Below are positions 1 to 34,123 of a stretch of 34,123 nucleotides of DNA, piece by piece. The notes under the pieces are model-generated. The model saw only the letters and a program-made list of their open reading frames with translations, was not told the DNA's origin and searched no databases. The number at the start of each line of letters is the position of its first letter. Within the stretch, counting starts at the first letter, position 1. This DNA is from Hyella patelloides LEGE 07179 (GTDB lineage: Bacteria; Cyanobacteriota; Cyanobacteriia; Cyanobacteriales; Xenococcaceae), in contig NZ_LR213812.1 in the NCBI RefSeq assembly GCF_900659865.1, positions 1 to 34,123 of the forward strand, read 5' to 3'. The position numbers were made by a program, and so were the translations under genes.

Positions 1-2
1 AA

Positions 3-179
3 ATGATACCTGCTTTTGCTGCTTTTTGTAAAGAAGGTTCTCATCAATGTATGTCTACTTCAGAAGCTTATACACCTTATGCAATTTTAACTCGTACAGA
101 TAACAGTATTGCAGTAGAAATTGTGGGAAAAATGTTACGTCCTTGGCTTGATGGTGTTAGACCCGAACGGGATTGGTAA
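3..179 (+). CDS. Partial hypothetical protein, upstream tandem paralogue (C-terminus only)
   Basis: An open frame enters from the left edge of the window and ends at the TAA at 177-179. The visible 58 residues align end to end with the C-terminus of the complete gene that follows: shared blocks include AFAAFCKEGS, SEAYTPYAILTRTDNS and RPWLDGVRPERDW. From about base 63 to the stop the two copies differ at only about three positions, whereas before that they are roughly 75% identical by eye. This is therefore the upstream member of a tandem gene pair. The family is not recognised. The start lies outside the window. Confidence 0.7.
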   Translation: MIPAFAAFCKEGSHQCMSTSEAYTPYAILTRTDNSIAVEIVGKMLRPWLDGVRPERDW

Positions 180-225
180 TTTTCAAAAATTAATTTGATT
201 AATAATTGGTCTTCAAATCACAGAA

Positions 226-804
226 ATGACGCTTTTATACACGAAATCACAAACAGATTTAATAAGACAGAAAGCAATTGATAAGTATGTCTTACCCATA
301 GTAAAAAAAGTTTTTGCCAAATATCCTCAGATTAACTCAGCTAGTTTTGCGGTAGCTCAATATTGGGATGATAATGCATATGATGAAGTACACAATTTTA
401 TTTTGTATTCTGTGTTAGATATACCTGACTGGGAAGCTTATAGTAAATCAGAAAATGAAAAAGAACTTGGAGATTATAAAAATTGGGATGATTATTTTGA
501 TAATGCGATCAAAGACCCAATTAATTTACCTGGAATTACAGAATATCAAGATGAAATAGACAGAGAAGCATGGGAAGAATTAGAAAAAGAACCTAATTTC
601 TATTATTGGAATGGTTTAGGAGATGACGAAATCGCTGCGTTTGCTGCTTTTTGCAAGGAAGGCTCTAATCAGTGTATGGACTATTCCGAAGCTTATACAC
701 CTTATGCAATTTTAACTCGTACAGATAACAGTATTGCAGTAGAAATTGTGGGTAAGATGTTACGCCCTTGGCTTGATGGTGTTAGACCCGAACGGGATTG
801 GTAA
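226..804 (+). CDS. Hypothetical protein, downstream tandem paralogue
   Basis: A 192-residue acidic, soluble protein, rich in Asp, Glu, Tyr and Trp, with no signal peptide or membrane segment. I do not recognise the family. The N-terminal third (TDLIRQKAIDKYVLPIVKK) looks helical; the middle is aromatic and acidic (residues about 60-125); the C-terminus carries KEGSNQC and ends in RPERDW, shared with the gene directly upstream. The start at 226 lies 46 bases after the upstream stop, with no strong Shine-Dalgarno motif. Small acidic proteins in tandem copies with homogenised 3' ends occur among immunity-type or accessory genes, but nothing here shows that role. Confidence 0.7.
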   Translation: MTLLYTKSQTDLIRQKAIDKYVLPIVKKVFAKYPQINSASFAVAQYWDDNAYDEVHNFILYSVLDIPDWEAYSKSENEKELGDYKNWDDYFDNAIKDPINLPGITEYQDEIDREAWEELEKEPNFYYWNGLGDDEIAAFAAFCKEGSNQCMDYSEAYTPYAILTRTDNSIAVEIVGKMLRPWLDGVRPERDW

Positions 805-1009
805 TGTAGTAAGGGTTTTGGCAATATCAAACCCCTATCTAATAAATAAATGTGCTGCACCCAGATTTACTTGTGGAATTACCAATAGAGCGATCGCTTT
901 TCAAGTTCTACTGATGAAGTCGTAAAAATTTTTTAACATCAATCACAGGCTATTTTAAGGTTTCTGTATCAGAATATTCCTGGTGTTAATTCTACGAAAC
1001 AGCACAAAA

Positions 1010-2428
1010 ATGCTTATTTCTGCCTTAAACTGGCTTCTTTTCTGTGGCTATTGCTTTTTGATTTATTTATTAGTTCAAAAAACTGCATCTGTTCATATCA
1101 GTGCAACTGAGTTTTTTCATGGCGAATCACGAGAGGGAAATCCCCCAGGTTTATGGTTATTGATATCGAGTGCAGCTATTTCTTGGATTTTTGCCAAATC
1201 TATCGATAATGCTGCTAGCCTAGCTGCTGCTTTTGGTATTACTGGAGGTATTGGCTATGCGATTTATTATCTTAGTTTTCTTGTCGCTGCAATTGCCATC
1301 TATTTTCTTAGAGTCAAAGGTGGTTATTCTTCGTTATCTTCTTTTCTAGTTGATAAATATGGCATTGTTTGTGCCAAGTTGTTTTTAATCGCAATTGCCA
1401 TTCGTTTATTTAACGAAGTTTGGTCTAACACGAAAGTTTTTTCGCTCTATTTTGGTGCAGAAGGTACTGCTGAATATTGGTTTGCAGCGATCGCTTTTAC
1501 AATTTTTACTCTTGTTTATACTCTTAAGGGAGGATTACGTAGTAGCTTGCTCACTGATAGCGCGCAAATGCTACTAGCTGGACTTCTTTTGGCGATTATT
1601 CTAACCGCTTTATTTCCCCATTTCATTTTAAATGGATTTCCAGTAGTTTCCCAGGAAACAGAACGAGCTGGATTGACTTTCTGCGGTCTAGCTTTGGTAC
1701 AAATTTTTAGTTATCCATTTCACGATCCAGTTTTGACAGATCGTGCTTTTATCACTTCGCCCTTAAAGATGCTAAAAGGTTTTACTTTAGCTGGAATTAT
1801 TAGCGGTCTCTTTATTTTGTTATTTAGCATTGTTGGTCTTTATAGTTTGAATTTTTCTCTGTCAGGAAAACCCACATTAGCTGTGCCGATCGTGCTAGGT
1901 TTACCCTTTTTACTGGTTTTTAATGGGATTATGCTCACCAGTGCTGGCTCAACCTTAGATTCAACTTTTTCTAGCGTCGCCAAATTAACCGCAAGGGATT
2001 GGCACAACCAATACGGTCAACCTACTTCTTCTCAAACTTTTTTCGGGCAAAAAGCTATGATTGCTACAGCAATACTAGGAAATCTGCCATTGCTTAGTAT
2101 TTATTTGGGCGATCGCGTTGGCCCTGCCATTATTCTTGCTACTACTATTAGTGGCACAATGGTGATGGGATTAGCACCCATCTTTCTCCTTTCTTTTATG
2201 CCCACTGCTAGAGAGCTTAGTTTTCATTTAGCTTTTTGGCCTGGTTTAATTTTAGGTATCCTCAGAGTTCTAGAAAATGCTCTTGCTACAAACATTTTTC
2301 CAGCTTGGATCGCTATTGGTGAGGGTCAATACGCCATCGATTTAGGTCTCAATGTTTATGGTTTAGCCCTATGTACTCTGGGTTATTTAATTGGTGCATT
2401 TCTCTTTCGCCAACGCTCTCTCGTTTAG
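1010..2428 (+). CDS. Sodium:solute symporter-like membrane protein (SSS family)
   Basis: An integral membrane protein of about 472 residues with around a dozen hydrophobic segments. The stretch TLVYTLKGGLRSSLLTDSAQ matches the conserved core of the sodium:solute symporter family (general pattern YTxxGGxxxxxxTDxxQ), which couples Na+ influx to uptake of a small solute. A second family-like segment is SAGSTLDSTFSS, resembling the region around the TM8 sodium site. The substrate cannot be read from the sequence. A GTG at 983 in the same frame would add nine residues. I prefer ATG 1010 because the hydrophobic N-terminus starts directly after it, but neither has a clear ribosome binding site. The gene stands alone and converges on the glycosyltransferase that follows. 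Confidence 0.75.
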   Translation: MLISALNWLLFCGYCFLIYLLVQKTASVHISATEFFHGESREGNPPGLWLLISSAAISWIFAKSIDNAASLAAAFGITGGIGYAIYYLSFLVAAIAIYFLRVKGGYSSLSSFLVDKYGIVCAKLFLIAIAIRLFNEVWSNTKVFSLYFGAEGTAEYWFAAIAFTIFTLVYTLKGGLRSSLLTDSAQMLLAGLLLAIILTALFPHFILNGFPVVSQETERAGLTFCGLALVQIFSYPFHDPVLTDRAFITSPLKMLKGFTLAGIISGLFILLFSIVGLYSLNFSLSGKPTLAVPIVLGLPFLLVFNGIMLTSAGSTLDSTFSSVAKLTARDWHNQYGQPTSSQTFFGQKAMIATAILGNLPLLSIYLGDRVGPAIILATTISGTMVMGLAPIFLLSFMPTARELSFHLAFWPGLILGILRVLENALATNIFPAWIAIGEGQYAIDLGLNVYGLALCTLGYLIGAFLFRQRSLV

Positions 2429-2899
2429 TTTGGTTGTCTAGGGGGTTTGGCTTTGATTTCATATGTACTTCATCTGTCCTAAAGGATACCGCTTCGCATA
2501 TGGGGCTGATGAATGTATCCCTCTTATGTCACTTTCCGATATTTACTAATATTAAAAACAAATACTGATTTCTTCCAAGTCATATACAGTGGGTATTTTC
2601 AAGTGCGACATTTTAAAATCATGAAAATTTTATCGATTGAACGTGCGAGTTGATTTTTTATTAGTAAATAGCTCGTGAATCGCTATCTATATAAAAGTTA
2701 CAAGATTGAAAAATTACAAAATTTTTCGGAGTCTGACAAAAGAAGGGTATAGCACTACGGATTTACATTAGGACACTTATTACTTAATGACGAGTTACTT
2801 ATTACTTCCGAGCAATCAAATAAACTTGTCCTAATACAACAATAGCAACGGCTATAGGTTGTTAATTTTGCCAACAAAGTCGATCGATCTCGCAATGCC
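2429..2899. other. Intergenic region between convergent genes, with inverted repeats
   Basis: About 470 bases without a convincing gene between the symporter and the GT39 gene. It contains a perfect inverted repeat, ATTAGGACA at 2767-2775 and TGTCCTAAT at 2827-2835, with a copied ACTTATTACTT phrase between the arms. Near 2460-2530 there is an imperfect stem made from TACTTCATC and GATGAATGTA, with matching AAAGGATA/TATCCCT arms. These look like small palindromic intergenic repeats; I cannot assign a named family. Confidence 0.4.
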
Positions 2900-4699
2900 T
2901 TATGATTCATCTAATTGAATCTCATTAAAAGGAATGCGAATTAAGTTATAAACGCCTCGACTATCTAAAGGGTTATAAGTATCTGGTTCGAGATTAACTA
3001 TTTTTTCAATATCTTTAGTACGTCCTACTATCAATACTGTGGCAGAATTAATATTACTTTGATTCTCTGCAAGATGCGTTCTGAGATCGCTACGTCGCTT
3101 GAAAAAGCTTACTGGTTGTTGAGTATAAAAAACTAAGCTAGGCTTTTTAAAACCCACCAAGAATATTGGTTCTGATGATTGTTGAATTTCAGTAATTATA
3201 CCAGCAATTTCTTTGAGAGTAACTTGTCGATGAATATCAATAAAAAACGTTGTTGGTATTAGTACAAAGCTAATAAAAGCCATGAAACCAATTAAATTAA
3301 CAGCAATAATTCCTCGCCAAAATTTTATTTTAGTTAGACAAAAAGCGATCGCAATTGCGATAAGACCCCAAACTATTGTGCCAGAAATCGGTAATGAAGA
3401 TTCAGCAACTAAACGACTCAATTTTGGTGTAGCTGGGTCTTTTCCTACCCAATTAGGACTGAGATAAAAAGCAATAGCTAAGGCAATTACCAAGATTAAA
3501 TTAATAATAATACTGGCTAATAATGCATGATTGATTTTTTTGATTTTAAAATTACTATTAGTTATAAAATTACTCCACATCAAAGCCACCAAAATAGCAG
3601 CAGCAGGAACTAAAGGTAGAACATAGCTAGGTAATTTAGTAACAGAAGCACTAAAGAAAAGAAAAATACAAATAAACCAAAAGAAAGCAAAAATTCCTAA
3701 ATGGTTTTGTCTCGGCTGTTTCGCCCAATATTTTCTCTGCCACCAGCGCATATTGGCGATCGCCACAGGTAAATAAACTGACCAAGGTGCTAATAAAATA
3801 AATACAATTAGAAAATAAAAATACCAAGGTGCTTCGTGACCATTAACGACATCAGTAAACCTTTGAAAGTTGTGATAACCAAAGAAAGTATCAAGATAAT
3901 CTTGACCATTTTCTAACCAAACTAAAACGTACCAAGGTATAGTAATAGTTAAAAAGATAATTGCTCCCCAAAGTAATTTTATTTCTCGGACAACCTGCCA
4001 AAACTGCCCTATATAAATCAAAAAACAAAAGATAATCAAGCCTGGTAAAACAATTCCCACAGGCCCTTTAGCTAAAACAGCTAAACCCAATAAAATATAA
4101 AAAGCTAAATACCACTTGTTAGGTAAAACAAACCGTTGATTAATATCTGATAAACTATATCTTTTAACTGATGTGACATATCCCCAAAAAAAGCAAAACA
4201 AAGCACTACCCATACAACCACTAAGTAGCATATCAGAAACTCCAGTGCGCCCCCAAATAATAGTATGAGGGTTAAAAGTCATTAAGCCACTACCAATAAT
4301 TGCTGATAGCCACAACTGCTTTTTTTTGATTAAACCTTGCTTTTTAAAATTAGCAATACCCCAATATTTAAGAGTATAAAAACCGAAAACTGTAAGCGCG
4401 ATCGCAGATAAAGCTGAAGGCAATCTTACCGCCCATTCATTAACTCCAATTAATTGATAACCAATTACCATCAACCAATAAACTAAAGGGGGCTTATCAA
4501 ACCGAGTTTCTCCATTAAAATAAGGAGTAATCCAATTATTTGTTACTGTCATTTGACGAGCTGCTTCTGCAAATAAAGGCTCAGTTTCGTCTACTAAGCT
4601 GGTACTACCTAAATGCCAAATAAAAGCCGTAAAATTAATCACTACCAACCAGATAATTGCTAATATCCAGTATTGATTGCGTTCTAAAACTTTTTTCAT
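2900..4699 (-). CDS. GT39/ArnT-like membrane glycosyltransferase
   Basis: A 599-residue multi-spanning protein of the dolichyl-phosphate-mannose mannosyltransferase / ArnT superfamily (GT-C fold), which moves a sugar from a polyprenyl-phosphate donor to a lipid or protein acceptor on the outer face of the membrane. The first extracytoplasmic loop carries the acidic pair of the family, Asp37-Glu38 in SLVDETEPLFAEAARQM, followed by RFDKPPLVYWL at about residues 66-76. About a dozen hydrophobic helices follow, and a short soluble C-terminal domain begins near residue 490 (EIAGIITEIQQSSEPIFLVG). The length fits the family. It is transcribed divergently from obg. The acceptor is unknown; lipid A, S-layer or cell-wall glycan are all possible. 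Confidence 0.85.
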   Translation of the reverse strand: MKKVLERNQYWILAIIWLVVINFTAFIWHLGSTSLVDETEPLFAEAARQMTVTNNWITPYFNGETRFDKPPLVYWLMVIGYQLIGVNEWAVRLPSALSAIALTVFGFYTLKYWGIANFKKQGLIKKKQLWLSAIIGSGLMTFNPHTIIWGRTGVSDMLLSGCMGSALFCFFWGYVTSVKRYSLSDINQRFVLPNKWYLAFYILLGLAVLAKGPVGIVLPGLIIFCFLIYIGQFWQVVREIKLLWGAIIFLTITIPWYVLVWLENGQDYLDTFFGYHNFQRFTDVVNGHEAPWYFYFLIVFILLAPWSVYLPVAIANMRWWQRKYWAKQPRQNHLGIFAFFWFICIFLFFSASVTKLPSYVLPLVPAAAILVALMWSNFITNSNFKIKKINHALLASIIINLILVIALAIAFYLSPNWVGKDPATPKLSRLVAESSLPISGTIVWGLIAIAIAFCLTKIKFWRGIIAVNLIGFMAFISFVLIPTTFFIDIHRQVTLKEIAGIITEIQQSSEPIFLVGFKKPSLVFYTQQPVSFFKRRSDLRTHLAENQSNINSATVLIVGRTKDIEKIVNLEPDTYNPLDSRGVYNLIRIPFNEIQLDES

Positions 4700-4852
4700 T
4701 TTATCTTGGTGATTGTTAACTGCTGATTGTTGATGATTAGACTAAATATTACCTAATTATCTATGACCTTTTTCATCTTTAAAAATTCATCCTTTCCCGT
4801 ACCCGTATATGCTAAGATGATCAGCCTAATAGTTGTTGACACGACACAAAAA

Positions 4853-5857
4853 ATGCAATTTATCGATCTCGCAAAAATAGAAGTACAAGCAGGAAAAGGA
4901 GGAGATGGCATAGTTGCGTTTCGTCGTGAGAAATATGTCCCCGCAGGAGGTCCTGCTGGAGGAAATGGGGGATGGGGTGGCTCAGTAACTTTTATGGCGA
5001 CAGAAAGATTGCAGACTCTTCTGGATTTTCGTTACGCTCGTTTATTTAAAGCCGAAGATGGCAAAAAAGGAGGGCCAAATAATCGTACAGGAGCTTCGGG
5101 AAAAGACCTTATTATAGAAGTACCCTGCGGAACTATGATTTATGATTTAGAAACCGACAAATTGATTGGAGACTTAATAAAAAATGAGCAATCTTGCTGT
5201 GTTGCTCAAGGTGGTAAAGGAGGTTTAGGGAATAAGCATTTTTTAAGTAATCGTAATCGCGCTCCAGAACATGCTCTACCAGGCTTAGAAGGAGAATATA
5301 AAAGCCTACGTCTTGAATTAAAGCTCCTGGCGGAAGTGGGTATTATTGGCTTACCAAATGCAGGAAAATCTACTCTTATTTCCTCTTTGTCTTCTGCTCG
5401 TCCTAAAATAGCTAATTATCCTTTTACTACTCTTGTGCCTAATTTGGGGGTAGTTCGTAAGCCTACAGGAGATGGTACGGTATTTGCAGACATTCCTGGT
5501 TTAATTGCTGGTGCTTCTGCGGGGATAGGTTTGGGTCATGAATTTTTACGACATATCGAACGTACCCGCCTTTTATTACACCTCATTGATAGTAATGCAG
5601 ACGACCCCGTTGCAGATTATCAAACAATTCAAAATGAATTGATAGCTTACGGTCAAGGATTACCAGAAAAAAAACAAATCATTGGTTTGAATAAAGTAGA
5701 TAGTGTTGATGAATCAGTTTTAGAACTAGTAAAAGAAGAACTGCAAGCTCTTACGCCCGCACCTATTTATGCTATCTCTGCGGTTACTCGAACTGGTTTA
5801 GAACCCTTGTTATCGAAGATCTGGCAAGAATTAGATGATTTGAAAAAAACACAATAA
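4853..5857 (+). CDS. obg: GTPase Obg (CgtA/ObgE)
   Basis: An essential ribosome-associated GTPase involved in 50S subunit assembly and stress or growth control. The translation from ATG 4853 is 334 residues. It begins with the glycine-rich Obg fold ([20 protein letters not shown], residues 11-30), followed by the G domain: G1 GLPNAGKST (166-174), the switch [13 protein letters not shown]3 DIPG (213-216), G4 NKVD (280-283) and G5 SA (309-310). No long C-terminal OCT domain is present, as is common in cyanobacterial Obg. The open frame extends upstream to an ATG at 4763, but the Obg fold aligns with family N-termini only from [11 protein letters not shown], so the extra 30 residues are rejected. 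A hairpin directly follows the stop. Confidence 0.95.
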
Positions 5858-5904
5858 AGGGGCAAAGCCCCTAGCTATAAGCCTTAAGCTGTAAGCTATA
5901 AGCC
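5858..5904 (+). terminator. Hairpin after obg plus 11-bp direct repeat
   Basis: AGGGGC (5858-5863) and GCCCCT (5867-5872) form a perfect six-pair stem with an AAA loop, starting at the base after the obg stop codon. No T-run follows, so a terminator role is inferred. Immediately downstream AGCTATAAGCC occurs twice (5873-5883 and 5894-5904) with a related AAGCTGTA between, resembling the short spacer repeats common in cyanobacteria. Confidence 0.45.
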
Positions 5905-6017
5905 AGTTAGAAGCAGTTTTAAACCTCTCCTAAACCCCGTCTACATAGTTTGAATAGTAACTTTAGAGGAATTAGAAAAATGTAATATAAATTTGGCACA
6001 ATTGAAATAAATAATAA

Positions 6018-6542
6018 ATGATGCCACCGACGCTTGAAACATCTCGCCTAATTCTTCGTAAGTTAGAAATTTCAGATTTAACCGCCGTATTTGATTATTC
6101 ATCTGAGCCAGAATATACCCAATTTCTGCCTTATCCATGTCCTACTTCCATTGCAGATTTTAAATCAATTTTTCAAAATCTACTCGATAATGAAGACAGC
6201 TATATTTGGGCAATTTGTCTCAAGGGTAAGCATCAATTAATCGGTATAATTGAAATTAGCTTAGACTCACCAACCGAAGCAAATTTACATTACGAAATTA
6301 ATCACCAGTTCTATAATCAAGGCTTTGCCACCGAAGCAACTCAGACTGTTATTACTTGGACATGGGAAAATTTACCGCAAATCGCCCAGATTATTGCTGA
6401 TACTCACTCTGCCAACCTCGGTTCACAACGGGTGATGGAAAAGAGTGGCATGAACCGTATTAAAACTGAATTTGTAACCTGGGATAAGTATCCCGAACCA
6501 GTAGAACTTGTCTACTATCAAATCAAACGACCTATTTCATGA
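6018..6542 (+). CDS. GNAT family N-acetyltransferase (RimJ/RimL-like)
   Basis: A 174-residue acyl-CoA-dependent N-acetyltransferase of the RimJ/RimL type. It opens with the hallmark LETSRLILRKLEISDL (residues 6-21), which begins the GNAT fold in this subfamily. A NLHYEINHQFYNQGFATEA stretch (about 93-111) supplies the acetyl-CoA-binding loop, and ANLGSQRVMEKSGM (about 133-146) is the conserved helix-turn before the last strands. Members acetylate ribosomal protein N-termini, small molecules or antibiotics; the substrate here cannot be told. ATG 6018 and ATG 6021 are adjacent, so the start is uncertain by one residue. It is a lone gene after obg. Confidence 0.88.
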   Translation: MMPPTLETSRLILRKLEISDLTAVFDYSSEPEYTQFLPYPCPTSIADFKSIFQNLLDNEDSYIWAICLKGKHQLIGIIEISLDSPTEANLHYEINHQFYNQGFATEATQTVITWTWENLPQIAQIIADTHSANLGSQRVMEKSGMNRIKTEFVTWDKYPEPVELVYYQIKRPIS

Positions 6543-7240
6543 ATGATATATTAGCAAGCGAGATCGCCATTAAGCAATAAAATAGAAGTAGTTGAGATAC
6601 TAGTGCAGGAAATATTTTTCTCTTGACTAAACTTTCATCACATTTTGCTAATTATAGATACAGGCAACTAAGATGATTATTGATTAATCAAGAGACAACT
6701 TTTAAAAATTAATTGGGCGACCTAAAAATCATAAAGGGTAAGAACATCATCTACCCAAATTAAATTGTGATTTGATTTAAAAATAGCTAACTAACAATAG
6801 ACTTGGCTACCTGATGCATCAGTTCAGTTGGGTTATAGTTATCCGTAATAATTTGCGGACAACGTAAACAAGAAGATAAAGCTGCTTGTCTCCTTTTGAT
6901 GCTTGATTATCATTCATTATTTTTGTTTAAATTAATTTAAATACTATATTTATAATTTATAATTTATGATTTTTGATAATTGCAAGTTTTTAATGGTAAT
7001 ATTTTGGACTTAAAATAATCTTATTTTACCTCCAGCTTATTTTTATTAAATACAAAATTAATTAATTGTAATTTTTTCAAACATCGTAATTATTTTAAAA
7101 TTAATTATTTGAAAATGAGTTAACAAAACATATAGATGCGATCGCTATTTTGAGGGAACAAAAAATAAATAGATACTTACGCCCACAACTACTAGATTTT
7201 TATTCAGAAAAATAAATTAACTAGTGACTAACCATCAAAA
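6543..7240. other. AT-rich intergenic region upstream of the ABC exporter
   Basis: About 700 bases with no full gene. It is strongly AT-rich, particularly 6900-7130, where ATAATTTATA-type phrases recur, and it carries a HIP1 site at 7138-7145. On the minus strand 6787-6906 there is a 39-codon open run that reads like protein (CLRCPQIITDNYNPTEL) and ends in a stop. It has no start or recognisable family and may be the decayed tail of a lost gene. The promoter of the downstream exporter probably lies in this region, but I cannot place it. Confidence 0.35.
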
Positions 7241-8098
7241 ATGAACAATCAACAATTAACAAAAGTAGTTTATACTCCCGAAAGCAAAATTAAACGTCCT
7301 TTGTTACTTTTTCGATTAATGTGGCGGGATTTATTAGCTTCCAAAGAGTTAGCCTGGCAATTAATGATTCGAGATATTAAAGCGCAATATCGACAATCTT
7401 TTTTAGGCGTATTATGGGCATTTTTACCCCCAATTTTTATGGCAGTAGGATTTACTTTAGCAGGAGAATCCAATGTTATTTCAGTAGGGAAAACTACTAT
7501 TCCTTATCCTGCTTATGTCATGTTTAGTACTGCATTATGGCAAACTTTTATAGAATCTTTAAATGGCCCGATACAAGCAGTAGTTTCAGCTAAACCAATG
7601 TTAGCACGGGTTAATTTTCCCAGAGAAGCAATCATTTTAAGTAAATTAGGAGAAGTTGGCTTTAATTTCTGTATTAAACTAATTTTAATTTTTGGTTTAT
7701 TTATCTGGTTTAAAGTGCCTGTAAGTTGGACAATTATTTTAGCTCCTGTGGCTTTAATTCACTTAGTAGTATTAGGCACATTTATCGGTGTTTTACTCGC
7801 ACCTTTAGGGGTTTTATATCAAGATGTTTCTAAAGGAGTTAATATGTTGTCCACCTTTTGGTTATTTCTAACTCCCGTAGTTTATCCTATTCCCACCGAG
7901 GGAATATTTAGCATTTTAGTCAAATTTAATCCTGTAACTCCTCTATTAGTAACAATCAGAGAATTAGCCACTACAGGAATTTTAACTCAAGTTACAGGCT
8001 TTTGGATAGTCAGTGCGATCGCTTTTTTAGGCTTATTAATAACCTGGATTGTTTTTAGGTTAGCAATGCCTTATGTCATAGAAAGAATTAGTGCGTAA
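7241..8098 (+). CDS. wzm: ABC-2 type polysaccharide export permease (Wzm/TagG/KpsM-like)
   Basis: A 285-residue inner-membrane permease subunit of an ABC exporter for polysaccharide or lipid-linked glycan. After a cytoplasmic N-terminus, IRDIKAQYRQSFLGVLWAFL (residues about 48-67) is the amphipathic signature of this family and leads into the first membrane helix. About six hydrophobic helices follow, with FWLFLTPVVYPIP near the C-terminal third, also typical of Wzm/TagG. The length is normal. The partner ATPase begins 47 bases downstream, so the two form an operon. The exported glycan could be O-antigen, capsule or exopolysaccharide. Confidence 0.9.
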   Translation: MNNQQLTKVVYTPESKIKRPLLLFRLMWRDLLASKELAWQLMIRDIKAQYRQSFLGVLWAFLPPIFMAVGFTLAGESNVISVGKTTIPYPAYVMFSTALWQTFIESLNGPIQAVVSAKPMLARVNFPREAIILSKLGEVGFNFCIKLILIFGLFIWFKVPVSWTIILAPVALIHLVVLGTFIGVLLAPLGVLYQDVSKGVNMLSTFWLFLTPVVYPIPTEGIFSILVKFNPVTPLLVTIRELATTGILTQVTGFWIVSAIAFLGLLITWIVFRLAMPYVIERISA

Positions 8099-8145
8099 AA
8101 CAGTAATCAGTAATTAGGTTATCAGTTATAAATCAATCATTAATA

Positions 8146-9405
8146 ATGAACAATCAATTAGAAAAAGATCTAGTTATTTCTGTTAAAGATGTTTCTAAAA
8201 AGTTTTGTCGCGATCTAAAGCGATCGCTTTTTTATGGTATACAAGATATTGCCTCAGAAATTATTGGTAAACCCCGCCAAAGTGAGGAACTTCGTTCACA
8301 AGAATTTTGGGCATTAAAAGATGTTAGTTTCCAATTAAAAAAAGGTGATGCTTTAGGCTTAGTAGGGGCAAATGGAGCAGGAAAAAGTACTTTGCTAAGG
8401 ATTATTAGTGGCTTAATTAATCCCGATACAGGAGTTATTAATGTTACAGGAAGAGTAGCCCCATTAATTGCTTTAGGTGCTGGTTTTAATCCCATTTTAA
8501 CAGGTAGAGAAAATATCTATGCCAATATGTCTATCTTAGGATTAAGTAAACAAGAAATAGATAAAAACTTTGATTCTGTAGTTGATTTTGCCGAAATTTG
8601 GGATGCTATTGAAGCTCCCGTACAAACTTATAGTTCTGGGATGTCTGCTCGTCTTGGTTTTGCTTGTGCTATTCATATCGAACCAGAAATTTTATTAGTA
8701 GATGAAGTGTTATCAGTAGGCGATATTAAGTTTAAAATGAAATGCCATCGAAGATTAGCAAAATTACAAGAAAAAGGCACAGCTTTTATTTTAGTTTCTC
8801 ACAACTCCCATAGTATTTTAAATATTTGCAATAAAGCAATTTACCTAAAACAAGGACAACTAATAATGTCAGGAGAAGCCGAAGCAGTTGTCAATAAATA
8901 CGAAGAAGATTTGGCTTTTAGTGAAGGAAAAGATGGCAGATCAAAAGCAATAATGAGATTGCGAGAAAAACCTTCTCATGAAAGTTCTGGTTTAGATATC
9001 ACCTCTATCTTTTTTCGTGATGAACAAGGTAATATTTTAGAAACTCCTTTATCTGGTAAACCTGCTTACTTATGTGTGGAATGTCAAGCTAATCAACATT
9101 TTGAAGATATTAATGTAGGAGTTAAAATTAGAGCTATTTTAGGGGAACAAGATGTGGTTTTATATTTAACTAGCAATAATGATAGTTGTTTACTAGAAAT
9201 TACTCCAGGTAAAACCGAAATTCAACTACAGATGTCTCAACTTGGTCTATCTCCTGGAAGATATACCGCCCGAATTTACTTACGTCAAGGAGTGCGCTCT
9301 TTTGATATTATCGAATCTTTTCGTTTTATAGTAGAAACATCAGAAATTATGAGCAGATGTTTATTCTACCAACCTAGAAATTGGCAAACAATTAAACTAG
9401 ATTGA
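8146..9405 (+). CDS. wzt: ABC transporter ATPase with C-terminal glycan-binding domain (Wzt-like)
   Basis: A 419-residue ATPase that powers the adjacent permease. The nucleotide-binding domain has Walker A GANGAGKST (74-82), a signature YSSGMSARLGFA (162-173), Walker B ILLVDEVLSVGD (182-193) and the switch histidine in LVSHNS (H219). The long linker before Walker A (FWALKDVSF) and the Lys/Arg-rich N-terminus are typical of TagH/Wzt. Residues from about 270 to 419 form an extra domain with a beta-rich pattern (SIFFRDEQGNIL, SPGRYTARIYLRQG) as in the Wzt C-terminal domain, which in characterised O-antigen exporters recognises the modified non-reducing end of the glycan. That suggests export is coupled to a terminal modification. 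Confidence 0.9.
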   Translation: MNNQLEKDLVISVKDVSKKFCRDLKRSLFYGIQDIASEIIGKPRQSEELRSQEFWALKDVSFQLKKGDALGLVGANGAGKSTLLRIISGLINPDTGVINVTGRVAPLIALGAGFNPILTGRENIYANMSILGLSKQEIDKNFDSVVDFAEIWDAIEAPVQTYSSGMSARLGFACAIHIEPEILLVDEVLSVGDIKFKMKCHRRLAKLQEKGTAFILVSHNSHSILNICNKAIYLKQGQLIMSGEAEAVVNKYEEDLAFSEGKDGRSKAIMRLREKPSHESSGLDITSIFFRDEQGNILETPLSGKPAYLCVECQANQHFEDINVGVKIRAILGEQDVVLYLTSNNDSCLLEITPGKTEIQLQMSQLGLSPGRYTARIYLRQGVRSFDIIESFRFIVETSEIMSRCLFYQPRNWQTIKLD

Positions 9406-9439
9406 TTAATAAGTATCCGTGCAAAATAGATTACACAGT

Positions 9440-9475
9440 GGGAATAGGCAAGAGCCAAGAGGGAATAGGCAAGAG
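9440..9475. repeat. 15-bp tandem direct repeat
   Basis: GGGAATAGGCAAGAG occurs at 9440-9454 and again, perfectly, at 9461-9475, with a CCAAGA spacer between (period 21). It lies in the 260-base gap between the Wzt-like ATPase and the EamA transporter, which otherwise shows nothing recognisable. Confidence 0.6.
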
Positions 9476-9666
9476 GAAATTATGAGTGTGTAAATAATTA
9501 TGCCCAAATACTTATTATTTATCTTAGTAACCATATCATCTTTACTTTAAAGATAAAGATATTATTTTTTTGTAGTTATTAAAAAGAATAAATTAATTAT
9601 TAATTATCATTTATTCTTGATTGATTTTCTTTTCCAAAACAACCCCAGCTAAACAAAATAAGGTTT

Positions 9667-10539
9667 ATGCAGACAATTTACTTAAAATTGGTTCTTACGA
9701 TGGCAATATGGGGCGGAACTTTTATTGCAGGACGTATAATTGCACAAGAAATAAGTCCATTTACTGCATCGTTTTATCGATTTGCGATCGCTACTATTTG
9801 TCTGATCTTCTTTATTTATCGTCAACCAGCAAAGCTACCTAAATTAAAAACTCATCAGATTCCTATCATAATATTACTAGGTTTTAGTGGTGTTTTTGCT
9901 TATAACGTTTTTTTCTTTTTAGGATTACAAACAATAGCTGCAAGTCGTGCGGGATTGATTATAGCTTTGAATCCAGTATCGATTGCACTTAGCTCTAGAC
10001 TAATATTTAAAGAAAAATTGACTAGCCTTAAAATAATTGGGATTGCAATCTCTCTATTAGGAGTAGCATTTATTATTACTGAAGGTGACTTAACTACTCT
10101 ATTCTCTGGTGGAGTTGGTAAAGGAGAATTATATATTTTAGGCTGTGTTGGTAGTTGGGGAATTTATTCTTTAGCGGGTAAAAAGGCAATGCAAGAATTA
10201 TCATCTTTAGTCACTACTACCTATGCAATTATTGTCGGAACAATTACATTACTTCCTTTAGCACTTCAGGAACAATTTAAACAAGGAATACAACCAATAA
10301 CACCTTTAAGTTGCTTAAGCTTATTGTATTTAGGAATCTTAGGAACAGTGGTTGCGTTTAATTGGTACTATGATGGAATTCAAGCTATTGGTGCAGCAAA
10401 AGCCTCAATTTTTATTAATTTAGTACCTGTTTTTGCCCTTGTTTTTGGTATCATCTTTTTACAAGAATCGATATCTTCGATCTTACTTATAGGTGGTAGT
10501 TTAGTAATAACTGGTGTTTCTCTAGTTAATAAAAAATAG
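9667..10539 (+). CDS. EamA/DMT superfamily transporter
   Basis: A 290-residue membrane protein with ten predicted helices arranged as two EamA repeats, the layout of the drug/metabolite transporter superfamily. The first repeat opens with LTMAIWGGTFIAGRI (residues about 9-23) and ends in GIAISLLGVAFI. The second opens with GCVGSWGIYSLAGKKAM (about 158-174) and contains LGTVVAFNWYYDGIQAIGAAKASIF, a strongly conserved segment. Members export amino acids, metabolites or toxic compounds; the substrate is not predictable. It is a single gene, convergent with the YwqG-like gene. Confidence 0.9.
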   Translation: MQTIYLKLVLTMAIWGGTFIAGRIIAQEISPFTASFYRFAIATICLIFFIYRQPAKLPKLKTHQIPIIILLGFSGVFAYNVFFFLGLQTIAASRAGLIIALNPVSIALSSRLIFKEKLTSLKIIGIAISLLGVAFIITEGDLTTLFSGGVGKGELYILGCVGSWGIYSLAGKKAMQELSSLVTTTYAIIVGTITLLPLALQEQFKQGIQPITPLSCLSLLYLGILGTVVAFNWYYDGIQAIGAAKASIFINLVPVFALVFGIIFLQESISSILLIGGSLVITGVSLVNKK

Positions 10540-10553
10540 GTTGATTAGAGTAG

Positions 10554-10579
10554 TGTAGGCATTGCCCACCTTACCTACA
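10554..10579. terminator. Possible hairpin between convergent genes
   Basis: TGTAGG (10554-10559) pairs with CCTACA (10574-10579) around a 14-base loop that itself contains GGC/GCC. Located between two converging genes, it could act as a bidirectional terminator, but the stem is short and there is no strong T-run. Confidence 0.3.
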
Positions 10580-10667
10580 TATTGTAGTTTAGTAATTAAT
10601 GATGTTTATTTAGTTAAGAAAATAGATTATTTATATTAATATCAAGTAAAATGTATATTGACAAATA

Positions 10668-11474
10668 TTAACCACAATCCCAGTTATACCACACATTAGA
10701 AAAATCTAATCTTTCTAACGCAGACTTTTTAATAAAGAAGTTTCCGATTCCTCCATCTCCCCAACAAATATTTATTGATTTGCTACTATCTGAATCAATT
10801 TGTAAGAGTAGAATATATGGCTCTTCGTCTTGGGGATAATTATAGCGCGGATCGTATTGCACAAAATTTGGATATCCCCCTAGCTTATGTTTATTCATAC
10901 AAAATTTGTCATAGTATTCATCAACAATATCTTGAAAATTTGCATCAGCTTCATCTACTGGAAAAATACTAAATTTATTATCAGAAATAGTAATTGGTCG
11001 AAAATTAATTGTAAAATCCAAGCTACAACATCCTTCAAATGGCATCAACCATTCATCATTTAATTTTGGTAGAAAATCAAAATCAGTTACCAAATTATCT
11101 TCTTTTAAATCTATATCAGGAAAATATACAGCACGAAATTTATCTTGTTGAGTAGGATTATCAAAATTCAACCCATACAATTCTTCATCTGCTGCAATAT
11201 AAAATTGTAAAATACCTTTATTAGGAAAATATTCTAGATGAGGAACTTCTACAAAATTAATTTGTGCTAGTAAATACAAGTATTCTCCATCATAACTTTT
11301 AGGATATGTAAAACCTTTAGGAAGATAGGGTAAACCACCAAACTTACTTTGCCACCAATTAGGTTGATTATTATCGGTAAGTCTGATTTCAATATAAGGT
11401 TTGATTGTGGCTTCTATCTTCGCTCGATAAGGCTCTAAATCTGGAGATAATTCCACATCTAATTTGTAAATCAT
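10668..11474 (-). CDS. YwqG-like protein (DUF1963)
   Basis: A 268-residue soluble protein that resembles the YwqG/DUF1963 family. Recognisable parts are IEIRLTDNNQPNWWQSKFGG and LPYLPKGFTYP (about residues 28-60), then LYLLAQINFVEV and GILQFYIAADEELYG (about 65-105). The C-terminal half has QIDSD and CWGDGGIGNFFIKKSALE, the part that corresponds to the family's conserved 'W-G-D-x-G' block. No enzymatic function is established for the family. The start overlaps nothing: the divergent AlkA-like gene begins 43 bases away, so the two share a short promoter region. Confidence 0.85.
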   Translation of the reverse strand: MIYKLDVELSPDLEPYRAKIEATIKPYIEIRLTDNNQPNWWQSKFGGLPYLPKGFTYPKSYDGEYLYLLAQINFVEVPHLEYFPNKGILQFYIAADEELYGLNFDNPTQQDKFRAVYFPDIDLKEDNLVTDFDFLPKLNDEWLMPFEGCCSLDFTINFRPITISDNKFSIFPVDEADANFQDIVDEYYDKFCMNKHKLGGYPNFVQYDPRYNYPQDEEPYILLLQIDSDSSKSINICWGDGGIGNFFIKKSALERLDFSNVWYNWDCG

Positions 11475-11516
11475 TTTCTTTTTTAACTAATCGGTATTGG
11501 TAACTTAATTTTAATT

Positions 11517-12161
11517 ATGTCCTCAAAACAAAAATCTGACACTAACACTCAAACTTCAAACGAATCTAACTTTAACTTAAGCATTCAAATATTAACAAAA
11601 AGCGAGCGCGATTTAGCTATAATTATCGAGCAATTTGGTAATCCTCCTGAGTGGAAAAGAGAACCAGGTTTTGCTACCTTGATTCGGACTATTTTAGGAC
11701 AACAAGTATCCTTCGCTTCAGCTAAAGCTACTTTTAAACGTCTTAGTAATGCGGTTAATCCTTTAACACCACAAAACTTTATCTTGCTAGACGATATGCA
11801 GCTTAAATCACTTGGTTTGAGTAGGCAAAAAACTCGCTATGGTAGAGAATTAGCTAATGCAATTATTAGCAAGCAATTAGATTTAAAACATCTCGAAAAA
11901 TTAGATGATTTAACTATCAGAAATAAACTAAAACAAATCAAAGGTATTGGTGATTGGACTGTAGATATGTATCTTATGATGGCATTACAACGTCAGGATA
12001 TATTTCCCAGTAAAGATTTAGCAGTTGCGATCGCTGTCAAAGAAATCAAAAACCTACCCACTCGTCCCAAACCAGCAGAGTTAGAATTAATTGCTCAACC
12101 TTGGCAACCCTATAGGGCAATTGCCACTAAAATACTCTGGCATTATTATTTAAATCGTTAA
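11517..12161 (+). CDS. DNA-3-methyladenine glycosylase, AlkA-like (HhH-GPD)
   Basis: A 214-residue base-excision repair glycosylase that removes alkylated bases from DNA. The helix-hairpin-helix is LKQIKGIGDWTVDMYLMMAL (138-157). It is followed by DIFPSKDLAV, where Asp167 takes the place of the catalytic aspartate of the AlkA class. Upstream, IRTILGQQVSFASAKATFKR (56-75) is the usual conserved block. The first about 25 residues are polar, low-complexity and probably disordered. There are no iron-sulphur cysteines, which separates it from EndoIII/MutY. It stops three bases before the convergent DUF1611 gene. Confidence 0.9.
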   Translation: MSSKQKSDTNTQTSNESNFNLSIQILTKSERDLAIIIEQFGNPPEWKREPGFATLIRTILGQQVSFASAKATFKRLSNAVNPLTPQNFILLDDMQLKSLGLSRQKTRYGRELANAIISKQLDLKHLEKLDDLTIRNKLKQIKGIGDWTVDMYLMMALQRQDIFPSKDLAVAIAVKEIKNLPTRPKPAELELIAQPWQPYRAIATKILWHYYLNR

Positions 12162-12164
12162 CCA

Positions 12165-13199
12165 TTACCTCAACGAAATCGCCGATAATAAAACTTCTGC
12201 GCCAAATCTCACCGCATCGGTACAGGGTAATCCCGTTGATTGTTGTGTTTCTTCAATGGCATTTTTAGCCGTCTCCGCATCCATACCAAAGGTGTTAAGA
12301 GCGATCGCTTTTACTTTAACTTTATCAGACGCACCCCCAACCTTAGCTACAGTTTCGTATAGTTGCACAACTTCTGGTAAAGTTGGAATGGTAATTTGGG
12401 GTAAATCGTGGATTTGAGTAGCACCTGCACGATGGACTAATATTAAACCTGTGGGTTGGCTTCCTCGTATCAAAGGTAAGGTAGCGGTAGAACCAGGATG
12501 CAATAGAGAGCCTTGTCCTTCTATAATTACTAAATTACTATCTTTGCTCAATTCCAGTACTGTTTTCTCCACAGCACCCGCAGCAAAATCTACTCTCACT
12601 GCATCTAAAGCAACACCCTGTCCAGCGATCGCAATTCCTGCTTGTCCCGTAGCCACAAACTGACTTTTGATACCTTTATTTTTAGCAGCGCGATATAATT
12701 CCAGACTGGTTGACATCTTACCAATTGCCATATCTGTCCCTACTGTAAGAATTCTCTGACAGGATAGCGAGCGTGCTTTTGCCGTACCAATAGATAAACC
12801 TGGTGGTTCTTGTCTAAGATCCCAAATCCACTGTCCTTCTGACAAGTTGGGATACTGAGGCGCAATAAAAGTATGTAAGCCATTAACGATAGATAAACCT
12901 TGGCCTATTGCTTCGGTAACTTCTGCTTGTAAATCTGCGGGTAATCTACCCCCAGAAGGTGCAATCCCAATCAACAAGACATCAGAATCGTAAGCTAAAG
13001 CCTCTTGAAGATTAGAGACAATGGGTATATCCTTAGTAATCCCTGTTAATTCTACTAAAGACTTACCCGCACAAGTGCGATCGATTACGGCAACAATTTC
13101 GGTTTCGCCATAGCGTAGAAAAGCTAATCCCGTTTTACCATGTTTTCCCGTAACTCCTTCATGAAGTAGGATCGCTACCTTATTCTTATTTGTAAGCAT
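12165..13199 (-). CDS. DUF1611 protein, DgcN-like (putative D-glutamate N-acetyltransferase)
   Basis: A 344-residue protein with the DUF1611 architecture: an N-terminal Rossmann-like part (YGETEIVAVIDRTCAGKSL, residues 30-48; PSGGRLPADL) and a P-loop-type C-terminal part with TVGTDMAIGKMSTSLEL (152-168), ATGQAGIAIAG and IEGQGSLLHPG. Characterised DUF1611 members called DgcN are reported to N-acetylate D-glutamate, and the product is then racemised by the dipeptide-epimerase-like DgcA. Here the start overlaps the 3' end of exactly such an epimerase by 14 bases, which supports a coupled pathway. The alternative older reading is an NAD-dependent epimerase of unknown use. Family assignment is firm; the reaction is inferred. 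Confidence 0.8.
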   Translation of the reverse strand: MLTNKNKVAILLHEGVTGKHGKTGLAFLRYGETEIVAVIDRTCAGKSLVELTGITKDIPIVSNLQEALAYDSDVLLIGIAPSGGRLPADLQAEVTEAIGQGLSIVNGLHTFIAPQYPNLSEGQWIWDLRQEPPGLSIGTAKARSLSCQRILTVGTDMAIGKMSTSLELYRAAKNKGIKSQFVATGQAGIAIAGQGVALDAVRVDFAAGAVEKTVLELSKDSNLVIIEGQGSLLHPGSTATLPLIRGSQPTGLILVHRAGATQIHDLPQITIPTLPEVVQLYETVAKVGGASDKVKVKAIALNTFGMDAETAKNAIEETQQSTGLPCTDAVRFGAEVLLSAISLR

Positions 13200-14238
13200 G
13201 GTATTCTACTCCTAATCCTGCTTGGTTATTTGGTAATAAACGCCCTTCTGATATGGTTGCGCCAGAGAAAGGATCGTTGATTAAATTGAGATGACTATCC
13301 AAATCTAAATAATCTGCTAAAGGTGCAAGATGAGACATGGCAGTATTGGCTAAACTACTATCAGAATAACAACCAAACATTACTTGTAAACCAAAAGCTT
13401 TTGCTATTTCAATCGTCCGCTTCGCCTCAGTTAAACCACCTGTTTTCATTATTTTTAGATTTACCCCCGCCACCGATGAAGCCAGTCTAGGAATATCACT
13501 ACTGTTAAAACAACTTTCATCAACAAATATAGGTAAGGGTGAATTTTTGGATAAGGTCGCTAGTTTATCATTTTCTGCCACAGCTAAAGGTTGTTCGATA
13601 TACTCTACACCCAAATTTGCCAGCCAATGAGACATATAAACAGCATCGTTAAAACTCCATCCTCCATTAGCATCTACTGTAAGTCTTGCTTGAGGAAATG
13701 CAGAGCGAATCGCTTCTAACATCGCTTTATCTGCTTCAATACCTTCAGGATTGCCCAATTTTAGCTTTAGTATCTGAAAATCTATTGTTTCTTGCCAAGC
13801 AAGCCCCCTTTTTACTGCATTCTCTGGAGAACTAATACCGATAGTTACCGAAATTGGCACAATGCGATCGCGATTTAAACCCCATAATTGCCACAAAGGT
13901 AAACCTACTTTTTTGCCCAACCAATCATAAAGAGCCGTATCGATAGCTGCTTTAACAGAAGATGGCACTTGTTGATTATCTAAGATTTCGGCAATTTCTT
14001 GTCTTTGTAAAGGGTGAAATTTTGCTAAGCGAGGGCTAATTTGAATGATTTCTTGTTCCAATTTTGCCGTATCTTTGCTTTCTGCTTTCGAGATCGAAAA
14101 AGGCGACGCTTCCCCCCAACCTTCAAGATCATCCTCTTTAATTTTTACCCAAAGATTAGTAGTGCGATCTGTTGTACCCCGACTGATTTTGAGAGCAAAT
14201 TTTTTACGCACCGTGAAAGTCTGGACTATTAATTCCAT
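13186..14238 (-). CDS. Enolase-superfamily dipeptide epimerase (AEE/DgcA-like)
   Basis: A 350-residue member of the enolase superfamily, muconate-lactonising subgroup. The catalytic set is visible: KLK at 158-160 (FQILKLKLG), metal ligands Asp189 (VDANGGW), Glu215 (YIEQP) and Asp240 (FVDES), and the opposite base in LKIMKTGG (Lys262/Lys265). Its family epimerises L-Ala-D/L-Glu dipeptides or, in DgcA-type enzymes, N-acetyl-glutamate. The Arg/Lys-rich 20s loop (KISRGTTDRTTN) is typical of Ala-Glu epimerases. It is upstream of and overlaps the DUF1611 gene, so the two are probably translated together. Murein recycling or D-glutamate use are the two plausible roles. Confidence 0.88.
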   Translation of the reverse strand: MELIVQTFTVRKKFALKISRGTTDRTTNLWVKIKEDDLEGWGEASPFSISKAESKDTAKLEQEIIQISPRLAKFHPLQRQEIAEILDNQQVPSSVKAAIDTALYDWLGKKVGLPLWQLWGLNRDRIVPISVTIGISSPENAVKRGLAWQETIDFQILKLKLGNPEGIEADKAMLEAIRSAFPQARLTVDANGGWSFNDAVYMSHWLANLGVEYIEQPLAVAENDKLATLSKNSPLPIFVDESCFNSSDIPRLASSVAGVNLKIMKTGGLTEAKRTIEIAKAFGLQVMFGCYSDSSLANTAMSHLAPLADYLDLDSHLNLINDPFSGATISEGRLLPNNQAGLGVEYHAYK

Positions 14239-14342
14239 AGAGTTAATTTTTTAAAAAAGGCGATCGCAGTTATTAATTGTTATCTTGAGTTATAGCATTT
14301 TTTCTTTACTCCATTATTTCGTATTAATCTCAAGCAAACCAA

Positions 14343-14762
14343 TCATTTTTTATCAAAAGTAATGCTTAGTAAATTATCTTCTTTTCTCATTAAAAATAAT
14401 CCAATCAAAGCTGCTAATAAAGGTACTGCTGCCCAAAACAATTTATTTGAAGTGGAAGTTTCGTAAGGATTTAGTAGTTGTTGGTATGTAGAAAAAGTAG
14501 AAACTGCGTGCATCCCTAAAATTGCACCATAAGTCCAAGTTTTTAATAATCCTGCCATAAAAGCCAGCACGATTATAGTTTGAACAATACCCGCAGTTTG
14601 AGAAATAGCAGGGGAAATTTCCATGAAATAAAATTTAGAAAAAATTTTCTGGGCATTTTCTGGCGAAATGAACTTTTCTAATGACCAAACTAAGAAAAAT
14701 ATTCCAGTACTAAAACGGATGAGAGCTAGACTTATTTTTAGTTTTTGTTCTTGTTTCATCAC
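14343..14762 (-). CDS. DoxX-like membrane protein
   Basis: A 139-residue protein with four hydrophobic segments at about residues 10-26, 55-72, 75-92 and 107-125. The opening LALIRFSTGIFFLVWSLEKF, with an aromatic-rich first helix and 'G-x-x-F-x-x-x-x-x-E-K', is typical of DoxX-type proteins, found as subunits or partners of quinone or thiol redox systems. No partner gene is close by. It stands between the epimerase operon and the TnpB gene, on the same strand as both. Confidence 0.65.
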   Translation of the reverse strand: MMKQEQKLKISLALIRFSTGIFFLVWSLEKFISPENAQKIFSKFYFMEISPAISQTAGIVQTIIVLAFMAGLLKTWTYGAILGMHAVSTFSTYQQLLNPYETSTSNKLFWAAVPLLAALIGLFLMRKEDNLLSITFDKK

Positions 14763-14890
14763 AAAAAAACTAATTAGCTACTGATAAACTATTCTGAAAC
14801 ATTCGTGTGATATTAACCACTAAGCAAACAAGCAAGTATCTATATAGTTATTAAAAATATAGTCAAATGCGACAATGACCAATTATCAAC

Positions 14891-16117
14891 TTAATTAGGA
14901 GTAATCCTAACTGGACGAACTACAACGCCCTTTATCCCTCGTCTATTAAAGATTTCTGGGATTACCTTACGCATAATATTATAGGAACTAGAGATATCCG
15001 AATTGATGCGAGTCTTCAAGCCTCTTTCCTTATACATTCCTCTGCTTTCTCGATAACCGCTAAATTTAATCTCTCTAGCATTGTCATCACCATAGCTAGG
15101 AATCGGATCTAAGGATAGAAAAGAAGCACGAGAAGTGTAAGATTCTTCTCTGACTATCACTTCAATTCCTTGTAACTGTCCTTTATAAAACAACATTTCA
15201 ATTAGCCGAGCGTGAGGAATTGTTGTAAAGGATTGATTTACTTGTTTGCCTAGATTAACTGACTGTTTCCAACCTTCATTATTACCGATAATCAGCTTTC
15301 CTATTCCATGTTTATCCAGATGGTTGATTATCCATCTAGAGGCTTTGTGTAGGTAATTGTTTACCTGATTATTTCGCTTGGCTGCTAGTTGTTTAATTCG
15401 ATTTGAACTGAGTTGATGAGATGGCAGTAATGACTGTAGTTTAGCGAACGTTTTGTTATATAACTGGTTCAAACTCTTGAGTGGTCGTCCGTTAATCAAA
15501 ATAGGTATAAATCCTAGTTGATTTGATGTTAACGCGCACAAATTGTTGATACCGATATCAATACTCGCTACAGCATTAGGATTGTGTACTGTATAACTTT
15601 CCTTTTTTTCATAGACTACTTCAATTACATATTGTCCTGTTTTGGGTATAACTCTAACCTGATCTATGTTCTCCACCTTAGTTGGTATCAAGATATCTAC
15701 ACCAGATAGCTTAACTATTCCTTTTTTCAGCCAAGGTTTGCTGATAGCTTGGATAGTATAGACTAGTAAATTACGTCCTTTATTCTTATCTTTATAACGA
15801 GGTAATTTAGGTCTACCCTTAAATTTATCTGGAGCTATTTTATAGGCTTTAATGGCATTTAAAAAAGACTTCCAATTTTGCTCTAACAGCCTCAGTACTT
15901 GTTGACTTACCTTAGCTGGTAATGCTTGATAGTCAGGGGTGCTTTTACAAGCGTGATAAACCTTGTTGTATCCCAGATAAATCTTGTCAAAGATGAAAGC
16001 TTGACGAATTTGATAATTGGCATAGTTGTAGAGATTTTTGGATAGAAAACACAATTTATCTATTTGTTGCCAAATAGAATGACTTCGTTTAATAATATGT
16101 CTCTCTACGTGCTTCAT
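14891..16117 (-). mobile_element. tnpB: TnpB (OrfB) RNA-guided nuclease gene, no tnpA (IS200/IS605/IS607-type)
   Basis: A 408-residue transposon-encoded RNA-guided endonuclease. The N-terminal helical/wedge part includes YNYANYQIRQAF (30-41) and FLNAIKAYKIAPDKFKGRPK (85-104). The RuvC-like nuclease has RuvC-I SIDIGINNLCAL (Asp187), RuvC-II region LIIGNNEGWKQ (276-285) and RuvC-III INSDISSSYNIMRKV (Asp374). The usual RuvC-II glutamate (general form xxEDL) is replaced by Gly-Asn-Asn. A conserved Glu-Glu lies downstream in REESYTSRASFLS (323-335), so the catalytic acid appears displaced. The zinc-finger cysteines of ISDra2-type TnpB are also absent, though subfamilies with YTSxxSF often lack them. 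The ORF is intact and no tnpA is adjacent, so the element cannot transpose unaided. Confidence 0.92.
14895..14910 (-). ncRNA. Hairpin at the 3' end of tnpB (possible omega-RNA or right-end element)
   Basis: TTAGGA (14895-14900) and TCCTAA (14905-14910) form a perfect stem with a four-base loop, inside the last codons of tnpB. TnpB guide (omega) RNAs overlap the 3' end of the gene and extend past the stop, and element right ends carry a small hairpin at the same place. Both readings fit; the limits of the RNA are not determined. Confidence 0.35.
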
Positions 16118-16267
16118 TATTCAATCTCTATCATACTTACTATTATCCCAGATAAAGACACTTGTAATTGGCTATAAATGATAATATTTGTCTAGATTTT
16201 CAATGAAGTTAAACAATACTTTCTGACTCCTGATACTATCCTACTTGACCAACTCCTGAGCTTTATT

Positions 16268-17794
16268 CTAACTGATTTCAATTTGTCTTGTTACAGTCAA
16301 AGCTGAATAACTAACCCCTGCTGTGCCTTCTCCTGGGTGGGTAGAATCTCCCACTAACCATAAACCCTTAATAGGAGTCCGATTAGCAAAACCAAAAGGA
16401 CCAAAAGTAGACACTCGTTGCCCAATACCGCCCACTATACCCTGTTCCCTAGCTGTATAAGTCGCAAAAGTTCTTGGTGTCGCAGTTTCTTGATGAATAA
16501 TGGTTTCTGGGGTGAGATGAAAATAATCACTCAACTTGGCGATCGCTTCTTCGGTATACTGTTTTTTAAGCTCGTCATATTCTTCTTTTGAACCTTTCCA
16601 CCACATTGCAGCATCAGTAAAAGACGATGCAATAATCGTCGCCTGTCCTGGTTTGGCTCGTCCGTCTCCTGGTTTACTCACAGAAACAAATAAAGAATTG
16701 TTTTCCCCAATAATGCCTTCATAATCGTAGAGAAATTGCAGATGAGGGGGACAATTTTCGGGAATAGCTTCCCTATCAACTCCCCAATAAATTACAAACG
16801 CACCTGAAGCATCTGGTAACTTATCCACCCGTTGTTGATAGCCTGTAAATGCTGGATGTGGTTTGTCGCGATCTACCAATTGCACCAGATTTTGCGCCGT
16901 GACATTAGCAACTATGTGCGCTGCGGTTTCTATGGTGGTAGTTCCTGTTTTTTGGTCTAAAACCTCTACTGCTACTGCTTTTGACCCTTCTGTATGGATT
17001 TTAGCGACCGAATGACGCATTTTTAGCTGTCCGCCATATTTCTCTAAACCTTCTACTAAGCGATCGCTCAAAACCTGCATACTTCCTTTAAGATGAAATA
17101 ATCCTTGGGGTGCTTGGGATACTGCTAAGGCGGTGGCTGCATAGAGTAAAGCGGTTTCGTCGGCGTTTACTTGAGAATAAAGCTTCAGTTGCAGATCCAA
17201 AAAGGTTTTTAATCTTTTATCTCCATACAAACCATAAAGCTTCAGCGCATCTCCCACTGTCATTAAGGTAAAGGGGACAGTAATTAAAGTATCTAACCTC
17301 ACAGAAGAAACCAATTGCCATAAATCCCATCCATTACGAGGTGGTAATACAGGATCGCGAGCTTGAAAATTCCAGCTAGCAGTAAATAGCTTATTTAACA
17401 ATTGCCAAAAAGGTTCGCTTCCTGGAAACTGTTTTTGTCTTTCCTCTTGCCACATAGCGCGATCTCGCCACACCTTAATAGGGGTAGTTTCTCCTGGTAA
17501 AAAAACCGCACAAGCAGGATCGCAAAAAGTGGTTTCTGGTAACTCAATCCCTAACTCTTCAAAAATGCGATGATGAATTCCCCCAGGTTCTAAACCCGCC
17601 ACCTGCGTCGCTCCCACATCAAAAGTAAAACCCCGTCGCTTAAAGGTAGAAGCACAACCCCCAGGAACAATTGCTCGCTCGTAGATAGTTACCTCGTAAC
17701 CCCTTTTCGCCAATAAAGCACCTGCGGTTAAACCACCAACACCTGCACCAATCACAATGACACGAGGTTTTGTTTTAGTTGAAGCGATCGCCAT
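16268..17794 (-). CDS. crtD: C-3',4' carotenoid desaturase CrtD
   Basis: A 508-residue FAD-dependent phytoene-desaturase-like oxidoreductase. The dinucleotide-binding motif is VIVIGAGVGGLTAGALLAK (12-30), followed by ERAIVPGGCASTFKRRGFTF and DVGATQVAGLEPGGIHHRIF. This stretch matches the cyanobacterial CrtD group better than CrtH, which has a different loop after the FAD motif. The C-terminal signature is GLWLVGDSTHPGEGTAG. CrtD desaturates the C-3',4' position of the carotenoid end group on the way to myxoxanthophyll, a glycosylated carotenoid of the cell envelope and thylakoid. The length is normal. No other carotenoid gene is in the window. The start at 17794 directly precedes the FAD motif by about ten residues. 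Confidence 0.9.
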   Translation of the reverse strand: MAIASTKTKPRVIVIGAGVGGLTAGALLAKRGYEVTIYERAIVPGGCASTFKRRGFTFDVGATQVAGLEPGGIHHRIFEELGIELPETTFCDPACAVFLPGETTPIKVWRDRAMWQEERQKQFPGSEPFWQLLNKLFTASWNFQARDPVLPPRNGWDLWQLVSSVRLDTLITVPFTLMTVGDALKLYGLYGDKRLKTFLDLQLKLYSQVNADETALLYAATALAVSQAPQGLFHLKGSMQVLSDRLVEGLEKYGGQLKMRHSVAKIHTEGSKAVAVEVLDQKTGTTTIETAAHIVANVTAQNLVQLVDRDKPHPAFTGYQQRVDKLPDASGAFVIYWGVDREAIPENCPPHLQFLYDYEGIIGENNSLFVSVSKPGDGRAKPGQATIIASSFTDAAMWWKGSKEEYDELKKQYTEEAIAKLSDYFHLTPETIIHQETATPRTFATYTAREQGIVGGIGQRVSTFGPFGFANRTPIKGLWLVGDSTHPGEGTAGVSYSALTVTRQIEIS

Positions 17795-17970
17795 AAAAGA
17801 TTTTTTACTTTAATATTTCTTAATACTTTAATTGTTACATAGTAAGAACTTTACTCACGACTCATTACTTCCATAGTCAAGCAAAAAGGAACATTTTTAA
17901 TCACTAGCTAGTCATTCTCTGAGTCTGTAAGTTATCATCAATTCCGCGCCACATTAACCTCTCAACCGTA

Positions 17971-17988
17971 AAGACAAAATAATGTCTT
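17971..17988. promoter_or_regulatory. Small hairpin in the leader of the SLH gene
   Basis: AAGACA (17971-17976) pairs perfectly with TGTCTT (17983-17988) around an AAATAA loop, about 45 bases upstream of the SLH start codon. It could be a leader RNA structure; no known riboswitch pattern is recognised. Confidence 0.25.
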
Positions 17989-18034
17989 ATGGCAAAAAGG
18001 GGGCGTAGAATCTAATCTTTAACCATATAGTTTA

Positions 18035-19240
18035 ATGAATCGCAAATATATGAAGCTGAGAAATAAGCTCTCAATAGTAGCAATTACATCAATTATCTTA
18101 GGTAGTACTTTCTCCTTACTTCCTGCTAAAGCTCAAACAGGAGAACAACAAATCGATCAAAGCCAAGTAACTGCTGTCGCTGTACCAGGAGGCAGATTTT
18201 ATAATTTAGTTGTGGTAGAGCAAATTCCTGGTCAACAACAGTGTTGGCAAGAAAGTGGTTCGCAACCAACGGTAATCGAGCCTTTGTGGACGACCTTTGA
18301 CTTTACAGGTAGTTGTCGCCGTGCAGCAGATAGCAATGGTTACTCTGTACGCCTTGATGGTCAAGATACTAGCCTAGACTACAGTTTAGATTTAGTAGAA
18401 CAAGGTGATGAAGTTCAGTTAGTAGCGGTATCCCGTGCAGATAACTCTCGTACTGTTGTGGGTAAAACCTTCGGCAAACAAGAAGGTCAATTTCTCAAAG
18501 TATATCTTAACCCTGGTTGGGAATTCACCAAAAAAACCTTTGAAGGCAAAGCTTTAGGTCATTTTCACTTTAGTGGTGATACAGCAGCGATCGCAGCAGC
18601 AGGAGACAATCCCCCTGCACCCCCAGTAGTGGCTACTTCTAGCTTTAGTGATACTGCAACAGACACTTACAAAGAAGAAATAGAAGAAGCTGTTACTTTG
18701 GGCTTTATTGCTGGCTTTGAGGACGATACTTTCAAACCCGAAGAACCCCTCACTAGAGAACAGTTAGTATCAATGGTAATTGGTGCTTTAGATACTGTTC
18801 CCGATCTCCAAGCCCAAGCACCAGACGCAGCTACTATTCAACCCTATCCCGATGTTACATCCTCTCGCTGGAGTGCTGCTAAAATTCAATGGGCAAAAGA
18901 AAATCAAATTGTTAAAGGTTATCCAGATGGTTCATTTAGACCCGAACAACCCGTAACTAGAGCAGAATTAATGGCAGTATTAGAAAATGCAGCCAAATTT
19001 GCCAGTACCACACGAGGTCAAACTGCGGAATTAGTTACTACAAAAGAGACTACCTCTTTTGCTGATATTTCTGGTCATTGGGGTGAACAATTAATTCAGC
19101 AGATGTCTGCTTACTGTGGCGTTGCTTCTGCTTATAACGAGACTGGAGATTCTTTCTTACCCAACGATCCTTCTGGACGTAATTATGCTGCTGCTGCAAC
19201 ACTAAGAATGCACAATTGTGTAGCTGAACCTAGCTCTTAA
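18035..19240 (+). CDS. SLH-domain surface protein with N-terminal DUF3747
   Basis: A 401-residue exported protein. The signal peptide covers about residues 1-33 (basic N-terminus, then a hydrophobic core, with likely cleavage after LPAKAQ). DUF3747 follows: TAVAVPGGRFYNLVVVEQIP, then CWQESGS and GSCRRAADSNGYSVRLDGQD (about 38-110). The C-terminal half holds SLH-type repeats: one near 203-253 (FSDTATDTYKEEIEEAV, GFEDDTFKPEEPLTREQLV), one near 270-322 (PDVTSSRWSAAKIQWAK, GYPDGSFRPEQPVTRAELM) and a degenerate third ending in ATLRMHNCVAE. SLH modules bind cell-wall polymers, so the protein is likely anchored at the cell surface. ATG 18050 is an alternative start. A terminator-like hairpin follows the gene. 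Confidence 0.88.
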   Translation: MNRKYMKLRNKLSIVAITSIILGSTFSLLPAKAQTGEQQIDQSQVTAVAVPGGRFYNLVVVEQIPGQQQCWQESGSQPTVIEPLWTTFDFTGSCRRAADSNGYSVRLDGQDTSLDYSLDLVEQGDEVQLVAVSRADNSRTVVGKTFGKQEGQFLKVYLNPGWEFTKKTFEGKALGHFHFSGDTAAIAAAGDNPPAPPVVATSSFSDTATDTYKEEIEEAVTLGFIAGFEDDTFKPEEPLTREQLVSMVIGALDTVPDLQAQAPDAATIQPYPDVTSSRWSAAKIQWAKENQIVKGYPDGSFRPEQPVTRAELMAVLENAAKFASTTRGQTAELVTTKETTSFADISGHWGEQLIQQMSAYCGVASAYNETGDSFLPNDPSGRNYAAAATLRMHNCVAEPSS

Positions 19241-19323
19241 AATTAGTAATCAATTTAATGTTCACGAAACTTAAGTCTCATAGCCAAATCAATTGTTTAC
19301 TAGTCAATAACTGACATAATCAA

Positions 19324-19350
19324 AGCAGGGATTTTTACCTTATCCCTGCT
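19324..19350. terminator. Bidirectional terminator-like hairpin
   Basis: AGCAGGGAT (19324-19332) and ATCCCTGCT (19342-19350) form a perfect nine-pair stem with a nine-base loop, between the convergent SLH and DUF3365 genes. It has T-rich flanking sequence and could serve either gene. Confidence 0.6.
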
Positions 19351-19409
19351 AATTATTTAGCTTTCTTTCAGAAATTAAGTAAATTAAATCTAATAGTTTC
19401 ATAAAGTAT

Positions 19410-20321
19410 TTAACAATCATCTTGGGAATTGATCATATCAATTGCCATTTGTAGACTTAAAATCATTCGATTAAGAGAGCTTGCAAGATGTCCGATTTCA
19501 TCATTACTGTTATGCTCAAATTTTGATTGAAGATCGCTTGTGCTAATTTTATTTGCGAGTACTGCCATATTTTTTATTGGGTCAATAATAGATTTTTTCA
19601 GAAATAAATTAATACCTAAAATAGATGCAATAAATAAAGTAAATACAACTCCAATAATGGATAATTTAATGTTCTTAGCAGTATTTATAACTTCGTTAGC
19701 TGGAACAGATATAATTTGTGTTCCTACAATTTCATTGAGTTTCCACCCGAATCCATTTTCTGAGCCGTAAGTTGCAATTAGGTTTTTAGGTGCCCTCTCT
19801 GGTGTACTATGGCAGCTTAAACAACTTGCATCTTTAATTGCTAATGGACGAGCAATGTAGTAAGACATATTATTTAGATCGTTTCTAAAACCCGTCATTT
19901 CTTGTAAATTTTGATTCTGACGAAATTGTGTAACTAATTCTGTTTCAAATGGATCGGCTTTATCTCTAGGATTTGTAGTATTTAAAGTTGCTTCTTTATA
20001 AGTAAATTGCTGATAATCTGGTTGCTTTCTCAATTCTTCAAAAACTTCTTTCGCTGCATAAGATGGAACTGTTTCTGGTAAAAAACTTGTACTATTTTCT
20101 AGGATTGAAGCCAACTCTGGCTTGATTTGATCGTTAGTATATTTTCTCACAGAGTTCATTGTTTCTATAATGATAAAAGCTTTATTGTTGACTTCTTGTT
20201 TTACTTTTTTTTCTAATATTTGAGATAGAGACAATCCACAAATAATTAAAGTAATTAATAAAGCAAGACCTAATATAATATTGAGTTTAGTACCTAATTT
20301 AGAGTTTTTGAGTGTTAACAT
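19410..20321 (-). CDS. DUF3365 (Tll0287-like) haem-binding sensor with HAMP domain
   Basis: A 303-residue membrane-anchored sensor. TM1 spans about residues 12-35. An extracytoplasmic DUF3365 domain covers about 40-215, with one c-type haem motif, CLSCH (167-171), preceded by FRNDLNNMSYYIARPLAI. TM2 is at about 219-241 and a HAMP linker at about 242-295 (KKSIIDPIKNMAVLANKIS; SNDEIGHLASSLNRM). The protein ends there without a kinase, cyclase or methyl-accepting domain. The family is known from the thylakoid-lumen-type protein Tll0287 and from sensor kinases; redox or gas sensing is likely. Output must come from a partner in trans or be lost; the next gene is a hypothetical protein, not a kinase. 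Confidence 0.85.
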   Translation of the reverse strand: MLTLKNSKLGTKLNIILGLALLITLIICGLSLSQILEKKVKQEVNNKAFIIIETMNSVRKYTNDQIKPELASILENSTSFLPETVPSYAAKEVFEELRKQPDYQQFTYKEATLNTTNPRDKADPFETELVTQFRQNQNLQEMTGFRNDLNNMSYYIARPLAIKDASCLSCHSTPERAPKNLIATYGSENGFGWKLNEIVGTQIISVPANEVINTAKNIKLSIIGVVFTLFIASILGINLFLKKSIIDPIKNMAVLANKISTSDLQSKFEHNSNDEIGHLASSLNRMILSLQMAIDMINSQDDC

Positions 20322-20635
20322 ACTTAATGATTAAGTAAAGAATCCATCATTAACATTCCCAAAAACCAGAAATAACTTATCAATGTGGAATAATTTAATT
20401 AAACAGAATTTTAGGTTTTTACTATGCTATGATGTTGCACACAATATTTACCAGGTTAATTTGCTAAATATTCCAGGAATCTCGTCTAATCTTCCTCGTA
20501 ATCGGCATGAATATCATCGGCAAAATGGGGGAAGGCAGATAGAAAATCTAAAATCCTTTAACTAATATTATTTCTAGGGAAACTTCTAGACATCATATCA
20601 ATTTAGATCGAGAAGTTAGATACATAAAAATTTTG
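20322..20635. other. Intergenic region, no gene supported
   Basis: About 310 bases between two minus-strand genes. A 60-codon open run on the plus strand looks non-coding. On the minus strand 20486-20557 there are about 23 protein-like codons (DFLSAFPHFADDIHADYEED) between stops, without a start, possibly a relic. No promoter could be placed. Confidence 0.35.
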
Positions 20636-21166
20636 CTAGTCAATAACTCCAGCGACTAACTCTCCATTATCTATTTTGTTTTGTAAGCTTGAAGAAAACC
20701 TTATTTGACAGAGGATTGTTTTCGTCCAAATCATTACAGGCTCATCATTTATAAGTTCAACACCAGTATGCGCGTCATATTCACTAAAAACTGCTTGAAT
20801 AAATTCTATTCCTTCAACCATTTCATCTTCAGAATCAAAGTAGCGATGGGTCGTAAATTGATTAGTGCTTGACATACTTGGCTCGATTCCGATTTCATCC
20901 AAGTGCCAAACTTTTGTTCCATCTTCAGTTATTTCAAATTCATCATCGTATAACCAATAACAGCCAAGTCTTTTTTCATTGATTTGCAATATAAAACCGT
21001 GATTATATCCCTCTAAGAAATCGTCTCTCTGCGCTGGAGTAATAAATATTTTATGCTTTTTTCCTTCCACCATCAGCATTTCGGCAGCATAGTCATTTTC
21101 ACCATACGCACCCCATGTAGATAATGGCGAGAGAAATTCCTTTCCGTAAATCACCTTGGACATCAA
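20636..21166 (-). CDS. Hypothetical protein
   Basis: A 176-residue soluble, acidic protein I do not recognise. Features are a start MMSKVIYGKEFLSPLSTWGA, an aromatic GCYWLYDDEFEIT (about 68-80), a polar loop MSSTNQFTTHRYFDSEDEM (about 97-115), and a C-terminus predicted as strands and a helix (VMIWTKTILCQIRF). There is no signal peptide, metal motif or membrane segment. A second ATG three bases in (21163) is an equal candidate start. The next minus-strand gene upstream begins more than 1.4 kb away, so it is probably transcribed alone. Confidence 0.65.
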   Translation of the reverse strand: MMSKVIYGKEFLSPLSTWGAYGENDYAAEMLMVEGKKHKIFITPAQRDDFLEGYNHGFILQINEKRLGCYWLYDDEFEITEDGTKVWHLDEIGIEPSMSSTNQFTTHRYFDSEDEMVEGIEFIQAVFSEYDAHTGVELINDEPVMIWTKTILCQIRFSSSLQNKIDNGELVAGVID

Positions 21167-21716
21167 AATTGTCTGTGTTCTCTTGGAGTTGGTCTAACTA
21201 TCTAAATATCAGATTTTCAATATACACGACTGATTTATTTATCTCCCTATTCTCCAGAATTTTCACAAGCGCGAAAACTGTTGGTAAAAAGTGAAATTTC
21301 TTCTCAGAAAAATTAAGGAAATAACTTATAAAGATTTAATTTATTGCACCACTAATGCTATGTTAGAGGTCACAAAAAAAGATATCAATAAGTGGTTTAC
21401 TCACTGTTGTTACCATACCTCATAGCCATGAGAATTGCTATATACAAATTCAGAAAAATATCCTTACTTAACAAAGTCATAATATTGAAATAAGTCAAAA
21501 ATCAACTGAAATATAATGCTAAATTATAAAATACTTGCAATACGTAAATTTGATTTAGGGGCTTGATAGTATCAAAATAACCTAAAATGTTTATTAGATT
21601 ATTTTTTCTAATTAGTATAGATGAGTGTTTTTTTTGAATTTAAAATACTAAAATTAAAATATTGGGAGTTTGAGTGGATAAAAATTTTGCTACCAATAGT
21701 TTTTTATTGCAATCAT
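21167..21716. other. AT-rich intergenic region with a transposase relic
   Basis: About 550 bases between the hypothetical gene and the DEP gene. Apart from the transposase tail listed separately (21291-21425), I see only AT-rich sequence. A 62-codon open run at its right end overlaps the DEP gene on the other strand and is rejected. The region looks like a former insertion-sequence landing site. Confidence 0.4.
21291..21425 (+). pseudogene. Relic: C-terminal tail of an IS630-like transposase
   Basis: An open run of about 44 codons without a start reads LLRKIKEITYKDLIYCTTNA followed by MLEVTKKDINKWFTHCCYHT and then a stop. The pattern 'AM..VT..DI..WF.HC.Y' immediately before the stop is what I expect at the C-terminus of IS630-type transposases in cyanobacteria. 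The rest of the gene is missing and the catalytic DDE part is not found upstream. This is recognition from memory, so the family call is tentative. Confidence 0.4.
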
Positions 21717-22607
21717 TTACACCTCGTCCCAATAAAAACGATAAAAGAGGTATTCATTTTCAAAATTTTTCCGTTCCACTACATGATGAATAAAACCTTC
21801 ATCTATTAAACGCTGTCCTAATTTTACAGATTGTTCGGGAGATAGATTAAGATTATTTACCATCCAATCTACTGCTTCCTTTCCAATAAAGCAATTAGAA
21901 TAAGTTCTTAAATTATAACGACGATTTTTGATTTTAATTCCTCCAAGATTACGCATTTTAGTAACTAATTTTTCAAGATTGATAGTAGCTATCATCTCTA
22001 TTTCTTGACTATCTTTTTTTATTTGAGCAGATATCTCTTTAAGTGAAATAGTCAATCCAATATTTTTATTAATAAATTGTAGTAATGTTTGTTCAAATTG
22101 TTGAGATTGTTGGGAATCAGGAATTTTTTGAGCTAAATTTTCTACAAACTCTTGACAATTAAGATTGGGATTTTGAGATAAAGTTCGTTGACAAATAACA
22201 CTACCAATAGGTCCAACAGACTTGGAAAGTAATTCTTGACAAAGACTGATAAATTCTAAACCGCTCTTAGTATTAAGAGTTTGTGTATTAGCTTGCTGCA
22301 CTGACAATTTATTCTTATCTTGTGAAGTTAAATCTTCATTTTTATAGGATGACAGAGTAGTATTTTTTTTATTTTGAATTACAGACTCTTCTTTCCATAA
22401 TTGAAAATAGTATTCTTCTTGTACTAATAGACACAAGCTTTTGGAATGCTTTTTGAGATATGTTTGACAATATTGAACGGCAGAAGCTTTCTGATCCAAT
22501 GCAAATACTGGTCCTTGGATTAAGATTCTACCTTGGTATCTTTTTTGTAATCTACTATCACCAGGAGTTGTTTGTTGACTAAATTCGTCAACAGAAATTA
22601 TATTCAT
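21717..22607 (-). CDS. DEP-domain protein
   Basis: A 296-residue soluble protein. The N-terminal 75 residues (PGDSRLQKRYQGRILIQGPV; LCLLVQEEYYFQLWKEE) form a small compact-looking domain. A polar linker follows (about 76-113). A helical middle domain (about 114-181) contains CQELLSKSVGPIGSVICQRTL. The C-terminus (about 213-292) is a DEP domain: LVTKMRNLGGIKIKNRRYNL, then CFIGKEAVDWMV, SVKLGQRLIDEGFIHHV and YLFYRFY. DEP domains mediate membrane or receptor docking in eukaryotes; in cyanobacteria they occur in uncharacterised signalling proteins. The middle domain resembles cyanobacterial modules that accompany type IV pilus or regulator proteins, but I cannot assign a role. Confidence 0.75.
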   Translation of the reverse strand: MNIISVDEFSQQTTPGDSRLQKRYQGRILIQGPVFALDQKASAVQYCQTYLKKHSKSLCLLVQEEYYFQLWKEESVIQNKKNTTLSSYKNEDLTSQDKNKLSVQQANTQTLNTKSGLEFISLCQELLSKSVGPIGSVICQRTLSQNPNLNCQEFVENLAQKIPDSQQSQQFEQTLLQFINKNIGLTISLKEISAQIKKDSQEIEMIATINLEKLVTKMRNLGGIKIKNRRYNLRTYSNCFIGKEAVDWMVNNLNLSPEQSVKLGQRLIDEGFIHHVVERKNFENEYLFYRFYWDEV

Positions 22608-22807
22608 TTACTTGTCATCTCATAAGTATGTAACTCCAATTTTAACTATCAAAATTAGATCTACCACTTAATATTGATTTTCTCTTTTAATGTGTTTTTT
22701 TTTTCACTAGCGACATTACTTGATAAAGAAGGTTTTAGCTATCCCCTAGATTCAAACTAAATACAGTTTATTGTTCTCAAAAACCTTCTCTAAATAACAC
22801 TAAACTT

Positions 22808-23665
22808 CTAATTCCGTTTTCTATAAAACAAACCAATACCTATAAAGCCTAAAATCAAACCAACTATATTGTTAGATTCGGGAACTGCTGTTCTGACGCA
22901 AGGATTGCTAGTTTGGGGAGCTTGAGTACAAGAAACATTAAAAGTATTAGCTTGTAATCTTACCTGAGTTGGTTCGGTAAATGTTTGTTGAATACTACCT
23001 GTAACATCTAAACTGGCAAATTCTTGATTTCCGCCGAATATTTGTTCATCATCAAAAGAATCGATCGCAGGATTTAGATTACTGGTGGCAAAAATTGTAT
23101 CGTTATCAATACCATCTGCTAAATTGGTATCTAGATTTCCGATCGCTCTCAATTCTCCTAAAAACGTATCATTCAAATCATCAAATAAAGCAAAAGATAC
23201 GCCACTAAAAGTATTAACGCTACCGTCTAAATCGCTATTAACTGAATTTTCTAGAGCTAAAGAAACTGCAAAGTCAAAACTTAAAGTCTCATTGCTATCA
23301 ACAAAGAAAATACTACTAGCAAAAGAATCAGACTGTCCTAAACCAAAGTAATTACTACCATCTCCCGAAGCATCACTAGTAAAATCTAAGTCTAAAGAAG
23401 CATCGTTTTCTTCAATTACAAAAGCTAAAGTCCCATCTCCATTAGCATTCGCTACACTATCATCATTTCCTGTAAAAGCGATCGCATCTCGGAAACTATC
23501 CCCATCAGGATCTTGTGGCAAAATACTAAATTCATCAATACTTAATGACGTTTCCGAATTGGAAAAAGTGGCAGCTTGAGCAGTTATTTCTCCTGCAAAA
23601 ATACCACCAATAATAGAAGTAGTTGTTAATAGAACAAATCTGACAGAAGACTTATTAGAAAGCAT
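22808..23665 (-). CDS. PEP-CTERM sorted exported protein
   Basis: A 285-residue secreted protein. A signal peptide occupies about residues 1-31 (hydrophobic core VLLTTTSIIGGIFAG, cleavage after ITAQA). The mature part is rich in Asp, Ser and Asn, acidic and predicted beta-rich (DPDGDSFRDAIAF, GDGTLAFVIEE), with two Cys in VSCTQAPQTSNPC. The last 27 residues form the sorting signal: VPES, a hydrophobic helix (NIVGLILGFIGIGLFY) and the basic end RKRN. PEP-CTERM proteins are cleaved and released or anchored by exosortase; that enzyme is not in the window. The function of the mature domain is unknown; envelope or exopolysaccharide association is the usual inference. Confidence 0.85.
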   Translation of the reverse strand: MLSNKSSVRFVLLTTTSIIGGIFAGEITAQAATFSNSETSLSIDEFSILPQDPDGDSFRDAIAFTGNDDSVANANGDGTLAFVIEENDASLDLDFTSDASGDGSNYFGLGQSDSFASSIFFVDSNETLSFDFAVSLALENSVNSDLDGSVNTFSGVSFALFDDLNDTFLGELRAIGNLDTNLADGIDNDTIFATSNLNPAIDSFDDEQIFGGNQEFASLDVTGSIQQTFTEPTQVRLQANTFNVSCTQAPQTSNPCVRTAVPESNNIVGLILGFIGIGLFYRKRN

Positions 23666-23683
23666 TTTTTTAGTTTAAAAAAC

Positions 23684-23709
23684 TTGTATACTTGTATGCC
23701 TGTATACAA
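23684..23709. promoter_or_regulatory. Palindrome upstream of the PEP-CTERM gene
   Basis: TTGTATAC (23684-23691) and GTATACAA (23702-23709) are perfect inverted arms separated by ten bases that include a third TTGTATG. The repeat lies 19-44 bases upstream of the start codon on the coding-strand side, so it could be an operator or a leader hairpin. No regulator is identified. Confidence 0.35.
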
Positions 23710-23855
23710 AAAGCTTACACACATACACACATTAACTTACTATTAGATATATCTTCTGTCTATTTTGTTCCATAGTGGGTAATTAACTCTTCATACTTGG
23801 ATATTACATATTCATTGATAAATATTAAAATATTAATTTTTAATATCAAATGAAT

Positions 23856-24440
23856 TTAGCTATAATATTTTTTCTCTTTAGCGATCGCCCAAGATGCAAT
23901 TGCACCTCCGACAAAGCCAAATAAATGACCTTGCCAAGATACTCCTGTTTGAGAAGGAAGCACCCCAAACACTAAACCACCATAGAGAAACAACACAATT
24001 ACAGAAACTAAAATTGAAGGAAGATTCTTCTGAAAATAACCCCTCAGAAGCAAAAATCCCAGGTAGCCATAAATTAAGATACTTGCACCAATATGTACCG
24101 AACCTGCTCCACCAAATAACCAGACACCAATTCCCCCTACTACAGCAGCCAAAATAGAAACTATATAGAAATCACTGGTTTCTTGAATCATAGTTAACCA
24201 CCCTAAAGTGAGAAAAGGGATAGTGTTGGCAATCAAATGTCCAAAGCCACCATGAAGAAAGGGTGCAAAAATGATGCCTCGTAAGCCCACTATACTTTGA
24301 GGTTGAATCCCAAAACGGTCTAGTTTACCTTTAAAAATAACAATATCAACAATCTCAATAATCCAAAAAATTCCGATCACTGTCAATAAAGTTTTAATTT
24401 CTTCCGTAGTAGATTTCTTCTGACGGCTACTCATGCTCAT
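23856..24440 (-). CDS. Rhomboid family intramembrane serine protease
   Basis: A 194-residue membrane protease with six hydrophobic segments. The HxxxN motif of the second helix is H68 and N72 (FGHLIANTIPF). The nucleophile is Ser120 in HIGASILIYGYLG, and the catalytic His172 is in WQGHLFGFVGG. The residue after the serine is Ile instead of the usual Gly of GxSG. Rhomboids cleave single-pass membrane proteins inside the bilayer; substrates here are unknown. The gene is just upstream of a PEP-CTERM protein on the same strand, but about 190 bases separate them and a link is speculative. Confidence 0.85.
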   Translation of the reverse strand: MSMSSRQKKSTTEEIKTLLTVIGIFWIIEIVDIVIFKGKLDRFGIQPQSIVGLRGIIFAPFLHGGFGHLIANTIPFLTLGWLTMIQETSDFYIVSILAAVVGGIGVWLFGGAGSVHIGASILIYGYLGFLLLRGYFQKNLPSILVSVIVLFLYGGLVFGVLPSQTGVSWQGHLFGFVGGAIASWAIAKEKKYYS

Positions 24441-24562
24441 AGTTATTTGATGGTTTTGCTATTACAGTATTTTTCTTACATAAGTAATTGTAATAATTTT
24501 TTTTCCTGACAACTATTACATTCTTCTTAATTTTTCATAATACTCATTTACATTTTGAAATA

Positions 24563-25060
24563 TTAGCTGGAATTTAAGCGATTTAACTTTTTATAATAAG
24601 AGCGATCGCATCTGGCTGTGGCAACTTCTGTCATGGGTTGATAACAATTTTTTTCGTATAAAATTACCGCCTCTTTCAATACCGAAGCAGTTTCAAGGTA
24701 GATAACTTTAAAGCCTTTATTAGCGATCGCTTTTTCCAACTTTTGTAACAGATATTTACCCAAACCTTGTCCTCTAACTTGCGGTAACAAATACATTTTA
24801 CGAATCTCTACTTCTTTGCTATCTCGCTTCACAGGATAATAAGCAGCAGTACCCACGATTTTGCCCTCAGTCTCTACTACCCAAAATTCTCCTCCCGTGC
24901 CGAAATAAGCCGTTTCCACCTCAATTACATCTCGATCTGCTTCTTCAGGTTGCCAAGGTAAACCATACTCTTCCAACACCCTACGAATTACCTCTGCTGC
25001 CGAAGAGCGATCGCTTTTTTGCCAATCTCGAATCACAAATTGTTTATAAGATTGTTTCAT
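24563..25060 (-). CDS. GNAT family N-acetyltransferase
   Basis: A 165-residue acetyl-CoA-dependent acetyltransferase. The fold is read from FVIRDWQKSDRSSAAEVIRR (8-27), WVVETEGKIVGTAAYYPV (about 60-77), the acetyl-CoA loop MYLLPQVRGQGLGKYLL (about 89-105) and YLETASVLKEAVILYEKNCY (about 121-140). The Q/R-x-x-G-x-G/A signature is VRGQGLGK. The substrate is unknown. It is separated by about 125 bases from the miaE gene upstream on the same strand, with a heptamer repeat in between. Confidence 0.85.
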   Translation of the reverse strand: MKQSYKQFVIRDWQKSDRSSAAEVIRRVLEEYGLPWQPEEADRDVIEVETAYFGTGGEFWVVETEGKIVGTAAYYPVKRDSKEVEIRKMYLLPQVRGQGLGKYLLQKLEKAIANKGFKVIYLETASVLKEAVILYEKNCYQPMTEVATARCDRSYYKKLNRLNSS

Positions 25061-25131
25061 TAATTGCTGTTAGTATTTGGTGGTTAGTGGTTGGTGGTGT
25101 GTAGTTTTTACTTGCTCTGTTGGTTCTTCTT

Positions 25132-25159
25132 CCTCGTTCCTCCTTCCTCATTCCTCATT
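25132..25159. repeat. STRR-type heptamer tandem repeat
   Basis: Four consecutive seven-base units: CCTCGTT, CCTCCTT, CCTCATT and CCTCATT. This resembles the short tandemly repeated repetitive (STRR) heptamers of cyanobacterial intergenic regions. Related units occur at 26814-26834 and 26894-26921. Confidence 0.65.
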
Positions 25160-25185
25160 CCTTAAATTGTGATTAGTTGCTATTA

Positions 25186-25779
25186 CTAACTATGTATCCT
25201 CGGTTCATGATAGAGAGTCGAGAGAATTTCGCTTTCAATAATTGATAACTCTTCCAACCTTTTGTCTACCACTTTGCGTTCGCAGTATTGAGTTGCTAAT
25301 ACCCAATACATTCCGTAATGACGGGCTTCTGATGCCATTAAACTACGGTAAAATTTAGCCAATTCTGGTTCTGGACAATGTTCTCCTAGTAAACCTAATC
25401 TTTCGTGAGAACGAGCTTCAATTAAAGCCGAAACCAATAAAGAATCCAAAAGACGATCTGGTTCTTGATGACGAATCTGGGCTTTTAGCTTGCTACCATA
25501 GGGAGGAGAATTTAAAGGTGCTAAAGGAATTTCTTTTTTGTCCAACCACTGATTTACCTGTTCAAAATGTTCTAACTCTTCTTTAGCAATCGCCGTTAAT
25601 TGTTTTACTAATTGACGAAAAGAGGGATAACGGAACATCATATTAATAGCAATTCCTGCTGCTTTTCTCTCACAATGAGAATGATCCAGCAAGATGGTAT
25701 CTAAATTAGCCAAAGCCTGTTCGATCCAGCGATCGCTAGTAGAACACTCAAGAATTTTGATCGTAGTAGCTAAAGACAT
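25186..25779 (-). CDS. miaE: tRNA-(ms2io6A)-hydroxylase MiaE
   Basis: A 197-residue non-haem diiron oxygenase that hydroxylates the 2-methylthio-N6-isopentenyl-adenosine at position 37 of tRNAs. The carboxylate/His ligand pattern of a ferritin-like four-helix bundle is present: Glu37 (HSHCERKAA), the ExxH pair E68/H71 (KEELEHF), Glu121 in ALIEARSHERLG, and the second ExxH pair E151/H154 (SEARHYGMYW). The length is as in Pseudomonas/Salmonella MiaE. It probably works with MiaA/MiaB encoded elsewhere. It lies alone, with the PPP-phosphatase gene divergent on the other side of a 266-base AT-rich region that shows no further gene. Confidence 0.9.
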   Translation of the reverse strand: MSLATTIKILECSTSDRWIEQALANLDTILLDHSHCERKAAGIAINMMFRYPSFRQLVKQLTAIAKEELEHFEQVNQWLDKKEIPLAPLNSPPYGSKLKAQIRHQEPDRLLDSLLVSALIEARSHERLGLLGEHCPEPELAKFYRSLMASEARHYGMYWVLATQYCERKVVDKRLEELSIIESEILSTLYHEPRIHS

Positions 25780-26045
25780 AAGTATTTTCTCCCAAATTTA
25801 CATCTATAGGCGTATAATATGTCAACATATATTTAATATTCTTGACAATATAGGACAATAAAAAAGTAGTCACGACTCGTGCGAGATCGTTGCATTAATC
25901 TCTTTTTTTAGATAAACTTTGACATTTTTAGGAATTGATGGTTAAAAACTGGGAATAATAAAAAATAAGCCTAAACTGCTCCCAATATTAACGCCTAAAA
26001 TTTTTTAGCTCAATTATTTGGTATCGGATAACAAAAAAATTAATT

Positions 26046-26795
26046 ATGACCAATCATCGCCGAATTATCATTGGTGATGTCCACGGACATTACGACACTC
26101 TAGTAGCTTTATTAGACTCGATAGCTCCTGACAGTAGCGATCGAGTATATTTTTTAGGAGATTTAATAGATCGTGGTCCCAAAAGCGCAGAAGTCGTTGA
26201 TTTTGTGATGAAAAACAAATACCAGTGCTTGCGAGGTAATCATGAAGAGATGCTACTTGATGTTGTGGGTAATGGTAAAGTATCCGTGGAATTGTATCAA
26301 GGTTGGCTTTATAGTGGAGGTCATGCAACCGTCACTAGCTATGATAGCAAAATACCCCAAGAACATATTGACTGGCTCAAAACTCTCCCCGTATATTTAG
26401 ATTTGGAAGATATTTGGTTAGTTCATGCAGGAATCGATCCTCGAATCCCTTTAGAGAAACAAACATCAGAACAATTTTGCTGGATTAGAGAAGACTTTCA
26501 TAGCATTTCAGAGCCTTATTTCTCCGATAAGCTGATTATTACAGGTCATACCATTACGTTTACCATGCCAGGTATTCAACCTGGTCAAATTGCAGCAGGA
26601 AATGGTTGGTTGGATATCGAAACAGGAGCATACCATCGCAATAGTGGCTGGCTTACTGCTTTAGACATCAATAATCAAAAAGTTTACCAAGCAAACACCC
26701 AAGATGGTCGCTTACGGACATTACCCTTAAAAAGAGCCGTTGCAGGAGTGGATATGTCCAAAATCCATCAGCGTAGAGTTCGTAGAAGAGCCTAA
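26046..26795 (+). CDS. PPP-family serine/threonine-type metallophosphatase
   Basis: A 249-residue calcineurin-like phosphoesterase. The metal motifs are GDVHG (10-14, Asp11/His13), GDLIDRG (38-44, Asp39) and GNHEEML (64-70, Asn65/His66), with later histidines in VHAGIDPR and ITGHT. The spacing is that of the PPP superfamily that includes PrpA/PrpB protein phosphatases and ApaH. It lacks the extra ApaH features I would expect, so protein phosphatase is a bit more likely than dinucleoside-tetraphosphatase. The C-terminus ends in an Arg/Lys-rich tail (IHQRRVRRRA). Confidence 0.85.
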   Translation: MTNHRRIIIGDVHGHYDTLVALLDSIAPDSSDRVYFLGDLIDRGPKSAEVVDFVMKNKYQCLRGNHEEMLLDVVGNGKVSVELYQGWLYSGGHATVTSYDSKIPQEHIDWLKTLPVYLDLEDIWLVHAGIDPRIPLEKQTSEQFCWIREDFHSISEPYFSDKLIITGHTITFTMPGIQPGQIAAGNGWLDIETGAYHRNSGWLTALDINNQKVYQANTQDGRLRTLPLKRAVAGVDMSKIHQRRVRRRA

Positions 26796-26813
26796 ATTGA
26801 AGTCAGGAGCAAG

Positions 26814-26921
26814 GATGAGGGATGAGGGATGAGGAACAACAACGAACAACCAGCCACTAACCACGCTCCCACTAACTAATAGCAATTCACCGTCCTTTAT
26901 CCTCGTTCCTTCTTCCTTAGT
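26814..26921. repeat. STRR-type heptamer repeats, opposite orientations
   Basis: GATGAGG is repeated three times without gap at 26814-26834. At 26894-26921 four units read CCTTTAT, CCTCGTT, CCTTCTT and CCTTAGT. The first set is the complementary sense of the second (and of 25132-25159), so they could form a long-range stem between the convergent phosphatase and pterin dehydratase genes. Confidence 0.6.
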
Positions 26922-26938
26922 TGAATCACTTCAAAACA

Positions 26939-27322
26939 TCAATTAGCTAACTGAGAAATCTTTTCAGCGAGAGAAAAATCTAAAGCAGTTAAGCCACCAG
27001 CATCGTGGGTAGTAAGGCTGACTGTTACCTTATTGTAAGAGATTGCCAAATCGGGGTGATGTCCTGCTGATTCTGCTGGTGCAACCAATTGATTCACAAA
27101 ATCAATCGCAGTTACAAAATCTTTAAACTCAAAAGTACGGCTGATTACCTTACCATCCGTCGTCCATTCAGGTAATGTCTCAATTTTCTGATTAATTTCT
27201 GTTTCTGAAAGCAACATAGAATTATTAGGGGTATTTTCTGCCACAGTAACAGTAAAAGGTATCAAGAGAAAAGAAACAAGACAAGACAGGATGATAACTC
27301 GAAGTTGATTCACGTTAAGCAA
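26939..27322 (-). CDS. Pterin-4a-carbinolamine dehydratase-like protein with N-terminal signal-like segment
   Basis: A 127-residue protein. The C-terminal about 90 residues are a pterin-4a-carbinolamine dehydratase (PCD/PhhB fold): LPEWTTDGKVISRTFEFKDF, then VAPAESAGHHPDLAISYNKV (80-99) with the catalytic HHP at 88-90, and LTTHDAGGLTALDFSLAEKI (H106/D107). In the known enzyme this dehydrates 4a-hydroxytetrahydrobiopterin; cyanobacterial homologues have also been tied to other processes. The first about 35 residues contain a hydrophobic stretch (VIILSCLVSFLLIPFTVTV) that looks like a signal peptide or membrane anchor. Met36 (27217) is an alternative start that would give a standard 92-residue cytosolic enzyme. 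The full ORF is listed. Confidence 0.8.
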   Translation of the reverse strand: MLNVNQLRVIILSCLVSFLLIPFTVTVAENTPNNSMLLSETEINQKIETLPEWTTDGKVISRTFEFKDFVTAIDFVNQLVAPAESAGHHPDLAISYNKVTVSLTTHDAGGLTALDFSLAEKISQLAN

Positions 27323-27461
27323 TTATTTCCCATAACTTACTTTTTCGATCTTGCCATAGAACCGTCAAATCTTAATTTATATCTTGTATTTTGGACGCAA
27401 AAAGTTCTCTAAGTCTATGATAAAGAAAGCGATAGTTTTTTATCAAAATCTTGCTTAATCT

Positions 27462-27887
27462 ATGACCAGCACATTGATGTGGTTGATTGCAGGAGCTTGT
27501 CTCTGTGCAGCAGAATTAATTTTACCTACCACATTTATTGTTTTTAATATGGGGATTGCTGCTATTTTAGTAGCTGGAGTATCTTTAATGTTGCCTTTTC
27601 CCAATCTTTTGATTGCACTGTGGGTAGTTTTTTCTTTATCAGGGGTTATATTATCTCGTCGTTTTCTGACTTCAAAACCCAAAGCAAGAAATATAGAAGA
27701 TGATAGTGAGGGAGAAGCTTTAACCGCGATTTTACCAGGAAAAACAGGCAGAGTCTTGTATGAAGGTAATTCCTGGCAAGCTAAATGTGTTGATGAAAGT
27801 ATCCAAATTGCCGAAAAAGAAGCAGTTTATATTGTAGAAAAACAAGGTAATACACTAATTATTTTACCTCGTAACCTATTACCATAA
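27462..27887 (+). CDS. NfeD-family membrane protein
   Basis: A 141-residue protein with three membrane segments at about residues 5-25, 27-47 and 49-66, followed by a small soluble OB-fold domain at about 95-139 (LPGKTGRVLYEGNSWQAKCV, ending in IILPRNLLP). This is the short NfeD form (without protease domain), which partners SPFH proteins. The SPFH gene begins 36 bases downstream on the same strand, so the two form an operon for a membrane-organising complex. The start at 27462 is directly followed by the hydrophobic first helix. Confidence 0.85.
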   Translation: MTSTLMWLIAGACLCAAELILPTTFIVFNMGIAAILVAGVSLMLPFPNLLIALWVVFSLSGVILSRRFLTSKPKARNIEDDSEGEALTAILPGKTGRVLYEGNSWQAKCVDESIQIAEKEAVYIVEKQGNTLIILPRNLLP

Positions 27888-27923
27888 TTTTTTTTATACC
27901 ATCTTAATTTAGGAGTATGAATA

Positions 27924-28931
27924 ATGAATGGATTTTTACTTATGCTAGCCTTAGCTTTTGGCTCTGGATTAGCTAGCTCAGTCAAAATTGTTAAAGAAAA
28001 AGAAGAATATTTAATCGAAAGATTGGGTAGCTACAATAAAAAACTCGAACCAGGATTAAATTTTACCATTCCTATGTTCGATAAAATTGTCTATAAAGAT
28101 ACGATTCGTGAAAAAGTATTAGATATCCCTGCTCAATCTTGTATTACCCGTGATAATGTCACTATTACCGTTGATGCGGTAGTGTATTGGCGCGTCATGG
28201 AAATGTATAAGGCATACTATAAAGTAGAAAACTTAAGAGATGCCATGGTAAACCTTGTTTTAACTCAAATACGTTCAGAAATGGGTAAATTGGAGTTAGA
28301 TCAAACCTTTACCGCTCGTACCGAAATTAACGAAATCTTACTCCGAGAATTAGATATCGCCACCGACCCTTGGGGAGTTAAAGTAACTAGAGTCGAGCTA
28401 AGAGACATTATGCCCTCGAAAGCAGTGCAAGACTCGATGGAATTACAAATGGCAGCAGAAAGGAAAAAACGGGCTGCAATTCTGACTTCCGAAGGAGAAA
28501 GAGATTCTGCGGTGAACTCTGCTCAAGGTAGAGCGCAATCTAGACTTTTAGATGCAGAAGCCAGTAAAAAAGCCGCAATTTTAGAAGCAGAAGCCGAAAA
28601 ACAAGCTATTTTGCTTAGAGCAGAAGCCGAACGAGAACAGCAAGTCATGAAAGCTTCAGGTACAGCCCAAGCAATGGAAATTGTCACGGATAAACTAAAA
28701 AATGAAGCTCAAGCCAGGGAAGCCTTACAGTTTATCTTGGCGCAGCAATACTTAGATATGGGTAAAGAAATTGGTAGTAGTGAAAGCAGCAAAGTGATGT
28801 TCATGGATCCTAGTAACATGGTATCCACTATGGAAGGAATGCGATCGATTATTACCAATAACAAGACAGACAACGGAGAATATGTCCCCACCGAATTAAA
28901 TTTAGAAAAGATTAATCGAAATTATCAGTAG
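27924..28931 (+). CDS. SPFH/band 7 protein (paraslipin/QmcA-like)
   Basis: A 335-residue membrane-anchored scaffold protein. A short hydrophobic N-terminus (residues 1-20) is followed by the SPFH domain (about 22-180): [38 protein letters not shown] and [21 protein letters not shown] long Ala/Glu-rich coiled coil (about 180-260: [20 protein letters not shown]) and a conserved tail with [20 protein letters not shown] come next. This is the stomatin-like/paraslipin class, not flotillin. AGGAG at 27911-27915 lies nine bases before the start, a good ribosome binding site. It is cotranscribed with nfeD. The complex is thought to organise membrane microdomains or guard proteases. Confidence 0.92.
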
Positions 28932-29069
28932 TTGCGGGTTGTTACCTCATTGTGTGTGTGTTTCTTGGTGTGCATTTCCTATTAATAGCTGCATAGATAC
29001 TGAATTGTTGCCTAATTGAATAATATGTAACTTTTCATGCACACCATATCCTGTCTCGATGCGATTTAA

Positions 29070-29858
29070 TTAAAATTGGCTTTCAAAAGACTTTTTACCT
29101 TTGACATAACTGGCGACTAATTGCCAAGCAAATAACCACACAAAAATAGGATTATTAACTAAATATCTGCGCCATAAACGTTGTGGCTCACGACTAAAAC
29201 GATACAACCATTCAAAACCCCATTTCATAACCCAACGGGGTGCTTGGGAAACTTCCCCACTATGAAAACTAAAAGCTGCACCCACACCAATCATCACAGC
29301 CTGTAATTTACCCTGTTGTCTTGCCATCCATTGCTCTTGTTTGGGACAGCCTAAACCCACAAATACTACCTTAGCTCCAGATTGATGTATTCTAGCAATA
29401 TCTTCCGCTTCTTCTGTGGCAGTCAGAGGACGAAACGGTGGAGAATTTACCCCTGCAATAATTAAATTAGGAAACTGTTGTTTCAGATTAGCCTGTAACT
29501 TCTCCAAAGTACTAACGGTGCCACCATACAAATAAATTGGGACTTCTCTTTTAGCAGCACGATCGCACCATTCTAGCATGAGATCGGGACCATATACCCT
29601 AGTTTGCCGTTTAATCCCCAGTAACCGCATTGCCCACACTAAAGGCATACCATCAGGGGTTACCAATGCAGCTTGATTTAAGATCTCGCGATATCCCCTC
29701 TGCCAATAGCTCATCATCACCACATGAACGTTAGCAGCTACGATATAACAAGATGTGTTGGTTTTTACCCATGATTCAATGCGATCGCAGGCATCTTGAT
29801 AACTGGTATTATGAATAAAAGTGGATATTATAGGGATTTTTTTAGTTAGTTGACTCAC
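29070..29858 (-). CDS. WecG/TagA/CpsF family glycosyltransferase (GT26)
   Basis: A 262-residue (267 from the upstream TTG at 29873) glycosyltransferase. Family landmarks, numbered from the TTG, are the catalytic-region aspartate D74 (TPDGMPLVWAMRLLG), the TRVYGPDLM motif (91-99), YLYGGTVSTLEKLQANLKQQ, VGLGCPKQEQWMARQ and GVGAAFSFHSGEVSQAPRW, with GFEWLYRFSREPQRLWRRYL near the end. Members add N-acetyl-mannosamine(uronate) or related sugars to a polyprenyl-linked acceptor at the cytoplasmic face. I prefer the GTG at 29858 because the diverged second copy of this 5' end (30308-30492) keeps the GTG codon but has TTA at the TTG position. The gene is followed by SPFH on the other strand. Confidence 0.9.
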   Translation of the reverse strand: MSQLTKKIPIISTFIHNTSYQDACDRIESWVKTNTSCYIVAANVHVVMMSYWQRGYREILNQAALVTPDGMPLVWAMRLLGIKRQTRVYGPDLMLEWCDRAAKREVPIYLYGGTVSTLEKLQANLKQQFPNLIIAGVNSPPFRPLTATEEAEDIARIHQSGAKVVFVGLGCPKQEQWMARQQGKLQAVMIGVGAAFSFHSGEVSQAPRWVMKWGFEWLYRFSREPQRLWRRYLVNNPIFVWLFAWQLVASYVKGKKSFESQF

Positions 29859-29948
29859 TGTTGACTGTCTCAAGCTTCACGAAGGCTACAGCTACAGCTT
29901 TCCCAGAAAAGAGAGCTTTGCAATCATCAAAGTAGTAACTTTATTGAT
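29762..29948. repeat. Left copy of ~185-bp direct repeat (5' end of wecG and its leader)
   Basis: The segment from within the wecG coding start through its upstream leader matches 30308-30492 in the same orientation, about 85% identical by eye with a near-constant offset of about 546 bases. Shared blocks include TTAGTTGACTCACTGTT-like and CAGCTTTCC-AGAAAAGAGA sequences. The two copies bracket the higA gene. Confidence 0.75.
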
Positions 29949-29984
29949 TATTTTGGTGTTGTTGAAATTGTTGACTATCACTAA
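29946..29984 (+). pseudogene. higB: Relic: last codons of a HigB toxin gene
   Basis: In frame and ending nine bases before the higA start codon, the sequence reads DYFGVVEIVDYH followed by TAA. The ending VEIVDYH is what HigB (RelE-superfamily) toxins of higBA modules typically show at their C-terminus. The frame continues upstream only into the repeated wecG leader, so the rest of the toxin is missing. The spacing to higA is what an intact higBA operon would have. Confidence 0.55.
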
Positions 29985-29993
29985 AACTTTTTT

Positions 29994-30293
29994 ATGACTA
30001 AACGTGATTTTCCTCCCATTCACCCTGGCGAAATTTTACTCGAAGATTTTTTAAAGCCTATGAATATTAGCCAATATTATGTTGCTCGATCTCTTGGTGT
30101 TCCTCCACGTCGTATCAATGAAATTGTTCACGGTAAACGTGCTATTACTGCTGATACTGCTTTAAGACTAGGTCGATTTTTTAATATGGAAGCTCAATTT
30201 TGGATGAATCTTCAATCTCGATATGACCTTGAAGTTGCACGAGAAAATTTATCTGAGCGATTAGAAAAAGAAGTTCAAATTTATTCCGCCTGA
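29994..30293 (+). CDS. higA: HigA-family antitoxin (XRE-type), orphan
   Basis: A 99-residue DNA-binding antitoxin. It opens with the diagnostic [18 protein letters not shown] (6-23), then a helix-turn-helix [20 protein letters not shown] (28-47), [18 protein letters not shown] (48-65) and [20 protein letters not shown] (67-86). In normal modules HigA neutralises the mRNase HigB and represses its own operon. Here only the last codons of higB remain upstream, so the antitoxin has no linked toxin. The reading frame is intact, which suggests that it is either young as an orphan or kept for regulation or anti-addiction. Promoter sequence must come from the duplicated wecG leader. Confidence 0.9.
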
Positions 30294-30307
30294 AATAAGC
30301 CTAATGT

Positions 30308-30492
30308 CTTTTACCCAATGATTAATGCGATCACAAGTATCTTGGTAACTGGTAGTATGGATAAAGGTGGATATTATGGGAATTTTTTTAATTAGTTGAC
30401 TCACTGTTAGCTGTCTTAAACTCTACAAAAGCTACAATTACAGCTTTCCTAGAAAAGAGATATTGGCGATAATCAAGATAGTAACTTTACTA
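30308..30492. repeat. Right copy of ~185-bp direct repeat
   Basis: Diverged second copy of 29762-29948, beginning 15 bases after the higA stop codon. Homology stops abruptly at both ends. The HIP1 site of the left copy (GCGATCGC) has mutated to GCGATCAC here. Confidence 0.75.
30309..30404 (-). pseudogene. Truncated 5' fragment of a wecG-like glycosyltransferase
   Basis: Within the right repeat copy the minus strand encodes, from GTG at 30404, SQLIKKIPIISTFIHTTSYQ and then DTCDRINHWVK, which aligns in frame with the N-terminus of the intact gene (SQLTKKIPIISTFIHNTSYQ and DACDRIESWVK). The match ends after VK, at the point where higA's downstream flank begins. It is a gene stub, not a functional gene. 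Confidence 0.7.
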
Positions 30493-30754
30493 ATTCCGAG
30501 TTATTACTAATGGCAAATTTTTAAATAGGTTTTATAATTCGAGCAAAAGCTGGAGTAGCATCCCAGTTTAATGTAGGTTATAAATCAAATATTTAGCTTA
30601 ATGTTAAATACAAAATCTAATTTAAAAAATCTTTTAAAAAGATGTAATTTAAAAAAATTAATCATATCAAATCTCAATATAGCTTTATTTATACATAAAA
30701 ATAATTGATAAAAAATATTATTAATAGTAAATTAAATTTTATATGTCAAAGTAA
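30493..30754. other. AT-rich intergenic region upstream of the acyltransferase operon
   Basis: Together with the repeat listed above, this makes a 460-base stretch without a complete gene after higA. The part from 30590 to 30750 is extremely AT-rich, with runs of A and T, and probably holds the promoter of the acyltransferase/methyltransferase operon. No specific motif can be claimed. Confidence 0.4.
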
Positions 30755-31375
30755 ATGATAGTAAAAAAAATTTTGCAAAATACGCTACCTATTCAATGGC
30801 GTATATACTTACGAAAAAAACTAAATTCAATAATTCGCCAATTCAAAACACCCAAGATGCTCTGGGGTTATCAAAATGCTTCTGGACAGTGGCAGCAACG
30901 AACCAGAATTAGTGATACTGTATTTTTTTATTATCCTAAGAAAATTTACATACAGGATAATGTTTTCATATGGCATTATACAATTTTAGATGGAACGGGT
31001 GGACTTGAGATTGGAGAAGGTTCTCAAATAGGTGCTTGGGTTGGCATCTTTACCCATAGTTCTCATATCGCTATTCGCATCTATGGAAACCACTATCAAG
31101 AAATTACAGAAAAAGAAAAAAAAGGATATAAAATTGCTCCAGTAAAAATAGGAAAATATGTTTTTATTGGAGCAGGTTCTAAAATATTTCCAGGAGTTAA
31201 AATTGGTGAAGGAGCTTTAATATCAGCTGGCTCATTTGTAACTAAGGATGTTAAAGAATTTGAAATCGTCTCAGGTAACCCAGCAGAAGTAATTGGAAAT
31301 ACAAAAAAACTCGATCGTCGATATATGAGAGATAGTCAGCTAAAAGAATGGTATGAAGAATGGCAAAGAACTTAA
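30755..31375 (+). CDS. Hexapeptide-repeat acyltransferase (WbbJ/LbH family)
   Basis: A 206-residue acyltransferase with a left-handed beta-helix. The imperfect hexapeptide ladder starts near VFIWHYTILDGTGGLEIGEG (about 71-90), continues through SQIGAWVGIFTHSSH with the likely catalytic His in the THSSH segment, and resumes at IGKYVFIGAGSKIFPGVKIG and EGALISAGSFVTKDV (about 132-166). SGNPAEVIG closes the coil, as in maltose/galactoside-type O-acetyltransferases. Typical work is O- or N-acetylation of surface sugars. It overlaps the next gene by 16 bases, which signals translational coupling within a three-gene operon. Confidence 0.88.
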   Translation: MIVKKILQNTLPIQWRIYLRKKLNSIIRQFKTPKMLWGYQNASGQWQQRTRISDTVFFYYPKKIYIQDNVFIWHYTILDGTGGLEIGEGSQIGAWVGIFTHSSHIAIRIYGNHYQEITEKEKKGYKIAPVKIGKYVFIGAGSKIFPGVKIGEGALISAGSFVTKDVKEFEIVSGNPAEVIGNTKKLDRRYMRDSQLKEWYEEWQRT

Positions 31376-32022
31376 AAAATTACTTGGTGTATAAAATTCA
31401 CGATCGAGAGTTAAAATTATGTGCTGCCCGACATCTTAAAGGGCGACTAATTGATATTGGTTGTGGAACAAAACCTTATAAAGAATTATTATTTCCTTAT
31501 GTTGATGAACACATAGGTGTCGATCATGAAAGTACATTACACGATAAGACAAATATTAATCTCTTAGGAACAGCATATCAAATACCTGTAGAAGATGCTT
31601 CATTTGACTCGGCAATCTGCACTGCTGTTTTGGAACATTTAGAAGAACCAGAGTTAGCTTTAAGAGAATGTTATAGAGTTCTTAAATCTGATGGAATAGC
31701 AATTTATTCAGTTCCTTTTATTTGGCATTTACATGAAGAACCAAGAGACTTCTATAGATACTCTAAATATGGATTACAATATCTGTTTAAAAAATCTGGA
31801 TTTGAAATTTTAGAACTCAAAGCTCTTTCAGGATTTTGGGTAACTTTTGGTCAGTTATTTGTTTATAATTTGTATCGACTTAATCATGGTTTATTTCGTT
31901 GGTTCAGAATAATTGATATTATTGGAATATTGATTCAAACTTTATCTTATGGTTTTGATCGAATAGATAAAACTGAGCAGTGGACATGGATGTATTTAGT
32001 AGTAGCTAAGAAGATAAAATGA
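31360..32022 (+). CDS. Class I SAM-dependent methyltransferase (Methyltransf_11 type)
   Basis: A 220-residue methyltransferase. Motif I is LIDIGCGTKPYKELL (30-44). The acidic residue after the second strand is in EHIGVDHEST, motif IV is FDSAICTAVLEHLEEPELAL (about 82-101), and RECYRVLKSDGIAIYSVPFI (about 102-121) is the post-motif region. The C-terminal part (HLHEEPRDFYRYSKYGLQYL) is common in enzymes from polysaccharide clusters. It overlaps the acyltransferase by 16 bases and the next methyltransferase by four. Likely substrate: a sugar of the surface glycan; not proven. Confidence 0.88.
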   Translation: MAKNLKNYLVYKIHDRELKLCAARHLKGRLIDIGCGTKPYKELLFPYVDEHIGVDHESTLHDKTNINLLGTAYQIPVEDASFDSAICTAVLEHLEEPELALRECYRVLKSDGIAIYSVPFIWHLHEEPRDFYRYSKYGLQYLFKKSGFEILELKALSGFWVTFGQLFVYNLYRLNHGLFRWFRIIDIIGILIQTLSYGFDRIDKTEQWTWMYLVVAKKIK

Positions 32023-32888
32023 ATTTAATTGAGGTAAAAGACTTTCTCAGAGAAAATATAAACGAAGAAAGTGAAAAGTATTTTGGGGTTACAGATTCTA
32101 AATTAGTTGAGCGAGTCACTAATAATTGGTTTAATGATCAAAACAATTATGATGGACGTTGGCAAAAAATTATAGAAAAAGTACAAATAGTTGGAAAGGT
32201 TTTAGATATGGCTTCTGGCTGCGGTACTTTTACTTTATTTGGGTTACAAAATGGATACGATGTTTGGGGGATTGAGCCAGAAAAATGGAAAAGGGAGTAC
32301 TTCAAAAAGAAGGTTATTGCATCTAATTATCCAGAAGAGTTTCTCAAACATCTTGTAGAAGGAGTTGGAGAATCTTTGCCATTTGATGACGCAAGCTTTG
32401 ATGTTGTAACTACTTATCAAACTTTAGAACATGTTAAATGCGTCAGTAGTTGTATTCAGGAAATGCTACGTGTTTTAAAACCAGGAGGAATTTTATACAT
32501 TAAATGTCCTAATTATGATTGTTTTTTTGAACCCCATTATCGGATTTTGTTTTTACCAAAGATGAACAAAAAATTAGCAGCTAAGTATTTAAAAATAATA
32601 GGAAAACCGACATTAGGTTTACAAACACTTCAATGGACAACTGAAGCTGAAATAATTAATTTACTTAATACAAATAACTGCATTGACAAAGTAGAAAAAC
32701 TTGGATTTTTACATGAAACAAAAATTCGTCACAATAAAATAATAAATAAGCTACCTGAATTTTTAAGAATAAATATTCTTGTTTGTCAAATTGACTGGCT
32801 TTATAAGTTAATATATAAAATATATAAGTTATCGAAAATAGGTAGACAAGAAAATCATGTAAATTTGTGGGCTACTAAAGTTAAATAG
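32019..32888 (+). CDS. Class I SAM-dependent methyltransferase (second of pair)
   Basis: A 289-residue methyltransferase whose ATG overlaps the previous stop in the ATGA arrangement. After an N-terminal extension of about 55 residues (WFNDQNNYDGRWQKIIEKV), motif I is KVLDMASGCGTFTLFGLQNG (60-79), with Ser replacing the more usual first Gly, then VWGIEPEKW with the ribose-binding Glu. Motif IV is FDVVTTYQTLEHVKCVSSCI and the post motif EMLRVLKPGGILYIKCPNYD. Sequence similarity to the upstream enzyme is limited to the fold, so these are two different enzymes, not a recent duplicate. A role in modifying glycan, such as O-methylation or chain-end capping, is inferred from the neighbours. Confidence 0.88.
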   Translation: MNLIEVKDFLRENINEESEKYFGVTDSKLVERVTNNWFNDQNNYDGRWQKIIEKVQIVGKVLDMASGCGTFTLFGLQNGYDVWGIEPEKWKREYFKKKVIASNYPEEFLKHLVEGVGESLPFDDASFDVVTTYQTLEHVKCVSSCIQEMLRVLKPGGILYIKCPNYDCFFEPHYRILFLPKMNKKLAAKYLKIIGKPTLGLQTLQWTTEAEIINLLNTNNCIDKVEKLGFLHETKIRHNKIINKLPEFLRINILVCQIDWLYKLIYKIYKLSKIGRQENHVNLWATKVK

Positions 32889-32975
32889 CTCCTAATACTA
32901 AATATGAATTTAGTATTGAAAGACAGCAATAGTAGATAGTTTTAAATCTTTTTTTAGTTTTTTTTAAATCTACAT

Positions 32976-34123
32976 TTAGCTTTCCATTACCTTTTTATAA
33001 ATATCAATAGTTTGCTCATAATTAACTTCTGGAGTATATCTTTCTAGATAAATCTGACGACATTTGTAGTCTATTTTAGCCATTAACGATGGATTGTTTC
33101 CACATAATCTTAAAGTGTCTACCCAAGCATTGAGATTATGGGCTTCTACCAAAAAACCTGTTTCTCCCTCTGTAACTAATTCAGCTAACGCACCTAAATT
33201 GGACGCGATAACTCCTCTTCCGCAAGCAAAAGCTTCAATGACAACTCTACCAAAAGTTTCATGCCATTGAGATGGAACAACCACGATTGTCGATTGCTTA
33301 ATTGCATCAATAATTTTATCTTTAGTTTGATATCCTTGAAAATGAATATTGTGCAAATTGCGATCTTGTACAAATTTTTCTAATTCTTCTCTTTGTTCTC
33401 CATCTCCAATAATATTTAATTTCCATGTTGGCTGTGCTAGTTTTTCCCAAGCTATAAATAAGTTGATTAGTCCTTTTTCGGCTGATAAACGACCAAAGAA
33501 AAGAAAGGTAGGCTGCTCAGGAGTTGAAGTGATTTTTTGATTAGTTAAAGGGTCTGGAGTTATGTTAGGTTTAACAAACAAACGATCTTCAGGAATTCCT
33601 ACTTCAATAAATTTGTTAGCAGCAAATTGACTTGGAGTAATAAAAGCAGTTACATCATTTAACCAAGTTCCTCGCCAACGATTATAAGTTATCATGTTCC
33701 AAAGACTAAGAGATGCAGGTAAAGATTTTTTATAGCAACGCTTCACTACACCACGCCAAGGGTTTTTTCCTACACAGGCTTCACAAACTTTTCCTTCTCT
33801 AAAAAGATAAGCATTTAAACAAGCTAAACGAAAATTACGTAAATGTTGAATAGTGGGAATACCAAGAGATTGAGCAGCACTATGAATTGATGGAGAAAAC
33901 AGAGGAAAAAAATTTTGTACATGAACTAAATCAGGCTGATAAGATTGTAAATAAGCTCTTATTTCTCGATATTTACGATAATTCCAAGTAGTAGAGAAAA
34001 AAAGTTCTAGTTTATCAAGCGAAGAATAATTTTTAATATCATTATTGGTTTCTTCAATTAATTGAACTTGATGACCAGCATTCCTTAATATTTCAATTTC
34101 CGCCTCTGTAGATACATCTTCTC
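32976..34123 (-). CDS. Glycosyltransferase family 4 (partial, N-terminus beyond window)
   Basis: The reading frame is open from the right window edge to the TAG/TAA-side end at 32976, so the gene is cut and at least 382 residues long. The internal GTG at 33746 is not a real start, since the GT4 N-terminal half continues upstream (YQPDLVHVQNFFPLFSPSIH; IPTIQHLRNFRLACLNAYLF). The donor-binding half shows FLFFGRLSAEKGLINLF, NIIGDGEQREELEKFV and PSQWHETFGRVVIEAFACGRG with the ExxxxxxxE motif of GT4. A Cys-rich loop, CLNAYLFREGKVCEACVG followed by KRCYKK, is shared by a subset of GT4 enzymes. It probably adds a sugar to a surface glycan. It faces the methyltransferase operon. Confidence 0.9.
   Translation of the reverse strand, partial: EDVSTEAEIEILRNAGHQVQLIEETNNDIKNYSSLDKLELFFSTTWNYRKYREIRAYLQSYQPDLVHVQNFFPLFSPSIHSAAQSLGIPTIQHLRNFRLACLNAYLFREGKVCEACVGKNPWRGVVKRCYKKSLPASLSLWNMITYNRWRGTWLNDVTAFITPSQFAANKFIEVGIPEDRLFVKPNITPDPLTNQKITSTPEQPTFLFFGRLSAEKGLINLFIAWEKLAQPTWKLNIIGDGEQREELEKFVQDRNLHNIHFQGYQTKDKIIDAIKQSTIVVVPSQWHETFGRVVIEAFACGRGVIASNLGALAELVTEGETGFLVEAHNLNAWVDTLRLCGNNPSLMAKIDYKCRQIYLERYTPEVNYEQTIDIYKKVMES

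Follow-up and report, generated by a model that had tools for sequence, protein, structure and literature searches.

An overlapping epimerase/DUF1611 gene pair in Hyella patelloides and its possible role in D-glutamate inversion

The window analysed here, a stretch of 34,123 nucleotides from Hyella patelloides LEGE 07179, carries on its minus strand two overlapping genes, one for an enolase-superfamily epimerase and one for a DUF1611 protein. Taken together, the evidence tips slightly towards a coupled two-step inversion of an acidic D-amino acid, with D-glutamate as the likeliest candidate, that would resemble the DgcN/DgcA route, although the Hyella proteins form a separate branch and are not members of the curated DgcN and DgcA families. 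The pair is widespread, occurring in many haloarchaea as well as in cyanobacteria, and no prior report on it in cyanobacteria was found among the papers listed in searches of open-licence literature. Its function bears on the identity of enolase-superfamily enzymes (dipeptide epimerases or N-acyl-glutamate racemases) and on how photoautotrophs handle D-glutamate, and the pair could connect arginine and nitrogen storage with the turnover of murein or with the uptake of D-amino acids.

The gene pair and its conserved residues

The features of the pair, with positions in the window, are as follows:

13186..14238, minus strand: enolase-superfamily (MR_MLE) epimerase/racemase gene, first of the pair (ORF, 350 aa, ATG start)
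12165..13199, minus strand: DUF1611 (DgcN-like) gene, second of the pair (ORF, 344 aa, ATG start)
13186..13199, minus strand: stretch of 14 bases shared by both reading frames (from ORF coordinates; same overlap in loci L058-L061)
14179..14181, minus strand: epimerase residue R20, part of the 20s loop; counterpart of R21 in YcjG, also aligned with DgcA
13759..13761, minus strand: catalytic lysine K160, second K of KxK, aligned with YkfB K162 (K in 52/52 rows)
13519..13674, minus strand: stretch containing D189, E215 and D240, which are expected to bind the metal (kept in 52/52 alignment rows)
13453..13455, minus strand: catalytic lysine K262, aligned with YkfB K268 (K in 52/52 rows)
13297..13305, minus strand: DxD motif D312-L-D314 followed by S315; D312 aligned with YcjG D297
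12708..12740, minus strand: P-loop-like motif GTDMAIGKMST, DUF1611 residues 154-164, read from the sequence

The ORF coordinates bear out the 14-base overlap claimed by the sequence-only reading, and this overlap likely leads to translational coupling of the two genes. Both proteins match their Pfam domains above the gathering scores (MR_MLE_N and MR_MLE_C in the epimerase, DUF1611_N and DUF1611_C in its partner). The pair is flanked by an HhH-GPD gene and by a gene for a 139-aa protein with no Pfam match; promoter and terminator scans gave results at chance level.

The epimerase was said to keep every expected catalytic residue, and the complete set is indeed present (K158-x-K160, D189, E215, D240 and K262), D189, E215 and D240 being the metal ligands expected in this superfamily. 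R20, presumably the binder of the acidic side chain, would on the alignment fit a substrate that has one: the column holds R in 20/20 cyanobacterial, 13/13 haloarchaeal and 3/3 DgcA rows and Y in four rows of one melainabacterial/other subclade, and R24 of YkfB is offset from it by one column. The catalytic lysines of YkfB are K162 and K268, according to a passage in PMC5808125. Y291 and S315 are found in all 20 cyanobacterial epimerase rows; S315 occurs in 0/32 other rows, and the non-cyanobacterial proteins have M (31/32) and G (29/32), respectively, at the two columns, so that the acyl group may differ. The DxD motif was dropped as a discriminator of dipeptide from N-acyl substrates because DgcA keeps it too.

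In the DUF1611 protein, the P-loop-like motif noticed by the sequence-only reading lies where it was placed, and its residues G154, T155, D156, G160 and K161 are invariant across 24 aligned DUF1611 proteins. The predicted model matches the solved DgcN structure 7xrj with Z 36.3 and an rmsd of 3.5 over 323 aligned residues, and it matches 2obn (Ava_3511, the DUF1611 protein of Anabaena variabilis), a likely ortholog with 60% identity, with Z 49.2. The structure 2obn has been solved since 2007, and its entry title speaks of a DUF1611 family protein and names no function. D204 and T303 are common to the cyanobacterial, haloarchaeal and melainabacterial DUF1611 proteins and to DgcN, while the same columns hold Q and H in the DUF1611 type linked to ornithine racemase. 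Among the 11 columns that split DgcN from that type, counting only those where the cyanobacterial proteins side with either, they side with DgcN in 7 and with the other type in 4.

Conservation and linkage of the pair

Conservation of the pair across cyanobacteria, which had been proposed as a check, is borne out, both genes being present in 42 of 146 cyanobacterial-phylum genomes. With the epimerase scored as present at 168 bits or more, all 42 DUF1611-positive genomes have it, as do 2 of the 104 DUF1611-negative ones. The two genes lie within 2.2 kb of each other in 38 of the 42; in the remaining four they are apart (by 2.4 Mb in G067, and on other contigs in G088, G099 and G111), and that both genes are kept even there suggests a tie of function, beyond one of mere place. 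Sixty relatives gave a similar picture, with both genes in 44, the epimerase alone in one, where it is cut short, and this type of DUF1611 gene alone in none.

Around the DUF1611 gene of 15 other cyanobacterial loci, the epimerase adjoins in 14; the exception is L070, where no epimerase stands beside it. When each ORF is taken from its first start codon, the overlap is exactly 14 bases in four of these 14 loci (L058-L061) and 10-29 bases in seven, and three have gaps of 2 to 184 bases. A comparison of 21 loci, including 16 cyanobacterial ones of this type, showed no family besides the pair in more than five.

The two genes are adjacent in all 24 haloarchaeal loci fetched, with the DUF1611 gene first, unlike the cyanobacterial order, and the Hyella DUF1611 protein shares 37, 38 and 37% identity with three aligned haloarchaeal proteins of this type. 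A common upstream gene is found in 14 of the 24 loci; scans of two of its products gave matches to the VLRF1 release-factor family, which is no metabolic hint, and those of three other neighbouring proteins gave no Pfam match. A DUF1611 gene on a Natrononativus plasmid has no listed epimerase neighbour, and its protein falls near the ornithine type in the DUF1611 tree. The annotated dgcN of Sinorhizobium has no listed epimerase neighbour either, in a gene table known to be incomplete. The pairing of epimerase and DUF1611 is an old one, kept together.

Relation to the DgcN and DgcA families

The resemblance to DgcN and DgcA proposed from the sequence stands only in part. In its favour, the best NCBIfam matches of the two Hyella proteins are DgcN (NF041892) and DgcA (NF042940), both equivalog models, and the match of the predicted fold to 7xrj, the co-occurrence of the genes and the presence of ArgJ in the genome point the same way. 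However, the scores amount to roughly half the cut-offs (228.4 bits against 480 for DgcN, 204.9 against 400 for DgcA), and in the epimerase tree the Hyella protein branches outside DgcA. Profile searches found no match above the DgcN or DgcA cut-off in the 146 cyanobacterial-phylum genomes. The dipeptide-epimerase families score lower still for the Hyella epimerase, 144.2 against a cut-off of 500 for NF041118 and 142.9 against 343 for NF011708.

In the DUF1611 tree, DgcN, including 7xrj, forms a clade (100/100) on a stem of 1.79 that contains no cyanobacterial proteins; these form a clade of their own (100/100), and the branching between the two is weak. In the epimerase tree, E. coli YcjG and 4gfi share a group (100/100) with three proteobacterial proteins annotated as DgcA, BT1313 adjoins the clade of the Hyella epimerase, and the haloarchaeal epimerases fall on the Hyella side with modest support (86/63). 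An AU test rejected the grouping of the 41 other DUF1611-linked epimerases with DgcA and 4gfi to the exclusion of YcjG (p-AU 2.9e-5, for a constraint chosen once the tree was known); the non-DgcA DUF1611-linked epimerases as a single clade without BT1313 were neither rejected (p-AU 0.061) nor established. The phylogenetic placement proposed as a check puts the epimerase in a clade other than that of DgcA, but clustering with Ala-Glu epimerases does not decide between the functions, because YcjG, a proven Ala-Glu epimerase, adjoins DgcA and BT1313 adjoins the Hyella clade; single-gene phylogeny was dropped as the deciding test.

The DgcN/DgcA route, known from marine bacteria (Pseudoalteromonas) and others, shares with the cyanobacterial pair the adjacency of DUF1611 to an enolase-superfamily racemase, the Pfam domains, the DUF1611 fold, the catalytic residues and the P-loop motif. 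The gene order differs: the racemase gene comes first in the cyanobacterial pairs, whereas the three dgcNA operons read start with dgcN. A LysR-type neighbour is present in Pseudoalteromonas (dgcR) and in Vibrio fortis, but Pantoea has none, and no regulator of the dgcR type adjoins the Hyella pair.

A proposed two-step route and its alternatives

In the route we favour, which is probably cytosolic, the DUF1611 protein would N-acylate D-glutamate, probably from acetyl-CoA as DgcN does, and the enolase-superfamily enzyme would then racemise N-acyl-D-glutamate to N-acyl-L-glutamate in a metal-assisted two-base reaction using K160 and K262. The product could enter arginine synthesis through the ArgJ cycle or be deacylated to L-glutamate. 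The analysis establishes the layout of the genes, their conservation and linkage, the catalytic residues and the predicted DUF1611 fold; the substrate, acyl donor, direction and downstream fate are what we infer. The primary DgcN paper (ISME J 2023) reportedly describes the acylation of D-glutamate from acetyl-CoA by DgcN. Passages in PMC10845958 and PMC12363236 back this account, and the title of the primary paper, as given in a reference list, names halophilic archaea. The Hyella genome encodes both MurI, a source of D-glutamate, and ArgJ, the outlet into arginine synthesis. As a counterpoint, MurI could convert D-glutamate back to L-glutamate without the pair.

The older annotation would make the first protein an L-Ala-D/L-Glu dipeptide epimerase of murein recycling, like YcjG or YkfB, with DUF1611 acting as a separate step on the same pool. 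YcjG (1jpd), YkfB (1jpm/1tkk) and BT1313 (3iji) do share the superfamily, the catalytic lysines and the DxD motif with the Hyella epimerase, in which DxD and R20 match those of YcjG. Among solved structures, its closest relative is 3iji, which was deposited under the name muconate cycloisomerase, which we take to be a dipeptide epimerase and which stands beside its clade; the next ones, 3jva, 3rit and YcjG 1jpd, all bear the name of a dipeptide or Ala-Glu epimerase. The Hyella genome contains a match to the LD-carboxypeptidase family (S66). It also contains three M14 matches; an NCBIfam scan of two of them gave no MpaA name. The gene ycjG adjoins the murein peptidase gene mpaA, whereas the Hyella epimerase gene adjoins DUF1611 instead, which as a constant partner this annotation would leave unexplained. 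Haloarchaea have no murein and nevertheless keep the pair in 24/24 loci. According to passages in PMC2954226, ykfB adjoins another murein peptidase gene, ykfC, and the cyanobacterial YkfC-like endopeptidases AvPCP and NpPCP, which have no signal peptides, would free L-Ala-D-Glu. Of the 42 phylum genomes with the pair, 34 indeed have an NlpC/P60 match, but the pair is absent from 47 of the 81 NlpC/P60-positive ones, and it is also absent from 11 genomes elsewhere in the order that carry NlpC/P60. In the Hyella genome there is no NlpC/P60 match, and none is linked to the pair. The murein-dipeptide annotation is weakened because NlpC/P60 is missing from 25 of the 27 genomes searched in the taxonomic family of Hyella, its own included; 21 of these 25 keep both genes, and we regard this annotation as quite unlikely.

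It is also possible, if rather unlikely, that the same two-step logic serves another substrate, through a different acyl donor such as succinyl or aminoacyl, with D-Asp, or in reverse to make an N-acyl-D-amino acid. The cyanobacterium-specific Y291 and S315 (20/20 rows), the separate clades of both proteins and an unlinked protein with an AstE/AspA-type deacylase domain in the genome would agree with this; R20 and the D204 and T303 shared with DgcN fit a glutamate-like substrate, and there is no direct evidence for another donor. Finally, the two genes could be mere neighbours with no common pathway, since no third gene family is conserved beside them and hence no pathway context confirms their function. 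This is highly improbable given that the genes co-occur in 42/42 genomes, four of which have them apart, and that haloarchaea, melainabacteria and proteobacteria show the same pairing. A link to the land-plant AEE was considered and dropped, as a 2013 paper (PMC3605383) places no cyanobacterial AEE in the plant branch.

The Hyella genome contains a second DUF1611 gene, which in 12/12 genomes is paired with a PLP ornithine-type racemase; this Orr-like protein has the Ala_racemase_N fold and is unrelated to the enolase superfamily, and the second pair shares with the first the layout of DUF1611 beside a racemase. The DUF1611-PLP racemase pairing in Hyella is a new observation of this work. With a second DUF1611 gene beside an unrelated racemase, the family looks like a general partner of racemases. 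A tentative and on balance doubtful joint reading would extend this role to DUF1611 as a whole, with partners spanning at least two unrelated racemase folds and two branches of the enolase superfamily. Of the two Hyella pairs, one would then handle a glutamate-like substrate, with pocket residues specific to cyanobacteria and maybe with a new acyl group, and the other would handle an ornithine-like substrate with the PLP racemase. If this is true, each of the two pairs represents an undescribed cyanobacterial D-amino acid pathway.

Gene pair and its distribution

The pair consists of two overlapping genes on the minus strand, the epimerase gene first and then the DUF1611 gene:

13186-14238, minus strand: enolase-superfamily epimerase gene (350 aa; Pfam MR_MLE_N and MR_MLE_C above gathering scores)
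12165-13199, minus strand: DUF1611 gene (344 aa; Pfam DUF1611_N and DUF1611_C above gathering scores)

The coordinates and the 14-base overlap given in the sequence-only reading were correct, as were the P-loop-like motif of the DUF1611 protein and the catalytic residues claimed for the epimerase (K160, K262, D189, E215 and D240 in our alignment). The pair is flanked by an HhH-GPD gene on the opposite strand and by a gene for a 139-aa protein that matches no Pfam family; the relatives compared do not share these neighbours. An OrfB_IS605 transposase-type gene (14891-16117, minus strand), with a Cas12f1-like TNB domain match below cut-off, lies beside the pair.

Conservation of the pair across cyanobacteria, which the earlier reading had proposed to check, was found in part of each of two samples. 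Both genes are present in 44 of 60 relatives (each scoring at least 350 bits) and neither in 15; G024 is the sole genome with the epimerase alone, cut short there, and DUF1611 of the pair's type without the epimerase was found in none of the 60. In the phylum sample, the DgcN model matches 42 of 146 genomes. The DgcA model is less specific (at E 1e-10 it matches 60 of 146 phylum genomes and 12 of 14 controls), and its matches below 168 bits were therefore left out, a threshold chosen once the scores had been seen to jump from 132.2 to 168.7 bits. Counted in this way, the epimerase is present in 42/42 DgcN-model-positive genomes versus 2/104 others, kinship being uncorrected. These two are G101 (168.7 bits; genome 74% complete) and G107 (201.8 bits; genome 9% contaminated). 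In the 42 genomes the two matches lie at most 400 bases apart in 34 and at most 2.2 kb apart in 38; they are 2.4 Mb apart in G067 and on separate contigs in G088, G099 and G111.

Among the neighbourhoods of the best 80 of 578 DUF1611 matches in named genomes, an epimerase is present at 39/45 cyanobacterial loci (at 38 of them upstream of DUF1611 and in the same orientation), 5/5 melainabacterial, 24/24 haloarchaeal and 4/6 other loci; since the flanks fetched are about 3 kb at most and some end at contig ends, loci where none was found may still have one. In cyanobacteria the epimerase gene comes first, whereas the DUF1611 gene comes first at melainabacterial and haloarchaeal loci. Two loci run counter to the pairing: no epimerase is listed around a DUF1611 gene on a Natrononativus plasmid, which falls near the ornithine type in the tree, and no dgcA is listed adjoining the annotated Sinorhizobium dgcN in the incomplete gene table of that genome. 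Two Fimbriimonadales MAG contigs (L134:3001-4029 and L162:1345-2379) carry cyanobacterium-like DUF1611 genes, 59% identical to that of the window, and the flanks fetched contain no epimerase; either lateral transfer or MAG contamination would explain them. Related genes are found upstream of DUF1611 at 14 of the 24 haloarchaeal loci (L093:1911-2888, L099:1910-2839 and others), and the two proteins scanned both match the VLRF1 release-factor family (PF18859).

Relation to DgcN and DgcA

The sequence-only reading likened the pair to the DgcN/DgcA route, a likeness for which our support is partial. DgcN and DgcA are indeed the best NCBIfam models, but the scores, 228.4 bits against a cut-off of 480 for the DUF1611 protein and 204.9 against 400 for the epimerase, fall well short; two Ala-Glu epimerase models follow for the latter (144.2 and 142.9 bits; cut-offs 500 and 343). 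In a 52-row epimerase tree (25 of 72 neighbourhood-scan finds, the window, 15 further rows and 11 references; several rows, including 3iji and one DgcA, have long branches), the window epimerase does not join DgcA: three annotated DgcA form one 100/100 group with E. coli YcjG and 4gfi, and the window protein groups with other DUF1611-linked epimerases and BT1313, the larger group having modest support (86/63). A single clade of 41 DUF1611-linked epimerases, DgcA and 4gfi was rejected (p-AU 2.9e-5), the constrained group being chosen after the tree was seen and 4gfi included irrespective of DUF1611 linkage. The 55-row DUF1611 tree has three clades with good support (DgcN together with 7xrj; the cyanobacterial proteins; the haloarchaeal proteins linked to an epimerase), and the branches joining these clades are weak. 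Judged from these placements, the window pair is outside the curated DgcN/DgcA families, although it may well function as they do.

In the epimerase alignment, the catalytic lysines of YkfB (K162 and K268) correspond to K160 and K262, and D189, E215 and D240 are kept in 52/52 rows; DxD is no discriminator because DgcA and Ala-Glu epimerases alike keep it. R20, kept in 20/20 cyanobacterial rows, aligns with R21 of YcjG and with DgcA, one column off R24 of YkfB. R20 fits an acidic side chain, the role of the equivalent arginine in Ala-Glu epimerases. The acyl group could be a different one, the main sign being Y291 and S315, present in 20/20 cyanobacterial epimerases where the others have M (31/32) and G (29/32), respectively; H316 is common to the cyanobacterial and three melainabacterial rows. 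In the DUF1611 protein, D204 and T303 side with DgcN against the ornithine-linked type; columns overall are mixed, 7 with DgcN and 4 with the ornithine-linked type, the latter represented by 5 rows from two lineages.

Modelled with AlphaFold from 24 aligned sequences (pLDDT 93.6), the DUF1611 protein matches the Anabaena protein 2obn (Z 49.2, rmsd 1.6, 340 aligned), Thermotoga 2g0t (Z 37.3, rmsd 2.3, 322 aligned) and 7xrj, 'N-acetyltransferase DgcN-25328' (Z 36.3, rmsd 3.5, 323 aligned). Weaker matches (Z 13-14) are P-loop domains of ParA/Soj, cobyrinic acid a,c-diamide synthase and dethiobiotin synthetase. The predicted fold common to this protein and DgcN is no demonstration of function.

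Murein dipeptide as a possible, less likely substrate

The epimerase might instead act on the murein dipeptide L-Ala-D-Glu. PMC2954226 describes YkfC-like NlpC/P60 endopeptidases without signal peptides in cyanobacteria, which would release L-Ala-D-Glu. In the phylum sample, NlpC/P60 is present in 34 of 42 pair-bearing genomes, and the pair is absent from 47 of the 81 genomes that have NlpC/P60. No NlpC/P60 match was obtained in the genome that holds the window (98% complete). Of the 27 genomes searched in its family, itself included and five of the 27 being less than 90% complete, 25 lack NlpC/P60; 21 of these 25 keep the pair. Outside the family, 33 relatives from the same order divide into 16 with both, 5 with the pair only, 11 with NlpC/P60 only and 1 with neither. 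NlpC/P60 is present in 27/33 of these versus 2/27 of the family. Another source of dipeptide is possible because the genome has one S66 (LD-carboxypeptidase family) match and three M14 matches; neither of the two M14 proteins scanned received the MpaA name. The pair is also kept by haloarchaea, organisms without murein, and this, together with the NlpC/P60 distribution, lowers the probability of the dipeptide reading.

Racemase partners and the predicted route

The genome has a second DUF1611 locus outside the window:

contig C103, 499-2926 (locus L057:484-2926): second DUF1611 gene, then Orr-like PLP racemase gene, then DUF3134 gene

The Orr-like protein scores 393.7 bits against a cut-off of 480. 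Of 60 relatives, 12 have the second DUF1611 type, and these 12 are also the ones with the Orr-like gene. The two matches are separated by 114-126 bases in 11 genomes and by 820 in G041 (in G001 the DUF1611 match is split between two contigs), and a Phaeobacter plasmid has the same arrangement. DUF1611 thus seems to be paired with more than one kind of racemase, and this lends weight to the view that it acts on an amino acid whose handedness is changed. Both the DgcN and Orr models match the Thermotoga maritima control genome, source of 2g0t.

DgcN is reported in its primary paper to N-acetylate D-Glu. By analogy with DgcN, as described in PMC10845958 and PMC12363236, the DUF1611 protein would N-acylate D-Glu. 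The epimerase, judging by its residues, would racemise the N-acyl amino acid, and the product would enter the ArgJ cycle or be deacylated. MurI and ArgJ are encoded in the genome. It is plausible that the pair recycles D-Glu from murein turnover or uptake, which MurI could also do; the predicted function of this widespread pair is now directly testable. An AstE/AspA-type deacylase-domain protein is encoded elsewhere in the genome, unlinked to the pair (contig C188, locus L178:697-1821, minus strand), and is a possible candidate for N-acyl-Glu deacylation.
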